This document shows, one piece after another, positions 1-64,000 of a DNA stretch of 64,000 nt. The notes beneath the pieces were generated by a model, which saw only the letters and a program-made list of their open reading frames with translations, had not been told where the DNA came from and searched no databases. This DNA is from an uncultured Roseicyclus sp. (GTDB lineage Bacteria > Pseudomonadota > Alphaproteobacteria > Rhodobacterales > Rhodobacteraceae), in the NCBI GenBank assembly GCA_947489665.1, contig CANLEH010000005.1, positions 124,001 through 188,000 of the forward strand, written 5' to 3'. The position numbers were made by a program, and so were the translations under genes. Within the stretch, counting starts at the first letter, position 1; every line of letters begins with the position of its first letter.

Positions 1-358
1 AGGCGTTCTTCTCGGACTTATAAAGCCCCGGCGCCACGAACCGCCACAACTGATGCGCGATGATCGGGAACGAGGCCGCAAAGCCCAGGATCATGGCGAC
101 GCGTACCAGGACAAAGAAGTATTCCTGCGGCGCGTTGTAGACGATCTGCGTCGGCAGACCGCGCGACTCCAGGATACCGCGCAGGGGTTCGAGGATGAAA
201 TTGTAGGCATCTTCGGCAATGATGAACATCAGCACGAAGCAGACCACAAACGCCATCACCGACCGGATCAGGCGGGTCCGCAACTCGGCCAAATGCTCCA
301 CCAGCGGGGCGGCGCTATCGTCCAGCTCTTCTTCAGGCGGGGTAGAGGTATCGCTCAT
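1..358 (-). CDS. tatC: Sec-independent protein translocase TatC, N-terminal part (cut by window start)
   Basis: TatC is the polytopic inner-membrane receptor for twin-arginine signal peptides. About 119 residues are present; the rest lies beyond base 1. The visible part has an acidic N-terminal tail, the family-typical cytoplasmic motif [12 protein letters not shown], a first membrane helix ([12 protein letters not shown]), the conserved periplasmic loop with PQEYFFV, a second helix, and the start of the conserved segment [11 protein letters not shown]. The ATG overlaps the tatB stop by 4 bp (ATGA), so the two are probably translationally coupled. Identification is secure from sequence and context. 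Confidence 0.95.
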
Positions 359-873
359 GACCGCTCCGGCTCAACATTGGCGGGGCCCGGGTCGGCCGGC
401 TTGATCACTTTGACCGGCCCCTCGGGCGCCTCGGTGTCCGCGGCATAAACCGGCTCCTGCGGCTCTTCCTCGGGCTCTTCCGAGGTTTCAGCCGCCTCAC
501 CTGCCTTCATTGCAGCAATCCGTTCCTTGGTGGCGGCCTGTGCCGCAGCCTTCTTTTCCGCGATGGCGCGCGTGGCGCTGCCTTCTTCGAATTTGGACGG
601 GTCGATGTCATCCATCATATCGCCCATCATGTCCTTGGCCATCGCCTTGGGATTGGCAAATTTGGTGGCCGAGCGCAGGTCCTTCGTCATCTCGGACATG
701 CCGGACTCGTCGGCGGCTTCGTTCATCGCGCTCGAGAATTCCTTGGCCATGTTGCGGACACGGCCAGTGATTTGCCCCAGCTTGCGGAACATTTTCGGCA
801 AGTCTTTCGGGCCCACGACGATCAACGCCACGACCCCGATGACAAGCATTTCCATCATGCCGATGTCTGGCAT
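355..873 (-). CDS. tatB: Twin-arginine translocase subunit TatB
   Basis: This 172-residue protein has the TatB layout: one short N-terminal membrane helix ([22 protein letters not shown]), an amphipathic helix after the conserved G-P-K hinge, then a charged, Ala/Glu/Pro-rich cytoplasmic tail. TatB forms the substrate-receptor complex with TatC. The [18 protein letters not shown] segment is characteristic of alphaproteobacterial TatB. It lies between tatA and tatC on the same strand, as expected for a tat operon, with 40 bp to tatA and a 4-bp overlap with tatC. Confidence 0.95.
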
Positions 874-913
874 AGACCCCGTCCTCCGCCGTCACTTGAA
901 GGGATAGGATCCG

Positions 914-1171
914 TTACGCGTTGTCGCGCTCCGAGCGCTCCTCAGGCGTCACGTCACGTGCGGCTGCGGTCGCATCCTCGACCTCGTCCGAGGCATCCTC
1001 GATCTCGTTTTCCGGCTGCTTCAGGCCCGACCGGAACGAGTTGATGCCCTTGCCGACCTCACCCATCAGACCGGCAACCTTGCCGCGCCCGAACAGGACC
1101 AGAACGACAACGGCAATCAGAACCGCGCCCCATGGACCGATGTTCTGAATAAACAAAGGTGTCGTGTACAT
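914..1171 (-). CDS. tatA: Twin-arginine translocase subunit TatA
   Basis: An 85-residue pore-forming subunit of the Tat system: an N-terminal membrane helix (GPWGAVLIAVVVLVLFGRGKV) with the conserved F-G-R-G-K hinge, an amphipathic helix, and an acidic tail. A longer frame extends 15 codons upstream, but the ATG at 1171 is preceded by a strong ribosome binding site (GGAGGGAG, about 7 nt away) and matches the usual TatA start, so it was chosen. First gene of tatABC. Confidence 0.93.
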   Translation of the reverse strand: MYTTPLFIQNIGPWGAVLIAVVVLVLFGRGKVAGLMGEVGKGINSFRSGLKQPENEIEDASDEVEDATAAARDVTPEERSERDNA

Positions 1172-1289
1172 TTCATTCTCCCTCCGCGAAGCGCACATCC
1201 CGCGCGCGCCGCGCATTTGTCTTTAATTCCCCTGCATAGGTATGGTCTCGGGCCGCCAGATCAAAGCCCAAAAACGCATTTCCTGGGGC

Positions 1290-2369
1290 TCAATCTCTGT
1301 TTCCAAACACAAAACAGCGATCCCGGCGGATGGTTAACCACAATGCCGTGCCCGGTTTGGGCAGGAAAACGTTGGGAACCGTGGCCTTCAGCATCGATCC
1401 GTCGAAATCCATGCGGAATTCGACAAGGCTTTCATGGCCCATGAAACGGGCCCGTTCCACAACGCCGCGCGCCGGTACGCCATCCTGGGGCGTCGGGTTC
1501 GGCCCTTTGCCGCCACGGTCGAAGTCGATCTTCACATGCTGCGGGCGAAACACGATCTCAACCGTGCCGCCATCCGGCACACCCGGGGCCAGGAATTGCC
1601 CGAAGGCCGTATCGATCAACGCTCCATGAACTTCGCCCGTTATCACGTTGATATCGCTAAAGAACGCTGCCGCATCCTTGTCGCAGGGTGAGGTATAGAT
1701 GTTGTAGGGCGCGCCGGTCTGAACCACGCCGCCATCGCGCATCAGCGCGATCTGGTCAGCCATGCGCATGGCCTCTTCCGGCTCATGCGTGACCAGCACC
1801 ACCGCGGTGCCCTCTTCCTTCAATAGGGCCAGCGTCTCGTCCCGGATTCCGTCCCGCAGGCGGTTGTCGAGGCCAGAAAACGGCTCGTCCATCAGCATGA
1901 TCCGCGGCCGCGGTGCCAGCGCGCGGGCCAGCGCGACCCTCTGCTGCTCGCCCCCCGACAGCATATGCGGCGCCTTGTCGCCGTAGCCCGCCAAATCGAC
2001 GCGCTCCAACAACTCGTCAACGCGCTTTTTGATGTCCACGCCAGAGCCGCGCAGGCCAAACCCGATATTTTGCGCCACGCTCAGATGCGGGAAGAGCGCA
2101 AAATCCTGAAAGATCAGCCCCACACCCCGCGCCTCCGGCGGCAGGTGAATATCGCCATCCGACAGGACCTCCCCATCGGCCAGGATACGCCCGCGCGAGG
2201 GGCGATCGATGCCCGCAATCATCCGCAAGGTCGTGGATTTCCCGCAGCCCGACGGCCCCAGCAAGCACAGGATTTCCCCTGCACGCACCGTCAGGTCGAC
2301 CCCGCACACAACCTCTCGGCCATCAAAATGGGCGCAGGCATGTTCGATTTGCAGGCGGGGGGCGGTCAC
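1290..2369 (-). CDS. ABC transporter ATP-binding protein, iron(III)/FbpC type
   Basis: A 359-residue cytoplasmic ATPase of the MalK/FbpC class. Walker A is GPSGCGKST (near residue 40), followed by a Q-loop (IFQDFALFP), the signature LSGGEQQRVALARAL, Walker B IMLMDEPFSG and an H-loop (VTHEPEE). The C-terminal third is a TOBE-like beta domain. Similarity in the ATPase half is closest to Fe3+ importers, but no permease or binding-protein gene lies beside it in the window, so the substrate is not fixed. Its upstream region now ends at the insertion sequence, whose left end carries an outward TATAAT pointing at this gene. Confidence 0.8.
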   Translation of the reverse strand: MTAPRLQIEHACAHFDGREVVCGVDLTVRAGEILCLLGPSGCGKSTTLRMIAGIDRPSRGRILADGEVLSDGDIHLPPEARGVGLIFQDFALFPHLSVAQNIGFGLRGSGVDIKKRVDELLERVDLAGYGDKAPHMLSGGEQQRVALARALAPRPRIMLMDEPFSGLDNRLRDGIRDETLALLKEEGTAVVLVTHEPEEAMRMADQIALMRDGGVVQTGAPYNIYTSPCDKDAAAFFSDINVITGEVHGALIDTAFGQFLAPGVPDGGTVEIVFRPQHVKIDFDRGGKGPNPTPQDGVPARGVVERARFMGHESLVEFRMDFDGSMLKATVPNVFLPKPGTALWLTIRRDRCFVFGNRD

Positions 2370-2447
2370 GGGCGATGAAGTCCGATTGTTTCAATCGGGA
2401 ATGCAGCTAGCAGGTTCCCCTGCCAGCGCCAAGCCTCGCACAGTCAA

Positions 2448-2465
2448 TGTCAAAAATATTTGACA
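2448..2465. promoter_or_regulatory. Palindromic operator 1 (intact)
   Basis: The perfect dyad TGTCAAA-AATA-TTTGACA spans 18 bp. A near-identical dyad is rebuilt when the neighbouring insertion sequence is removed (see 2491-4547), with centres about 43 bp apart, roughly four helical turns. The right arm contains a TTGACA -35 box. It probably binds the XRE-type regulator encoded at 4983-5207; that is inference from position and symmetry. Confidence 0.5.
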
Positions 2466-2488
2466 CTTGCGGGTTCTCTTCCTAGCTA
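2460..2488 (+). promoter_or_regulatory. Candidate sigma-70 promoter, now separated from its gene
   Basis: TTGACA (2460-2465) is followed after 17 bp by TAGCTA (2483-2488), a good -35 box with a poor -10. Before the insertion it would have pointed at the membrane-protein gene now at 4560, with the start codon about 50 bp downstream. The -35 lies inside operator 1, a layout typical of repression. Confidence 0.35.
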
Positions 2489-2490
2489 TG

Positions 2491-2495
2491 TGTCA
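2491..2495. promoter_or_regulatory. Left fragment of operator 2, split by the insertion sequence
   Basis: TGTCA at 2491-2495 plus the target duplication AAGATTTT plus TAACA at 4543-4547 rebuilds TGTCAAAGATTTTTAACA. This dyad matches operator 1 in 13 of the 14 arm positions. The insertion therefore hit the centre of a second operator. Confidence 0.5.
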
Positions 2496-2503
2496 AAGAT
2501 TTT
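2496..2503. repeat. Target site duplication, left copy
   Basis: AAGATTTT here is repeated exactly at 4535-4542 on the other side of the element. Eight base pairs is the length typical of IS1595-family transposition and shows the outer boundaries of the element. Confidence 0.9.
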
Positions 2504-2527
2504 GGCGATTATATACTTGAGAAAGCA
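2504..2527 (+). repeat. Left terminal inverted repeat of the IS1595-type element
   Basis: Perfect 24-bp match to the reverse complement of 4511-4534. On the minus strand it holds TATAAT (complement of 2508-2513), a -10 box that faces outward toward the ABC ATPase gene. Confidence 0.92.
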
Positions 2528-2606
2528 TCGCCATGAATTTAGATGACAACCGACAGGCCGGTATGCAGTCGCTCCTTGTAAGGAGAAGACGATTGCAAAA
2601 CGAAGC

Positions 2607-3395
2607 TCACGAGCCCGGTAGAGCGGCTTGGCACCCTGATTGCGCAACATTCAGTATGTCCAGGCAAGCCGCATGAATTTCCTTGAGGAGTTCAATGGTA
2701 ATCCCCCCGTCAAAATCGCCTGCTCCGTCGGTGGTGAGGTGAAAGAGATATGGCACATCAATATACGGTTTTCGATTGAAAAAGGTCGCAACCTTGAACT
2801 CGTGTTTTCGCCCGATGCGCTTTGGGAAAACATGAAATTCACCGTCCCCTTTTCCAAATCGAGCAGGTCCGGTGATGTGGGCAAATCGAACAGACGGACT
2901 GCAATGGATCCTATGTTTAGCCTTTGCAGCTTTGTTAAGAGCGATGATGAGGTCACCTTTGCTCTCACCCCCATTCTTGGACGGGTAAACTCGGAAAGCC
3001 TTAAAGGTATCCCAAAGCACTTCGGGGAAATCTCTCTCAATTCGTCCGGCGAAGTCCTTCGCGCCATTCTTGGCAATGGGGAAATACAGATTGTCCGGGG
3101 CGGCGCAGCCTGTGACCGCTGTCACGGCGCTACAGGCGATTTGGTCCAAGGAGTGCCGGAGATCGTAAAAACATGTTCCGATCAAATACCGGAGTTTAGC
3201 TGGAACGGGCGCGAATACGATCTTGACGATCTTCTCTCCGGGATTTTTCTTTATTCTCTCGGTGACCATCTTGCCGGGATCGCTGTGATACCAAGCCTGT
3301 TCGAGGGCATCGATGTCACCTATATTCTGCAAGACCTGAGCCAACAAAAACCTAGGACTTTCGAAGGCAGCTATGACTTCGTCGTTTGAAGACAC
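2607..3395 (-). CDS. Passenger protein of the insertion sequence, function unknown
   Basis: A 262-residue soluble protein with no signal peptide or membrane segment. Residues about 70-160 show the pattern of a widespread uncharacterised family: an L-R-H-x-L-D segment (FYDLRHSLDQIACSA), then a short F-P-I stretch (LYFPIAKNGAKDF), then an A-K-A-K-H-R element. Many proteins of that family have LRSALDHL, FPI and DKHR at the same points. It lies downstream of the transposase inside the element, so it moves with it and may serve host or element. No function can be assigned. Its first codons overlap the start of the opposite-strand frame at 3373 by 23 bp. Confidence 0.75.
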   Translation of the reverse strand: MSSNDEVIAAFESPRFLLAQVLQNIGDIDALEQAWYHSDPGKMVTERIKKNPGEKIVKIVFAPVPAKLRYLIGTCFYDLRHSLDQIACSAVTAVTGCAAPDNLYFPIAKNGAKDFAGRIERDFPEVLWDTFKAFRVYPSKNGGESKGDLIIALNKAAKAKHRIHCSPSVRFAHITGPARFGKGDGEFHVFPKRIGRKHEFKVATFFNRKPYIDVPYLFHLTTDGAGDFDGGITIELLKEIHAACLDILNVAQSGCQAALPGS

Positions 3396-3525
3396 AGTGA
3401 AAAACCTCTTGGGAATGAAGCCAAAGCCTCACAAGGAGGACTCGGCTTCATCCAAGAGTCAATCTGACGAGGACCAATCGTCTAAGAGCGCTGCAACCAA
3501 ATTGCGGAACTCAGGCGATTCCTGA
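3373..3525 (+). CDS. Small hydrophilic protein inside the insertion sequence (50 aa)
   Basis: An ATG frame of 50 codons antisense to its neighbours: it overlaps the start of the passenger gene by 23 bp and the last 15 bp of the transposase gene. The N-terminal half, FEDTVKNLLGMKPKPHKED, resembles a tiny uncharacterised family in alphaproteobacteria with the pattern F-E-x-T-V-K-x-L-L-x-x-x-P-K-P-H-K followed by a charged low-complexity tail. The family resemblance is from memory and unchecked. It fills the whole gap between the two known genes of the element, which favours a real gene. Confidence 0.55.
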   Translation: MTSSFEDTVKNLLGMKPKPHKEDSASSKSQSDEDQSSKSAATKLRNSGDS

Positions 3526-4473
3526 GTCAGCCCGCCGATAGGTGAGGCGCTTGCCTTCTGCACCGCGCAGAATTGCTTGCGCGCGCGTCGTGTCGTCAAT
3601 CTCCTTGGCCGCGCGGTTGTTGTAGCGGAAATCAAACTCAGCCGCGTAGCGGTGCAGGTGTTGCTTGCCACAGTGCTGATACACGCCTTTCATGCCGCGC
3701 TTAAAGATGCTGTAGAAGCCTTCGACCGTGTTCGTGTGAACGTCCGGATTCTTGCGCTTCACATACTCGCCAACCTTGTGGCGGACGTGGTCGTGACCAG
3801 CGAAATCCTCGGCAAGCGTGGAATAGTGACGGGCTTCGTCAGTGTAGATGGTGGCCTCCGCTGCGATGTTCTCGCGCAGGATCGGGATAAGCGTGCCCTT
3901 CGTCAGATCATCCACAACGATGGACTTGGCGCGTCCTGTGTCGCGGTCCACGAGGCTTAGAACCTTGTGCTTGTGACCGACACCACCGGGCTTCTTGTGC
4001 GTCTTCTTGGCCTTGCGGTATGCCCTCACACGTTCCTTGTCTTCGCCGATGAAGGTTTCATCCACTTCGACAACGCCGCCACCGCCACCCATGGGCGGGC
4101 CGAAGTCACCGTCGCGCATCGCCTCGCGGATGCGATGGAACATGAACCACGCGGTTTTGTAGGTGACGCCAATCGAACGGTGAAGTTGGTGGGCCGAAAT
4201 GCCCTTCTTTGAGGAAGCCATGAGGAACGTCGCCAGCAACCATTTGTTGAGAGGCACCTTGGAGCGCTCAAAGACGGTTCCGACAGTGACAGTAAATTGC
4301 TTGCGGCAATCGCCACACTGGAAAAGGCCAGGGCGATGCGATTTGCCTTCCAACTTCTTGATCCGATCCACGCCGCCGCAGTGAGGGCAGTAGGGTTCAC
4401 CTGCCCAACGGGTGCGCTCAAGATACTCGCGAGCGGCGTCTTTGTCGGTGAAAATCGGATCTGTCAGGTTCAT
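3511..4473 (-). CDS. IS1595 family (ISXO2-like) transposase
   Basis: A 320-residue transposase. The N-terminus has a zinc ribbon (CPHCGG near residue 29, CGDC near 53), as in the IS1595 family. A short helix-turn-helix-like region follows (GISAHQLHRSIGVTYKTAWFM). The catalytic core has D138 (VEVDETFIGE), D212 (IYTDEARHY) and N248/E251 (HTNTVEGFYSIFKRG), consistent with the family's DDN/E triad, and ends with the YQHCGKQHLHRYAAEFDFRYN-like block. A ribosome binding site AAGGAG lies 8 nt before the ATG. No frameshift or stop interrupts it, so it looks active. Confidence 0.93.
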   Translation of the reverse strand: MNLTDPIFTDKDAAREYLERTRWAGEPYCPHCGGVDRIKKLEGKSHRPGLFQCGDCRKQFTVTVGTVFERSKVPLNKWLLATFLMASSKKGISAHQLHRSIGVTYKTAWFMFHRIREAMRDGDFGPPMGGGGGVVEVDETFIGEDKERVRAYRKAKKTHKKPGGVGHKHKVLSLVDRDTGRAKSIVVDDLTKGTLIPILRENIAAEATIYTDEARHYSTLAEDFAGHDHVRHKVGEYVKRKNPDVHTNTVEGFYSIFKRGMKGVYQHCGKQHLHRYAAEFDFRYNNRAAKEIDDTTRAQAILRGAEGKRLTYRRADSGIA

Positions 4474-4510
4474 GGCTTATCTCCTTGAACCTCATATAGG
4501 AATCCTAAAC

Positions 4511-4534
4511 TGCTTTCTCAAGTATATAATCGCC
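4511..4534 (-). repeat. Right terminal inverted repeat of the IS1595-type element
   Basis: Perfect inverse of 2504-2527. On the plus strand it carries a perfect TATAAT (4525-4530) that points out of the element toward the gene at 4560, about 30 bp before its start codon; no good -35 is seen at the proper distance. Confidence 0.92.
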
Positions 4535-4542
4535 AAGATTTT
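4535..4542. repeat. Target site duplication, right copy
   Basis: AAGATTTT, identical to 2496-2503. It is followed by TAACA (4543-4547), the right end of the split operator 2. Confidence 0.9.
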
Positions 4543-4559
4543 TAACACTGGAGCTTCTC

Positions 4560-4982
4560 ATGACCCCCTATCTCAAAACCTCCGATGCCGTGACCATCGG
4601 GTTTCTGGCCGCGATGTTCTGGCATTTCTGTACTGTTTTCGGTGTGTTCGGATCTGTCCCGGTTGGACAGGAAGACATGATGATCCGCATCTTTGTCATA
4701 CTCGGCATCCTGATCGTGGTGGCATTTCTGGCCGCCTACATCATTCAGATCCGGCAGGGTGGCGCCCCGCTTTTGCCCGATGAACGCGAGGAAAAAATCG
4801 AACGCGTCTCCGAAGGCATCGGGACCTTGACGATCTATATCGGCCTCTTGCTGTTGGCGTGGTTTGCTTTTGCGCCCCTCACGCCCACACAATTCGTCAA
4901 CGGCATGCTCGCTGTGGTCACTGCCGCAGAACTCATCAAGCTGCTCATCGTCTTGCGTCTGCATCGCGCCGAGGTCGGTTAA
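4560..4982 (+). CDS. Small integral membrane protein of unknown function, partner of XRE regulator
   Basis: A 140-residue protein with four predicted membrane helices (residues about 9-32, 41-62, 88-107, 112-132) and a charged loop between helices 2 and 3 (PDEREEKIERVSEG). No family was recognised with confidence. It is followed without a gap by an XRE-type regulator, an arrangement common for small membrane protein/HTH pairs. The ribosome binding site is GGAG 9 nt before the ATG. Its original promoter and operators lie beyond the insertion sequence at 2448-2503, so native transcription is probably lost or replaced. Confidence 0.75.
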   Translation: MTPYLKTSDAVTIGFLAAMFWHFCTVFGVFGSVPVGQEDMMIRIFVILGILIVVAFLAAYIIQIRQGGAPLLPDEREEKIERVSEGIGTLTIYIGLLLLAWFAFAPLTPTQFVNGMLAVVTAAELIKLLIVLRLHRAEVG

Positions 4983-5207
4983 GTGAAGAAAAGGCCACCA
5001 ATCACAAACCGGGTGGGCGAACTCCGGGAACAGCACGGCGCGATGAGCCAAGCGGAACTGGCAAAGGCCATCGGAGTCAGCCGCCAAACCATCATCGCCA
5101 TCGAGCAGGGTCACTATTCGCCAAGCCTAGAGCGCGCGTTCCTGATCGCCCGGCAATTCGGTGTCGGCATCGAGGATGTCTTCGGGTGGGAGCCTGAAGA
5201 CCCCTAA
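4983..5207 (+). CDS. XRE-family (Cro/C1-type) transcriptional regulator
   Basis: A 74-residue protein consisting of little more than one helix-turn-helix domain: MSQAELAKAIGVSRQTIIAIEQGHYSPS is a textbook HTH_3 motif (residues about 20-47). The start is GTG immediately after the TAA of the membrane-protein gene, so the pair is co-translated. Likely role: repress the operon through the TGTCAAA-N4-TTTGACA dyads upstream; this is inferred. The C-terminal VEDVFGWEPE-like end is common in stand-alone regulators of this size. Confidence 0.88.
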   Translation: MKKRPPITNRVGELREQHGAMSQAELAKAIGVSRQTIIAIEQGHYSPSLERAFLIARQFGVGIEDVFGWEPEDP

Positions 5208-6325
5208 CCTCGCAACTCAAACCCCAACCGCTCCCGCACCACCCCATTCACCATCAACGACAGCTCATGCGGTCCCGCGACCAACGCATAAGTCGTGGCA
5301 TCGCCCTTGAACACCTGCGTCTTCTTCAATTTCAACGGCTGACCGGGCTTCACCACACCCTGCTTCACCTTGAACACCTTGTCGCTCACCGCGCCTGAGG
5401 GGCGCATAAACCCAATCGAATAATCCACCAGAACCGGCACCTCTTCCGCCGCCGACAGCTCGATCTCCACCACCACCTTGTCGCCTATCGCTGGATCCGG
5501 CGGCACCATCTCCAGCCGATCCACGGTCACCTCCGCATCTGCCGAAAAGCCCAGCATCTCCATCGCCCGCGCGTCGCCCTGCTTGATCAGGGTCCGCAGC
5601 GCGTGGCTGGTCATCCATTTCAGCTCCTTCGCGTCCTGCTGCCCCAGCGCGCGCCAGCCGTCGATCACATCCATGACGCAGGCGGCATCCGCACGGCTCA
5701 GGTCGTTCATGTGGTTGCAGACCGACCGCGTCACGAACCGCGCCGGATCGGCGTGCAGCCGGTCCAACAACGGCAGTGGCGCCATCGGATCTATCGTGAT
5801 GTTCTTCGCCCAGGGCAGCCGCGGGCGCGTGCCCTCGCTCACCAAACGCCGCACATGGTAGTTCTCATGGCCCGCCCACTCCGCCAGCCGCGCCATCGTC
5901 TCGTCGGGCCAACGGTTCAGGAAGGGGCGAATGTAGAACTCCATCGAAAACCGCTGCGTGGCCTGCTCCAGCAGGTCCAGCGCCCGGTCGCGATATTCCT
6001 CCAATCCATGCCGCACCGCCAGAATGCCGGGGACTGCGTGGATAAATTGCCCGAAATCATCGTCGCGTAGATTGGGGTCCAATCGCTCCGGCATCGCGGC
6101 CTCAAGCTGGTCGGCCATCGTCGGGAAATCCGACGCCAGCCGCGGCTCCAGGCAATCCGCGATCCAATCCAGCCGCTCCAGAAATTCGCGCCCGTCGAAG
6201 CCCGCCAGAACCTCCGCCGCAAAAGCGTCCGCCTCAAACCCCGGCAGGACCGAGAACTCCCCCGCCAACTGACCAATCGTCTCGGCGTTGAACAGGTGGT
6301 CTTTGAGAGAGAACTTCTCGGCCAT
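5204..6325 (-). CDS. DNA alkylation repair protein, AlkC-like 3-methyladenine glycosylase
   Basis: A 373-residue protein matching the AlkC branch of the HEAT-like-repeat DNA glycosylases, which remove N3-methyladenine and related lesions without flipping the base. Residues about 1-270 are helical repeats, with the conserved stretch HVRRLVSEGTRPRLPWA near residue 165. Residues about 275-373 form a beta-rich domain like the immunoglobulin-like C-terminal domain described for some AlkC proteins. The gene ends tail to tail with the XRE regulator, overlapping by 4 bp. The next gene upstream on this strand is an SDR 14 bp away, so the two may be co-transcribed. Confidence 0.75.
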   Translation of the reverse strand: MAEKFSLKDHLFNAETIGQLAGEFSVLPGFEADAFAAEVLAGFDGREFLERLDWIADCLEPRLASDFPTMADQLEAAMPERLDPNLRDDDFGQFIHAVPGILAVRHGLEEYRDRALDLLEQATQRFSMEFYIRPFLNRWPDETMARLAEWAGHENYHVRRLVSEGTRPRLPWAKNITIDPMAPLPLLDRLHADPARFVTRSVCNHMNDLSRADAACVMDVIDGWRALGQQDAKELKWMTSHALRTLIKQGDARAMEMLGFSADAEVTVDRLEMVPPDPAIGDKVVVEIELSAAEEVPVLVDYSIGFMRPSGAVSDKVFKVKQGVVKPGQPLKLKKTQVFKGDATTYALVAGPHELSLMVNGVVRERLGFELRG

Positions 6326-6339
6326 GGCTGCATCCTTCC

Positions 6340-7119
6340 TCAGATGGTCGCGTTCGTCCCGCCGCCATCACACAGGATGTTCTGGCCCACGATGAATCCC
6401 GCATGTTCCGAACACAGGAAGGCACACGTCGCCCCGAATTCCTGACGTGTGCCATAGCGCCGCGCCGGGATCGCCGCCGCGCGCCGCGCCTTGGCCTCGT
6501 CCATCGAGATACCCTCTTTCTGCGACACGCCCGTATCCAACTGGATCGCCCGGTCCGTGGCATGAATGCCCGGCAGCATGTTGTTCACGATCACCCCAAA
6601 CGGCGCCACCTGCCGCGCCGTCCCAGCCACATAGCCTGTCAGGCCGGTACGCGCGGCATTCGAAAGGCCAAGCTGCGGGATCGGCGCCTTCACTGATTGC
6701 GAGGTGATGTTGACCACCCGGCCCCAGCCCTTGTCGATCATCTTCGGCATGATCTCGGTCATCAGCGCGATGGGCGTCAGCATGTTGGCGTCGAGCGCCG
6801 CGATGAAATCCTCGCGCGTCCAGTCCGACCACATGCCGGGCGGCGGGCCGCCAGCATTCGTCACGAGGATATCCAGATCACCCGCCGCAGCCAGGACCTT
6901 GGCGCGCCCCGCCTCCGACGTGATGTCAGCGGCCACCGCCACAACCTCAACGCCGTATTCATCGCGGATTGCCTGCGCCGTCTCCTCCAACGCCTCCGCG
7001 CCGCGCGCGTTCAGCACAAGGTTGACGCCCGCCGCCGCAAGCTGCTCGGCGCAGCCGCGTCCCAAGCCCTTGGATGAGGCGCACACCAGCGCCCGCTTAC
7101 CCGAAATTCCCAGATCCAT
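6340..7119 (-). CDS. SDR-family oxidoreductase-like protein with atypical active site
   Basis: A 259-residue Rossmann-fold protein. The nucleotide-binding motif near residue 14 is ASSKGLGRG rather than the classical TGxxxGxG, and the NAG motif (TNAGGPPP) is present. The serine of the active site is there (VNITSQSV), but where SDRs have Y-x-x-x-K this protein reads GLSNAARTGL, so both catalytic Tyr and Lys are missing. This matches a known subgroup of FabG-like proteins with an incomplete tetrad. It may use different chemistry or be non-catalytic. The family C-terminus (GQNILCDGG) is intact. Confidence 0.8.
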   Translation of the reverse strand: MDLGISGKRALVCASSKGLGRGCAEQLAAAGVNLVLNARGAEALEETAQAIRDEYGVEVVAVAADITSEAGRAKVLAAAGDLDILVTNAGGPPPGMWSDWTREDFIAALDANMLTPIALMTEIMPKMIDKGWGRVVNITSQSVKAPIPQLGLSNAARTGLTGYVAGTARQVAPFGVIVNNMLPGIHATDRAIQLDTGVSQKEGISMDEAKARRAAAIPARRYGTRQEFGATCAFLCSEHAGFIVGQNILCDGGGTNATI

Positions 7120-7240
7120 AACGACCTCCCCCGATTACAGTCCGTTTCCCAAGCCTTAGCAGCGGCTCAGGCCCGCCACCAGCCTTGACCCACCGCCACT
7201 GCACTTGTCTAACCGTCTGCACACGATCCCGAGGATACAC

Positions 7241-8230
7241 ATGGCCAGCCATCCCCCCCTGCTCAGGTTTCAAACCTTCCCCTCTGCCGCCTTGCGCGCC
7301 ATCTCGGGTGCCAATGTCGGCGATGGGATCGGGCTGGAGGATGCGGCCCTGCCGGGCGACATCTACCGTCTGGCCGGCTCCGCCACCGCGCAACGCCTTG
7401 CGATCTCGGATGCCGGGGCGGGCGATCAGCCCTGCGTGGCCGATGGGTCGGCGGTTGGCGGGCCGGGCGATCCACTGGCGATCTCGGCCTGTCATATGTT
7501 GATGGGCCCGTCCGGTGAGGTGGTCGAGGTGCTGATCCTGACACTGACCTCCGGGGACGACGACAACCTGCATGTCCTGCCCCTGTCCGAACTCAAGCCG
7601 GATACCGAATACGAACTGGTGGGAACGGAAACCGCCTCCGCCCCCGAACGGTTTGCAGACATCGCCTCGGTCAGCTTCCTCGCTGGCACGCACCTGACGA
7701 TGGCCAGCGGCAAACAGGTGCCCGTCGAACTGCTCAGCCTGGGTGACATGCTTCTGACCCGTGATCACGGGCCCCAACCGATCCGCTGGATCGGGTTCCA
7801 GACCCGCCGTGCCGTGGGCGCGGCCGCGCCCGTGCGCATCACCGAAGGCACGCTCAACACCTCGCGTGATCTGCGTCTGTCGCCGCAACACCGCCTGTTC
7901 ATCTGGCAGCGCCGCGATGAATTGGGCACGGGCCGCGCTGAGGTCATGGTCAAGGCCGAGCTTCTGGTCAACGGCGACACAGTGGTGCGTGAGGCCGGCG
8001 GCCATGTTGACAGCTATCAGATCGTGTTTGACGGTCATGAGATCATTTACGCCGAAGGTATCGCGGTGGAATCGCTGCTGGTAACGGGTCAGACCCGCAC
8101 CCTCCTGCCCGAAGACCTTGCGATCGACGCCGGGACGGAGGCCGCAGCCTCCGCCGCCGCATTGGAGGTCAATGAAGAGACCTCCGATATGGTCGAACGC
8201 CTGTCGCGCGCCTCCAAGGGCAAGCTTTAG
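7241..8230 (+). CDS. Hint-domain (Hedgehog/intein-type) protein
   Basis: A 329-residue protein. Residues about 145-290 form a Hint module of the kind common in Rhodobacteraceae: SFLAGTHLTMASGKQVPVE, then LLTRDHGPQPIRWIG, a DLRLSPQHRLFI block and VESLLVTG. In most of these proteins the module begins Cys-Phe; here Ser (residue about 145) replaces the splicing cysteine. The N-terminal 140 residues are of unknown fold, without an evident signal peptide. An upstream TTG (7205) is possible, but the ATG at 7241 has GAGG about 6 nt before it. The stop overlaps that of the SnoaL-like gene by 4 bp. Confidence 0.8.
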   Translation: MASHPPLLRFQTFPSAALRAISGANVGDGIGLEDAALPGDIYRLAGSATAQRLAISDAGAGDQPCVADGSAVGGPGDPLAISACHMLMGPSGEVVEVLILTLTSGDDDNLHVLPLSELKPDTEYELVGTETASAPERFADIASVSFLAGTHLTMASGKQVPVELLSLGDMLLTRDHGPQPIRWIGFQTRRAVGAAAPVRITEGTLNTSRDLRLSPQHRLFIWQRRDELGTGRAEVMVKAELLVNGDTVVREAGGHVDSYQIVFDGHEIIYAEGIAVESLLVTGQTRTLLPEDLAIDAGTEAAASAAALEVNEETSDMVERLSRASKGKL

Positions 8231-8595
8231 GCGGTGCCGTAAAACTCTTCCCGAACGATCTTGTCATCGGCCACGTGGTAGACCGCGACCTCGCTCATTT
8301 GCGACCGCTCACCTGATGCCTTCTCCGTGACATCCATCGAAAAGATCACCGCAAAGCGGTCCTCGCCATGCAGGAACGGCCCCTGCACGTCGCCACCATG
8401 CACGTCGAAATTGCTGGCCCACCATTCGTGCTTGCCTTTGATGCCGTCGACACCTTGCGTCTCGCGCCCCATGCCCGAGAAATCAGCCGCCTCAACCGAG
8501 ACCGCGTCCGCGTGGTAGTGATTGTCGAGCAGCGAGGCCTCATTCTGCGTGCGGCACGCCTCGACCAATGTATTGGCGATGTCAGAAAGACTCAT
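8227..8595 (-). CDS. SnoaL/NTF2-like protein
   Basis: A 122-residue single-domain protein with the cone-shaped NTF2-like pattern: N-terminal helices (DIANTLVEACRTQNEASLLDNHY), then beta strands with the GPFLHGEDRFAVIF segment and the closing VYHVADDKIVREEFYG. Family members are small enzymes or ligand-binding proteins; the substrate here is unknown. It is convergent with the Hint gene and stands alone on its strand. Confidence 0.75.
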   Translation of the reverse strand: MSLSDIANTLVEACRTQNEASLLDNHYHADAVSVEAADFSGMGRETQGVDGIKGKHEWWASNFDVHGGDVQGPFLHGEDRFAVIFSMDVTEKASGERSQMSEVAVYHVADDKIVREEFYGTA

Positions 8596-8707
8596 CTTCT
8601 CACTCCCTATTGATGTTCATGTAATGTTCACATGATGCGCGATTCCCGTGCCCATGTCATCCGGCTCAAGCCATCCTCCTGCCATTCTGTGTCAGGATTT
8701 CCGTAGT

Positions 8708-8723
8708 TTCACGGATCCGTGAA
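8708..8723. promoter_or_regulatory. Perfect 16-bp palindrome (candidate operator)
   Basis: TTCACGGATCCGTGAA is a perfect dyad in the intergenic region between the divergent SnoaL-like gene (start 8595) and the first small secreted-protein gene (start 8785). Position and symmetry suggest a protein-binding site; no matching regulator was identified. Confidence 0.35.
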
Positions 8724-8784
8724 CGGACGTAGACACCGCCTCGTCAAATTATTGGCATACAAATCATTATAAAGGATAATTACT

Positions 8785-9117
8785 TTGAAACACTTCGTTC
8801 TCCCCACTCGCACCCTCGCTGTTCTGGCCGCCGCATTCGCATTTGCATCGCCTGCCATGGCGCTCGACATCCAGGCGCCTGACCTCAACCCCGGCCCGCA
8901 ATTCGACCTGCCGGGCGACATCGCGCCCCCGCAAAACGGCGGCGGAAATGGCGGCGGTTCTGCTGCGCAACCCACCCATGCAGGGGGCGACAGCCAGATC
9001 GGCACAGCCTTTGCTGATCCCTGCCCGAACGGTGAAATGCAGGTCTCGTTCGAGATGGACGCAGACGGCCACCCGATCCCGACTTCGTTCTCTCGCGAAT
9101 GCGTTGTTTTGCGTTAA
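8785..9117 (+). CDS. Small secreted protein, first of three tandem paralogs
   Basis: A 110-residue exported protein with TTG start; AAAGGA sits about 8 nt upstream. Signal peptide residues 1-27 end in SPAMA. A Pro/Gly-rich linker with GGGNGGG follows. The C-terminal 30 residues carry the family signature, CPNGEMQVSFEMDADGHPIP ending in a second Cys (SRECV), probably a disulfide pair around an acidic E-x-D-x-D-G loop. The same signature occurs in the proteins at 9299 and 9828. No known family was recognised. A hairpin terminator follows. Confidence 0.75.
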   Translation: MKHFVLPTRTLAVLAAAFAFASPAMALDIQAPDLNPGPQFDLPGDIAPPQNGGGNGGGSAAQPTHAGGDSQIGTAFADPCPNGEMQVSFEMDADGHPIPTSFSRECVVLR

Positions 9118-9134
9118 TTACCTGCACCAAAAGC

Positions 9135-9157
9135 GGCCTGCCCCACCGGGGCGGGCC
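9135..9157 (+). terminator. Hairpin after first secreted-protein gene
   Basis: GGCCTGCCCC-ACC-GGGGCGGGCC forms a 10-bp stem with one G-T pair and a 3-nt loop, 18 bp after the stop, followed by TTAA rather than a long T run. Likely a terminator. Confidence 0.6.
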
Positions 9158-9182
9158 TTAAGCGACACCCGAAATGCCAGTG

Positions 9183-9203
9183 GGCAAGTCCCCGCCGACC
9201 AGT
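9183..9203 (+). repeat. 21-bp direct repeat, copy 1 (upstream of second secreted gene)
   Basis: Identical to 9719-9739. It starts GGCAAGTCCCC and lies 96 bp before the start codon of the gene at 9299; copy 2 lies 89 bp before the start of the gene at 9828. Either a shared regulatory element or a trace of the duplication that created the paralogs. Confidence 0.7.
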
Positions 9204-9298
9204 CAGGAAACCCCCCATATCACGCCGCCGTGATCACCGCGTATAAAAGGGTGCGAGCTATTTTTTCGCAAAAACACCTTTTTATTCGGAGCATTTCA

Positions 9299-9640
9299 AT
9301 GACCAACCTCAAGACCTTCGCGTCGCATATTCTGATCGCGTCCGCTGTCGTATTCACGGCAGTCCCCGCAATCGCCTTCGATGGCGCCACCGACTTCGCC
9401 CCCGGTGGCAACGGCCCTGACCCGTGGGAGCCCGGCGGCTTCGCCCCGACCCCGCCCGGTGGCGGCGGCGGTGGTGGTGGCGGCGGTGGTGCCGTCAGCC
9501 ATGGCGGCGGTGACGGCTACATCGCGAACTCCGCGCCCAACGAATGCCCCAACGGCGAATTGGTCGTGGAATTCGAGGTCGACTCTGACGGCCACCCGAT
9601 CCCCACTTCCTTCTCACGCACCTGCGTGATCCGGCGCTAA
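9299..9640 (+). CDS. Small secreted protein, second tandem paralog
   Basis: A 113-residue protein with a clear signal peptide (residues 1-27, ending VPAIA), a linker with eleven consecutive glycines, and the C-terminal module NECPNGELVVEFEVDSDGHP then IPTSFSRTCVIRR. The module is nearly identical in pattern to that of the protein at 8785. Extracytoplasmic location is clear; function is unknown. The ATG at 9299 has CGGAGC about 6 nt upstream; an open frame extends far upstream of it but without export signal or ribosome binding site. Confidence 0.78.
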   Translation: MTNLKTFASHILIASAVVFTAVPAIAFDGATDFAPGGNGPDPWEPGGFAPTPPGGGGGGGGGGGAVSHGGGDGYIANSAPNECPNGELVVEFEVDSDGHPIPTSFSRTCVIRR

Positions 9641-9662
9641 ACTGCCCCACACAGCTACGACA

Positions 9663-9688
9663 GGCCCGCCCCTCAAGGCGGGCCTTTT
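9663..9688 (+). terminator. Rho-independent terminator after second secreted-protein gene
   Basis: GGCCCGCC, a 6-nt loop, GGCGGGCC and then TTTT: a strong hairpin with T run, 22 bp after the stop. Confidence 0.8.
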
Positions 9689-9718
9689 CATGTGCGCCAA
9701 ACCCATGGCCGACCGCTC

Positions 9719-9739
9719 GGCAAGTCCCCGCCGACCAGT
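9719..9739 (+). repeat. 21-bp direct repeat, copy 2 (upstream of third secreted gene)
   Basis: Exact copy of 9183-9203, with similarity continuing a few bases (GGAAA in both). It lies 89 bp before the ATG at 9828. Confidence 0.7.
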
Positions 9740-9827
9740 GGGGAAAGCCGCCATTTCAGCACTGTGACGTTGCGGGCACTGTGAATGCGGGAAACGGGAT
9801 CATCGCAAACCCGAAAGGAACACCACG

Positions 9828-10136
9828 ATGACCCGCTTTACGAAACTGACCCTCGCGGCCCTTGTCGCATTCACGCCCACCCTTGCTCAGGCGCAATCAC
9901 AGGTCCTGATCCAGCGCCATGGTGGCGGTGATCCGGCGCCCCTTGGCCTCTCTGCAACGACGCCTCAAACGCCAACTGGTCCAACCGGCCTTGTTTCCCG
10001 CGGCGGTGGCGCCCCCACCACAACCGCCGACAATTCAGTCTTCTGCGGCAACGGCGAGATGTTCTATTGGTATGAGGAAGACGCCAACGGCAACGAGGTC
10101 CCCGGAACGCGCCAATATGGCTGCGATTACGACTGA
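9828..10136 (+). CDS. Small secreted protein, third and divergent tandem paralog
   Basis: A 102-residue exported protein. The signal peptide ends at LAQAQA (about residue 22); the Pro/Thr/Gly-rich middle is followed by CGNGEMFYWYEEDANGNEVP and a final Cys in QYGCDYD. The spacing of C-x-N-G-E, E-x-D-x-[DN]-G and the last Cys matches the two upstream paralogs, although overall identity is low. The ribosome binding site is GAAAGGAA before the ATG. It is followed by the large hairpin that reaches into prfC. Confidence 0.72.
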   Translation: MTRFTKLTLAALVAFTPTLAQAQSQVLIQRHGGGDPAPLGLSATTPQTPTGPTGLVSRGGGAPTTTADNSVFCGNGEMFYWYEEDANGNEVPGTRQYGCDYD

Positions 10137-10145
10137 ACCAGCAAA

Positions 10146-10186
10146 GGCGATTGTCCCCGCCGCGCCCGCCCAATATACGCGGGCGC

Positions 10187-10202
<16 letters not shown>
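10146..10202 (+). promoter_or_regulatory. Two-stem hairpin enclosing the prfC start codon
   Basis: Outer arms GGCGATTGTCC (10146-10156) and GGACAATCGCC (10192-10202) pair over 11 bp; inner arms GCGCCCGC (10162-10169) and GCGGGCGC (10179-10186) pair over 8 bp. The AUG of prfC (10187-10189) is the first part of the 5-nt internal bulge. No ribosome binding site is visible outside the stems. As RNA this should limit initiation, or act in termination of the upstream gene although no T run follows. The pairing is read directly; the role is inferred. Confidence 0.55.
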
Positions 10203-11793
<1,591 letters not shown>

Positions 11794-11797
<4 letters not shown>

Positions 11798-12522
11798 CCA
11801 CCGGCCCCTCCATCCGCACCTGGCTCAAGCTGGAGGAGGAGGCGACCGCCCCCTTCACGGAGCTTGGCGACGCGGTCCCGGCGGCAGACGTCGATTTCGC
11901 GGCGCTCTTGCATGAAAGCGTTCCCGAAGCCGACGGTCCCAAAGAACCCGCCGCCGCCAGCGATTTCGCCGCGAAATCCCGCAACCTCGCCCGCGCCTTT
12001 GCCGGTCAGCCCGCGATTCTACTGCTCAACGCCCGGCTGATCTCCCTGCTCCGCCGTCGCAACCCGCCCGCGCATATCCCGCGCCTCTTTGCCGACCTCT
12101 GGTCCGCCCATGCTGATGACCTGGCCGATCTCCACGATGCCCGCTGGCTGATCTCCTCCTGCCGCACGCTGGCCGATTTCGGCCCGACCGAGCCAAGCCG
12201 CATCACCGGCGCGGAACTCGCCATGCTGGCTGACATGGTGAAACTCTATGAATCGGAGCGTCTGTTTTCCGGCACCGCGCCCGAAGACCTCTTCGCAGGC
12301 AAACGCAAACCCGCGCCCCTGCCGCTCGACCTCGATGCGTTTGCCATCGGGGCCGGTGATCTGGATCGGTCCATAGCAACCCGCATCTGGAAACGCGCCG
12401 CCGGTGATCCGGTTGCCGAGGCGCTCGTCAGCCGTCTGATCCCCGACATTCTCGGCGATCCGCGCGGGCTGTTTCTTCGGCTGCGCCGAATGCGCGACCG
12501 ACGAAGAATGCGGCGCGGCTGA
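11794..12522 (+). CDS. Conserved-looking hypothetical protein downstream of prfC
   Basis: About 242 residues, soluble, mostly helical, Arg/Leu-rich at the C-terminus (LFLRLRRMRDRRRMRRG). No family was recognised. There is no ATG, GTG or TTG near the likely N-terminus; the best start is CTG at 11794, which overlaps the prfC stop (CTGA) and has AAGGAG 8 nt upstream, giving (M)TTGPSIRTWLKLEEEA. The next in-frame ATG upstream (11725) lies inside prfC. The overlap suggests translational coupling to prfC. Confidence 0.6.
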
Positions 12523-12536
12523 TCGCTTTCACAATA

Positions 12537-12607
12537 AGTGACCAACTGGACGCTTTTTTGCGGAAAACAGTGACCAGATGGGCGCATTTGCGTTCAAATG
12601 GTCACTG
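12537..12607. repeat. Repeat cluster AGTGACCA, possible IS21-type end remnant
   Basis: AGTGACCA occurs at 12537 and 12569 (imperfect 28-32 bp direct repeat including TGG-x-CGC and TTTGCG) and inverted as TGGTCACT at 12599-12606. Arrays of this kind occur at the ends of some IS21-family elements. No transposase gene is nearby, so it may be a leftover end or an unrelated binding-site array. Confidence 0.3.
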
Positions 12608-12679
12608 TTTGGCGTCATCTAAACGCGTTCGCGCTGCTGACTTTAGCGGCGCAAACTTTTCATTATTCAACATTTCAGG

Positions 12680-12958
12680 TTAACGCCGCCCGGCCCGTCC
12701 CGTCGGGTCGATATAGTCCTTCGGGATCATCCCCGGCGGCAGCGTCACGCCTCTGCCTGACCGTGATCGCGACCGTCGCGCCGCGCGTTCGCGGTCCGAC
12801 CCAGCCCAAACCAGAAAGGCCGCACAACCGGCCAACAGGATCAGGCCAGCGGTCATTGGGTCAAGGTTGGCAAGGTAGCTCGGCACCTCATCAAGGCTGC
12901 GGGGGAACGAGACCTGCACATAGGCATGCCCCCCCAAATCACTTAAACTCCGTGTCAC
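12680..12958 (-). CDS. Hypothetical single-span membrane protein
   Basis: 92 residues with one hydrophobic segment (MTAGLILLAGCAAFLVWAG, about residues 35-53) and an Arg/Ser-rich tail ending PKDYIDPTGRAGRR. The start is GTG at 12958 with AAGGA about 8 nt upstream; an overlapping ATG 4 nt earlier leads to a stop after seven codons. Not recognised. Confidence 0.5.
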   Translation of the reverse strand: MTRSLSDLGGHAYVQVSFPRSLDEVPSYLANLDPMTAGLILLAGCAAFLVWAGSDRERAARRSRSRSGRGVTLPPGMIPKDYIDPTGRAGRR

Positions 12959-13081
12959 TCATTACGTCCTTCTGCTCTTGGTGTTTAGCCTGCGAAGACA
13001 ATCGCCGCTGAACGTGCCCATTGTTCGTTGAAATACGTCAAAAAGCAGGACAATTTCGGGGCGACCGGAGGATTGTTTCCC

Positions 13082-13687
13082 ATGCCGCTGCGCAACCGAG
13101 TTCTGCCGACTGGTCAGATTGTGGCCGACCCCGCCCGCGGCACCTTCACCGGAAATCGTGGCATTCTGGTGGATCGGAACGGCCATATGACAAACCGTCA
13201 ATGGGCGCTAAAGGCTTGGATTACTTGTGTTTTGGAGTTCAGGGGGCGTCGCAGACCTATCGCGCAGCCACGCACCTGGACCGAGCTTTTTTTCCTCGAC
13301 GAAGCCGTCGCCTTTTCCGCCGGTCATCGCCCCTGCGCCTATTGCAGGCGCGGCGATTATAACCGGTTCAAGGCGCATTGGGGCGGCCTGAAGTCCGTTG
13401 AAATGGACCGGATTTTGCATGCTGAGCGCCTTTTGGGACGTGAAAAAAGGCTACACCCCGCCCGCCTGCAAGACCTGCCCGACGGCGCATTTGTCATGCA
13501 CCGGGACCAACCGATGCTGATCAAGGGCGACGTGCTTCTGCCCTATGCCCCAAACGGGTATCTCCCGCCCCTGCCCCGCGCAGACGGCCCCACGCAGGCT
13601 TTGACACCGCCGAGCCTGATCGAGATCTTGCGCGCGGGCTATCGCCCCCAACTGCACCTGACAGCTGCACCTGCTCCGCCCGGTTAG
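13082..13687 (+). CDS. Conserved hypothetical protein with CxxC-type motif
   Basis: A 201-residue soluble protein. The conserved-looking core is MPLRNRVLPTGQIVADPARG at the start, then TELFFLDEAVAFSAGHRPCAYCRRGDYNRF near residue 80-110, with a C-x-x-C pair that could bind metal. Related proteins are, to my knowledge, common and uncharacterised in alphaproteobacteria. The ATG at 13082 is preceded by GGAGGA about 8 nt upstream, better supported than the longer frame starting at 13028. Confidence 0.65.
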   Translation: MPLRNRVLPTGQIVADPARGTFTGNRGILVDRNGHMTNRQWALKAWITCVLEFRGRRRPIAQPRTWTELFFLDEAVAFSAGHRPCAYCRRGDYNRFKAHWGGLKSVEMDRILHAERLLGREKRLHPARLQDLPDGAFVMHRDQPMLIKGDVLLPYAPNGYLPPLPRADGPTQALTPPSLIEILRAGYRPQLHLTAAPAPPG

Positions 13688-13721
13688 CGGTCGGTTAACC
13701 AATTCAGGGCACAATGGCCCC

Positions 13722-14183
13722 ATGCGGTTTATGATCCTGATCTTGTTTCTCTTTTGCGCGGCCTGCACGCCCCAATCCGGCGCACTCACCGCCCCTGCCC
13801 TTGGCGCGCAGGGCAACTTTACCGAGCAAATCGTCATCTCCAACCATCCCCATCACGTCCTGATGGGCCATGTCGTCGATGTCACCCAAGCCGGAACACG
13901 GACCCGCGCCTTGGTGATCGGGCAGCGCCGCGACGGCGTGCATCGGCTGCGCATGTCCGAGGCTTGGCAAGATGGCACCGCCTTGCCATTTTCCCCCACC
14001 CACCGGCGGCTTGACGGCTGCACCCATGGCCATTGCCGCGACAATTCCGTTGGCTTCATCCTTCTGCCGGACATCCTGTTTCAATCCGCGCGGCAACATG
14101 GACTGACCGCTCGCCTGATCGGGACAAGCGATGCAATCAACATCGCGGTGCCGGCCTCACTTTTTCAGGCGTTGCCGGAATAG
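13722..14183 (+). CDS. Putative lipoprotein, function unknown
   Basis: 153 residues. A short hydrophobic N-terminus leads to a lipobox-like CAAC with Cys15, so lipid attachment is probable though the -3 residue (Cys) is unusual. The mature part has two further cysteines in RRLDGCTHGHCRDNSVG, suggesting a disulfide in the periplasm. No family was recognised; neighbours give no clue. Confidence 0.6.
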   Translation: MRFMILILFLFCAACTPQSGALTAPALGAQGNFTEQIVISNHPHHVLMGHVVDVTQAGTRTRALVIGQRRDGVHRLRMSEAWQDGTALPFSPTHRRLDGCTHGHCRDNSVGFILLPDILFQSARQHGLTARLIGTSDAINIAVPASLFQALPE

Positions 14184-14345
14184 CGCGCCCCACATTAACG
14201 ACGCCGCGCCTGTTTGACCTCAGCCCCCCAATGGCCTATGTGCCATTGTGCTTTGGCGGTCCGCGCCAGGCCATTCGCGGAGCGCGATCAGGTAACATGC
14301 GCTCCATCACCCTTCCGGCCCATCGGCCGGTCAGATTGGACGCAT

Positions 14346-16148
14346 ATGACGACCTTTTCAGAGCTTCAGCTCAATCCCAAAGTGCAGAAAGCCATCGCCG
14401 AGGCGGGCTACGAAAATCCCACGCCGATTCAGGAAGGCGCCATCCCGCCCGCCCTTGAGGGGCGCGACGTTCTGGGGATCGCCCAAACCGGCACGGGCAA
14501 GACCGCAAGCTTCACCCTGCCGATGATCACAATGCTGGCCCGTGGCCGCGCCCGGGCGCGCATGCCCCGCAGCCTCGTGCTGTGCCCGACCCGCGAACTC
14601 GCCGCACAAGTCGCTGAAAACTTTGACGTTTACGCCAAACACGTGAAGCTGGCCAAAGCGCTGCTGATCGGTGGCGTGTCGTTCAAGGAACAAGAAGCCG
14701 CCATCGACAAAGGCGTCGACGTTCTGATCGCCACGCCCGGCCGTCTGCTTGACCATTTTGAACGCGGCAAGCTGATCCTGAATGACGTGAAGGTCATGGT
14801 CGTGGACGAAGCCGACCGCATGCTCGATATGGGCTTTATCCCTGATATTGAACGGATTTTTGGCCTTGTGCCGTTCACCCGGCAGACCCTGTTCTTCTCG
14901 GCCACCATGGCGCCTGAGATTGAGCGGATCACCAATACGTTCCTGTCAAATCCGGCCAAGATCGAAGTCGCGCGGCAATCAACGACCTCCGACACGATTG
15001 AGCAGCGCCTCATCGAATTCAAACCGACCCGCCGCGACATGGCCGCCAAGCAGAAGCGTGACATGCTACGCGCCTGCATCACGGCTGAGGGTGAGGCGTT
15101 CAACAACGCGATCATCTTCTGCAACCGCAAGGTTGATGTCGATATTGTCGCCAAGTCGTTGAAAAAGCACGGGTTAAACGCTGAACCGATCCACGGCGAT
15201 CTGGACCAGTCGCACCGAATGCGCACGCTGGATGGCTTCCGTGACGGCTCGATCACCCTGCTGGTTGCCTCGGATGTGGCGGCGCGCGGGCTCGACATTC
15301 CGAACGTGAGCCACGTGATCAATTATGATGTCCCATCACACGCCGAAGACTATGTGCACCGCATTGGCCGCACGGGCCGCGCCGGCAAGACCGGGGTTGC
15401 GATCACACTCAGCGTTCCGGCCGACGAAAAGTATCTCGGCGCGATCGAGAGCCTGATCGAACAGCCGATCCCGCGCGGCACCCCACCGATGGAGGTGCAA
15501 GACACGCGACGCAAGCGCGACGATGAGAAATCCGACGATAAGCCCCGCCGCAACCGCCGTGGTCGCGGCAGCGCTGAGGAAGAACAGCGCCCAGATGAGG
15601 CCCCGGTGCAGGTGGCTGAGGCACAGCCAGAGGCAAAACCTGATGATCGTCCCCGCCGTGAACGCGGCGGCCGTGGGCGCGGACGCGACCGGGATCGCGG
15701 GCCCAGAATTGTCGGCATGGGCGAACATACGCCGGATTTCATCTCGCTCAGCTTCGATGAACGCCGCGGCGGGCCGGCCCGTGATCTGACCGAGGAAACG
15801 GACGAAGAGGTTAGCGCAGACACGCCGGCGCCCGAACCGGAGGCCGCGCCGGAAGAAAAGCCAAAGCGGCGCCGGTCGCGCAAGCCGAAGGCGGAAGAGC
15901 CCAAAGTTGAGGACGCGCCGGCAGAGGCCGAAGCACCAGAGGCGGAGGCCCCTGCCGAAGAGGAAAAGCCAAAGCGGAGGAGCCGGAAGAAGGTAGAGGA
16001 TCCCGCGTCTGAGGATGCTGCTGAGCCTGTGGCGGAGGAAGCCGAAAAGCCAAAACGCAAGCGAGCCCCGCGCAAGAAGAAGGCGGAGGCTGACACGCCC
16101 GAGGCGGAGGCCCCAGCGGAAGATCCAGCGCCAAGCCCTGAAGAATAA
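14346..16148 (+). CDS. DEAD-box ATP-dependent RNA helicase (RhlE/CsdA-like)
   Basis: A 600-residue helicase that unwinds RNA duplexes in ribosome assembly or RNA decay. Motifs in order: Q motif GYENPTPIQ, I AQTGTGKT, Ia PTRELA, Ib TPGR, II DEADRMLDMGF, III SAT, IV IIFCNRK, V VASDVAARGLDIP, VI HRIGRTGRAG. The last 200 residues form a low-complexity tail of alternating acidic (Ala/Glu/Pro) and basic (KPKRR, RRNRRGRG) blocks, typical of RNA-binding tails in alphaproteobacterial homologs. The ATG at 14346 matches the family start MTTFSELQLNPKV; the longer frame from 14214 has no support. Confidence 0.92.
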   Translation: MTTFSELQLNPKVQKAIAEAGYENPTPIQEGAIPPALEGRDVLGIAQTGTGKTASFTLPMITMLARGRARARMPRSLVLCPTRELAAQVAENFDVYAKHVKLAKALLIGGVSFKEQEAAIDKGVDVLIATPGRLLDHFERGKLILNDVKVMVVDEADRMLDMGFIPDIERIFGLVPFTRQTLFFSATMAPEIERITNTFLSNPAKIEVARQSTTSDTIEQRLIEFKPTRRDMAAKQKRDMLRACITAEGEAFNNAIIFCNRKVDVDIVAKSLKKHGLNAEPIHGDLDQSHRMRTLDGFRDGSITLLVASDVAARGLDIPNVSHVINYDVPSHAEDYVHRIGRTGRAGKTGVAITLSVPADEKYLGAIESLIEQPIPRGTPPMEVQDTRRKRDDEKSDDKPRRNRRGRGSAEEEQRPDEAPVQVAEAQPEAKPDDRPRRERGGRGRGRDRDRGPRIVGMGEHTPDFISLSFDERRGGPARDLTEETDEEVSADTPAPEPEAAPEEKPKRRRSRKPKAEEPKVEDAPAEAEAPEAEAPAEEEKPKRRSRKKVEDPASEDAAEPVAEEAEKPKRKRAPRKKKAEADTPEAEAPAEDPAPSPEE

Positions 16149-16151
16149 ACA

Positions 16152-16184
16152 AAAAAGCGCCCCTGACTGTGGGGCGCTTTTTTC
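16152..16184. terminator. Bidirectional terminator between helicase and RNase J genes
   Basis: AAAAAAGCGCCCC, loop TGACTGT, GGGGCGCTTTTTT: a 13-bp perfect stem with A and T runs on both sides, ideal for terminating both convergent transcripts. Confidence 0.9.
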
Positions 16185-16202
16185 GTTAGGGGCGTTGGAG
16201 CC

Positions 16203-17879
16203 TTACTCAGCCATCAAGCGGCTGACCAAAAGCGCAAGCTCCGGCTTTTTGCCAAGCTCCTGATTGCAGGTTTGCCGCACGACCCGCTTGATCGACTCCT
16301 CAAGCTTGTCGTCATCCTCAATCACTTTCGCATCAAGGCGCGGGAGTAGCTTGGCGATGTCATCCTCGATCAGCTCCTGCAAGGGCGCGCCGGAAGAACC
16401 AACTTCGGGCAGGCCCTTGAGTTGGACCCAAGCGTCTTCCAGCATTTCGTCGCCTTCATCGACGATCAGCGCCACAACGACCATGCCGTTCAGCGCCATC
16501 TTCATCCGCTCACGGATCACACCGTCGAACTGCCCGACAAAGGCTTCGCCATCCAGATAGGTGCGCCCCGTCTCGATATATTCGACAACGCCCGGCGCAT
16601 TGCCTGAAAGCTCCACGACCGAGCCATTGGGGGCCACGATCCCGGCCATACCCTTCGACGCGGCCAGGCGCGCATGTTCGCGGATGTGACGGAATTCACC
16701 GTGGCAGGGGATCAGGATCTGAGGCTTGAGCACCTCGTGCATCACCTCAAGATCAGGCCGGTTCGCATGGCCCGAGACATGGTAGAAGCCGCTATTGTCA
16801 TCGACAATCTCGACGCCAATCTCGGCCAGCGCGTTCTGGATATGCGCCACAGGCACTTCGTTGCCCGGGATCGTCTTGGACGAGAACAGGAATGTATCGC
16901 CATCCTTCAACTCATGGCCCAGGAACTTGCCCCGGCTGAGATTGGCCGACGCCGCGCGGCGTTCGCCTTGTGACCCGGTGACAATCAACATCAGGTTCTC
17001 GCGCGGGACATCCAGCGCATCTTCGGGCGATACCGTCGACGGGAAGTCGGTCAAAACGCCCGATTCCACGCCCGCCTTCACCATACGCTGCATGGCGCGC
17101 CCCATAAGGCAGATGGAGCGGCCCGCGGCAACGCCAGCCTCAGCCAAGGTCTTCACCCGTGCGATGTTAGACGCAAAGGTTGTGGCCACCACCATCCCGC
17201 TCGCCTGCGCCACAAGCGCGTTGATATGCTCAGGCAACTGGCTTTCCGAGCGGCCCGGATTGCGATTGAAGACATTTGTGGAGTCGCAGACATAGGCCAA
17301 GACGCCTTGCGCGCCGATCTCGGCCCACATGTCTTCATCAAAGGGCTCGCCCACCAGCGGATCCCGGTCGATCTTGAAGTCGCCGGAATGCACGACCCGG
17401 CCCGCTTCGGTGTCGATCACGAGGGCTGAGGCTTCGGGGATGGAGTGCGAGACGGGCGCGAAACTGACGCGGAAGGGGCCTGCTTCAACCACCTCCGGAT
17501 AGGCGCCGACCACCTTGACCATGGCACTGTCATGGCCCGCTTCTTCGATCTTTCGCGTCGCGTGGATCGCCGTGAACGTCCGGCAATAGACCGGCGCGCG
17601 CAGGCGGTTCCACAGATGGCCAACCGCGCCCACGTGGTCCTCGTGCGCGTGGGTGATGAAGATGCCATCGATGCGATCCTGACGCTCTTCCAGCCATGCC
17701 ACATCGGGCAGGATCAGATCCACACCCGGCTGCCCGTCCATATCGGGGAAGGCCACACCCACATCGGCCACGATGAACCGCTCCGCCCCTTCCGGCCCAT
17801 AGCCGTAGACATAGCAATTCATCCCAATCTCCCCCGCGCCACCGAGGGGGAGGTACATCAGCCGGTTCCGGTCTGTCAT
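16203..17879 (-). CDS. rnj: Ribonuclease J
   Basis: A 558-residue metallo-beta-lactamase/beta-CASP ribonuclease with 5'-3' exonuclease and endonuclease activity. The zinc site motif is THAHEDHVGA (about residue 75), with downstream PVSHSIPEA, HSGDFKID and the beta-CASP motif region PCHGEFRH. Alphaproteobacteria typically have one RNase J alongside RNase E. Its ATG overlaps the coaX stop by 4 bp. It is the last gene of the birA-coaX-rnj set behind nuoN, and a strong terminator follows. Confidence 0.93.
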   Translation of the reverse strand: MTDRNRLMYLPLGGAGEIGMNCYVYGYGPEGAERFIVADVGVAFPDMDGQPGVDLILPDVAWLEERQDRIDGIFITHAHEDHVGAVGHLWNRLRAPVYCRTFTAIHATRKIEEAGHDSAMVKVVGAYPEVVEAGPFRVSFAPVSHSIPEASALVIDTEAGRVVHSGDFKIDRDPLVGEPFDEDMWAEIGAQGVLAYVCDSTNVFNRNPGRSESQLPEHINALVAQASGMVVATTFASNIARVKTLAEAGVAAGRSICLMGRAMQRMVKAGVESGVLTDFPSTVSPEDALDVPRENLMLIVTGSQGERRAASANLSRGKFLGHELKDGDTFLFSSKTIPGNEVPVAHIQNALAEIGVEIVDDNSGFYHVSGHANRPDLEVMHEVLKPQILIPCHGEFRHIREHARLAASKGMAGIVAPNGSVVELSGNAPGVVEYIETGRTYLDGEAFVGQFDGVIRERMKMALNGMVVVALIVDEGDEMLEDAWVQLKGLPEVGSSGAPLQELIEDDIAKLLPRLDAKVIEDDDKLEESIKRVVRQTCNQELGKKPELALLVSRLMAE

Positions 17880-18655
17880 GAGGGGGTGTTTTCCTTGTTA
17901 TACTTATGAATGACCGTCAGGCCGTACATCGTCAGATCATCTTCGATGGTGTCAAATAGCAGTTCCCCTTGGGCGAACAAGGGGGCAAGGCCGCCCGTGC
18001 CGATGACTTTCATGGGGCGTCCGTATTCCGCTTTGATCCGTGCCGTGATGCCCTCGATCAGGCCGATATAGCCCCAGAACACACCGGATTGAATGCAGCC
18101 CACCGTATTGGTGCCGATCACTTGATCAGGCTTGGTGATATCCACATGCGGCAGGGCTGCAGCGCCAAGCGCCAGCGCCTCAAGCGAGAGATTCACACCC
18201 GGCGCGATCACCCCGCCCACATAGGCGCCATCCTCGGCCACAACGTCGAAATTGGTGGCGGTACCGAAATCAACCACCACGCAATCCCCGCCGTGGCGTG
18301 CAAAGGCCCCTGCGGCATTGGCGAGGCGGTCAGGGCCCACGCCTGTGCCGTAATCGACGCGCGGATCAATGGGCAGAGCACAGTCAGGCTTTCCAACGAC
18401 CCAAGGGCGCAAGCCGAAGAACCGGTCGCAGAAGACGCGCAGGTTGAAAACCACGCGCGGCACGGTGGAGGAGATGATCACATCATCAATCTGTGGGTCG
18501 ATGCCGTAATGGCCAAGCAGGGTCGAGAACCAGGTGAAATAGGCGTCCGCCGTGCGGGAATGGTGGGTGGAGGTTCGCAGCGTGCACAGCCAGCTTTCCC
18601 CATCCCAGATCGAGAAGACGGTGTTCGTGTTGCCGCAATCAATGCAAAGGAGCAT
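17876..18655 (-). CDS. coaX: Type III pantothenate kinase
   Basis: A 259-residue ASKHA-fold kinase that phosphorylates pantothenate, the first step of coenzyme A synthesis. The N-terminus LLCIDCGNTNTVFSIWDG is the phosphate-binding motif; DYGTGVGPDRLANA and VVDFGTATNFDVV are the family's substrate and catalytic motifs. It lies between birA and rnj, with a 4-bp overlap into rnj, as commonly seen in Rhodobacteraceae. Confidence 0.95.
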   Translation of the reverse strand: MLLCIDCGNTNTVFSIWDGESWLCTLRTSTHHSRTADAYFTWFSTLLGHYGIDPQIDDVIISSTVPRVVFNLRVFCDRFFGLRPWVVGKPDCALPIDPRVDYGTGVGPDRLANAAGAFARHGGDCVVVDFGTATNFDVVAEDGAYVGGVIAPGVNLSLEALALGAAALPHVDITKPDQVIGTNTVGCIQSGVFWGYIGLIEGITARIKAEYGRPMKVIGTGGLAPLFAQGELLFDTIEDDLTMYGLTVIHKYNKENTPS

Positions 18656-18667
18656 ATTGGCCTCCCC

Positions 18668-19417
18668 CTAGAAATAGATGTCCGCCGCCGCAATCCGACG
18701 CGGGCCTTTGGGTGTTTCAAGCACAAGGTTGCCCGTCTCGTCCACGTCCGCGAAGGTTCCTGTGACCTCCTCACTCGGCAAGCGGGCGGTAATGACCTCT
18801 CCCCTGCGGGCTGCGTGGGACAGCCAGGCGGTGCGCGTCGGGCCGAAGCCGTAAGTGGTAAGGCTCGCCTCATGGCGAGCGAATGCGGGGGCGAGGGCAT
18901 CGAGCAAAGCCTCGGGTTGGGCCGTCACCCCGATCTCGCGCAGCGAGACAGGGGCCACCGCCCGAGGCTCCAGTGCGGAGGCGTCTGGCACGGCGGCAAG
19001 GTTCACGCCGATGCCGATGATCAGATGGCTCACGCCGCCTGCCCCGTCACCCACGCTCTCCAACAGGATACCGGCCAGTTTTCCGCCGTGCAGAAGCACG
19101 TCGTTGGGCCATTTCAGGGAAAGCGCAGCGTCCGGGCATCCCACCGCAATTAGGGCATCCCGCAACGCAAGCGACGCCGTGAAGGACCGCAGCGCGATCT
19201 GCTCGACTGGCCCACTGGGGCGCATCGTGAGGGACGCCGCAAAATTGCCAGCGGGCATCGACCAGCCCCGGCCCCGTCGGCCACGCGCAGCCGTTTGGTT
19301 CAAGGCCAGCACCCATTCCGGGGCCGCGAGCGTTGCGGCGGAGCGCGCTGCCTCAGCCATTGTGCTGTCGGTTTCAGCCAGGACGCGACGGCCCACGCCA
19401 GCGGGCCAATCGCCCAT
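18668..19417 (-). CDS. birA: Biotin--[acetyl-CoA-carboxylase] ligase
   Basis: A 249-residue ligase that activates biotin to biotinyl-AMP and attaches it to carboxylase carrier domains. The motif RGRRGRGWSMPAGN (about residues 45-58) is the biotinyl-AMP binding loop; LSLKWPNDVLL supplies the conserved KWPND. There is no N-terminal DNA-binding domain, so it is the enzyme-only type. It starts 2 bp after the nuoN stop region, so it is probably expressed with nuo. A likely target in this window is the carboxylase alpha subunit at 48274-50193. Confidence 0.93.
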   Translation of the reverse strand: MGDWPAGVGRRVLAETDSTMAEAARSAATLAAPEWVLALNQTAARGRRGRGWSMPAGNFAASLTMRPSGPVEQIALRSFTASLALRDALIAVGCPDAALSLKWPNDVLLHGGKLAGILLESVGDGAGGVSHLIIGIGVNLAAVPDASALEPRAVAPVSLREIGVTAQPEALLDALAPAFARHEASLTTYGFGPTRTAWLSHAARRGEVITARLPSEEVTGTFADVDETGNLVLETPKGPRRIAAADIYF

Positions 19418-19418
19418 G

Positions 19419-20864
19419 TCAGCGGGTCAGCATGGCGGCGGCAAGTTCCGCCGGGCCTTCGATCCCGAACAGGTTGATCCCTGGTACCCAGCCCAGGCCG
19501 ATGACCAGCGCCATCGCGACCAAGCCAATATAGGTGGCAAGACCCATCCGCCCGTCCAGCCCCTCGCGCGCCTCGCCGAAATACATCAGGTAGACGATGC
19601 GGATATAGTAGAACGCGCCGATGACCGAGGCGATCACGCCTGCGATTGCGAGCCAGACCATTTCGGCCTCAACCGCCGCCGCCAGAACGGCATATTTGCC
19701 AAAGAAGCCCAGAAGTGGCGGGACGCCAGCAAGGCTGAACATCAGCACCAGCAACGCCATGGCTTTGCCCGGCTCTTTCGATGCGAAGGCGCTGAGCGAA
19801 GAGATGTCGGTCACATGCCGCCCGTCGCGTTCCATCGTCAGGATGAACGCGAAAGTGCCGATGTTCATGGCCACATAGATCGCCATGTAAATCAGCATGG
19901 CTTCAACACCGACAGCCGTGCCAGCCGCCAACCCCATCAACGCAAAGCCCATGTGCGAGATAGAGGAATAGGCCATAAGGCGCTTGATATCCGTCTGCCC
20001 AATTGCGGCGATGGCCCCGAGGAACATCGACACGACGGCCAAGAACGCCACGACCTGCTGCCAATCACCCACCACGCCACCAAAGGCGTCATGCACAACC
20101 CGTGCGAACAGCGCCATCGCGGCAACCTTGGGCGCGGTCGCAAAGAGCGCGGTCACTGGCGTCGGGGAGCCTTCGTAAACATCCGGCGTCCACATGTGGA
20201 ACGGCGCGGCCGAGACCTTGAACGCCAGACCCGCCAAGATGAAAACAAGGCCAAACAGCAGGCCAAGCGACAGCTCGCCGTTCGCCGCGTCGATGATGCC
20301 CGCGAATTGGGTCGTCCCCGCAAAGCCGTAGGTCAGCGAGATGCCGTAAAGCAGCAGACCCGAGGACAGCGCGCCGAGGACGAAGTATTTCAAACCCGCC
20401 TCCGTCGACCGCACGCTATCGCGGCGCAGCGAGGCCACGACGTAGAGGGCCAGCGACTGAAGCTCCAACCCCATGTAAAGCGCCAGCATGTCACCGGCAG
20501 AAACCATGATCATCATGCCGACGACCGCCAACACGATCAGCATTGGGAATTCGAACCGGAGAAGGCCCGTCTTGCTCATGTAATCCTGGCTGATCGCCAG
20601 AATGCCCGCCGCCGCCAGAAGGATGGTGATTTTCGCAAACCGGCTGAACGCATCATCGACGAACATGCCATCAAAAGCTGTGCGCGCACCCGCGCCAGTC
20701 ACGCCGATGTAGAACGCCATAATGACGAATAGCAGCGCGGTGCCCCAGGTCAGTGCGGCCGCAAGCCCGTCTTTCGAGGTATAGACCGCCGCCATCAACC
20801 CGCCCATCGCAAACAGCGACAGGACGATTTCCGGCGTCAGGATGGCAAGATCAGCACTCAGCAT
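19419..20864 (-). CDS. nuoN: NADH-quinone oxidoreductase subunit N
   Basis: 481 residues, about 14 membrane helices, one of the three antiporter-like proton-pumping subunits of complex I. The proton channel signatures include the Glu/Lys-bearing helices ([13 protein letters not shown] and [20 protein letters not shown]). It is the last structural gene of the nuo operon, 9 bp after nuoM and followed directly by birA. Confidence 0.95.
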
Positions 20865-20873
20865 CGGTCTACC

Positions 20874-22418
20874 TCAGTGGTTCGCGGCGACATGGGTAAG
20901 CGGCTCAAACGCCGCCACGGCCACATCATAGTTTTCGACAAGGGCGCCAACCGAGGGGCCGATCACATCGGTCACAAGGCTCGGGTAGACGCCCAGAAGG
21001 ATGGTCATCACGATCAGCGGCGCGAAGATCGCACGCTCCCGTGGGGTGATGTCTTGGATGGTCTTGAGGCTTTCCTTGATCAGATCGCCAAACACGACCC
21101 GGCGGTAGAGCCACAGGGCGTAGCAAGCGCTCAGGATCACACCGGTTGCGGCGAAGACGCCGACCCATGTGTTGACCTGGAAAACTCCGATCAGTGTCAG
21201 GAACTCACCGACGAAGCCCGAGGTGCCCGGCAGGCCCACATTGGCCATCGTGAACAGCATGAAAATCAGCGCATAGGCCGGCATCCGCACCACCAGGCCG
21301 CCGTAAGCGTCGATGTCGCGCGTATGCATCCGGTCGTAGATCACGCCGACACACAAGAACAACGCGCCGGAGATGAAGCCGTGGCTGATCATCTGGAAAA
21401 TTGCACCGTCCACGCCGTTCTGGTTCGCTGCAAAAATCCCCATCGTCACAAAGCCCATGTGGGCGACCGAGGAATAGGCGATCAGCTTTTTCATATCCTC
21501 CTGCACCATCGCCACAAGCGAGGTGTAGACGATGGCGATCACGCTCAGCCAAAGAACCAACGGCGCCAGAAGATCTGAGGCGACCGGGAACATCGGCAAG
21601 CTGAACCGAAGGAACCCGTAGCCCCCCATCTTCAGCAGAACCGCCGCCAGTATGACCGACCCCGCCGTGGGCGCCTGCACGTGCGCGTCGGGCAGCCAAG
21701 TGTGGACAGGCCACATCGGCATCTTCACCGCGAAGCTCGCGAAGAAGGCGAGGAACAGCATCGTCTGCAACCCGCCGATCACCTGAATACCCAAGACGCT
21801 GAACGTCTCTGTCGCGAAATTATGGGTCAGAAGCTGCGTGATGTCGGCCGTGCCCGCATCCACATACATCGCGATCATCGCGACCAGCATCAGGACCGAC
21901 CCGAGGAAGGTGTAGAGGAAGAACTTGAAGCTCGCGTAGATGCGGTTCTTGCCGCCCCAGATGCCGATGATCAGGAACATCGGGATCAGACCAGCCTCGA
22001 AGAACAAGTAAAACAGGACCAGATCCAGCGCCACAAAGACGCCGATCATCAGCGTCTCAAGCACCAACATCGCGATCATGTATTCCTTCACGCGATGCGT
22101 CACCCCCCAGCAGGACGCAATGGTGATGGGCATCAGGAAGGTCGTCAGCATCACGAACAGGATCGAGATGCCGTCAACACCGACGCGGTATTGCAGACCG
22201 AAGAGCCATTCGCTCTCCTCAACCATCTGGAAGCCAGTGTTCGACGCGTCGAATTGCACCAGCAGGAACAGCGACACAAGGAACGTGGCCGCCGTTGCCG
22301 CGAAGGCCAACCGCTTGGCGTTGAGCTGCGCCGCTTCGTCATCGCCGCGCAGGAACACGGCCATGATGATGGCTGCGACCGCAGGCAGGAAGGTAACGAT
22401 GGAGATCAGGTTATCCAT
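20874..22418 (-). CDS. nuoM: NADH-quinone oxidoreductase subunit M
   Basis: 514 residues, polytopic, antiporter-like subunit of complex I. Key helices are visible: [20 protein letters not shown] with the essential Glu, and [22 protein letters not shown] with the channel lysine. It lies 6 bp after nuoL and 9 bp before nuoN. Confidence 0.96.
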
Positions 22419-22424
22419 GATGTC

Positions 22425-24587
22425 TTATCCTGCGCTCAGAGTCATCCAGGTGATGAGGATCACGATCCCCAGCACCATGGCGAAGGCGTAGTGGAAGATG
22501 TAGCCGGACTGCAGCCGGTTCAGCGTGCGCGTGAAGAACGGCACGATTCCCATGGCCAACCCGTTGATGCCGCCGTCGATGACGGCGCCATCGCCGCCTT
22601 TCCAGAGAAACCGGCCGAGCCATTTCGCGGGTCGCACGAGGAGGAAATCGTAAGCCTCGTCGAAGTACCACTTGTTCAGCAGGAAGTTATAGATCGGCCG
22701 CTGCTGCGCCGCGAGACGCCCCGGCAGAGACGGGTTCACGATGTAGAATAAGTAGGCTGTCAGGAAGCCAAGGACCATCGACACGAAGGGCGCGAGTTTG
22801 ACCCAGACGGGCACCGAATGCGCATCGTTCAAGACATGGTTGTCCGGCGCGTGGTGGATCGCCCCCTCGCCCGGCGCGCCGGTGAAGACGTAGTGCGTGT
22901 CATAGCTGGCATCGGCGTAGTCCTCGTCGCCATGGCCATCATCCGCGTACTCTTCTTCGTCTGCATGCTCCTCGTCACCATGGGCCGCATCTGCATGCTC
23001 TTCGCCATGATGTTCTTCGGCTGCGTAGGGCACGCCGAAGAACTGGGCGACGTAGTTCGTCTTCCCGAAGAAGCTGCCATACCAGACCATGCCCGCGAAC
23101 ACTGCACCAACGGCCAGCGCACCAAGCGGCACCAGCATCGTCATCGGGCTTTCATGGGCGTGGTCGTGGGTGTGCTTATCGCCCCTTGGCTCGCCGTAAA
23201 AGGTCAGGAACATCAGGCGCCAGCTGTAGAAGCTGGTAAAGAGCGCGCCGATCACCAGCGCCCAGAAGGCGAAGTTGCCGAGGTCTCCGCCAAAGGCGTA
23301 GGCCGACTCAATGACGGCATCCTTCGACACAAAGCCTGCAAAGCCGACCGGGAAACCGAAGTAGAGCAACGGAATACCGACACCGGTGATCGCCAGCGTG
23401 CCGATCATCATCGCCCAGAACGTGTAAGGCAGTTTGTGCCGCAACCCGCCGTAATTCCGCATGTCCTGCTCGTGGTGCATGCCGTGGATCACGGAGCCCG
23501 CGCCAAGGAACAGCATCGCCTTGAAGAAGGCGTGGGTCAGCAGGTGGAACATCGCGACCGAGTAGACGCCCACACCTGCGGCCACGAACATATAGCCAAG
23601 CTGGGACATGGTCGAATAGGCGATCACGCGCTTGATGTCGTTCTGCACCAGGCCGATCGTGGCCGCGACAAAGGCAGACAGCGCGCCGACGATGATGATG
23701 AAATTGCCAGCCAGAGGCGCATATTCGATCAGCGGCGACATGCGGCAAACCAGGAACACACCCGCCGTCACCATGGTTGCCGCGTGGATCAGGGCCGACA
23801 CAGGAGTCGGGCCTTCCATGGCGTCGGGCAGCCAGACATGCAGCAACAACTGCGCCGATTTACCCATCGCCCCGATGAAGAGGAAGAAGGCGATCATCTC
23901 GACCGCATTCAACTCCATGCCGAGGAACGTGATCGACATGCCTGCGATCTCTTCGCCCATCGGCAGAATCACGTCGAACTGGATCGAGTCCGTCATCCAG
24001 AAGATCGCGAAGATGCCGATGAGAAAGCCGAAATCTCCTACCCGGTTGGCAATGAACGCTTTCATGGCTGCCGCACCGGCGGAGGGCTTGCGGTAGTAGA
24101 ACCCGATCAAAAGGTAGGACGCGACGCCCACGCCTTCCCAGCCGAAGAAGAGCTGCAAAAGGTTGTCCGCCGTCACCAGCATCAGCATCGCAAAGGTGAA
24201 GAACGACAGGTAGGCGAAGAACCGGGGGCGGTAGCTTTCGCCCTCCTTGAAGTTCTCGTCATGGGCCATGTAGCCGAAGGAATAGAGGTGGACCAAAGCC
24301 GACACAGAGGTGATCACAATCAGCATGATCGCGGTCAGCCGGTCGATCCGGATCGCCCAATCGGTGAAGAGCGTGCCGCTCTCGATCCAGGTCAGAATGC
24401 TCTCTGTGTAGTAGCCGTTGGCGTGCGCACTGGGGTCGAAGGTCAGGAAGATGACCCACGACAAAAGGCAGGAAATCCCCAGGCCGATTGTTGCAACGAC
24501 ACATGCACCTTGTTCGCCGATCAACCTCCAGGAGAACCCGCAAATGAGCGCGCCGATGAGAGGGGCAAAGAGGATGATTTGTTCCAT
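22425..24587 (-). CDS. nuoL: NADH-quinone oxidoreductase subunit L
   Basis: 720 residues, the largest antiporter-like pump subunit of complex I, with the long lateral helix at the C-terminus. Signature segments are [19 protein letters not shown] and [32 protein letters not shown]. An unusual loop of about 45 residues (near 520-565) is packed with His, Glu and Asp (for example [20 protein letters not shown]); it lies between late transmembrane helices, not in the proton channel. It is longer than E. coli NuoL mainly because of this loop. Confidence 0.95.
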
Positions 24588-24593
24588 GCCGGC

Positions 24594-24902
24594 TTACCCC
24601 TTCAGATTGTCGAACGCTTCCACGTCGACCGTGCCGCGGTTGCGGAAGAAACAGACAAGGATGGCAAGGCCAATCGCGGCCTCAGCCGCCGCAACCGTCA
24701 GGATGAACAGGGTGAAGACCTGGCCCGTCAGATCGCCCAGGAACGAGGAGAACGCGACCATGTTGATGTTTACGCTGAGCAGCATCAACTCCAACGACAT
24801 CAGGATGATGATGACATTCTTCCGGTTCAGGAAGATGCCGAAAATCCCAATGACAAACAGCGCCGCCGCCACCGTCAAGTAATGTTCAAGACCTATGGTC
24901 AT
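24594..24902 (-). CDS. nuoK: NADH-quinone oxidoreductase subunit K
   Basis: 102 residues with three membrane helices, part of the E-channel region of complex I. Conserved Glu residues sit in [16 protein letters not shown] and [14 protein letters not shown]. It lies 6 bp before nuoL and 52 bp after nuoJ. Confidence 0.96.
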
Positions 24903-24954
24903 GTCTGTCCCTCCGGGGATGTTCCCCGATTAGTCGTTCTTGCGTGGCAGCGCC

Positions 24955-25569
24955 TTAAAGGCCTTGCCCCGGCTTTACATCCTTCAATTCCATTGCCTGC
25001 GCCGGGTCACGCATCATCTGGGCAACAGGGTTCTGGCGCTTGACGTCCACGCGGTGGCGCAGCGTCAGCACAATGGCCCCGACCATCGCGACCAGCAGGA
25101 TCAGGCCGGAAATCTGAAACATCAGGAAGTAGTCGTCATAAAGGATCAGGCCCAGGGCCTGGGTGTTATGCGCCACATCCAAAGGTGGCGCAGGGTTGCC
25201 TAGCCGTTGGTCGATCCCATCGGAGAACTCCCAAGATCCATAGGCCAGCGTCAGCTGCATCAACAAAACAACGCCGATCAGCCCCGCGACCGGCACATAT
25301 TTCGCCATCTCGGCCTTCAGCTCGGCAAAATCGACGTCGAGCATCATCACCACGAACAGGAACAGCACCGCGACGGCGCCCACATAGACGATGATCAGCA
25401 GCATCGCGACGAATTCCGCGCCAAGCAGCACGAAAAGACCCGCCGCACTCAAGAACGCGAGGATCAGCCACAAAACCGAATGCACCGGGTTCTTTGATGC
25501 GACCGTGAACAGCCCGCCGGTGATCACCGACAGCGCAAACAGGTAGAAGGTGAAATCAGCTACAGTCAT
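24955..25569 (-). CDS. nuoJ: NADH-quinone oxidoreductase subunit J
   Basis: 204 residues, five membrane helices, part of the quinone-proximal proton path of complex I. The conserved segment [20 protein letters not shown] is intact. Its ATG overlaps the stop of the carboxymuconolactone-decarboxylase-like gene by 4 bp, indicating coupled translation with that non-nuo gene. Confidence 0.95.
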
Positions 25570-25973
25570 GCCTCGTCCCCTTGGATCGCCTCTTGCGCCA
25601 GTTCCATGGCCTTTGTCATTGCGGGAACGCCGCCGAACATTGCAGCCACGCCAATGGTTTCCGCGATTTCCTGCTGCGTGGCACCCGCCTCAATCGCGTG
25701 GCGCACGGTCAGCCGGATCTGCGCCTCGGCCACAGCGCCCTGCACTGTCAGCCCCAGAAGGGTCAGTAATAGGCGCGTTTTGGCGTCCAGCCCGCCCGGG
25801 TTGAACTGCTTGCCCATGAACGCTTCCAGCATTTCAGCCGGAACCGTGGGCCACATCTTGTCTATGGACGAGGGCGTAAACGAGGTCATCGCCGGATTGA
25901 CCGCCTTCAGCCATTCCTGCGTCATGTCCTGCGTCTGCTTGAACAGCGCCTCAAAAGGGTTCGCGTCACTCAT
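25566..25973 (-). CDS. Carboxymuconolactone decarboxylase-like protein inside the nuo operon
   Basis: 135 residues of the AhpD-like CMD fold: [20 protein letters not shown], then [40 protein letters not shown]. Many members have a C-x-x-C redox pair, which is absent here, so peroxidase activity is unlikely. The gene overlaps nuoI and nuoJ by 4 bp on each side, so it is made with complex I. An accessory role in assembly or function is plausible but not shown. Confidence 0.8.
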
Positions 25974-26464
25974 CGGTAGGGCGCGTCCAGCTCTAGGTTC
26001 TTGGCAATCGCCGCTTCCCAGCGTTCGCCGTTATCGAGAAGCTTTTCCTTGTCGTAGAACAGCTCTTCGCGGGTCTCTGTGGCGAATTCGAAATTCGGCC
26101 CTTCGACGATGGCATCGACCGGGCAGGCCTCCTGACAAAAGCCGCAATAGATGCACTTCGTCATGTCGATGTCGTAGCGGGTGGTGCGGCGAGAGCCATC
26201 TTCGCGCGGCTCGGCGTCGATCGTAATGGCCTGTGCCGGGCAAACGGCCTCGCACAGCTTGCAGGCAATGCAGCGCTCTTCGCCATTCGGATAGCGGCGC
26301 AAGGCATGCTCGCCGCGGAAACGCGGAGACAGCGGGCCTTTTTCGTGCGGGTAGTTCACCGTGACCTTGGGCGAGAAGAAGTACTTCATGCCAAGCCCGA
26401 AGGCTTTGAAGAAGTCCGTGAACAGGAAGTATTTCGCCGCACGGGTATAGTCGATCTGGGTCAT
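25970..26464 (-). CDS. nuoI: NADH-quinone oxidoreductase subunit I
   Basis: 164 residues, peripheral arm subunit that carries clusters N6a and N6b. The two ferredoxin motifs are [16 protein letters not shown] and [16 protein letters not shown]. Size and motif order fit the family. It lies 3 bp after nuoH. Confidence 0.97.
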
Positions 26465-26467
26465 TGA

Positions 26468-27493
26468 TCAGCCTCCGATCGCAAAGCGGGCGTAGAACCC
26501 GCCGAACACTTCAAATTTCGCCATGAACGCCACGAACACGACCCAGAAGAGCGAGAAGGGCAGGAACACTTTCCATCCCAGACGCATCAGCTGGTCGTAG
26601 CGGTAGCGCGGCACAATCGCCTTCACCATCGAGATGGCGAAGAACACCAACAGCATCTTGCCCACCATCCAAAGCGCGCCGTCAGGCAGACCTGGGATAG
26701 GCGACAGCCAGCCGCCGAAGAACAGCAGCGTCATCAACGCGCACATCAGGAAGATGGCGATATATTCGCCCGCCATGAACAACAGGAACGGCGTGGCAGA
26801 GTATTCGACCTGATAACCTGCGACCAGTTCCGACTCAGCCTCCGGTAGATCGAAGGGCGGGCGGTTGGTTTCAGCCAGCGCGCTCACGAAAAACAGCATC
26901 ACCATCGGCAGGTGCGGCAGCCAATACCAGCCAAGCAGGCCGTATCCGGTGTCTTGCGCAGCGACAATGTTGCCGAAATTCATGGACCCGGTGGAGATGA
27001 TCACACCGATGATGATGAGGCCAATGGAGACCTCGTAGGAGATCATCTGCGCGGCAGAGCGCAACGATCCGAGGAACGGGTATTTCGAGTTACTCGCCCA
27101 CCCGCCCATGATCACGCCGTACACCTCCAGCGAGGACATGGCGAAGACATAGAGAATGGCAACGTTCAGATCGGCCAAGACCCATGTATCGTTGAACGGA
27201 ATCACCGCCCAGGCGATGATCGCCAGCACGAAAGAAGTCAGCGGCGCGATGAAGAAAACCGGCCTGTCGGCACCCGCAGGTACCACCACTTCTTTGATGA
27301 TATATTTGAACGCGTCGGCCACGGCCTGAAGCAAGCCAAAGGCACCCACCACGTTTGGGCCTCGGCGCATCATCACGGCAGCCCAGATCTTGCGGTCGCC
27401 ATAAACCAGCATCAACAGCGAGATCATCACGAAAGCGATCACCAGCAGGCATTGCCCCGCTATGATGAGGATGCTGAACAGAAGCTCGTTCAT
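26468..27493 (-). CDS. nuoH: NADH-quinone oxidoreductase subunit H
   Basis: 341 residues, eight or nine membrane helices, forms much of the quinone-binding chamber of complex I. The conserved loops [19 protein letters not shown] and [19 protein letters not shown] are present. It lies 41 bp after the accessory lipoprotein gene that separates it from nuoG. Confidence 0.97.
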
Positions 27494-27534
27494 CGGTCGT
27501 TTGTCCCTTGGCTCGGGGCCTTTCGGTCACCTTA

Positions 27535-27945
27535 TCAGACCGAAGGTATCCCTTGCTCCGCGCAATCTGCCGCAACCACCTGAGCTTCGAGCGTCTGCAA
27601 CCCGCGCGGGAGTTCCGGCGAGATGGTGTAAACCGCATCTGCGACCCAAACGCCACCCTCTTCCGTAATACTTGTGCGCACATGTCGCGCAAAAGTATAA
27701 CCACGGATCAGGGTATATTGCGCGGCTGCGCAACGGGTATAGGCATCAAGGTCCGCGCGGGTGGCCACACCGGTCATCTGAGCGCGGAAATTTACCAGAT
27801 CATCGTCCAGCAAACGCGTTTCGATTCCGTCGTACGTTGCTGGTGGAGCCTGTTCGAGGGTCGGCCCCTCTGTCTCAGGCACACACCCGGCAATCGAGGC
27901 AGCTGCGCAGACACCCGCCAGGGTGGATAAGGGGCTGCGCAGCAT
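27535..27945 (-). CDS. Putative lipoprotein between nuoG and nuoH
   Basis: 136 residues with a lipoprotein signal peptide and lipobox SIAGC (Cys21). The mature part has two cysteines (YTRCAAA and AADCAEQ) and no recognised domain. It starts 5 bp after the nuoG stop, so it is clearly part of the operon. It is one of several exported accessory proteins in this cluster. Confidence 0.7.
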   Translation of the reverse strand: MLRSPLSTLAGVCAAASIAGCVPETEGPTLEQAPPATYDGIETRLLDDDLVNFRAQMTGVATRADLDAYTRCAAAQYTLIRGYTFARHVRTSITEEGGVWVADAVYTISPELPRGLQTLEAQVVAADCAEQGIPSV

Positions 27946-27950
27946 GGACC

Positions 27951-29969
27951 TTATTCCGCCGCCATCGGCGCGTCCCGGCGCGCTTTCGCATTTGCACTCA
28001 ACTCTGCCATAAGGCTGGAGGCCCGCGTGATGGGGTTGGTCAGATAGTGATCCGCGATGGGTGACGCAAAATCGCCGGAGCCAAGGGTGCCAAGCGGCAG
28101 TGCCTCACCCTCATTCTCGGCCACATCGTCAATCATCGCCAGATGTGGCGCGGCTTTCACCATCTCGGCCCGCAAGGCGCCGATTGTGTCAAATGGGAGC
28201 GTCGCCCCGACTGCTGCAGACAAAGCCCGCAGGATCGCCCAGTTTTCCCGCGCATCGCCGGGCGGGAAGCCCGCGCGCATGGCGAGTTGCGGGCGGCCTT
28301 CGGTGTTCACGAACAGGCCCTGCTCTTCCGTATACGCCGCACCCGGCAGGATCACATCGGCGCGGTGCGCGCCCCGATCCCCGTGCGAGCCTTGGTAGAT
28401 GACGAACGGGCCGGTTGCGATCTCAACTTCATCGGCACCCATGTTATAGACAACGTCTGCATCCTGAACCGCGGCCATAGCGTCAGGGTTGGTGGCACCG
28501 ATGTCCATCGCGCCCACACGGCCCGCAGCGGTGTGCAGCACGAGAAGGCCAGAACCGGTTGCGTCCGCCACTTTCTGCGCGTGCGCCAGAACCGCCTCGC
28601 CATCTTCACCCGTCAGGGCGCCCTGCCCCACGATCACGACGGACGGGACGTCTTTCACAGCACCGAATTCCCGATCAGCCAGCGCCTTCAACGCCGCACG
28701 ATCCGTGCCCATGTGGACATATTCATACGTCAGATCAACGGCTTCACCGATCAGCGCCACATTTGCGCCCTTGCTCCACGCCTTGCGGATACGGGCGTTC
28801 AGAACCGGCGCTTCCGCGCGTGGGTTGGTTCCGATCAACATGATGTATTGCGCATCATCCAGGTCTTCGACGGCCGCCGTGCCAACATAAGCCGCGCGAT
28901 TGCCCGAAGGCAGCTTCGCGCCATCGGCGCGGCATTCGACAACGCCGCCCTGCCCCTCAACCAGTGTTTTCAGCGCGTAAGCTGCCTCGGTCGAGGCCAG
29001 ATCACCGACCAAACCGGCCAGCTTTGTGGCACCTTTGATCTTTTCTGCAGCAAGACCCATCGCCTCGCCCCACGAGGCCGCGCGCAGTTTGCCGTTTTCG
29101 CGGATGTATGGCTTGTCGAGCCGCTGGCGACGCAACCCGTCCCAAACGTATCGGGACTTGTCGGAAAGCCATTCCTCGTTCACGCCATCATGGTTGCGCG
29201 GCAGAATGCGCATCACTTCGCGCCCCTTGGTGTCCACGCGAATGTTCGACCCCAACGCGTCCATCACGTCGATACTCTCGGTCTTGGTCAGTTCCCAAGG
29301 ACGCGCGGTGAAGCTGTAAGGTTTCGAGGTCAGCGCACCGACGGGGCAGAGATCGACGATATTGCCCTGCATTTCCGACTCGAGCGTCTGGCCCAGATAC
29401 GAGGTGATCTCCGAATCCTCACCGCGTCCCGTCTGCCCCATCTCGGGCATGCCCGCGACTTCGGTGATGAAACGCACACAGCGGGTGCAGCTGATGCAGC
29501 GCGTCATTGCAGTGCCAACAAGCGGCCCCAGCTCCAACTCCGTCGCGGCGCGCTTGGGCTCGCGGTAACGCGAGAAATCGACGCCGTACGCCATCGCCTG
29601 GTCCTGAAGGTCGCATTCGCCACCTTGATCGCAGATCGGGCAATCGAGCGGATGGTTGATCAGGAGGAACTCCATCACCCCTTCACGCGCCTTCTTCACC
29701 ATGGGCGAGTTTGTTTTGACGACCGGTGGCTGGCCCTCTGGCCCGGGCCGCAAATCCTTGACCTGCATCGCACAGGAAGCGGCGGGTTTCGGCGGTCCGC
29801 CCACAACTTCCACAAGGCACATCCGGCAATTGCCTGCGATGGTCAGCCGTTCGTGGTAGCAAAAACGCGGAATTTCGATCCCGGCCTGTTCGCAGGCCTG
29901 GATCAGGGTCATGGCTGGATCAACCTCGATCTCGTTGTCGTCGATGATGATCTTGCGCAAATCGCTCAT
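27951..29969 (-). CDS. nuoG: NADH-quinone oxidoreductase subunit G
   Basis: 672 residues, the large iron-sulfur subunit of the peripheral arm. N-terminal [2Fe-2S] motif with [15 protein letters not shown], the His-ligated [4Fe-4S] motif [19 protein letters not shown], and [10 protein letters not shown] for the next cluster; the molybdopterin-oxidoreductase-like body follows without a cofactor signature. Length is typical of the mitochondrial-like (short) NuoG. Confidence 0.96.
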
Positions 29970-30032
29970 GGGGACCGGTCCTTTCCCTCAAGCACATCAT
30001 ATGTGCCTGCATGTCTGGACCGTCTTCTAACC

Positions 30033-30458
30033 CTAGCGGAGCAATCTGCCAATCGGCGAACCGGCGGTAATTTCGTCGCGCCCCACGCGACACACGGCAT
30101 CGCGGTCGCCGGCATCTACGCCGCGGGCGGCAAACCAGTCGCGCATGATGGCGCGATAGCGCTCCTGCTCGTTCCGGTCGTCGATGAAGGCATCCACCTC
30201 GCGCCGCTCTACGCCAAGGTCTTGCGCCCGGTCCACCAGCCCTTCGGCAAATGCCCAGGCCCGCACCATGCGCGGGCGAATGTCATCGCATATGTTCTGG
30301 ATGTGGCGGCCGACGGAGATCACTGTAAGGCCCGAATGAATTTCAGGATCATCCCGCAAGACCTGCCAGCTTGCGTTCTGCGCGTGGCCGATCGTTGTGA
30401 ACAGCCCGGTAACCAACAGCACACCAGCGGCGGCTGCGATACGGAAGGGGGTAAGCAT
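30033..30458 (-). CDS. Secreted DUF5333-type protein
   Basis: 141 residues with signal peptide (residues 1-26, ending GHAQ). The mature part matches the uncharacterised DUF5333 pattern of Rhodobacteraceae: IQNICDDIRPRMVRAWAFAEGL, then C-x-x-G-x-x-E-I with the terminal GSPIGRLLR. Two cysteines are placed to form a disulfide. The ATG at 30458 follows AAAGGGA; a longer frame from 30536 lacks a signal start. A second, distant relative is encoded at 32899-33276. Confidence 0.75.
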   Translation of the reverse strand: MLTPFRIAAAAGVLLVTGLFTTIGHAQNASWQVLRDDPEIHSGLTVISVGRHIQNICDDIRPRMVRAWAFAEGLVDRAQDLGVERREVDAFIDDRNEQERYRAIMRDWFAARGVDAGDRDAVCRVGRDEITAGSPIGRLLR

Positions 30459-30562
30459 TTTTATTGTCCCTTTGAATAGGTTGGCCCGTTTCCAGAGACG
30501 GACATGGGGACAAGGACCCATGTTATTCAATGTCACGAATGGGTCATCGCGCCTTTCGGCAT

Positions 30563-30934
30563 CTATTCGCCAACAGGCACATCACAACCCGCTGCGGACC
30601 AAAGGCTTTCCTCGCCTACGGCGCGCCACCCAAAGAACAGCGGCACGGTATCAAGGTCGAAGTCGAGGCAATGGGCCTGCATGGCCTCAAGCGCGGCAGC
30701 GCGCGCTTCGAACGGTATCGCGCGGCCGTTTAGCGTTCGCACGACGAGGCCACCCTGAATGGGAACAGGCTCAATCTCCGTCCCGTCGGGTAATGCGACC
30801 GGATTGAAAATCGTCACATCGGGGTCCGCCTGAACCTGTAGCGGCCCAATCGACGTCACGTAGACCTGCGGCGTGACACAGGCCGCAAGGGCCAGCGACA
30901 GCGCAGGCCAGGCCCTCACAACCGCACGCCCCAA
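30563..30934 (-). CDS. Putative lipoprotein in the nuo cluster
   Basis: 123 residues with lipobox LAAC at Cys19. The mature part is beta-rich with two more cysteines (AMQAHCLDFD and AAGCDVP). Unknown family. The start overlaps the end of the membrane-protein gene at 30916 by 19 bp. Confidence 0.65.
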   Translation of the reverse strand: MGRAVVRAWPALSLALAACVTPQVYVTSIGPLQVQADPDVTIFNPVALPDGTEIEPVPIQGGLVVRTLNGRAIPFEARAAALEAMQAHCLDFDLDTVPLFFGWRAVGEESLWSAAGCDVPVGE

Positions 30935-31173
30935 AAGGTGATGATCAGCCAGACCAGCAGGGTCAGGAACAGGATAGCCAGGATGATGTAGATGGCGGCT
31001 TCCATCCGCTCAGGCGTGTTCAGCACGATCGCAATGCCCGAGGCAACCATACCGCCCATCACCGCGCCCAGAATGCCGCCGCCCAAGCCCCATAGCTGAT
31101 AGCACAGGCCCGCGCCCACAACGGCGCAAGCGAGGTAAATGATCGCCAGAGAATACCAGTATACGCGAACCAT
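30916..31173 (-). CDS. Small integral membrane protein in the nuo cluster
   Basis: 85 residues, three predicted membrane helices (about 8-25, 27-49 with a Gly-rich GGGILGAVMGGMVASG face, and 61-83). Not recognised. It overlaps the following lipoprotein gene, so they are likely co-translated. Confidence 0.65.
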   Translation of the reverse strand: MVRVYWYSLAIIYLACAVVGAGLCYQLWGLGGGILGAVMGGMVASGIAIVLNTPERMEAAIYIILAILFLTLLVWLIITFWGVRL

Positions 31174-31368
31174 GCCGCCGCCCCTTTGCCCTCATAACGC
31201 CAATGCGGTGCATATCACGCCCACTTGGTCATTTTGCGCAAAGGATAGGAAAGTTGCGGGACTCCAGCAAGATGGACGGCGCAACCACAGCGGTCAGTGA
31301 GTCCTCATGGTCACAGGCGAAAGGTGGTGCGCCGCATCGCCCGGAACAGCACACACAGCCCAAATGGC

Positions 31369-32121
31369 TTAATTGCACCCTTCGCCGCGCTGAATATTCG
31401 CAGGCCGCTTTTGCATTCGCTTTTCCAACACCGTAATCGAGTCGTGGACATGGATACTGTCCAATGCATCGGCCGTCGCGTCGATCCTTTGCCCCTTTGG
31501 GTGATACCAGTGGTGGATGTCATCAATGAGCGTTTTGATCACACTCATGAAGCTGGCCCGGCGACGGTACCCCCCTGTGAAACCGGGCCAATAGGCGGCC
31601 TGCAGATCCTCAACCATGTAGACGCCCCCATCGCTCAGCCTTGGGAACAAGACATCGAGGGAAGCGCGGATATGCAGGGAATCGTGGCTGCCATCATCCA
31701 ATACGACGTCCACGCCGCCCATTTCGTCCACCACTTTCGCCAAGAACGCCCCATCTGCCTGAGAACCGATGCGGACGGCCCCGCTTTGGCCATCAAAGGC
31801 CGCGCATGCAGGGTCAATATCAATGCCAAAGATCACTGCATCTTCGCCAAAATATGACCGCCACATCTCAAGCGAGCCGCCCTTCGCGACGCCGATTTCA
31901 AGGAACCGCACCGGCGTGTTCCGAAACCGTGCGAAATACCGATCATAGATCTCGAAATAGTGCAGCCATTTGTGCACGACGGGCCCGTTATGGGCCCAGA
32001 AGAAGCGCTCAAGATCGTTCTGCTGTTCTTCAAGAGCCGGCGGCTCGCCCTGAAAGCGGTACTGTCCGCTGCCACCCGTGCGCCCCCATATCAGCCGCGC
32101 CAGAGAATTGGGCAATGCCAT
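31369..32121 (-). CDS. Class I SAM-dependent methyltransferase-like protein
   Basis: 250 residues. The SAM-binding core is visible: VRFLEIGVAKGGSLEMWRSYF (motif I, about residues 75-95), FGIDIDPAC, and VDVVLDDGSHD as motif II, with a later VYMVEDL. The pattern is closest to sugar O-methyltransferases and cephalosporin-hydroxylase-like proteins. The ATG at 32121 is chosen because the upstream extension looks non-coding. About 195 bp separate it from the next downstream gene; its link to complex I is unclear. Confidence 0.7.
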   Translation of the reverse strand: MALPNSLARLIWGRTGGSGQYRFQGEPPALEEQQNDLERFFWAHNGPVVHKWLHYFEIYDRYFARFRNTPVRFLEIGVAKGGSLEMWRSYFGEDAVIFGIDIDPACAAFDGQSGAVRIGSQADGAFLAKVVDEMGGVDVVLDDGSHDSLHIRASLDVLFPRLSDGGVYMVEDLQAAYWPGFTGGYRRRASFMSVIKTLIDDIHHWYHPKGQRIDATADALDSIHVHDSITVLEKRMQKRPANIQRGEGCN

Positions 32122-32268
32122 GTTCGATTGTCCCGTATTTTCGCGTGCTGCGGACGTTTTTGCATGATGCACAGCGCGCCGCATGTCCAGTGGCGGCGAC
32201 CCTCGCCCAATCCGCACACGTCCCGCAAGATCATGGCAACAGGCCGCGGTTTAAGTGGGTCTCCACGG

Positions 32269-32709
32269 TCACAGACCTTCTGGCGCATCGCCGGGGCAGA
32301 GCCCGAAAAAATGCCACGCGCCAAAGCTGTCGGTCCCGATGCCCACAAAATTGGCGCGCACGCCGTCACTGCTGTGATCCGGGCACCGGACAGAGCGCGC
32401 CAGCGTCGCGACTTGGCCGCGCCCGTCATCGCCAAACTGGAATGCAGCAGCGCCTTGCAGGACATAGACCTCGGTAAGGACTTCGCGCGCCTCCTGCGGC
32501 GCACAGGGGATCGACGGGTGACATGACCCGAGCCCCTGGTCGGTGTCCGTGAAGGTTTGGATCACATAGCGCACGCCATCCGCGTCCACGATCTGGCGTG
32601 TTTCGGGCTGCTGAATGGCCGCATAAGACAAGGGGTGGTCCGGCACCGGCGCTGTACAGGCTGCGATGCCAGCAGCCAAAAGGAAAAGACAGGTTCGCCT
32701 AACTAGCAA
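32269..32709 (-). CDS. Putative lipoprotein in the nuo cluster, TTG start
   Basis: About 146 residues beginning (M)LVRRTCLFLLAAGIAAC, a lipoprotein signal with Cys18. The mature part has several Cys (SCHPSIPC, VRCPDH, GLCPGD). The TTG at 32709 overlaps the end of the preceding small gene by 11 bp, suggesting coupled translation; a GTG start at 32763 is possible but would mask the signal peptide. Confidence 0.55.
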   Translation of the reverse strand: MLVRRTCLFLLAAGIAACTAPVPDHPLSYAAIQQPETRQIVDADGVRYVIQTFTDTDQGLGSCHPSIPCAPQEAREVLTEVYVLQGAAAFQFGDDGRGQVATLARSVRCPDHSSDGVRANFVGIGTDSFGAWHFFGLCPGDAPEGL

Positions 32710-32887
32710 ATCGGCCGCCGGGACGCGCCCATACCGCCATCCGCAAACGTGCCCAGACGCCACGGAGGCCGCCGATCAATTCCGGTGGGAGCCCTTCAGA
32801 AACTTCAGTCGGCGCGCGTTCAACACCGCGCAACCGATCTTGAACCTCGCGCTCCAGCACCTTTGTATCGACATGTCCGTAGCACAT
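32699..32887 (-). CDS. Small soluble protein (62 aa) in the nuo cluster
   Basis: 62 residues, MCYGHVDTKVLEREVQDRLR at the start, amphipathic, Arg-rich, no export signal. AGGAG lies 8 nt before the ATG, which supports a real gene. Starts with M-C-x-G-H like other small Rhodobacteraceae proteins I recall, but no function is known. Confidence 0.55.
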   Translation of the reverse strand: MCYGHVDTKVLEREVQDRLRGVERAPTEVSEGLPPELIGGLRGVWARLRMAVWARPGGRFAS

Positions 32888-32898
32888 AGGCCGCTCTC

Positions 32899-33276
32899 CT
32901 ATCGCAGAAAGCGCCCAATCTGGCTTCCTGCCGCAACTTCGCGATCAGCATAGGCACAAAGTGCTGCCGTGTCGCCCGGTGTGACACCCTGACGACCCAT
33001 TTCCGAGATCACGCCATCAATCACCTGATCCTCGGACGTGTTTTGGACGGCTTGCAACACCTCCAATTCCGAATATCCCGACGCCAGCATCTGATCCACA
33101 AACGCTTCAGTCAGCTGCTCAATCGAGCTTCGCATTTGGTATTGTGGGCAAAGGCCCGCCATGATGTCAGCTGTTGCAGCGTTTCCGGCGAATGCCGCGA
33201 ATTGCGCCTGTACGCCCGTGGGCTGCGCGACACAGCCTGCCAGCGCGATCAGGCCGACAGCCGCAAGCAACCTCAT
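32899..33276 (-). CDS. Lipoprotein with DUF5333-like C-terminus
   Basis: 125 residues with lipobox LAGC (Cys15). The end of the protein, C-A-Y-A-D-R-E-V then GSQIGRFLR, matches the end of the protein at 30033 (GSPIGRLLR), and both have one earlier Cys about 70 residues before; the two are probably distant paralogs. Its ATG region overlaps the nuoF stop by 4 bp. Confidence 0.68.
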
Positions 33277-34568
33277 TCCGCAGCGACCTGAACTGTACCG
33301 TCGCGTCGCACCTTGATGCGATCTTCAATCTCATCGCGGAAGTTACGGATCAGACCCTGGATTGGCCAAGCCGCCGCATCACCAAGCGCGCAGATGGTGT
33401 GGCCCTCGACCTGCTTGGTCACGTCCCACAGCATCTCGATCTCTTCGACCTGCGCCTCGCCTTTCACAAGCCGTTCCATCACCCGCATCATCCAGCCGGT
33501 ACCTTCGCGGCACGGCGTACACTGGCCGCACGACTCGTGCTTGTAGAAGCAGGCCAGCCGCCAGATCGCCTTGATGATGTCGGTCTGCTTGTCCATCACG
33601 ATGACCGCCGCCGTCCCGAGGCCCGAGCCAAGCTCGTTCCGGAGGTAGTCGAAATCCATGATGGCGTCTTTCATGTTCTCGCCCCGCACGCACGGCACCG
33701 ACGAGCCGCCGGGGATCACCGCTTTGAGGTTATCCCACCCGCCGCGAATGCCGCCGCAATGGGTCTCGATCAGCTCCTCAAAGGTGATCGACATCGCCTC
33801 TTCGACGACGCAGGGCTGGTTCACATGGCCAGAAATCGCGAACAGCTTCGTGCCCGCGTTGTTCGGGCGGCCAAAGCCCGCGAACCACTCCGCGCCTCGG
33901 CGCAGGATCGTTGGCACAACAGCAATGGATTCCACATTGTTCACAGTCGTCGGGCAACCGTAGAGACCCGCACCCGCCGGGAAGGGCGGCTTCATGCGAG
34001 GCATGCCCTTGCGACCTTCGAGCGATTCCAGAAGCGCAGTTTCTTCGCCGCAGATATACGCCCCTGCCCCGTGATGCAGGTAGAGGTCAAAATCCCAGCC
34101 GGACTTGGCGGCGTTCTTGCCAAGAAGGCCCGCGTCGTAGGCCTCATCAATCGCGGCCTGCAGCGCCTCACGCTCGCGGATATATTCGCCGCGGATGTAG
34201 ATATAGCAGGCATTGGCATTCATCGCGAACGACGCGATCAGGCAGCCTTCGATCAGGGTATGGGGATCATTGCGCATGATCTCACGATCTTTGCAGGTGC
34301 CGGGCTCAGATTCGTCGGCATTCACCACCAGATAGGCCGGGCGTCCATCGCTTTCCTTAGGCATGAACGACCACTTGAGACCCGTTGGGAAGCCCGCACC
34401 GCCCCGGCCGCGCAGGCCAGAGGCCTTCATGATCTCAACAATCTTATCGCGACCCAGACCGATCAGATCCTTTGTGCCGTCCCAATGGCCCCGCGCTTTC
34501 GCACCGGCAAGGGTACGATCGTGCATCCCGTAGATGTTGGTGAAGATCCGGTCTTTGTCCTGCAACAT
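33273..34568 (-). CDS. nuoF: NADH-quinone oxidoreductase subunit F
   Basis: 431 residues, the NADH- and FMN-binding subunit of complex [17 protein letters not shown] is the NADH-binding glycine-rich loop, [19 protein letters not shown] lines the FMN site, and [12 protein letters not shown] supplies Cys ligands of cluster N3. It lies between the DUF5337 gene and the lipoprotein at 32899. Confidence 0.97.
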
Positions 34569-34610
34569 TGGCTAAATCCTTGATCGCTCGCGCGGGGTCT
34601 GGTCGCGCGT

Positions 34611-34844
34611 CTAGCTTTGTCTGCGCTCTTTCCACACCCAATACGTCACCACAAGCGCCCAGACCAGTGCCCCAATCGCCGCAAGGTCGAAGAGGAATAC
34701 AAACCGCGGCGGCCAGCCCATCTGTCCGCCGATGAATTGCGCGCCCATCCAAAGCACCATGGTCAACGCCATGACAATCGCGGCCCGCCGGATCTGGCGC
34801 ACGCGGCGTTGTTCTTCGGCGGAGACTGGCTTTTTCTCAGGCAT
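34611..34844 (-). CDS. DUF5337-type small membrane protein
   Basis: 77 residues with an N-terminal charged helix (SAEEQRRVRQIRRAA) and two membrane helices (VMALTMVLWMGAQFIG and FLFDLAAIGALVWALVVTYW). This matches the DUF5337 family known from Rhodobacteraceae nuo operons. ATG at 34844 chosen (MPEKKPVSAEEQ); another ATG lies 4 codons upstream. Confidence 0.7.
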   Translation of the reverse strand: MPEKKPVSAEEQRRVRQIRRAAIVMALTMVLWMGAQFIGGQMGWPPRFVFLFDLAAIGALVWALVVTYWVWKERRQS

Positions 34845-34941
34845 CACTGGCCCCAAAAAGAAAGCTGCGCGACAGGGCCGCGCAGCATCATGTCTGTCAG
34901 GTTAAGCATATCTCACCCTCGGATCAGCTGTGGTCCGAGGC

Positions 34942-35709
34942 TTAATATACATCTCCGTCATCGACTTTCTTGGAAAACTCGGTCTCACCGCCTGCGGCCA
35001 AAAGGCCCGCCTGCTCAACCCAATTGTCGCGGCTGACGCGGCCCTTGAAGCCTTTCAGGTTCTGGTCAACCCACGCGACTTCGTCGGCGCTCCAGGCAGC
35101 GATCTGGTCGAAATGGTAGAAGCCAAGCTCATTGCAGAGCATCTCCATCTTGGGCCCGACACCTTTGATCCGCTTGAGGTCATCGGCCTGACCACCGCGC
35201 GGGCCATCAAGAGCCTCCGGGCGCGTGCCCGCGCCGGGGTCCGCAGCGGGTGCAGGTGCGGCGGCGGCGGCACTTGCGGCAGCCGCTTCGGCTTCAGCCG
35301 CGCGGGCCGCTTCGGCGTCAGCTGCAGCTTTCGCCTCTACCTCTGCGGCTGCGCGGGCGGCCTCAGCCTCTGCGGCGGCAGCAGCTTCTGCTTCGCGTGC
35401 GGCATCCGAAGCACTCGTGTCAGCGGCAGCGGCCGGAGCAGCGGCAGCGGCGGTTGTCCCAGTTGATGTCGAAGACCCGCCAGCGCTGCTTTGCCCGGAA
35501 TTAGCCGACCCGAGCGGTGCGGCAGGTGCGCGGCACATGGTAATCGTTAGAACCGCACCCAACACCAGCAGCACCAGAACGCCCATGAAGGCGCCCTGCA
35601 TAAAGCTCCATCCTCCCAGAACCCAAAGTGCTGCCGCCGTGAAGACGCCCGCCAAAGCGGCAATCCCCCAGGTCCAGGCAAGGCATTCCACGCCACCGGA
35701 TTTGTTCAT
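34942..35709 (-). CDS. Membrane-anchored protein with NuoE-like helix-hairpin-helix C-terminus
   Basis: About 255 residues: two N-terminal membrane helices (WTWGIAALAGVFTAAALWVL and FMGVLVLLVLGAVLTITM), a long Ala/Glu-rich segment (about residues 70-165) likely to be helical or coiled, and a C-terminal 90-residue domain with DDLKRIKGVGPKMEMLCNEL, a helix-hairpin-helix motif, then [19 protein letters not shown]. The same domain forms the C-terminal extension of NuoE next door. It may tether or recruit complex I parts; that is inference. Confidence 0.75.
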   Translation of the reverse strand: MNKSGGVECLAWTWGIAALAGVFTAAALWVLGGWSFMQGAFMGVLVLLVLGAVLTITMCRAPAAPLGSANSGQSSAGGSSTSTGTTAAAAAPAAAADTSASDAAREAEAAAAAEAEAARAAAEVEAKAAADAEAARAAEAEAAAASAAAAAPAPAADPGAGTRPEALDGPRGGQADDLKRIKGVGPKMEMLCNELGFYHFDQIAAWSADEVAWVDQNLKGFKGRVSRDNWVEQAGLLAAGGETEFSKKVDDGDVY

Positions 35710-35845
35710 TGTAAGACCCCCCGTCATTCAACGTTTTTATCGTGTCGCTGGGAGTCTTAGCGCAGGATTCGGCCCCTGTCTTCCGCTACGTCGACGGATT
35801 GTCGCAGGTTTGCAGCAGGGCCACACATCTTCCCCGCTTGGCGGC

Positions 35846-36949
35846 TCAGCCTTCGTTCGCAAAATCGGCGGCTTGCGCGATCCAATTGTCCCGTTCGATC
35901 CGACCCTTGAACTTGAGCCGAGCATCGACCCACGCCACCTCGGCCGGGCCCCAGGCCGCAATCTGATCGAAATGATAAAAGCCCATCTCGTTAAGAACAC
36001 CTTCAAGCTTCGGACCAACACCGCTGATCCGCTTGAGGTCATCAGCCCCACCGTCGCGCGGGCCGGACAATTGCTCGGGCGCTTGTTCTGCGACGGCCTC
36101 AACAGGATCTGCCTTTGATGGCGGCTTGGCCTTCGACACGGCCTTTGCCTCGGCCTTGGTCACGCCGGCCTTGTCGGCAGGCGCCTTGGCACGGTTCGCG
36201 GGCTTGGGCCGCGGAGGCTCTGCGGGAACGCCATCGCCTGATTGTCGGCCCCACGGCGCAAGCAACGGCACTTCCGTCCCGTCGATCCGCTTGATCGTAT
36301 CGCCAATGTCAGCCGCCAACCGGGCTGAGGCATTCAACCCGTCCTTGCCCGCGTCATGATCTTTCAACGAAGTCAGTCCGCCCGCAGGTTCCGACGCATA
36401 ACGCCCGTTCTGCGGCCCCGGTGTCGGCACTTCGCCCGCCGCCATCTTGTCGATCAGTGCAGCAAAGCTCTCTGCGGTCAGATCCTCGTAGTAGTCCTTG
36501 CCGATCTGCGCCATCGGCGCATTGGCGCAAGCACCAAGGCATTCCACCTCTTCCCACGAAAACTTGCCATCCGCGCTCAATTCATGAGCGCGCGGGGCAA
36601 TCTTGTCCTTGGCCACAGCGACCAGATCTTCGGCCCCGCAAATCATGCACGAGGTCGTGCCGCAAATCTGGATATGCGCGACCGAGCCTACGGGCTGCAG
36701 CTGGAACATGAAATAAAACGTCGCCACCTCCAGCGCCCGTATGTGGGCCAGACCCAGCATGTCCGCCACTGCCTCAATCGCCGGACGGGTCAGCCAGCCT
36801 TCCTGCTCCTGCGCGCGCCACAAAAGCGGGATGATCGCGCTGGCCGCACGGCCTTCGGGATATTTGGTGATCTGCGCCTCGGCCCAGGCCTGATTGGCGG
36901 GCGTGAAGGCAAACGTGTCCGGTTGCTCGGGGTGCAGGCGTCGCAGCAT
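35846..36949 (-). CDS. nuoE: NADH-quinone oxidoreductase subunit E with C-terminal helix-hairpin-helix extension
   Basis: 367 residues, far longer than the usual 160-240. Residues about 1-185 are the thioredoxin-like [2Fe-2S] NuoE with ligands in [11 protein letters not shown] and CLGACANAP (cluster N1a). After a Pro/Lys/Ala-rich linker, residues about 290-367 carry [20 protein letters not shown] then [19 protein letters not shown], the domain also found in the adjacent protein. The ATG at 36949 has AGGGA upstream and yields the family start [11 protein letters not shown]. Confidence 0.93.
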
Positions 36950-37034
36950 GTGGGTCGTCCCTGGCGGTCGTGTGTCGGGCACGGGTTTCGCGCAATTAGC
37001 CGGGGATGTCCATGCGCGCTATGGCGCAGGGGGG

Positions 37035-37520
37035 CTATTGCGTGGCGTACGGCGATAGGGCGAACAACGTCCCCTCCGGTTCACAATCGGCGACATGAAA
37101 CAGTCCAGTGCGCTGCGCCATACGGCCGGACCGGATCGCGTCGTTCAACCTTCCGTCCACCGCACGCGCCGCCACCAGAACTGCGCGCGCCTCGGGGTGG
37201 CGGATCGTTGTGCTGCGCAACCTCAGCGCGAAAAAGCCCTGTTGCGCAACCTCGGGACCAACGGGTTCGCCCAACGCCATCATGACGCGGTCGACCAGAA
37301 AAACCTCGAATACAGACACCAGATCTATTGGCAATGCGCAGCCGATGGCTGCGTAGGCCTCTTCCATGATCTCCTCAACGGCCAGGGTGTCCAGCGCTTC
37401 CGCTCGGTCAAGTAAGCTCGCCTCAGGCACGCTCTGCGCAGGAACCAATAGATCCCATTGCGCGTCCGCCGCATGAAGCGAACTGCACACCAGCGCCAAA
37501 ATCACTGAAAGACATCGCAT
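37035..37520 (-). CDS. Secreted protein in the nuo cluster
   Basis: 161 residues with a signal peptide (about 1-20, ending HAADA). The mature part is helical with a Cys in AAIGCALPID and a second in VADCEPEG, the same two-cysteine layout as neighbouring exported proteins. Unknown family. Confidence 0.65.
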   Translation of the reverse strand: MRCLSVILALVCSSLHAADAQWDLLVPAQSVPEASLLDRAEALDTLAVEEIMEEAYAAIGCALPIDLVSVFEVFLVDRVMMALGEPVGPEVAQQGFFALRLRSTTIRHPEARAVLVAARAVDGRLNDAIRSGRMAQRTGLFHVADCEPEGTLFALSPYATQ

Positions 37521-37634
37521 GCCATGAGCCTAAGGCAGCCTGGCGCATTCTGTCTACGACTCTAAGGAGGCCTCATCAGGTCCCGCTGGCCCTTGTGCGC
37601 CTATCGAAACCGGATCAACGCCAATTGCCCGCCC

Positions 37635-38231
37635 TTAGCACCCAACGAGCGTCCTCCCTTCATCTCCATCTACCAGCCGACCCTGTCGGACAAGCTGCAG
37701 CACACCACGCTCCAGCATCGCCTCAAACGCATCGAGGAACGGGTCCATTTCTTCCGACGGCAAAGCTGTTTCATCAAATCCGAAGCGTTCCCCCACGGCG
37801 CGCGCCACTTCGCTCTGGAACCGTCCGAACTCATCCGCACCGATGACACAGCCCCGCGCCGTCATGATTTCCGCCACGACATCCGCCGATTGATCACCAC
37901 CCAAGGCCGCCATCCAATTAACAGCTGCCTGCACGCCAATTGGGGTCGCGCTCCCCACGGTGCCGTTCGGGCAGTCGGGATGAAGAAGCACAAGGTTGTC
38001 ATTGATTTGTCGGAACTGCCCTTCGGCAAACATCTGTTGTCCAACCTCTTCAGAGACGTCATCGCTCAGGCCCATGGCCGCAACGACGGCATCTTCATTC
38101 GCGCGGGTCATGACGCAATCAAACTGCAGAAAGGCTTGAATGACGGCTGCTTGCTCTGGCGAGGATTGCGCGGAAGCAGTCACTGGACACAGCGCCAAGG
38201 CGACGATTGGCAGTATGGAAAATGGACGCAT
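37635..38231 (-). CDS. Secreted protein with internal duplication in the nuo cluster
   Basis: 198 residues with signal peptide (1-22, ending ASA). Two halves each have a Cys near the start (FDCVMTRANEDAV and RGCVIGADEFGRF), a helical middle, a short G-x-[FL]-x-x segment and a closing Cys (HPDC and LVGC). The first half resembles the mature protein at 38647. ATG at 38231 chosen because it gives the signal peptide. Function unknown. Confidence 0.65.
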   Translation of the reverse strand: MRPFSILPIVALALCPVTASAQSSPEQAAVIQAFLQFDCVMTRANEDAVVAAMGLSDDVSEEVGQQMFAEGQFRQINDNLVLLHPDCPNGTVGSATPIGVQAAVNWMAALGGDQSADVVAEIMTARGCVIGADEFGRFQSEVARAVGERFGFDETALPSEEMDPFLDAFEAMLERGVLQLVRQGRLVDGDEGRTLVGC

Positions 38232-38400
38232 ATTCGAAAAAGCCCTTTGATCGCAGAAAGATGAAAAGCGTTCCTGCATGTTGGGAAAGACCGATAAGGC
38301 TGTCCAACAAATAAAGTAGGGCGCCTTTCCTGCACGATGTCAGGAAAGACGCCCCCGCCCGGGCCGGACCCCTTCTTTCCGCCGGGCTAAGCGAAAGCGT

Positions 38401-38556
38401 TCAGCGCCAGGGAGATTGCGCAGGACGCCAATTCGTCGGGTTCGTGACAGTACGACCGCCCGCTTGCATCCGGGCAATCACTTTGGATGCACGGGCAATG
38501 CAGGGATCATTGAGGGATTTCGCGGAAATGGGCTCGTGTGGCAGCAGCGGGCGCAT
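38401..38556 (-). CDS. Small predicted protein (51 aa)
   Basis: An ATG frame with AAGGA 9 nt upstream, coding MRPLLPHEPISAKSLNDPCI and ending TNPTNWRPAQSPWR. The composition and the amphipathic middle (ARASKVIARMQAGG) look protein-like rather than random. It lies in the otherwise empty 415 bp between two secreted-protein genes. No known family. Confidence 0.45.
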   Translation of the reverse strand: MRPLLPHEPISAKSLNDPCIARASKVIARMQAGGRTVTNPTNWRPAQSPWR

Positions 38557-38646
38557 GGCTTAGGTCCTTCGTGTCAGGGGTGTCACGTGTTCGTGAACCC
38601 AACCTGCCCTTGAGAACCGTTTCCCACAACGGAGGGAATCCGTAGC

Positions 38647-39006
38647 TTACTCCGTCTCGGCGTCGCTCGCATCTGGCTCAACATCTGTCGCTTCGGGCTC
38701 CTCGGCCGGCGCCTCTCCGGTGCAAAGTCCCCAGTTCACAAGCGTCAGGGTCCCATTGCCGGAAGACCGCAAGAAACCCGTCTGCATCAGGGGCACCGCC
38801 ATTTGCGGAAACATCGCGCTTTCCACGCCGATGCTTTCCATGACGGAATTCACATCGTCCTGATGCAACACGCAGCCTTGTTCCGCGATGGCTTGGGCCA
38901 GCGGATAGCCCGGATGATCCTCCGGCGTCGCAGCCTGCCCATGGGCCATGGACGCTGCAAGAAAGGCCGCAGGGCCGAGGAGGAGAAGAGTTCTGGAAAT
39001 ACGCAT
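38647..39006 (-). CDS. Secreted protein in the nuo cluster, paralog of 37635-38231
   Basis: 119 residues with signal peptide (1-23, ending AHGQA), one 65-residue module with Cys at both ends (QGCVLHQDDVNSVMESIG to VNWGLC), and an acidic tail (EEPEATDVEPDASDAETE). The module resembles the first half of the protein at 37635. ATG at 39006 gives the signal peptide. Confidence 0.65.
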   Translation of the reverse strand: MRISRTLLLLGPAAFLAASMAHGQAATPEDHPGYPLAQAIAEQGCVLHQDDVNSVMESIGVESAMFPQMAVPLMQTGFLRSSGNGTLTLVNWGLCTGEAPAEEPEATDVEPDASDAETE

Positions 39007-39105
39007 ATGAAACGGTCCTTCGAATAAGTCACGAGACCTGTAACACAAAGAAAAAGCCCACCAAATGGCGGGCTTCCCTGACCTTACAGGTTTGTGAACG
39101 CGGCC

Positions 39106-40350
39106 CTACCGATCCACTTCCCCAAACACGATATCAAGCGATCCCAAAATCGCCGACACATCCGCCAGTTGGTGGCCTTTGCACAGGTAATCCATCGCCT
39201 GCAAATGCGGGAAGCCCGGCGCGCGCAGTTTCGCGCGGTAGGGTTTGTTCGTCCCGTCAGCCACGAGGTACACGCCGAATTCGCCCTTCGGCGCCTCAAC
39301 GGCAGCGTAAATCTCGCCCTCGGGCACGTGGAAGCCTTCGGTGTAAAGCTTGAAATGGTGGATCAGCGCTTCCATCGAGGTCTTCATGTCGCCGCGCTTG
39401 GGCGGGGTCATCTTGCCCCGCGCCATGATATCCCCCTGGTTTTCGGGCATCCGCAGCTTTTCGCAGGCCTGCTTGATGATCTTTTGGCTTTCGCGCATCT
39501 CGGCCATCCGGCAGAGGTAGCGGTCGTAGCAGTCGCCGTTCTTGCCCACCGGGATCTGGAACTCAAATTCGTCGTAGCATTCGTAGGGCTGCGACCGGCG
39601 CAAATCCCATGCAAAGCCCGAGCCACGCACCATCACGCCGGAAAACGCCCAATCCTGAATGTCTTCCTCGGTCACGATGCCGATATCGGCGTTTCGCTGC
39701 TTGAAGATGCGGTTTTCCGTCAACAGCGTGTCGATATCGTCGAGCGCCTTGGGGAAGTTGTCGGCCCACTCATCAATATCTTCGATCAGCTCAGGCGGCA
39801 GATCTTGATGCACGCCGCCGGGCCGGAAATAGGCCGCATGCAGACGCGCGCCCGAGGCCCGCTCGTAGAAGATCATCAGCTTCTCACGCTCTTCAAAGCC
39901 CCACAGCGGCGGCGTCAGCGCGCCAACGTCCAGCGCCTGCGTCGTGACGTTCAGCAGGTGGTTCAGGATGCGCCCGATCTCGCAATAGAGCACCCGGATC
40001 AACTGGGCGCGACGTGGCACCTCGGTGCCGGTCATGCGTTCGATGGCGAGACACCAGGCGTGTTCCTGGTTCATCGTGCCCACGTAATCCAGCCGGTCGA
40101 AATACGGCAGGTTCTGCAGATACGTCCGGCTTTCCATGAGCTTCTCGGTGCCACGGTGCAGCAGGCCGATATGCGGATCACAGCGTTCGCAAATCTCGCC
40201 GTCCAGCTCCAACACCAAACGCAACACGCCGTGCGCGGCGGGGTGCTGTGGGCCGAAGTTCAGGTTGAAGTTGCGGATCTTCTGTTCGCCGGTCTCAAAA
40301 TCGGTGGAGCCGTCGTCATAGGTGTTCGTGCGGATATCGCCGTCCATCAT
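39106..40350 (-). CDS. nuoD: NADH-quinone oxidoreductase subunit D
   Basis: 414 residues, the 49-kDa subunit lining the quinone site. It starts with a short tail, then [20 protein letters not shown] with the quinone-site His, and ends [12 protein letters not shown] as in the family. It overlaps nuoC by 4 bp, as in most nuo operons. Confidence 0.97.
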
Positions 40351-40964
40351 GCCTTCTCCTCCGCATCTGCCTTCTCATCGCCGGGCAGCACGTATTCCGC
40401 ACCCTCCCACGGGCTCATGAAATCGAACTGGCGGTATTCCTGGACCAGCTTCACCGGCTCGTACACCACGCGTTTGAGCTCTTCGTCGTAGCGCACTTCG
40501 GTATACCCCGTCGTTGGGAAATCCTTGCGCAGCGGATGACCGCGGAAGCCGTAATCCGTCAGCAGGCGGCGCAAATCGTCATGGCCGGTGAACAGGATCC
40601 CGAACATGTCGTAGACTTCCCGCTCGTACCATCCGGCACTGGCATGGACCCCGGTGATGGAGGCCAGCGTCTCATCTTCACGCAACGCCACCCGAACCCG
40701 GATGCGGTGGTTCTGATACATGCTGAGGAAATGGTAGACGACATCGAACCTGCGATCCCGGCTGGGATAGTCCACCGCGGTGATGTCGATCAGGGTCGAG
40801 AACTGGCACGACCGATCAGTCTTCAGAAACTCGATAAATTCCACCAACTGGGTCGGGGGCACGTCAACCGACAGCTCGCCCACCGCGTTGACATCCGTCG
40901 ACAACACCGCGTCCGAACGCTTTTCGCTGAGATACGTGGCCAGCTCTTGCAGGGCTTGGGTCAT
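40347..40964 (-). CDS. nuoC: NADH-quinone oxidoreductase subunit C
   Basis: 205 residues, the 30-kDa subunit of the peripheral arm. Conserved block: [33 protein letters not shown] and [22 protein letters not shown] longer open frame from 41141 overlaps nuoB; the ATG at 40964 ([12 protein letters not shown]) fits homologs and was chosen. Confidence 0.97.
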
Positions 40965-40974
40965 TCTAAATCCC

Positions 40975-42164
<1,190 letters not shown>

Positions 42165-43112
42165 CTACGGGACAATGTCCATGGCGGGCGTCAGCGGGCC
42201 TGCCGTGTAGCAAAAGGTGCGTCCAATATCGGGGCAGCGGTCCCGACCGCGAAGGCTGTCGGTCAATATGCCCCAGATCATCGGCCGCCCCTCCGACCAG
42301 CCGATCATAGGCGAGCCAGAGGCACCGCTGCCGCTGTCGCAATCGTAGCGGGCAATATCCAGCGTGTCGCGCGGCTCTGCCGCACGCCCCACAATCTCAC
42401 CCGCTGCATCGAGGATGGAGGTCGTCGGCGGCACACCGCGATATCGGCAGGTTTGTGCCAGAAATCCCTCGGTCCGATAGGACGCCGTGCCACCGGTCAC
42501 ATTCAAGATCGGTCGCCCCTCTTCCAGAATCAGATCATCGGCTGTTGCCACGGGCAAAGGCCGCGCGCTCAGCGGAACGCGGCTCAACTGCACAATGGCC
42601 CAATCCGCGCGGGTGATCGGAACGGAAAGATGGCTTCCCAATTCGGGCGGGACGCGGAAGGGCCCTGCCTTCAACCCAACCGTGTTCAAAGTCACAACGT
42701 CACCACCGGTATGGATGGCCACGCAATCCGGGTTTCGCGCGCGGTGACTTCCGTCTTCGTTCAAAAACACATGGGCCGCCGTCAGCATTCGGTCGCCCTC
42801 GCCTATGAGAACGCCACCGCCAGTTGTTCCTCCCCGGCAAGAGACGCGCACAACGGCGGCGATGGCATCTTCCCAACCCGGGAACTGCGTCGGATCATCT
42901 GGCGCAAAGTCGGCCAGCGGCACGCGGCTTTCCCTCCCGATCACACCAGGCGGCGGTGGCGTGTCAACTTTGGAAGGCAGCGGATTTTGATGGTCCGGAG
43001 AGGCCGCACTCAACGCAAACCAACCAACACATGCAAGCGCGACACAAATCAAAATGCCACGAACGGGCGAGGCGCCGCGTTCGACGGGTCGGTACGGTTC
43101 AGGCCCAGGCAT
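42165..43112 (-). CDS. Trypsin-like serine protease, membrane-anchored, between nuoA and nuoB
   Basis: 315 residues. One membrane anchor near residues 19-38 (GILICVALACVGWFALSA) would place the protease in the periplasm. The S1-family triad is visible: His114 in LTAAHVFL, Asp170 in RADWAIVQL, Ser265 in DSGSGASGSPMI. Six cysteines suggest disulfides (for example SCRGGTTGGG, NPDC, YDCDS, DRCPD). Its position within the nuo operon is unusual, and the gene is flanked by palindromes on its upstream side. Confidence 0.85.
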   Translation of the reverse strand: MPGPEPYRPVERGASPVRGILICVALACVGWFALSAASPDHQNPLPSKVDTPPPPGVIGRESRVPLADFAPDDPTQFPGWEDAIAAVVRVSCRGGTTGGGVLIGEGDRMLTAAHVFLNEDGSHRARNPDCVAIHTGGDVVTLNTVGLKAGPFRVPPELGSHLSVPITRADWAIVQLSRVPLSARPLPVATADDLILEEGRPILNVTGGTASYRTEGFLAQTCRYRGVPPTTSILDAAGEIVGRAAEPRDTLDIARYDCDSGSGASGSPMIGWSEGRPMIWGILTDSLRGRDRCPDIGRTFCYTAGPLTPAMDIVP

Positions 43113-43145
43113 GCGTGCGCGAGATGTTCGAATGGGGAACGTAAC

Positions 43146-43162
43146 GAACGGTTTTACCGTTC
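43146..43162. promoter_or_regulatory. Small hairpin upstream of the protease gene
   Basis: GAACGGT-TTT-ACCGTTC, a perfect 7-bp stem, 34 bp before the protease start codon. With the larger palindrome at 43184 it forms a structured leader between nuoA and the protease. Confidence 0.4.
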
Positions 43163-43183
43163 TGTTTCAATGGCATAGATATG

Positions 43184-43201
43184 CTTATCACGCGTGATAA
43201 G
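43184..43201. promoter_or_regulatory. Perfect 18-bp palindrome just after nuoA
   Basis: CTTATCACGCGTGATAAG is a perfect dyad 3 bp beyond the nuoA stop; with one bulged G it extends to ATG/CAT on the flanks. There is no T run, so an operator or RNA-processing hairpin is more likely than a classical terminator. Confidence 0.5.
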
Positions 43202-43204
43202 GCA

Positions 43205-43570
43205 TCATTCCCACTCAAGCGCACCCTTTTTCCACTCATAGGCGAACCCGATGGTCAGAACGGCGAGGAACACCATCATGGACCAGAAGGCGGTGTCGCT
43301 GAGATCCGGAAACGCGGTGGCCCACGGGAACAAAAATGCGATTTCCAGATCGAAGATGATGAACAGGATCGACACGAGGTAGAACCGCACGTCAAACTTC
43401 ATCCGCGCATCATCGAACGCGTTGAACCCGCACTCATAGGCGCTGACCTTTTCCGGATCCGGATTGCGGACCGCAAGAACCACCGCCGACAACATCAAAA
43501 CCAAGCCAAGCCCGATGGCAATGGCCAGGAAAATCAGGATCGGGGCGTAGTTCGACAAAAGCTCGGTCAT
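43205..43570 (-). CDS. nuoA: NADH-quinone oxidoreductase subunit A
   Basis: 121 residues, three membrane helices, next to the quinone chamber of complex I. The conserved loop [26 protein letters not shown] with the TMH1-2 loop cysteine is intact. First gene of the operon, with a candidate promoter about 30 bp upstream. Confidence 0.97.
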
Positions 43571-43599
43571 CGGCGTCTCGTTTGGTCCGGTCGCGTGTT

Positions 43600-43628
43600 G
43601 GTTTACGGCGCGCCGCCGGGGCGGTCAA
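43600..43628 (-). promoter_or_regulatory. Candidate promoter of the nuo operon
   Basis: On the minus strand TTGACC (43623-43628) and TAAACC (43600-43605) are 17 bp apart; the predicted start site would be about 20-25 bp before the nuoA ATG. The -10 is weak, as is common in this group. Confidence 0.35.
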
Positions 43629-43775
43629 TTCCCTGCCGGTGCGGCAAAGGGGTGCGGAGGATATTTCATGGCCCTCACGCAGATATGAGACAGCGGAATT
43701 CCGCACCTGCCAGCCGAAAGGTTTTCTGGAATGTCTGGCCACACCCCTTCTTTTCGCCGCTCGAAAGCTTCCGCC

Positions 43776-44267
43776 ATGTTTCGTCCCTTCGTCCTGCCCG
43801 CCGCATTCTGCGCCTTGTCGCTCATCGCGGCCCTGCCCGCAGCAGCGCAATTCTCTACTCAAGGCCCAGGCGACGGTTGCGCCCCCTATAATGACGGCAC
43901 CATCAACACGAGTTGCCTAGCCGTTTTGCGAAACTTGGCCTTCCAGGCGGCGACACCTTCGGATTGGGAGCGCCTGCCGCAAGACACGCTCGCGCCCGCC
44001 GCAAGCCCGATCGAGGCAATCTTGCCGCTTCTGTCGGGTGCCTTTGGAACCGGTACATTCCCGGAGGAGGCCGTGGAATTTGCGACCAATGATGGATTTT
44101 CCGTCGATTTCCGGGTCACATCCGGTGTGCGAACCAACGATGTGAGCGACCAAATCGAATGGGTTGGGCGACTGCTGCAGGACGACAACGGCCTATGGCA
44201 TCTGCTTCAGATTGATCGCCGCACGACATGCATCGTTGGATCTTTCTTGGGGCCCTCCTGCCCATAA
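43776..44267 (+). CDS. Secreted hypothetical protein
   Basis: 163 residues with signal peptide (about 1-24, ending LPAAAQ). Four mature cysteines (DGCAPYN, TSCLAVL, TTCIVG, PSCP) suggest two disulfides. No recognised domain. It diverges from nuoA and ends 8 bp from the convergent acyl-CoA ligase gene. ATG at 43776 chosen for the signal peptide. Confidence 0.65.
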   Translation: MFRPFVLPAAFCALSLIAALPAAAQFSTQGPGDGCAPYNDGTINTSCLAVLRNLAFQAATPSDWERLPQDTLAPAASPIEAILPLLSGAFGTGTFPEEAVEFATNDGFSVDFRVTSGVRTNDVSDQIEWVGRLLQDDNGLWHLLQIDRRTTCIVGSFLGPSCP

Positions 44268-44275
44268 CCGCCAGG

Positions 44276-45820
44276 CTAAAGCGCGTCTCTCAGTTCCCGC
44301 CGCAGGATTTTGCCGCTCGCGCTTTTGGGCACGCTCTCCACGAACCGGTATTCGTCTGGCCGCTTGTAGCTGGCCAGGCACCCTTCGCAATAAGTGCGGA
44401 TATCGTCCTCCTCAACCGTCCCGTTGGTCACGACAAAGGCAATAGGCACCTCACCGGCTTCCGGGTCTGCCTTGCCAATCACGGCCGCATCAGTGACGCC
44501 TTCCATCGCGCAAAGCGCTGCCTCAACCTCGGCCGGCGCCACCTGAAAACCCTTGTACTTAATCAATTCCTTCAACCGGTCCCGGATGAACATGAAACCA
44601 TCTTCATCGATCTCGGCCAGATCACCTGTGCGCAGCCAACCGCCCTCCGCCATGGTCTCAGTGGTGGCGTCGGGATTATTCAGGTATCCCTTCATTACCT
44701 GCGGCCCACGGATCCACAATTCCCCCTCCATGCCGGGTGGCTGATCCTCCAACGTTTCGGGGTCCACGATCCGACACTCGGTCGAGGGCACGGCCTGACC
44801 GCTTGATCCATGCCGGATATTCCCGAAGACGGTCATATGGCTGATCGGGGAAAGCTCGGTCATCCCATATCCTTGCACAGAGCTTGCGCCAAAGCGTTCG
44901 CCGACAGCCGCTTCGATCTCCGCGCCCAACGGGGCCGCGCCCGAGAAGATTTCCGACACGGACGAAACATCGTAATCGTCCACCATCGGATGCTTTGCCA
45001 AAGCCAGCGCAACCGGCGGGACGATGTAGAGGCGTGTCGCCCGATGCTCCTGGATCAGCTTGAGGTAAAGCTCCAAATCAAAGCGCGGAAGGGTCACGAT
45101 TTTCGCACGTTGGTTCAGGAACAGGTTCATCAGAACCGTCATGCCGTAAATATGGAAAAACGGCAGGAACGCGATGGTGACGTCGTCCGGATCAATCTGT
45201 GCCACCGCCGCTGATTGCGTGACATTGGCCACGAGGTTGCGATGGGTCAGCATAACGCCCTTGGGGCGCCCGGTTGTGCCGCTGGAATAGGGCAAGACAA
45301 CGACATGCTCGGCAACATCAACCGGGGCCTGTTCTGGCAATTCTGGCCCCATCACATCGGCCAGCGTCAACGCCCCGTCCCCGCCATCGAGAACAACCAG
45401 CTCGCGACACCCCGTGCCTTCCATCGCAGTGCGCGCGACGTCAGCAAACATCGAGATTGTCACGAGCATTTGCGCGCCTGCATCTTCCAACTGATGCTTG
45501 ATCTCCGGTGCCGTGTAGGTTGGGTTGATCGTCGTGACCGTGCCGCCGCCCCAGGCTACGCCGTGAAACACAATCGGATATTCCGGCAGGTTCGGCGCCA
45601 GTAGCGCGACGGTTCCACCAGGCAGCACACCACGTTCGGTCAGTCCGCCTGCCAAAGCCTTGATCTGCGCGACGATTGCACCCGCCGTGACCTCTCGACC
45701 GGTCGGGCCATCCACCATGGCCACATCATCCATGCGCCCCTCGAAGCCTTCGAAAAGCTTTTGCGTGACCGACATATCCGGAACCGCGACCGTTCCGTGC
45801 CGACTTTCGAAAATTGCCAT
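44276..45820 (-). CDS. AMP-binding acyl-CoA ligase (4-coumarate--CoA ligase-like)
   Basis: 514 residues of the adenylate-forming superfamily, which joins a carboxylic acid to CoA through an acyl-AMP. Motifs: P-loop LPYSSGTTGRPKGVMLTHRN, GYGMTELSP, the hinge LRTGDLAEIDEDGFMFIRDR and the lysine near the end (KSASGKILRREL). It is the last gene of the leucine-degradation cluster, so a short branched or keto acid is a possible substrate. ATG at 45820 chosen (MAIFESRHG, GGAGGA upstream). Confidence 0.85.
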   Translation of the reverse strand: MAIFESRHGTVAVPDMSVTQKLFEGFEGRMDDVAMVDGPTGREVTAGAIVAQIKALAGGLTERGVLPGGTVALLAPNLPEYPIVFHGVAWGGGTVTTINPTYTAPEIKHQLEDAGAQMLVTISMFADVARTAMEGTGCRELVVLDGGDGALTLADVMGPELPEQAPVDVAEHVVVLPYSSGTTGRPKGVMLTHRNLVANVTQSAAVAQIDPDDVTIAFLPFFHIYGMTVLMNLFLNQRAKIVTLPRFDLELYLKLIQEHRATRLYIVPPVALALAKHPMVDDYDVSSVSEIFSGAAPLGAEIEAAVGERFGASSVQGYGMTELSPISHMTVFGNIRHGSSGQAVPSTECRIVDPETLEDQPPGMEGELWIRGPQVMKGYLNNPDATTETMAEGGWLRTGDLAEIDEDGFMFIRDRLKELIKYKGFQVAPAEVEAALCAMEGVTDAAVIGKADPEAGEVPIAFVVTNGTVEEDDIRTYCEGCLASYKRPDEYRFVESVPKSASGKILRRELRDAL

Positions 45821-45998
45821 GATGTCCTCCCAGACCCGGCCTCTGGATCGGACCGTGTGGTCCAAGGATTGCGGAGGAGTAAGGCCTCTGTCCAGTGTCA
45901 ATCACGGGACGGTGGGCGGGGCGATGCCCTTGGGCGAGCGTCGCGCGTCGCCCTTCCTTTCCCGTCACACCAAGGAAAATCCAGCATCAAAGGGGCTG

Positions 45999-46778
45999 CT
46001 ACCGATCCCACCCCGGCTTGCGTTTGTCGAAAAAGGCGCTGATCCCCTCTTCCGCTTCGGCGCTTTCCCAACGGGCGACAAGGGCGTCAATTGTGGCGCT
46101 GATCTGCGCCTCGGCGGCCACGCCCCCAAGCTCAGCCACCAACGCTTTTCCTGCGGAAACTGCACCGGGGGCCGCCTTCAGATATGGCTCAATTTCCGAC
46201 TCAATCGCAGCATCCAAGTCCGTCTTCGGTACGGCACGCGCCAGCAAGCCCAACGCGACCGCCTCGCCGGCGTCAAATCTGCGGCCCGAGAAGAATACGC
46301 GCCGGGCCCGAGCCGCACCCATGCGCGCAACGACATAAGGCCCGATGGTCGCGGGGATCAGGCCCAGACGAACCTCCGTCAGACCAAATTTCGCATGATC
46401 GACACCCACCGCGACGTCGCACACAGACATCAGTCCAACACCGCCACCAAAGGCCTGGCCCTGCACACGCCCGATCAGAGGACGCGGCATCGTGTCGAGC
46501 GCGCCCAACATCTCGGCCAAGGCCCGCGCTTCGCGGGCGCGCGTTTCCGCATCAGCCGCCATCTGTGCGCGCATCCAGCCCAGATCACCGCCGGCGCAAA
46601 AGCTGGCGCCTTCGCCGGTCAGCACCGCAACCCGCACCGCCGGGTCGCGCCCCAGCCGGCCCGCCATCAGCGTCAATTCGGCAATCATCGCCGCATCCAT
46701 CGCGTTGTGCACCTCAGGCCGGTTCAACCGCACCCAGGCCACACCACGATCATCGACGTTCAATTCAACCACCGCCAT
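45999..46778 (-). CDS. liuC: Enoyl-CoA hydratase, probable methylglutaconyl-CoA hydratase
   Basis: 259 residues, crotonase fold. The oxyanion-hole segments are SFCAGGDLGWM and GQAFGGGVGLMSVCD. In this cluster it should hydrate 3-methylglutaconyl-CoA to HMG-CoA. It begins inside the end of liuE (14-bp overlap), so the two are co-translated. Confidence 0.85.
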   Translation of the reverse strand: MAVVELNVDDRGVAWVRLNRPEVHNAMDAAMIAELTLMAGRLGRDPAVRVAVLTGEGASFCAGGDLGWMRAQMAADAETRAREARALAEMLGALDTMPRPLIGRVQGQAFGGGVGLMSVCDVAVGVDHAKFGLTEVRLGLIPATIGPYVVARMGAARARRVFFSGRRFDAGEAVALGLLARAVPKTDLDAAIESEIEPYLKAAPGAVSAGKALVAELGGVAAEAQISATIDALVARWESAEAEEGISAFFDKRKPGWDR

Positions 46779-47625
46779 GTCGCATCTCCCTTGCCATCCG
46801 ACCGGCCTTTGCGACGACGGCACGGTTCAGGCCCGTGACGTATCCCAGCGTCGTCAAATGCGCGTCTAGCGCTTCGGTTGCCAGATTTCCTGCTGCACCC
46901 GGCGCATAGGGGCACCCGCCAAGCCCCCCGACCGCGCTGTCAAAAATCCGCACACCGCGCGCCAGGGCCACGTCGACATTGTCCAACGCGCGGCCGCTTG
47001 TGTCGTGGAAATGCCCGGCCAGCATGTCCATCTCGGCCACGTTCAGGACGGCCTCCAGCATCGCGTCCACTGCCTCAGGCGTTCCCCGGCCAATGGTATC
47101 GCCAAGCGAAATCTCATTGCATCCCATCGCCTCCAAGGCGCTGGCGACCACGGCCACCTGCGACGGGGGCACCGGTCCGTCGAACGGGCAATCGGTCACG
47201 CAAGAGATGTAGCCGCGCACCGTCAGACCATCGGCCGTGGCTGCACGCACCACCCCATCAAAGCGCCCAAGGCTCTCGATGACCGAGGCGTTCAGGTTAG
47301 CCTTGGAAAACCCCTCCGACGCGCTTGCAAAAACGGCGATCTCGTCCGCCTTTGCCGCCCGCGCGCCCTCCAGACCCCGCATATTCGGCGTCAACGCCAT
47401 GTACCGCACGCCGTCTGTCCGCCGGATGCCGGCCAAAACCTCCGCCCCGTCCGCCATCTGTGGCACCCATTTTGGTGAGACAAATGACGCCACTTCGATC
47501 CGGCGGAACCCGGCACAGGACAACAGATCAACCAGCGCGATTTTCTCGTCTGTAGGGATCAGCCGCGCCTCGTTCTGCAACCCGTCCCGCGGTCCGACCT
47601 CGACGATTTCGACCGTCTCACCCAT
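46765..47625 (-). CDS. liuE: Hydroxymethylglutaryl-CoA lyase
   Basis: 286 residues, TIM-barrel lyase of the DRE family that splits HMG-CoA into acetyl-CoA and acetoacetate, the final leucine-degradation step. Markers are EVGPRDGLQNEARLIPTDEK at the start, the metal-binding GHFHDTSG, and GGLGGCPYAPGAAGNLATE with the catalytic Cys loop. ATG at 47625 chosen; the longer frame is not supported. It overlaps the GST gene by 8 bp. Confidence 0.93.
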   Translation of the reverse strand: MGETVEIVEVGPRDGLQNEARLIPTDEKIALVDLLSCAGFRRIEVASFVSPKWVPQMADGAEVLAGIRRTDGVRYMALTPNMRGLEGARAAKADEIAVFASASEGFSKANLNASVIESLGRFDGVVRAATADGLTVRGYISCVTDCPFDGPVPPSQVAVVASALEAMGCNEISLGDTIGRGTPEAVDAMLEAVLNVAEMDMLAGHFHDTSGRALDNVDVALARGVRIFDSAVGGLGGCPYAPGAAGNLATEALDAHLTTLGYVTGLNRAVVAKAGRMAREMRHGGG

Positions 47626-48273
47626 CGACCGGAACCTCGTAGAACGGTTTGGAATAGAAGCGTTGCGGCCCTTCAATCGCCGCCGCCGCCTGAAACGCAG
47701 GCCGGGCTTGCAGGCGCGCCCAAAAGGATTGGAGCCCTGGCCATGGATCAAGCTTCACGTAGAATGGCGCAGCGAACAGGTTGAAGCCCAGCATCGCATC
47801 TGCTGCCGAAAAACCGGATGGCAGCAGGTAGTCCCCGGCGAACATCCCGTCGAGCGCATCCAGCGTGCCCTTCAGGCGCAGCGTATTCAGCTTGATCACT
47901 GTGGGCGACGGATTGGCCGGTGGGCGCAAGAACAGGTGGTTCAGGTTCAATTGCTCGATCAGCGAGGCTTGTGTTTCCGCAAATCCCATCGCTTCCAGAT
48001 ACGCCACCCGTTCCGGATGACCCGGCGCACGGCCAAAGCCGAAGTCGGGCCGGGTTTCGCACAGATATTGCAAAATCGCTGAACTCTCGAAAATCGTGCG
48101 TCCGTCGATCTCCAACGCCGGAATACGCCCCGCGGGCGAGTGATCTTTCAGGATCGGCTCCTGCATCTTGCGCGTCCCGATCTCATAGAGCTCCAGGTCT
48201 GGTGTCAGGCCCATTTCCTGCAACAGCCACAGCACACGGAACGACCGTCCCCAAGGCACATGGTGCAATCGGA

Positions 48274-48277
<4 letters not shown>
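47618..48277 (-). CDS. Glutathione S-transferase-like protein
   Basis: 219 residues, N-terminal thioredoxin-like domain (RLHHVPWGRSFRVLWLLQEM, then the cis-Pro GRIPALEIDGRTIFESSAIL) and C-terminal helical domain. It lies between liuD and liuE with overlaps on both sides (4 and 8 bp), so it is expressed with leucine degradation; its role there is unknown. Confidence 0.85.
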
Positions 48278-50182
<1,905 letters not shown>

Positions 50183-50193
<11 letters not shown>

Positions 50194-50905
50194 CAGTCTC
50201 TCCCGGTGGCAGAAGCCGCTCGAAGCGGTGGCGGTATATCAGGTTCGGGCGCACGCCATCGGCCCAGTAGACAAGGACCGGGATCATCAGCGCCATCAAA
50301 ATCGGGGCCTGCACAACGAATGCCGCAATCACGGCCCCAAAGACCATCGGATAGGCCACGGGTTGACGCGCAAAGATGGGCCAGATCGGCAACAGAAAGA
50401 CCGCCACAAGCGCTGCCTCCCAAAGCTGCGCCAACCCCAGCATAAGGTCGATGATCACCAAAATCGCCGCCAGGCACAACGCTCCGATGCTTAACCACAA
50501 CCCCGGGCTCAGTCGGTTGAGCGGATGCCCCTCCACATAGCCTGCGCCCGTGAACACCCATTCCCATTCCTGAATGCCGTGTCCCCGTGCGCAAAGCCGC
50601 ATCGCGCGAGCCTCGCCCCAATGGCGGCCAATGCGGACTGCCGCGAAACTGGCCAGCCAGGAACACAAGATGGCCCCGACCGCCACAGGCCATGTCGGGA
50701 ACGTCACAACGACCACAAGGGATGCACACAACCAGACAAGCCACATCACCACAAGGGCGGGCCATTTCCCGAGCCGACCCAGCAGGATCAGCGCCACAAG
50801 TGCGGCCCCGACACAGGCAACGCCGACGCGGCCCTCCCAAGCGGTTCCCAAGGCAAGCAAAGCCGAGGCGCCAGGCAGGCAGAAGAACAATCGCCACGCT
50901 AGCAT
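50183..50905 (-). CDS. Hypothetical membrane protein in the leucine cluster
   Basis: 240 residues with about six membrane segments (for example VACVGAALVALILLG, VVMWLVWLCASLVVVVTF, LSIGALCLAAILVII, AYPMVFGAVIAAFVVQAPILMAL). A cytoplasmic or periplasmic loop near residues 100-135 has EWEWVFTGAGYVEGHPLNRL. Not recognised. It overlaps liuD by 11 bp. Confidence 0.65.
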
Positions 50906-50932
50906 GGCGCAGCACCGGTCTCGAAAAACGGC

Positions 50933-51358
50933 TCAGCCCACATTGTCCACCGCCCCCAAATCCTCAACCACCTCGAACCTCTCCCAGACCAATTCCATCT
51001 GCGGTTTGAATATCCCGGCCCGCCGGTAGTACCGCTCGTGGTTCTCCTGCCATCCGGCCAAGGTTTCGTCCTCGCCCTCGGCAAGCGCCAATTCCTCCGG
51101 CATGTCGCAGAACCGCACGAGCCGCAGTTCCACCGTCCGATTCACCAGCGCAGGCCGGCCATCAAACGTCGTGGCAATGTCACATCGCCCGATTTGCGGC
51201 AGCGCTTCGCCCGCCGCGACTTCCGCCATGGACAAACAGGTCGCGCGTTTCCGACCGGATCGCACCAAGCCCAATAGCAGCCCCGACAACTGCGCCGAGT
51301 CGCCAAACGAATAGGTCTCCGCTCCCGGATACCGCGTCTTGAGCGCGTCCAGTGTCAT
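50933..51358 (-). CDS. ASCH-domain protein
   Basis: 141 residues of the YhfF-like ASCH fold, a family linked to RNA binding. Markers: SGRKRATCLSMAEV, then the strand IGRCDIATTFDGRPALVNRT and EDETLAGWQENHERYYRRAG. It lies between liuB and the membrane protein; functional link unknown. Confidence 0.8.
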   Translation of the reverse strand: MTLDALKTRYPGAETYSFGDSAQLSGLLLGLVRSGRKRATCLSMAEVAAGEALPQIGRCDIATTFDGRPALVNRTVELRLVRFCDMPEELALAEGEDETLAGWQENHERYYRRAGIFKPQMELVWERFEVVEDLGAVDNVG

Positions 51359-51380
51359 CGCCCGGCCCTTCCTTGTTTCA

Positions 51381-51427
51381 GAAATACCTCGGGGGGGCGG
51401 CCACAGGCCGTGGGGGGCAGCGCCCCC
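51381..51427. repeat. Intergenic element AAATACCTCGGGGG plus hairpins, copy A
   Basis: AAATACCTCGGGGG near 51383 is followed by CGGCC-ACA-GGCCG and GGGGGC-AGC-GCCCCC directly at the liuB stop. A second copy of the same string and final hairpin is at 59961-60023. A dispersed intergenic repeat or terminator module. Confidence 0.55.
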
Positions 51428-53023
51428 TTACATCCGGAACAGGCCAAACCGCGTCTCCTCGATCGGCGCGTTCAACGCAGCCGCCAGACTCAACCCCAAC
51501 ACCTCGCGGCTTTTTCGAGGGTCGACCACCCCGTCATCCCACAGCCGCGCGCTGGCGTAGAGCGGGTGGGACTGCTCCTCGAACATATCAATCGTGGGCT
51601 GTTTGAACGCGGCCTCTTCGGCCTCAGACCACGCCTCCCCCTTCTTCTCCATCGCCGCGCGCTTCACCGTCGCCAAAACCCCCGCCGCCTGCGCCCCGCC
51701 CATCACCGAAATCCGTGAATTGGGCCAGGTCCACAGGAACCGAGGCGAATAGGCCCGCCCCGCCATCCCGTAATTCCCCGCTCCGAACGAGCCGCCGACC
51801 AGCATCGTTACCTTCGGCACGGCCGTTGTCGCCACTGCCGTGACCATTTTGGCCCCATGCCGCGCGATGCCCTCATTCTCGTATTTCCGGCCCACCATGA
51901 AGCCGGTGATGTTCTGCAAGAAGACCAACGGGATTTTCCGTTGCGAGCACAACTCCACGAAATGCGCGGCCTTTTGCGCCGCCTCACTAAACAAGACGCC
52001 ATTATTGGCGATGATACCAACTTGCATCCCCATCACCTCGGCGAACCCGCACACAACCGTCTCACCAAACCGCGCCTTGAATTCGTCAAAGTAACTATCA
52101 TCCACGACCCGCGCGATCACCTCGCGGATGTCGTAGGGCCTGCTCAGGGCTGCGGGCACGACCCCCAACAACTCCTCAGGGTCATAGGCCGGGTCGCGTC
52201 CGCCTAAAGCGACGCCCGTTGCTGGCCCGAGGTTCGACACCGCCCGCCGCGCCAGCGCCAGCGCGTGGGCATCATCCTCCGCCAGGTAGTCCGCCACGCC
52301 CGACAGCCTTGTATGCACATCCCCACCGCCCAGATCCTCCGAAGTCACAACCTCGCCCGTCGCCGCCTTCACCAAAGGCGGTCCGGCCAGAAAGATCGTC
52401 CCCTGTTCCTTCACGATGATCGTCACGTCAGACATCGCGGGCACGTAAGCCCCGCCCGCCGTGCACGAGCCCATGACGACCGCGATTTGCGCGATCCCTT
52501 TCGCGCTCATCCGTGCCTGATTGTAGAAAATCCGCCCGAAGTGATCGCGGTCAGGGAAGACCTCGTCCTGATTGGGTAGGTTCGCTCCCCCGCTGTCGAC
52601 CAGATAGAGGCACGGCAGATGGCACTCCTCCGCAATCTCCTGCGCCCGAAGGTGCTTCTTCACGGTGATCGGATAGTACGTCCCGCCCTTCACGGTCGCA
52701 TCATTACACACAACCATCACATCGCGCCCGTGGACCTTCCCCACGCCCGCTACAACGCCGCCACAGGGTGCGGCGCGCTCGTACATCCCATGCCCGGCCG
52801 TCGCGCCGACCTCCAGAAACGGCGAGCCCGGATCGAGCAAATTCGCCACCCGCTCCCGCGGCAACATCTTGCCCCGCGACACATGCCGCGCGCGCGAGCG
52901 TTCGCCACCCCCCGCCGCCGCCATCTCGGCGGCTTCGCGCACATCGGTCAAAGCCTCCAGATGCGCGGCCCGGTTCGTTTTGGCCTCGTCCGAACCCGCA
53001 ATGAAAGTGGATTTGAGTTTCAT
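51428..53023 (-). CDS. liuB: Methylcrotonoyl-CoA carboxylase beta subunit (carboxyltransferase)
   Basis: 531 residues, crotonase-like carboxyltransferase with two subdomains. Segments such as [20 protein letters not shown] and [17 protein letters not shown] are typical of MCC beta. It pairs with the alpha subunit at 48274. ATG at 53023 chosen ([14 protein letters not shown]); the longer open frame from 53233 belongs to the preceding gene region. Overlaps the upstream gene by 4 bp. Confidence 0.94.
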
Positions 53024-53385
53024 TGGACGCTCCACTTCCGGCTGAACCGCGCAACCAAAGGGTCGAAAACAAAGAATGCCAAGAGCGGCCCGGCAAACGG
53101 CCAGAGCGTTGAAAACACCGAACTCGGCTGAAGCATGATGTACGTTCCCATCGAAGCAAAAAGGAGGGCCGACCACAAAAGGATCACCCATGCCGCGCCC
53201 GATGTAGACAACGACGCCTGACAGGTCGCGCAAGTGATGCGGTTCGCAGGCTCACCTCCGATGAACGGCCAAAGAGAAAACAGATAGGTTTCTGGAAACG
53301 ACCAAGCCTCCGGCATCCGCAAATCACTCGACCCACAGTACGGACAGGTCAGCCCTGCCAGATCTCTTCGAAATCCTAGCATCAC
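53020..53385 (-). CDS. Small membrane protein with zinc-ribbon-like N-terminus
   Basis: 121 residues. [11 protein letters not shown] motif near residue 14 and a second CATC near residue 52 could bind zinc; two membrane helices follow ([20 protein letters not shown] and [14 protein letters not shown]). Overlaps of 4 bp with liuB and with the next gene show tight coupling. Not recognised. Confidence 0.65.
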
Positions 53386-53945
53386 TCCAACTCGCTCATC
53401 TCATCCCAATCAAGCGGCCCCATCACGCCACTCAACCGCGCCACCTGCCAGGCCCAGACGGCCTCCTCGAACTTGAGCACTGACTGGAACGACGCGCACC
53501 AGATCTGCCGCCGATACGTCTCCCCCGCACAATCGTCGCCCGCGTTGATTCCGTGCGCTACGGCCCAGACATTCCCGTAAAGCGGCCCCAGTGGCAGCCC
53601 CTGCAATGCCTCGGGTTCCGGCAGCACCTCACGCATCGCCGCCGCTCGCTCATCAAACGCCGCGCGCAGCCGCCGTTGGCATTGCAGCGAATTGGCCGCG
53701 ACCTCGCAAATCCCCATCGCCAGATAGCCACAATGCTGCACCCAATGGACGTTGAAGGCGTCCATCGGCACCGTCACACCGTAGCCTGGCAGGCCCAACA
53801 AACGCGCCTCGAACGCGTCCATCTGCTCAGGCAAACACTGCTCGAATCGCGGCACGTGAACAGCGCGCGGCGCCTCCGCCCATGACTGCGCCTGCACCGG
53901 TCCCGCAAACAAGGCCAACAAGCCCAGCAACACCCTCAACGCCAT
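53382..53945 (-). CDS. Secreted hypothetical protein in the leucine cluster
   Basis: 187 residues with signal peptide (1-19, ending VQAQ). Five or six mature cysteines (FEQCLPEQ, QHCGYLAMGICE, LQCQRRLR, DDCAGE, WCASF) suggest disulfides. It resembles the next protein (53936) in cysteine content and in its closing W-Q-V-A-R motif, so the two may be paralogs. Confidence 0.65.
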   Translation of the reverse strand: MALRVLLGLLALFAGPVQAQSWAEAPRAVHVPRFEQCLPEQMDAFEARLLGLPGYGVTVPMDAFNVHWVQHCGYLAMGICEVAANSLQCQRRLRAAFDERAAAMREVLPEPEALQGLPLGPLYGNVWAVAHGINAGDDCAGETYRRQIWCASFQSVLKFEEAVWAWQVARLSGVMGPLDWDEMSELE

Positions 53946-54388
53946 CCGTCCGCCTCCACAACACCCACGACACGGGCAACCTGCCACAAAGCCGCCGACC
54001 GGCCCAAATGCTCCAACGCCTCTTGCGGCCCACAGGCCTCGCATCCTGCCGCGACCTCAGCCCAGAGCTGAGGATAGAGCCCATCCGACCAAGGCGGGTT
54101 TCGGCCCGAGACAGCCTCCGGCGCGGGCACGTCCGCGAACCGCTCCGCCTGTGCAACCATCTGGCGTGAGATCCCGTCTCGACACGCCTCATCCGCCCCA
54201 CATTGCAACAGAGCGATCCCCCCGCAATCGGCCACAAAGCGCCCCCGCACGAGATCGAAATTCGGCGCCGCCTGTTCGTTCAACGACGCTGTCAAGCGGC
54301 CTTCAAAAGCGACTATAGCATCCGATACACAGGCCTCGAATGCTGCCGCTGGTGACGCGAGGAGCGCGAGGAAAGCCAGTCCCCTCAC
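53936..54388 (-). CDS. Secreted hypothetical protein, likely paralog of 53382-53945
   Basis: 150 residues starting at GTG 54388 (GGAGGA 6 nt upstream), signal peptide to ASPAAA (about residue 16). The mature part has Cys in FEACVSDAI, ADCGGIALLQCGADEACRDG, GCEACGPQ and ends LWQVARVVGVVEADGWR. The order of Cys blocks and the W-Q-V-A-R-V end match the downstream protein. It overlaps both neighbours. Confidence 0.65.
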   Translation of the reverse strand: MRGLAFLALLASPAAAFEACVSDAIVAFEGRLTASLNEQAAPNFDLVRGRFVADCGGIALLQCGADEACRDGISRQMVAQAERFADVPAPEAVSGRNPPWSDGLYPQLWAEVAAGCEACGPQEALEHLGRSAALWQVARVVGVVEADGWR

Positions 54389-54684
54389 GTTCCATCCTCC
54401 GGCACCGAAACATCCTCTACCACGACGCCCCATTCGTCGGTTGCTGCGTACCACGCCTCTCCGCCTTCGGGTTCGCAAATCACGATCAGCCGGACGCCTT
54501 CCACGCCCGAGGGCACGGCGAAGCAATCCAGAAGTTCACCGCCCGTCTCGGCCACATACCGCGCGGCGTGGACGTTGATGATCTCTGTCTCGGTCGGCGG
54601 GGCGGCCCTTAGCCCCAACCAGAGGCCCAACGCCCCCGCAACGGCCAGCAAGGCGGCAAGCGGCAAGGCGATCCGCGCCATCAT
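54385..54684 (-). CDS. Small membrane-anchored or secreted protein
   Basis: 99 residues, N-terminal hydrophobic segment (ALPLAALLAVAGALGLWLGL) and an 70-residue acidic domain with two cysteines (LLDCFAVP, VICEPEGG). ATG at 54684 or 54681. Overlaps the next gene by 4 bp. Unknown. Confidence 0.6.
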   Translation of the reverse strand: MMARIALPLAALLAVAGALGLWLGLRAAPPTETEIINVHAARYVAETGGELLDCFAVPSGVEGVRLIVICEPEGGEAWYAATDEWGVVVEDVSVPEDGT

Positions 54685-54791
54685 GGCGCCACCGCCCCCG
54701 GTGCGACGCAACGCTCAGCCCGCCGCATAAGCGCGCCGCCTGTCTTCCACTGGTTCCAAATACCTAAAAACATCCCTTGGCCTGCCACGCC

Positions 54792-55952
54792 TCACATCAT
54801 CCCCATCAATTCACGGCCGACCAGCATCCGCCGAATCTCGGATGTTCCCGCGCCGATTTCCATCAACTTCGCATCGCGGAACATGCGGCTGACGGCGCTG
54901 TCATTCATGAACCCCGCCCCGCCCATCGCCTGCACGGCCTGGTGGGCAACCTTCATCCCCTCCTCGGACGCATAAAGAACACAGGCCGCCGCATCCTGCC
55001 GCGTCACAGCCCCGCGATCACATGCCTTGGCAACCTCGTAAGCATAGGCCCGCGCTGAATTCATCGCCGTGTACATATCCGCGATCTTGCCCTGCATCAG
55101 TTGGAAATCCCCGATCGGTCGCCCGAACTGCTTGCGCTCCTTCAGGTACGGCATGACCTCATCCAGACAGCCCGCCATGATCCCGATATTCACGCCGCTC
55201 AGCACAACACGCTCGTAGTCGAGCCCGCTCATGAGGACCGCAACACCGCGTCCCTCTTCGCCCAGGACGTTCTCGAACGGCACCTCGACATCTTCAAAGA
55301 TCAACTCAGCCGTGTTCGACCCACGCATGCCCATCTTGTCGAAATGCGGTGATGTGGAAAAACCCACCATTTCCTTCTCGATGAGAAACGCCGTGATCCC
55401 TTTCGACCCCGCGTCCGGATCCGTCTTCGCATAAACAACCAATGTGTCCGCATCCGGCCCATTGGTGATCCAGTATTTCGTCCCGTTCAGCAGGTAACGA
55501 TCATTCCGCTTTTCCGCGCGCAGGCTCATTCCCACAACGTCCGACCCCGCACCGGCCTCGGACATCGCCAACGCGCCCACATGCTCACCGGACACCAGCC
55601 GCGGCAGGTACTTCGCCTTCTGCTCAGGCGTACCGTTCAGCTTGATCTGATTGACGCAAAGGTTCGAATGCGCCCCGTAGGACAACCCAATGGAGGCCGA
55701 GACGCGGGAAATCTCCTCCACCGCAACCGTGTGGGCCAGATATCCCATGCCAGCCCCGCCGAATTCCTCCTCAACGGTGATACCAAGCAGGCCCAACTCG
55801 CCCATTTCAGGCCATAACTCATTGGGAAAGGCATTCTCTTGATCTGTCTTCGCGGCCAGCGGTTTCACCCGCTCCTGCGCCCAGGAATGCACCATATCGC
55901 GCAAGGCATTCACATCCTCGCCCAGATCAAAATTCATTGAGCCCAGAAACAT
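54792..55952 (-). CDS. liuA: Isovaleryl-CoA dehydrogenase
   Basis: 386 residues, FAD-dependent acyl-CoA dehydrogenase that oxidises isovaleryl-CoA to 3-methylcrotonyl-CoA. FAD-binding blocks are LAMSEAGAGSDVVGMSLRAEK and YWITNGPDADTLVVYAKT; SGLDYERVVLSGVN carries the catalytic Glu typical of isovaleryl-CoA dehydrogenase. It is the first gene of the cluster, preceded by a dyad (55975). ATG at 55952 chosen by homology; a TTG at 55970 is also open. Confidence 0.92.
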   Translation of the reverse strand: MFLGSMNFDLGEDVNALRDMVHSWAQERVKPLAAKTDQENAFPNELWPEMGELGLLGITVEEEFGGAGMGYLAHTVAVEEISRVSASIGLSYGAHSNLCVNQIKLNGTPEQKAKYLPRLVSGEHVGALAMSEAGAGSDVVGMSLRAEKRNDRYLLNGTKYWITNGPDADTLVVYAKTDPDAGSKGITAFLIEKEMVGFSTSPHFDKMGMRGSNTAELIFEDVEVPFENVLGEEGRGVAVLMSGLDYERVVLSGVNIGIMAGCLDEVMPYLKERKQFGRPIGDFQLMQGKIADMYTAMNSARAYAYEVAKACDRGAVTRQDAAACVLYASEEGMKVAHQAVQAMGGAGFMNDSAVSRMFRDAKLMEIGAGTSEIRRMLVGRELMGMM

Positions 55953-55974
55953 CGCGCCACCCTCAGCCAAGAAT

Positions 55975-55988
55975 TGAACACTTGTTCA
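55975..55988. promoter_or_regulatory. Candidate operator before liuA
   Basis: TGAACA-CT-TGTTCA, 23 bp before the liuA start. Dyads of this length and composition are typical of TetR-type regulators of acyl-CoA metabolism. No regulator gene lies in the window next to it. Confidence 0.4.
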
Positions 55989-56192
55989 TTTAACGCGAGA
56001 CCGCGCTCGAGTCAAAGCCTCCCGCTTGACTTCACCGCGCGGGCCACGCCCTAACTCAAGCATGACCTTGTCGCAGGAATTTCTCCACCTCGTCGTGTTG
56101 GAGCGTCACGGCGCCCATCGCCGCAAACGGTTTGCCGGATAGCCGGGGCCACAGCCCTTGCCTTTCCCTGACATCGCACCCGGAGACCTCCC

Positions 56193-57137
56193 ATGACGGA
56201 TTTCCTCGAAATCCCCGTTCTCGACATCACGCCCCTTATCGCCGGCGACGACACCACCGACCTCGCCGCTGCCTTCGCCGAAGCCTATGGCGAAACGGGC
56301 TTTGCCTACATCATCGGCCACGGCATCGACCCCGCCCTGCGCGCCGCGATCTTCGAGGCGTCAAAGCAGTTCCACGCCCTGCCAGAACCCGCGAAACAGG
56401 CCATCGCCATCGACCACACCCACCGTGGCTATATCGCGATCAACACCTCGACCGACGTGACCTCGGACCTTGCGGACGTCACCAAGCCCAACCAGTCCGC
56501 CTCTTTCATGATGATGCGAGAGGATGCGGCGCACGACCCGGAAACCTATCTCTCCGGCCCCAACAAATGGCCCGACTTGCCCGGCTTCCGCGACACCTGT
56601 GAGACCTACACCAAGGCCATGACCGACCTCGGACGCCGCCTCATGTCCCTCGCGCTCCAGTCCATCGACGCGGACCAGAGCTTCCTCACCGCCTTCGACA
56701 CGCCCACGATGTGGCTGCGTCTGCTTCATTATCCGCCGCAGGACCGCCAAGCGCCCGAAGACCTCTACGGCTCCGCCCCCCACAAGGATTTCGGCTGCCT
56801 GACCCTGCTCGCCCAAGACGATGTCGGCGGCCTGCAAGTCCAGACGCCCTCCGGCGATTGGGTCGATGCCCCACCCCGCGAAGACGCCTTCATCGTGAAC
56901 GTCGGCGACATGCTGCATCGCCTCTCCAATGGACGCCTCCTCTCCACCCCGCACCGCGTTATCAACACCTCCGGCCGCGAGCGCTATTCCGTCCCGTTCT
57001 TTTTCGACCCCCACGTCTCGACAACCATCGCGCCGCTGGTCGGCACACCACGGTTCCAGCCGCTCACCTTCGGCGACTTCCTCCGCCACGAACTCGAAGC
57101 CTCCTATGACGCTCACAATCCCGATAGCCCCGATTGA
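56193..57137 (+). CDS. 2-oxoglutarate/Fe(II)-dependent oxygenase, isopenicillin N synthase-like
   Basis: 314 residues. The N-terminal DIOX_N part (IPVLDITPLIAGDD; ETGFAYIIGHGI) is followed by the jelly-roll core with iron ligands His197 and Asp199 in APHKDFGCLTLL and His254 in STPHRVIN, and Arg264 in RYSVPFFFDPH for 2-oxoglutarate. Bacterial members oxidise small molecules; the substrate is unknown. It heads a plus-strand pair with the methyltransferase-like gene 32 bp downstream. Confidence 0.88.
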   Translation: MTDFLEIPVLDITPLIAGDDTTDLAAAFAEAYGETGFAYIIGHGIDPALRAAIFEASKQFHALPEPAKQAIAIDHTHRGYIAINTSTDVTSDLADVTKPNQSASFMMMREDAAHDPETYLSGPNKWPDLPGFRDTCETYTKAMTDLGRRLMSLALQSIDADQSFLTAFDTPTMWLRLLHYPPQDRQAPEDLYGSAPHKDFGCLTLLAQDDVGGLQVQTPSGDWVDAPPREDAFIVNVGDMLHRLSNGRLLSTPHRVINTSGRERYSVPFFFDPHVSTTIAPLVGTPRFQPLTFGDFLRHELEASYDAHNPDSPD

Positions 57138-57169
57138 CGCAGGCACCCCATGAGGGCTCAATAGCCCGC

Positions 57170-58282
57170 ATGGCTGACAAACCCTTCCGCTTCTTCGACA
57201 ACCGCCTGAAATACCTCACCTTCGTGAACACCACGAATGAGAAGTGGCGGATATCCGAGCGTGTCGCGCAGGAGCTTGACCACATCACACCGCGCCCGCC
57301 CGCCGTGCGGGTCTTCGATGCGGGCATGGGTGATGGCACCGTGCTCGCCAATACACTCCGCGCACTGCACCAGCGGCACCCGACCATCCCCTTTCACGCG
57401 GTCGGCAAGGAAATCAGCCTCGAAGACATCCGCCTGAGCCTTGCCAACATGCCAGACCGTCTGGTCGAACACCCCGCCACCGTCGTGACCATGACGAACC
57501 TCTTCTATGCCGAGGCCCCGTGGCTCACGCCCAACAAACCCGCCGAAGTGACGTGGAAATTCGTGGCCCTCGACGGCGCGTCCTCCATCGGATTTCAGGA
57601 GCAATTGCGCGACCTTGACCCCTTCCTGGTCGAAAACTGGCAAGTCAAATCCTCCCCCAAAACCGGCAATCCGCTTTACGTCACGCCCACGGTGCTGGTG
57701 ATCTACCGCACCGATCACGCCTTCCTTCTGGACAACGTCATTCCGCGTGAGGGTGAGCGCCAGGCGCACTACGACCTCATCCTCGCCTCTCAACCCTGGC
57801 GCGCCCGCACGCCCGCACCACTCAAAGCCAAAAGCATCCTCGCGCCCCTGTCTCGCGCCCTCGCCCCAGGGGGCCGAATGCTGACCGTGCAAAGCGCCGG
57901 CGGCGACCCGGCGGAGGAAATCGTGAACGCCATCTGGCCCGACATCGACCTCTTTCCGGTCAACCGCTACGACCTGATCGCGGCCCTGAAACAGGAAATC
58001 GGGCCCGAGACCGCCGACTTCGACCTCACCATCCCCTCGGGCGGCGACGCGCTTTTGTCCTACCGGATGCACACCCTGCCCGAGGAGGTCGGCCCCTCCA
58101 TCGGCACCTCCACCCTCTCCGCCGCCTGGAACGCTGCGACTTACGTGGCCCAGATCGACGACCAGTTGCTGGAAGAGGTCCACGGCGCGACCCGGCACTA
58201 CGACATCACCGCGGACATCCTGCACAAATACGGCGGCCTATGGTTCAATGATGAAGCGTTTACGGTCACGCGGCTGCGCTAG
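57170..58282 (+). CDS. SAM-dependent methyltransferase-like protein
   Basis: 370 residues. VRVFDAGMGDGTVLANTLRAL near residue 45 is a motif I-type SAM-binding loop, and APGGRMLTVQSAGGDP is a later class I feature. The N-terminus begins KPFRFFDNRLKYLTFVNTTNEKW. The substrate is unknown, but pairing with the oxygenase suggests a shared pathway. ATG at 57170 chosen over a TTG at 57134. Confidence 0.7.
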   Translation: MADKPFRFFDNRLKYLTFVNTTNEKWRISERVAQELDHITPRPPAVRVFDAGMGDGTVLANTLRALHQRHPTIPFHAVGKEISLEDIRLSLANMPDRLVEHPATVVTMTNLFYAEAPWLTPNKPAEVTWKFVALDGASSIGFQEQLRDLDPFLVENWQVKSSPKTGNPLYVTPTVLVIYRTDHAFLLDNVIPREGERQAHYDLILASQPWRARTPAPLKAKSILAPLSRALAPGGRMLTVQSAGGDPAEEIVNAIWPDIDLFPVNRYDLIAALKQEIGPETADFDLTIPSGGDALLSYRMHTLPEEVGPSIGTSTLSAAWNAATYVAQIDDQLLEEVHGATRHYDITADILHKYGGLWFNDEAFTVTRLR

Positions 58283-58288
58283 GCGCGT

Positions 58289-58657
58289 TTACGATTTCGG
58301 CCCCAATTGCTCGCCGACCAGCACCCACACCTCATCCTGCCGTGCAAGAACCGCCGTGCCTCGACCTGACCCGGAGGCCAGTTGCCCGTCAATGTAACCG
58401 CTCCAACGGAAGTCAAACCCATAGGCTGCCGCCTTGTCGGTGCGAACCAGCCATTCAACGTTTTCGACCCGGAATTCCTCACCCTTGATGGTTGCGAAAT
58501 TATGCTCGTAAGCCGCGCGAATGGCCGCCTTGCCGGACAGCACCCTGCCGTCGGAAAAGACGACCCGCGCAGTATCCGCGATCAAAGGTGCGACGGATTC
58601 CCAATCCTGGCGACCCAAGGCAGCTTCATAGCTTTTGACAAAGTCCTCAGGCGCCAT
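58289..58657 (-). CDS. SnoaL/NTF2-like protein
   Basis: 122 residues with the NTF2-like pattern: helical start FVKSYEAALGRQDWESVAPLIADTARVVFSDGRVLSGKAAIRAAY, then strands including KAAAYGFDFRWSGYI and TAVLARQDEVWVLVGEQLG. Small ligand-binding or enzyme fold; role unknown. Convergent with the methyltransferase-like gene. Confidence 0.75.
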   Translation of the reverse strand: MAPEDFVKSYEAALGRQDWESVAPLIADTARVVFSDGRVLSGKAAIRAAYEHNFATIKGEEFRVENVEWLVRTDKAAAYGFDFRWSGYIDGQLASGSGRGTAVLARQDEVWVLVGEQLGPKS

Positions 58658-59082
58658 TTCACATGTCCCGTAATTGTTGGACCGAGACCTACTCTAACAC
58701 CGCGACACCACCGCACGCACCCCCGGCAATTCTCCACAAAATCTTAACTTACCGCTGTATAATAAGAGCAGATGATCATCTGCCCGACCCGCGCCTTACC
58801 ATAGGTGCGCTAGGGCAAATCCAGACGGACACGACCCAGCCCCGGCCCACCGAAAGGGTTAACGGCCAAGGCAGGGCGGTCTCGCGCACCAGACCCCACC
58901 GGCCCCGGCCGGTGGCCAGACGTCCCGTCGCCCTGAGCGGCGCCGCTCTTCCCTACCAATCGGAACAGCATCCAAACCCCCGAGATCACGCTGCCTGACA
59001 AAGCCCATCACGCATCGTCATGCCCCGCCCCCTTGCGCCCCCGCGCCAAGGGCCGCACCCTCACGCCCAAACGGAGGGTCCC
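58658..59082. other. Intergenic region with a strong palindrome
   Basis: 425 bp between divergent genes. No convincing reading frame. It includes CCACCGGCC-CC-GGCCGGTGG at 58896-58915, a very stable hairpin. The ribosome binding site of the PhzF-like gene (GGAGGG) is at its right end. Otherwise nothing is seen. Confidence 0.5.
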
Positions 59083-59940
59083 ATGCTCGATTTCCACATC
59101 TACGACGTCTTCACCGACACGCCATTTACCGGCAATCCGCTGGCCATCGTCGAAGGCGCAGACGGCCTGACCACGGCGCAGATGCAAACCATCGCCCGCC
59201 AGTTCAACCTGTCCGAGACGATCTTCGTCCAAACCCCCGATGATCCTACCCACAACGCCAAAGTCCGCATCTTTTTCCCGACCGCCGAGATCCCCTTCGC
59301 CGGCCACCCCACCATCGGCTGTGCGCTGCACTTGGCAAACGGCGCGTCTGAAGTGACGCTCGAAGAAGTCGCCGGCCTCGTCCCCGTCACCCTCGCAAAC
59401 GGCACCGCCGAATTCACCGCGCCCAAGCTGCCAGAGGCCCGCCCCGCACCCGACCGGGCCATCACCGCCGCCGCCATGGGTCTGGCCACCTCTGACCTCG
59501 CCGACACACCGATCGGCCATTTCGAAGGCGGCCCGTCCTTTGTCTATGCAGAGGTCAAGGACCTCGAAACCCTCGCCCGCGCCTGGCCGCAAGAGCCCGC
59601 CTTTGGCCAGATGTCTAAAGCCGCAAACGGCACCGGCGGCCTCTACGCCTATGTCCGCACAGGGCCAGACAGCGCCCAGGCCCGCATGTTCGACCCGCCA
59701 GCCGGCATCATGGAAGATCCCGCCACCGGCTCTGCCACGGCGATCTTCGCGGCCCAACTGAATGCCACGGGCCATTTGCCCGCCACCGGCACAACAACGC
59801 TTTCCCTCAAACAAGGCGTCGAAATGGGCCGCCCTTCAGGGTTGCGCCTCAGCATCGACACCGAAAACGGCCAGATCACCGCCACCCGCGTCGCGGGCCG
59901 GGCCGTGAAAATCGCTCACGGACAAATCAGGGTGCCGTGA
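59083..59940 (+). CDS. PhzF-family isomerase-like protein
   Basis: 285 residues, diaminopimelate-epimerase-like fold. Conserved features: FTGNPLAIV near residue 15, the catalytic Glu region RQFNLSETIFV, FPTAEIPFAGHPTIGCALHL, and the C-terminal MEDPATGSATAIFAAQL. Members isomerise small amino-acid-like compounds; the substrate is unknown. ATG at 59083 with GGAGGG upstream. Confidence 0.9.
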   Translation: MLDFHIYDVFTDTPFTGNPLAIVEGADGLTTAQMQTIARQFNLSETIFVQTPDDPTHNAKVRIFFPTAEIPFAGHPTIGCALHLANGASEVTLEEVAGLVPVTLANGTAEFTAPKLPEARPAPDRAITAAAMGLATSDLADTPIGHFEGGPSFVYAEVKDLETLARAWPQEPAFGQMSKAANGTGGLYAYVRTGPDSAQARMFDPPAGIMEDPATGSATAIFAAQLNATGHLPATGTTTLSLKQGVEMGRPSGLRLSIDTENGQITATRVAGRAVKIAHGQIRVP

Positions 59941-59960
59941 CCTCGTCTTCCATTGGTCAA

Positions 59961-60023
59961 AAATACCTCGGGGGTCAGCGATCTTTCTCAACGAGAAAGT
60001 CGCAAAGGGGGCAGCGCCCCCTT
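59961..60023. repeat. Intergenic element AAATACCTCGGGGG plus hairpins, copy B; probable terminator
   Basis: AAATACCTCGGGGG (59961), then CTTTCTC-AAC-GAGAAAG and AAGGGGGC-AGC-GCCCCCTT with AAAAA after it. The last hairpin is the same as in copy A at 51413-51427. It follows the PhzF-like gene and could terminate it. Confidence 0.55.
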
Positions 60024-60100
60024 AAAAAGTAAGGCTTCCCCCACTTTCGCTCTCTCCAAAGCCCGTCCACACTCTCCCTATTCATTTAAGGAGATTTCAG

Positions 60101-60550
60101 ATGGGCCTCTCGCTCGGATTTGCCGTGGCGATTGTGATCGCCGTGGGGGCAGCCCTTGCCATGCAAGCCCCCATCAATGCCGCCCTGGCGCGCGAAGTGG
60201 GCGACCCAACCGCCGCGGCCGCGATATCCTTCGCAATCGGGTTTCTGGTGCTGGCCGCCATGGCCTGGTGGAACGGCACCACAACCTCGACCATCGCGGC
60301 GCTCAGCTCCGTGCCCTGGTGGGCACTGATGGGCGGCGTTCTGGGTGCCATCTGGGTCTGGGCCGCGATCTGGTCTGTGCCGCGCTTGGGCGTTGTGACC
60401 ATGTTCGGCGCGATGATCCTGGGCCAACTTCTGGCTGCCATCATCCTCGATGCGCGTGGCGCTTTCGGGATGGAGGCGCGGCCCATCGACCTCTCCCGCA
60501 TCATGGCAATCGCCATGGTCGCAGGCGGCGTGGTGCTGTCCAAGGCATGA
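60101..60550 (+). CDS. DMT-superfamily transporter, YdcZ type
   Basis: 149 residues, five membrane helices, a half-size drug/metabolite transporter: MQAPINAALAREVGDPTAAA then ISFAIGFLVLAAM, and a conserved GGVLGAIWVWAAIWSVPRLG. Such proteins likely work as dimers. ATTTAAGGAG precedes the ATG. Confidence 0.85.
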   Translation: MGLSLGFAVAIVIAVGAALAMQAPINAALAREVGDPTAAAAISFAIGFLVLAAMAWWNGTTTSTIAALSSVPWWALMGGVLGAIWVWAAIWSVPRLGVVTMFGAMILGQLLAAIILDARGAFGMEARPIDLSRIMAIAMVAGGVVLSKA

Positions 60551-60642
60551 GCTCTACGGGACGGCGGGAGGGGCGATGGGCAAGGCCCGAGCGTCTCCCA
60601 GCCGGCCTTCCCATCCCGCCAATCGCGCCATATATCCTTCCC

Positions 60643-61083
60643 ATGTTTGCAGACCTCCTCAAGCGCCTCGCCGCCCCCGAACCCGAACCGCTGCCCTTCG
60701 ACGATGCCCGCCTTGCATTGGCCGCCCTTCTCGTACGGCTGGCCCGCTCAGATGGTGACTATGCCCAGATCGAGGCAGACTATATCGAACACATCCTCAG
60801 GCACCGCTATGCCATGGCCCCGTCCGAGGCCCGCGCCCTTCTGATCGAGGCCGAAGCCCTGGAGGCTGAGGCCCCCGACACCGTCCGCTTCACCCGCGCC
60901 ATCAAGGACGCCGTCCCCTATGACGACCGCATCGGCGTGGTCGAGGCACTCTGGGCCATCGTTCTTGCCGACGGTGTGCGGGATGAAGAAGAAGACGCGT
61001 TGATCCGCATGGTCGCCCCCATGCTCGGCATCAACGATCGCGACAGCAACCTTGCCCGGAAACGCGTCGAAGCGCAGGGATGA
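60643..61083 (+). CDS. TerB-family protein
   Basis: 146 residues, all-helical TerB fold: LALAALLVRLARSDGDYAQIEADYIEHIL, and VEALWAIVLADGVRDEEEDALIRMVAPMLGI, each with an acidic motif (D-G-D-Y, D-G-V-R-D-E-E-E) that may bind metal. The family is tied to tellurite resistance and stress, but the role of single TerB proteins is unclear. It overlaps the next gene by 4 bp. Confidence 0.85.
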   Translation: MFADLLKRLAAPEPEPLPFDDARLALAALLVRLARSDGDYAQIEADYIEHILRHRYAMAPSEARALLIEAEALEAEAPDTVRFTRAIKDAVPYDDRIGVVEALWAIVLADGVRDEEEDALIRMVAPMLGINDRDSNLARKRVEAQG

Positions 61084-61832
61084 TTGCGTCGCTGCCAATG
61101 TATGCCACGCCGCGCACCGCCGGGGCGGATGCGCGCCTTTGGTCGTCCATTGCGACCCACTTGCGCCACGCGGGCCATGGTGCGCCCGCGACGCTCAGCC
61201 TTGCATCGGGCGATCTACTTGGCCATTGGACCGATCCCGCGCTCGTGCTGTCACAAACCTGCGGGCGGCCTTACAAGGATCACCTGCATGGGCGCGTCCA
61301 ACTGGTGGGCACACCCGATTACGGGGTGCCGGGCTGCCCGCCCGGCCACTATCGCAGCCTCGTCATCGCGCGGGCCGACGACCCGCGCAGCGATATCAGC
61401 GAATTCGCGGGGGCCGTTTTCGCGTTCAATGACCCCGGATCGCAATCAGGATGGGCCGCACTTGCCGCGGAACGGCCCGAGATCCTGACCGGGCCCGGCC
61501 TGCGCACGGGAAGCCACCGCGCCTCAACACGTGCCGTCCGCGAAGGCCGCGCCGATTTTGCAGCGATTGACGCCGTCACTCTAAGGCATCTCACGGCCGC
61601 TTCTGAGGCGACCGGGGTGAAGATCATCCACGGCACCGAACCACGCCCCGGCCTGCCCTTCATCACCGCGCTATCGCAAGACGCTGCCGCAATCGCCCAG
61701 GCGGTCACAGAGGCCATCGCGGCCTTGGACAAGACCGACCAAGCAACGCTTGGCCTGCGCGCGCTGGTCGCAATTCCGGCAGAAGAGTATCTCGCGCTGC
61801 CCGATCCAGCTGTTCGCCCGCCGGCGCCTTGA
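61080..61832 (+). CDS. PhnD-like phosphate/phosphonate-binding family protein, no signal peptide
   Basis: 250 residues. The two-lobed solute-binding pattern is present (LPMYATPRTAGADARLW at the start; TGSHRASTRAVREGRADFAAIDAVTLRHL as the PhnD-type signature). There is no signal peptide, so it would be cytoplasmic unless the start is wrong. The overlap with terB (ATGA) supports this start. The role is unknown; a sensor or moonlighting function is possible. Confidence 0.75.
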   Translation: MIASLPMYATPRTAGADARLWSSIATHLRHAGHGAPATLSLASGDLLGHWTDPALVLSQTCGRPYKDHLHGRVQLVGTPDYGVPGCPPGHYRSLVIARADDPRSDISEFAGAVFAFNDPGSQSGWAALAAERPEILTGPGLRTGSHRASTRAVREGRADFAAIDAVTLRHLTAASEATGVKIIHGTEPRPGLPFITALSQDAAAIAQAVTEAIAALDKTDQATLGLRALVAIPAEEYLALPDPAVRPPAP

Positions 61833-61897
61833 GCGCGGCCATTGCAATTCCACGGTCCTTCGGTCCAAATCACGCAACCCTACGAACGGACAGCGAT

Positions 61898-62674
61898 ATG
61901 ACCGACACCCCCGTCATCGACATCAATGGCCTGCACAAAAGCTTCGGTGCGCTCGACGTGCTGAAGGGCGTCGACCTGACGGCCAATGCGGGCGATGTTG
62001 TCTCGCTCATCGGCTCGTCCGGGTCTGGCAAATCCACCCTGCTGCGCTGCGCGAACCTTCTCGAAGACAGCCAGCAGGGGGAAATCCTTTTCGAAGGCGA
62101 GCCCGTCAAATGGAAAGGCGCAGGCGCCAACCGCCGCCCGGCAGACCCCGAGCAGGTCCGCCGCATCCGCACGAACCTGTCCATGGTGTTCCAAAGCTTC
62201 AACCTCTGGTCCCACCTCACGATCCTGCAAAACGTGATGGAGGCGCCGGTCACCGTTCTGGGTGAAGACAAAGCCGAGGTCGAAGACCGCGCCCGCCAGT
62301 TGCTCGAGAAGGTCGGCATTGGCGCGAAATGCGACGCCTGGCCTTCGGAGCTTTCCGGCGGCCAACAACAGCGCGCCGCCATCGCGCGCGCGCTGTGTAT
62401 GCAGCCCCGTGCGCTTCTATTCGATGAACCCACCTCCGCCCTCGACCCCGAGCTGGAGCAAGAGGTGATCCGCGTGATCCGGGGCCTGGCCGAGGAAGGC
62501 CGCACGATGATCCTTGTCACCCACGACATGCGCATGGCGCGCGACCTCTCAAGCCACGTGGTCTTCCTGCATCAGGGCCTGGTGGAGGAACAGGGCGCGC
62601 CGTCCGCGCTTTTCGGCAACAACGCGCAATCCGAGCGTTTGCGCCAATTCCTCAGCCATTCCGATGCGGCTTAA
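61898..62674 (+). CDS. ABC transporter ATP-binding protein, polar amino acid (HisP/GlnQ) type
   Basis: 258 residues. Walker A GSSGSGKST, Q-loop VFQSFNLWSHLT, signature LSGGQQQRAAIARAL, Walker B ALLFDEPTSALDPEL and H-loop VTHDM. The HisP-like insert (WKGAGANRRPADPEQVRRIR) points to basic amino acids. It shares its 3' end with the binding-protein gene (11-bp overlap). Permease genes probably follow beyond the window. Confidence 0.92.
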   Translation: MTDTPVIDINGLHKSFGALDVLKGVDLTANAGDVVSLIGSSGSGKSTLLRCANLLEDSQQGEILFEGEPVKWKGAGANRRPADPEQVRRIRTNLSMVFQSFNLWSHLTILQNVMEAPVTVLGEDKAEVEDRARQLLEKVGIGAKCDAWPSELSGGQQQRAAIARALCMQPRALLFDEPTSALDPELEQEVIRVIRGLAEEGRTMILVTHDMRMARDLSSHVVFLHQGLVEEQGAPSALFGNNAQSERLRQFLSHSDAA

Positions 62675-63419
62675 GGCCCTTTTCCTTGCTAGCCTCATTA
62701 CCTGCCCAGCGGTGGCGCAGGACATCACCATCGGCACGGCCTTTGCCTACGATCCCTTCATCTCGCGCGATGAAACCGGCACCTACGAGGGGGCAGAGCC
62801 TGAGATTTTGAGCGAGATCTGCACCCGCGCCGGATGGACCTGCACATGGGTCGCACTGCCCTTCGAGGATATCTTCCCCGCCCTGCAGCAGGGCCGCATC
62901 GACATTGCCGCCAATGGCCTGGGCCATACAATCGAACGCGCGGCTGAGGTTCATATGGCCTGCCCTTACTACCCGGTCCTTGGCGATCCGCCCTCTGGCA
63001 CCTTCTTTGTCACGGACCCGAGCCACGATCCCCGTTCAGGCCCGGTCGGCGTGACCGCCGGTTCGATCTTTGAGGCAACTTTGCTGCGCGAAGGCTATGT
63101 GCCGGTCCCGTTCGAGGATGAAACGATCGCCCTGCAAGCCCTCCACGATGGCCTGGTGCCCGCCCATTTCGGCAGCAGCACGTATCCTGCGCAGATTGGG
63201 GCAGATAGCGGCCTCTTTGAGGTCGGTGAGATCGAGACCGGCGCCATCGGCTTCGCCTTCGCGCTTTCACCCAACGATCCTAATCTGATCGAGACGTTTG
63301 AGGATGTTCAGGCCGATATTTCGGCCGACGGCACCCTCGCTGGCATTGCGCAAATCCATCTGGGCTTCAGCCATCCACACCCGATTTCGCTGTGTGATCG
63401 CACCAATCCCGTCAGTTGA
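62664..63419 (+). CDS. Periplasmic solute-binding protein, amino acid type
   Basis: 251 residues with signal peptide (1-19, ending PAVAQ) and a family 3 solute-binding domain: GTAFAYDPFISRDETGTYEGAEPEILSEI, then FPALQQGRIDIAANGLGHT. Partner of the ATPase before it. ATG at 62664 lies inside the end of that gene, indicating coupled translation. Confidence 0.85.
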   Translation: MRLKALFLASLITCPAVAQDITIGTAFAYDPFISRDETGTYEGAEPEILSEICTRAGWTCTWVALPFEDIFPALQQGRIDIAANGLGHTIERAAEVHMACPYYPVLGDPPSGTFFVTDPSHDPRSGPVGVTAGSIFEATLLREGYVPVPFEDETIALQALHDGLVPAHFGSSTYPAQIGADSGLFEVGEIETGAIGFAFALSPNDPNLIETFEDVQADISADGTLAGIAQIHLGFSHPHPISLCDRTNPVS

Positions 63420-63529
63420 CGCAAGGGCATCCCTGACCGCGCGGCTTGCCCCCACGCGCGAATTCTCTATCAATCAACGCATAACAGGTGCAGCCGCCAA
63501 AAGGACTGCGCCACAACACGGAGATACAC

Positions 63530-64000
63530 ATGAAAAAGCTGATCCTCGCCACCACGGCGTTGACCCTTACCGCTGGCATGGCACTCGCCGATGGCCATTC
63601 CGTTGTCCGCATGGGCACCGAAGGCGCCTACCCTCCCTACAACTTCATCAATGATGACGGCGAAGTCGATGGCCTGGAGCGCGCGCTTGGCGATGAACTC
63701 TGCGCACGGGCTGAGCTGACCTGTGAATGGGTCACGAACGAGTGGGATTCGATCATCCCCAACCTGACATCGGGCAACTACGACACCATAATCGCGGGCA
63801 TGTCGATCACGGACGAGCGTGACGAAGTCATCGACTTCACGCAGCCCTATATCCCGCCCGCCGCGTCGCTCTTCATGGGGATGGATGACGGGCTGGAACT
63901 CGACGGCGCCACCATCGCTGCCCAAACCGGCACCATTCAGGCCGGCTACCTGGCAGGCCTCGACGGTGTGACGCTCATTGAATTCGCCACGCCCGACGAG
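63530..64000 (+). CDS. Periplasmic amino-acid-binding protein, N-terminal part (cut by window end)
   Basis: 157 residues are visible. Signal peptide 1-20 (MKKLILATTALTLTAGMALA), then a typical family 3 domain: GTEGAYPPYNFINDDGEVDG and NLTSGNYDTIIAGMSITDER. GGAG lies about 8 nt before the ATG. It is the second binding protein of this transporter cluster and resembles lysine/arginine/ornithine or octopine/nopaline binders. Confidence 0.9.
   Translation, partial: MKKLILATTALTLTAGMALADGHSVVRMGTEGAYPPYNFINDDGEVDGLERALGDELCARAELTCEWVTNEWDSIIPNLTSGNYDTIIAGMSITDERDEVIDFTQPYIPPAASLFMGMDDGLELDGATIAAQTGTIQAGYLAGLDGVTLIEFATPDE

What the first reader, a model, noticed from the sequence alone, without database searches (positions are those of the whole stretch)
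2448..4560. Insertion sequence sits in the centre of an operator and splits a regulated promoter
Removing the element and one AAGATTTT copy rebuilds TGTCAAAGATTTTTAACA, nearly the same as the intact dyad TGTCAAAAATATTTGACA 43 bp upstream. The target duplication falls in the spacer and inner arms of the second operator. The XRE regulator of the downstream pair probably bound both. The insertion cuts the promoter from its gene and may free the pair from autoregulation.
Basis: partly seen in the sequence, partly recalled or inferred. Interest (0 to 1): 0.72.

Follow-up and report, generated by a model that had tools for sequence, protein, structure and literature searches.

The report
Mobile element splits a gene-control switch
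In a bacterium of the genus Roseicyclus a mobile DNA element has landed in the exact centre of a regulator's likely binding site, a different relative of that element has hit the same spot in another species, and this group of elements appears to favour mirror-symmetric sites of this sort.

Summary
A 2031-bp IS1595-family element (2504-4534; 24-bp perfect inverted ends; 8-bp duplication AAGATTTT) sits in the exact centre of the second of two 18-bp dyads upstream of a membrane-type protein/XRE pair. Relative G001, with the same neighbours and no element, carries both dyads at the same 43-bp spacing; so does contig L032. The 3 of 13 genus genomes with the pair are the only ones with the operator pattern. 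That these are the pair's own operators is well supported by comparison; binding is untested. 'Frees the pair from autoregulation' is not shown: the element separates the pair from its inferred promoter and its transposase reads away, so silencing is as likely.

New here: G006 of the same genus has a different IS1595 element, in opposite orientation, at the same dyad centre. Fifteen other insertions of this clade show AT-rich targets with dyad symmetry peaking at the duplication centre (40 of 90 pairs, against 14-22 at twelve off-centre positions). Best explanation: a target preference for AT-rich dyads, which operators satisfy. That preference alone does not explain two hits on one operator, and selection remains open.

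The parts
2448..2465 (.). Intact upstream operator dyad 1, TGTCAAAAATATTTGACA
   Evidence: identical 18-mer in G001; 0-mismatch counterpart in L032
2460..2465 (+). Inferred -35 TTGACA inside dyad 1
   Evidence: Kept in G001 and L032 with a 17-bp spacer (read by eye); inference
2483..2488 (+). Inferred -10 TAGCTA (TAGATA in G001, TAAGCT in L032)
   Evidence: Kept spacing (read by eye); weak match to consensus, not flagged
2491..2503 (.). Left half of split operator dyad 2 (TGTCAAAGATTTT)
   Evidence: intact counterpart CGTCAAAGATTTTTGACA in G001
2496..2503 (.). Target-site duplication AAGATTTT, left copy
2504..4534 (-). IS1595-family insertion element, 2031 bp, one full-length copy found in the assembly
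2504..2527 (+). Left terminal inverted repeat
4511..4534 (-). Right terminal inverted repeat
3511..4473 (-). Transposase, 320 aa (DDE_Tnp_IS1595 + Zn_ribbon_IS1595)
2607..3395 (-). Passenger region; 262-aa ORF on - (or 249-aa ORF on + at 2640-3389), coding strand unresolved
   Evidence: No Pfam/NCBIfam match; no match in the loci then fetched or on plasmids; codon test undecided
4525..4530 (+). TATAAT in the right end, possible outward -10 towards the pair; no good -35 seen by eye
   Evidence: inference
4535..4542 (.). Target-site duplication AAGATTTT, right copy
4535..4547 (.). Right half of split operator dyad 2 (AAGATTTTTAACA)
4560..4982 (+). Small membrane-type protein, 140 aa (DUF6442 match below its cut-off)
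   Evidence: hydrophobic stretches at residues 10-33, 35-69, 85-110, 112-135; 65% identical in G001 and G006, 41% in L032
4983..5207 (+). XRE/Cro-type regulator, 74 aa, likely repressor of its own operon
   Evidence: HTH_3 5.7e-16; 9k3w 2.3e-13 and CylR2 (1utx) 3.8e-11; 92/80/76% identity in the three relatives

Best explanation
The membrane-type protein/XRE pair is driven by one promoter whose -35 lies in operator dyad 1 and whose start region is covered by operator dyad 2, 43 bp (about four helix turns) downstream; the XRE protein most likely binds both and represses its own operon. An IS1595-clade transposase prefers an AT-rich target that is often a dyad centred on its 8-bp staggered cut. 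Dyad 2 fits that preference, so the element inserted at its exact centre, duplicated the middle 8 bp and left one arm at each junction. The pair is now cut off from dyad 1 and the promoter by 2 kb whose transposase reads the other way; its expression is probably low or rests on the element's end. Shown: the insertion, the conserved dyads, the second hit in G006, the symmetric target bias. Inferred: XRE binding, promoter position, effect on expression.
For: Ends and duplication. Empty site with both dyads at 43 bp and the same AAGATTTT core in G001, whose flanking genes match the window's (97.8% and 93-94% protein identity). Dyads at 43 bp in L032. Operator pattern only in the 3 of 13 genus genomes that carry the pair. 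A dyad 94 bp upstream of the membrane gene in a distant homologue, L010 (1 mismatch; 0 of 1000 mononucleotide shuffles as good). XRE residues 34-50 invariant in 4 of 4. Independent second insertion at the dyad-2 centre in G006. Dyad symmetry at the duplication centre in 15 other insertions: 40 of 90 pairs against 14-22 at twelve off-centre positions; 5 of 15 sites with at least 6 of 9 pairs against 0.3 expected, 0 of 5000 draws. 8-bp AT-rich targets are published for other IS1595 elements (PMC7835479 and PMC12561309, passages seen).
Against: The symmetry is not significant in the inner 4 pairs alone (P 0.13), and 10 of 15 sites show no strong dyad. The matrix from those sites ranks the window target only within the best 0.2-1% of window positions, so preference does not by itself explain two hits on one operator. 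The -10 is weak and one search did not flag the promoter. 11 further loci with distant XRE homologues showed no such dyad within 3 mismatches. No binding or transcript data. In G006 the dyads are only 18 bp apart and the -10 stretch is missing.
Confidence: 0.68

Rival explanations
1. Selection, not targeting: insertion at dyad 2 was kept twice because it changes expression of the pair (release from repression by read-through or an end promoter in G006, or silencing in the window genome).
For: Two independent elements at the same base in the two genus genomes that have both the pair and the clade. In G006 the transposase and the ORFs after it read towards the pair, and the element's own promoter looks good (TTGACA-17-TATATT, read by eye). 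Promoter supply by transposition is documented in Paracoccus (PMC3281130, passages including the abstract).
Against: The two elements lie in opposite orientations and would act differently. The exact central position is not needed for a regulatory effect; any site between promoter and gene would do. Only two cases.
Confidence: 0.25
2. One ancestral insertion at dyad 2, later replaced by a different element or lost in G001.
For: Same position in G000 and G006.
Against: Transposases only 60-64% identical, opposite orientation, different lengths (2031 and 2611 bp), different gene neighbourhoods. G001, which shares both flanking genes with G000, has a clean empty site.
Confidence: 0.04
3. The dyads are not operators of this XRE but a generic AT-rich promoter feature; the insertion is an ordinary AT-rich hit.
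For: All 15 comparison duplications have at most 4 G/C of 8. The operator assignment rests on conservation alone.
Against: Two dyads of one type kept at 43 bp in three loci, one of them on a distant AT-rich contig; presence of the pattern matches presence of the pair in 13 genomes.
Confidence: 0.08

Closest known systems
IS1595 family of insertion sequences (transposase NF033547 / PF12762)
   Same: Transposase domains above curated cut-offs, terminal inverted repeats, 8-bp AT-rich target duplication (AT-rich 8-bp targets in PMC7835479 and PMC12561309, passages seen)
   Different: The clade studied here shows dyad symmetry around the duplication centre. The passages I saw on ISEc69 and ISApl4 report AT-richness and do not mention symmetry; I did not read those papers whole.
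CylR1/CylR2 membrane protein plus small XRE repressor of Enterococcus
   Same: Small XRE regulator homologous to CylR2 encoded next to a small membrane-type protein; CylR1 is described as membrane-bound and CylR2 as a repressor on an operator (PMC5454873, passages)
   Different: Two dyads at the pair's own promoter; no cytolysin-type operon was looked for; similarity of the membrane proteins was not tested
Transposition that changes expression of downstream genes (e.g. Paracoccus elements, PMC3281130, passages)
   Same: An element lands between promoter and gene and may supply a hybrid or outward promoter
   Different: Here the split is at the exact centre of a likely repressor operator, and no expression change has been shown

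Membership tests
IS1595 family | IS1595-type transposase domains | tested here: met
   PF12762 1.2e-34, PF12760 6.8e-11; NF033547 208 bits against cut-off 75
IS1595 family | Terminal inverted repeats and 8-bp target duplication | tested here: met
   24 of 24 and 8 of 8
IS1595 family | Placement in a named subgroup (ISNwi1, ISSod11 and others; names recalled) | not tested
   No ISfinder copy on hand
Autoregulated XRE operon | HTH regulator encoded in the operon | tested here: met
   HTH_3 5.7e-16; adjacency to the membrane-type gene in 4 of 4 loci compared
Autoregulated XRE operon | Conserved inverted-repeat operators at its own promoter | tested here: met
   G000, G001, L032 at 43 bp; G006 at 18 bp; strict pattern only in pair-bearing genomes, 3 of 13. 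It rests on sequence conservation.
Autoregulated XRE operon | The regulator binds and represses | not testable with these tools
   Needs gel shift and reporter
CylR1/CylR2 type pair | CylR2-like small repressor | tested here: met
   1utx 3.8e-11 over residues 9-72 of 74; sequence similarity only
CylR1/CylR2 type pair | CylR1 homology of the membrane partner | not tested
   Only Pfam and NCBIfam scanned; DUF6442 at 20.3 bits, below its cut-off of 25
CylR1/CylR2 type pair | Controls a divergent neighbouring operon | tested here: inconclusive
   A divergent ABC gene is shared by G000 and G001 but has no match in the 6.5 kb fetched around the G006 locus

The most novel reading that the evidence does not exclude
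This clade of IS1595 elements is an operator-seeking transposon group: its transposase recognises dyad-symmetric AT-rich sites centred on the staggered cut, so it repeatedly lands in the middle of repressor or other regulator binding sites and rewires regulation more often than random insertion would, as in the two independent hits on one operator.
Probability: 0.3. Interest if true: 0.68.

Novelty: new member of a known kind. Interest (0 to 1): 0.45.

Why it matters
Elements that prefer dyads would strike regulatory sites disproportionately, giving a mechanistic route from target choice to rewiring of gene control. The locus is a natural experiment: one species with the empty two-operator promoter (G001) and two with independent insertions in opposite orientations (G000, G006). 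It also gives a well-defined candidate operator for a small group of membrane-type protein/XRE pairs of unknown function.

Tried and rejected
Considered and rejected or left open: (a) Attraction by similarity between the element's end and the operator. The G006-type end shares ATATTTGACA with dyad 1, but this is the likely -35 box of the transposase promoter on one side and of the operon promoter on the other, and the window-type end shares less (read by eye; no test run). (b) A wider regulon: the strict pattern occurs once in each pair-bearing genome (dyad 1) and in no other of the 13 genus genomes; looser sites were not searched. (c) Passenger identity: no family match, no plasmid match, neither long ORF matched the loci fetched, and codon usage favours neither strand. 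A short stretch at about 3371-3525 is conserved in the elements of G005 and G220, but in a frame with stops; left open. (d) Pair on plasmids or phages: no match for the membrane-type protein. (e) A two-dyad pattern over 289 class genomes found none; the rows hold neither G001 nor G006 and G000 is split, so it had no positive control and is weak negative evidence. (f) Literature: three phrase searches returned 0 papers (insertion sequence + operator + palindrome + target specificity; insertion sequence + 'inserted into the operator'; insertion sequence + palindromic target + hot spot), as did Roseicyclus + insertion sequence. These are narrow and do not show that the subject is absent from print. 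Searches (24 papers, 15 listed; 1 paper; 15 papers, 8 listed) gave listings. Only PMC7835479, PMC3281130, PMC12561309 and PMC5454873 were opened, and of these I saw passages only.

Rows dropped: of 18 complete elements, the two operator cases were held out and L068 was dropped for lacking a duplication (3 of 8), leaving 15. Elements whose ends did not fit the end pattern (for example L081, with a different end), transposase hits for which no paired ends were found, and single ends were not used in the symmetry test.
Full report
What is there. The window lies in an assembly of 4,132,185 bases in 11 contigs. At 2504-4534 there is a 2031-bp element with 24-bp perfect inverted ends and an 8-bp duplication AAGATTTT. 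Its 320-aa transposase (3511-4473, minus) belongs to the IS1595 family well above the curated cut-offs. One search found one full-length copy; a second, distant IS1595-type transposase (32% identical) lies elsewhere in the assembly. The rest of the element holds overlapping ORFs on both strands with no family match; neither strand is favoured by codon usage.

The dyads. Upstream of the element stands TGTCAAAAATATTTGACA (2448-2465). The duplication is the central 8 bases of a second dyad, TGTCAAAGATTTTTAACA, split by the element. The dyad pattern is above chance in the window (5 matches against 0.34 expected; all 5 are at this locus, two being the same palindrome on both strands and three lying at the junctions of the split dyad).

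Relatives. Of 61 genomes searched, 3 encode the membrane-type protein (G000, G001, G006), and of 394 family genomes only G000 and G006 (G001 was not in that draw). G001 has the same neighbours on both sides (ABC protein 97.8% identical, downstream protein 93-94%) and no element: TGTCAAAAATATTTGACA, 25 bases, CGTCAAAGATTTTTGACA, then the gene. Spacing (43 bp) and the AAGATTTT core are as in the window. L032, on a 4.1-kb AT-rich contig labelled Flavobacteriales, encodes the pair (41% and 76% identity) with TGTCAAATATATTTGACA and TGTTAAATATATTTAACA, again 43 bp apart. The strict operator pattern occurs in 3 of 13 genus genomes, exactly the three with the pair, once in each (dyad 1). In two distant homologues a dyad lies upstream of the membrane-type gene: L010 at -94 with 1 mismatch (0 of 1000 shuffles as good) and L011 at -117 with 3 mismatches (1% of shuffles as good) (mononucleotide shuffles). 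L012 has a 2-mismatch dyad that I did not place against a gene start. Eleven further loci with XRE homologues (L013-L018, L026-L030) had no such dyad within 3 mismatches; L019-L025 were not scanned, and I did not check whether these homologues sit next to a membrane-type gene.

Promoter. Between the dyads TTGACA (in dyad 1) is followed at 17 bp by TAGCTA (window), TAGATA (G001) or TAAGCT (L032), read by eye. This is a sensible promoter with dyad 1 over the -35 and dyad 2 over the start region, but the -10 is weak and the consensus scan did not report it (1 site found elsewhere, 1.5 expected). It is inference.

A second hit on the same operator. In G006 the ABC neighbour has no match within the 6.5 kb fetched, and the two dyads are adjacent (18 bp between centres; the stretch with the -10 is missing). 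A 2611-bp element with the related end GGCGATTGTATATTTGACAAACC sits at the centre of dyad 2...TGTTAAAAATTTT, element, AATATTTTTGACA... (duplication 7 of 8). Its transposase is 60-64% identical to the window's and reads towards the pair, opposite to the window. The two insertions are therefore best read as independent. In the genus, close relatives of this transposase occur in G000, G006 and G005 (3 of 13). G005 gave no match for the membrane-type protein or the XRE and its element sits at AAATCAAT. So both genus genomes that have both the clade and the pair have the element in that operator.

Target preference. The end pattern occurs in 22 of 394 family genomes. From fetched regions I could read 18 complete elements: the two operator cases, one without a duplication (L068, dropped) and 15 others. 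The 15 duplications have 0-4 G/C of 8. Complementary pairs within 6 bases on each side of the duplication centre number 40 of 90, against 14-22 at the twelve off-centre positions from -6 to +6. Against positions with the same G/C count in flanking DNA: P 0.13 for 4 pairs, 0.008 for 6, 0.0016 for 9; with one of two identical 8-mers removed 0.29, 0.019, 0.005. Five of 15 sites have at least 6 of 9 pairs, 0.3 expected (0 of 5000 draws). An earlier run with the window as background gave 0.12, 0.006 and 0.0034. The TAACCTTA-type targets in L071, L078 (the same element as L048) and L124 (a single end) lie in flanks with no blastn match to each other; tblastx gave only short scattered matches between L078 and L124 (its output was cut). 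The sample is small and mixed: the other ten sites are mostly A- or T-rich runs without strong symmetry. A position matrix from the 15 sites scores the window target at or above all but 143-616 of about 61,940 window positions, and the G006 target at or above all but 0-7. Extrapolated to 4.1 Mb this leaves of the order of ten thousand or more equally good sites in G000, so preference helps but does not by itself predict two hits on one operator. Local effects (bent DNA, supercoiling, bound repressor) or selection may add to it.

Mechanism and effect. Most likely the XRE protein, similar to CylR2, represses its own operon through both dyads, perhaps with the membrane-type protein as its sensor, as described for CylR1/CylR2 (PMC5454873, passages). 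After insertion, dyad 2 is split and the promoter is 2 kb away from the gene. In the window genome the transposase reads away from the pair; a TATAAT lies in the right end 30-35 bases before the start codon, without a good -35 (by eye). In G006 the element's likely promoter (TTGACA-17-TATATT, by eye) reads towards the pair. The effect could thus differ: low or end-driven expression in one, read-through in the other. None of this has been measured.

Verdict. The claim of release from autoregulation is open. As a kind of event it is ordinary: an IS1595 element in a regulatory region. What lifts it above ordinary is the exact recurrence in a second species and the symmetric target signal, which make dyad-seeking by this clade directly testable.

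Noticed in passing
window 4560-4982 against L006:1501-1920 (G001): The membrane-type protein is only 65% identical between G000 and G001 although the XRE is 92% and the flanking genes 93-98% identical: it has diverged or been replaced far faster than its neighbours.
   Followed up: no
L031:340-364 and 2976-2988 (G006): The two dyads of the pair are adjacent (18 bp between centres) and the stretch with the -10 is missing, so the native promoter may be lost and the element may now be the pair's source of transcription.
   Followed up: partly
L071:3915-3922, L048:1416-1423, L124:195-202: Elements of the clade inserted in the same TAACCTTA target (in L071 and L048 within TTAACCTTAAC) at loci without DNA similarity; it resembles overlapping TTAAC half-sites of the CtrA kind (resemblance recalled, not tested).
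   Followed up: partly
window 2607-3395: Passenger region of the element with long ORFs on both strands, neither with a family match and neither found on plasmids.
   Followed up: partly
L032 (WFNC01000426.1): A 4.1-kb contig labelled Flavobacteriales carries the same pair and both dyads; it may be mis-binned or show lateral transfer.
   Followed up: no
window 355-1216, minus: Two small genes that look like Tat translocase components near the locus (recalled resemblance, not searched).
   Followed up: no
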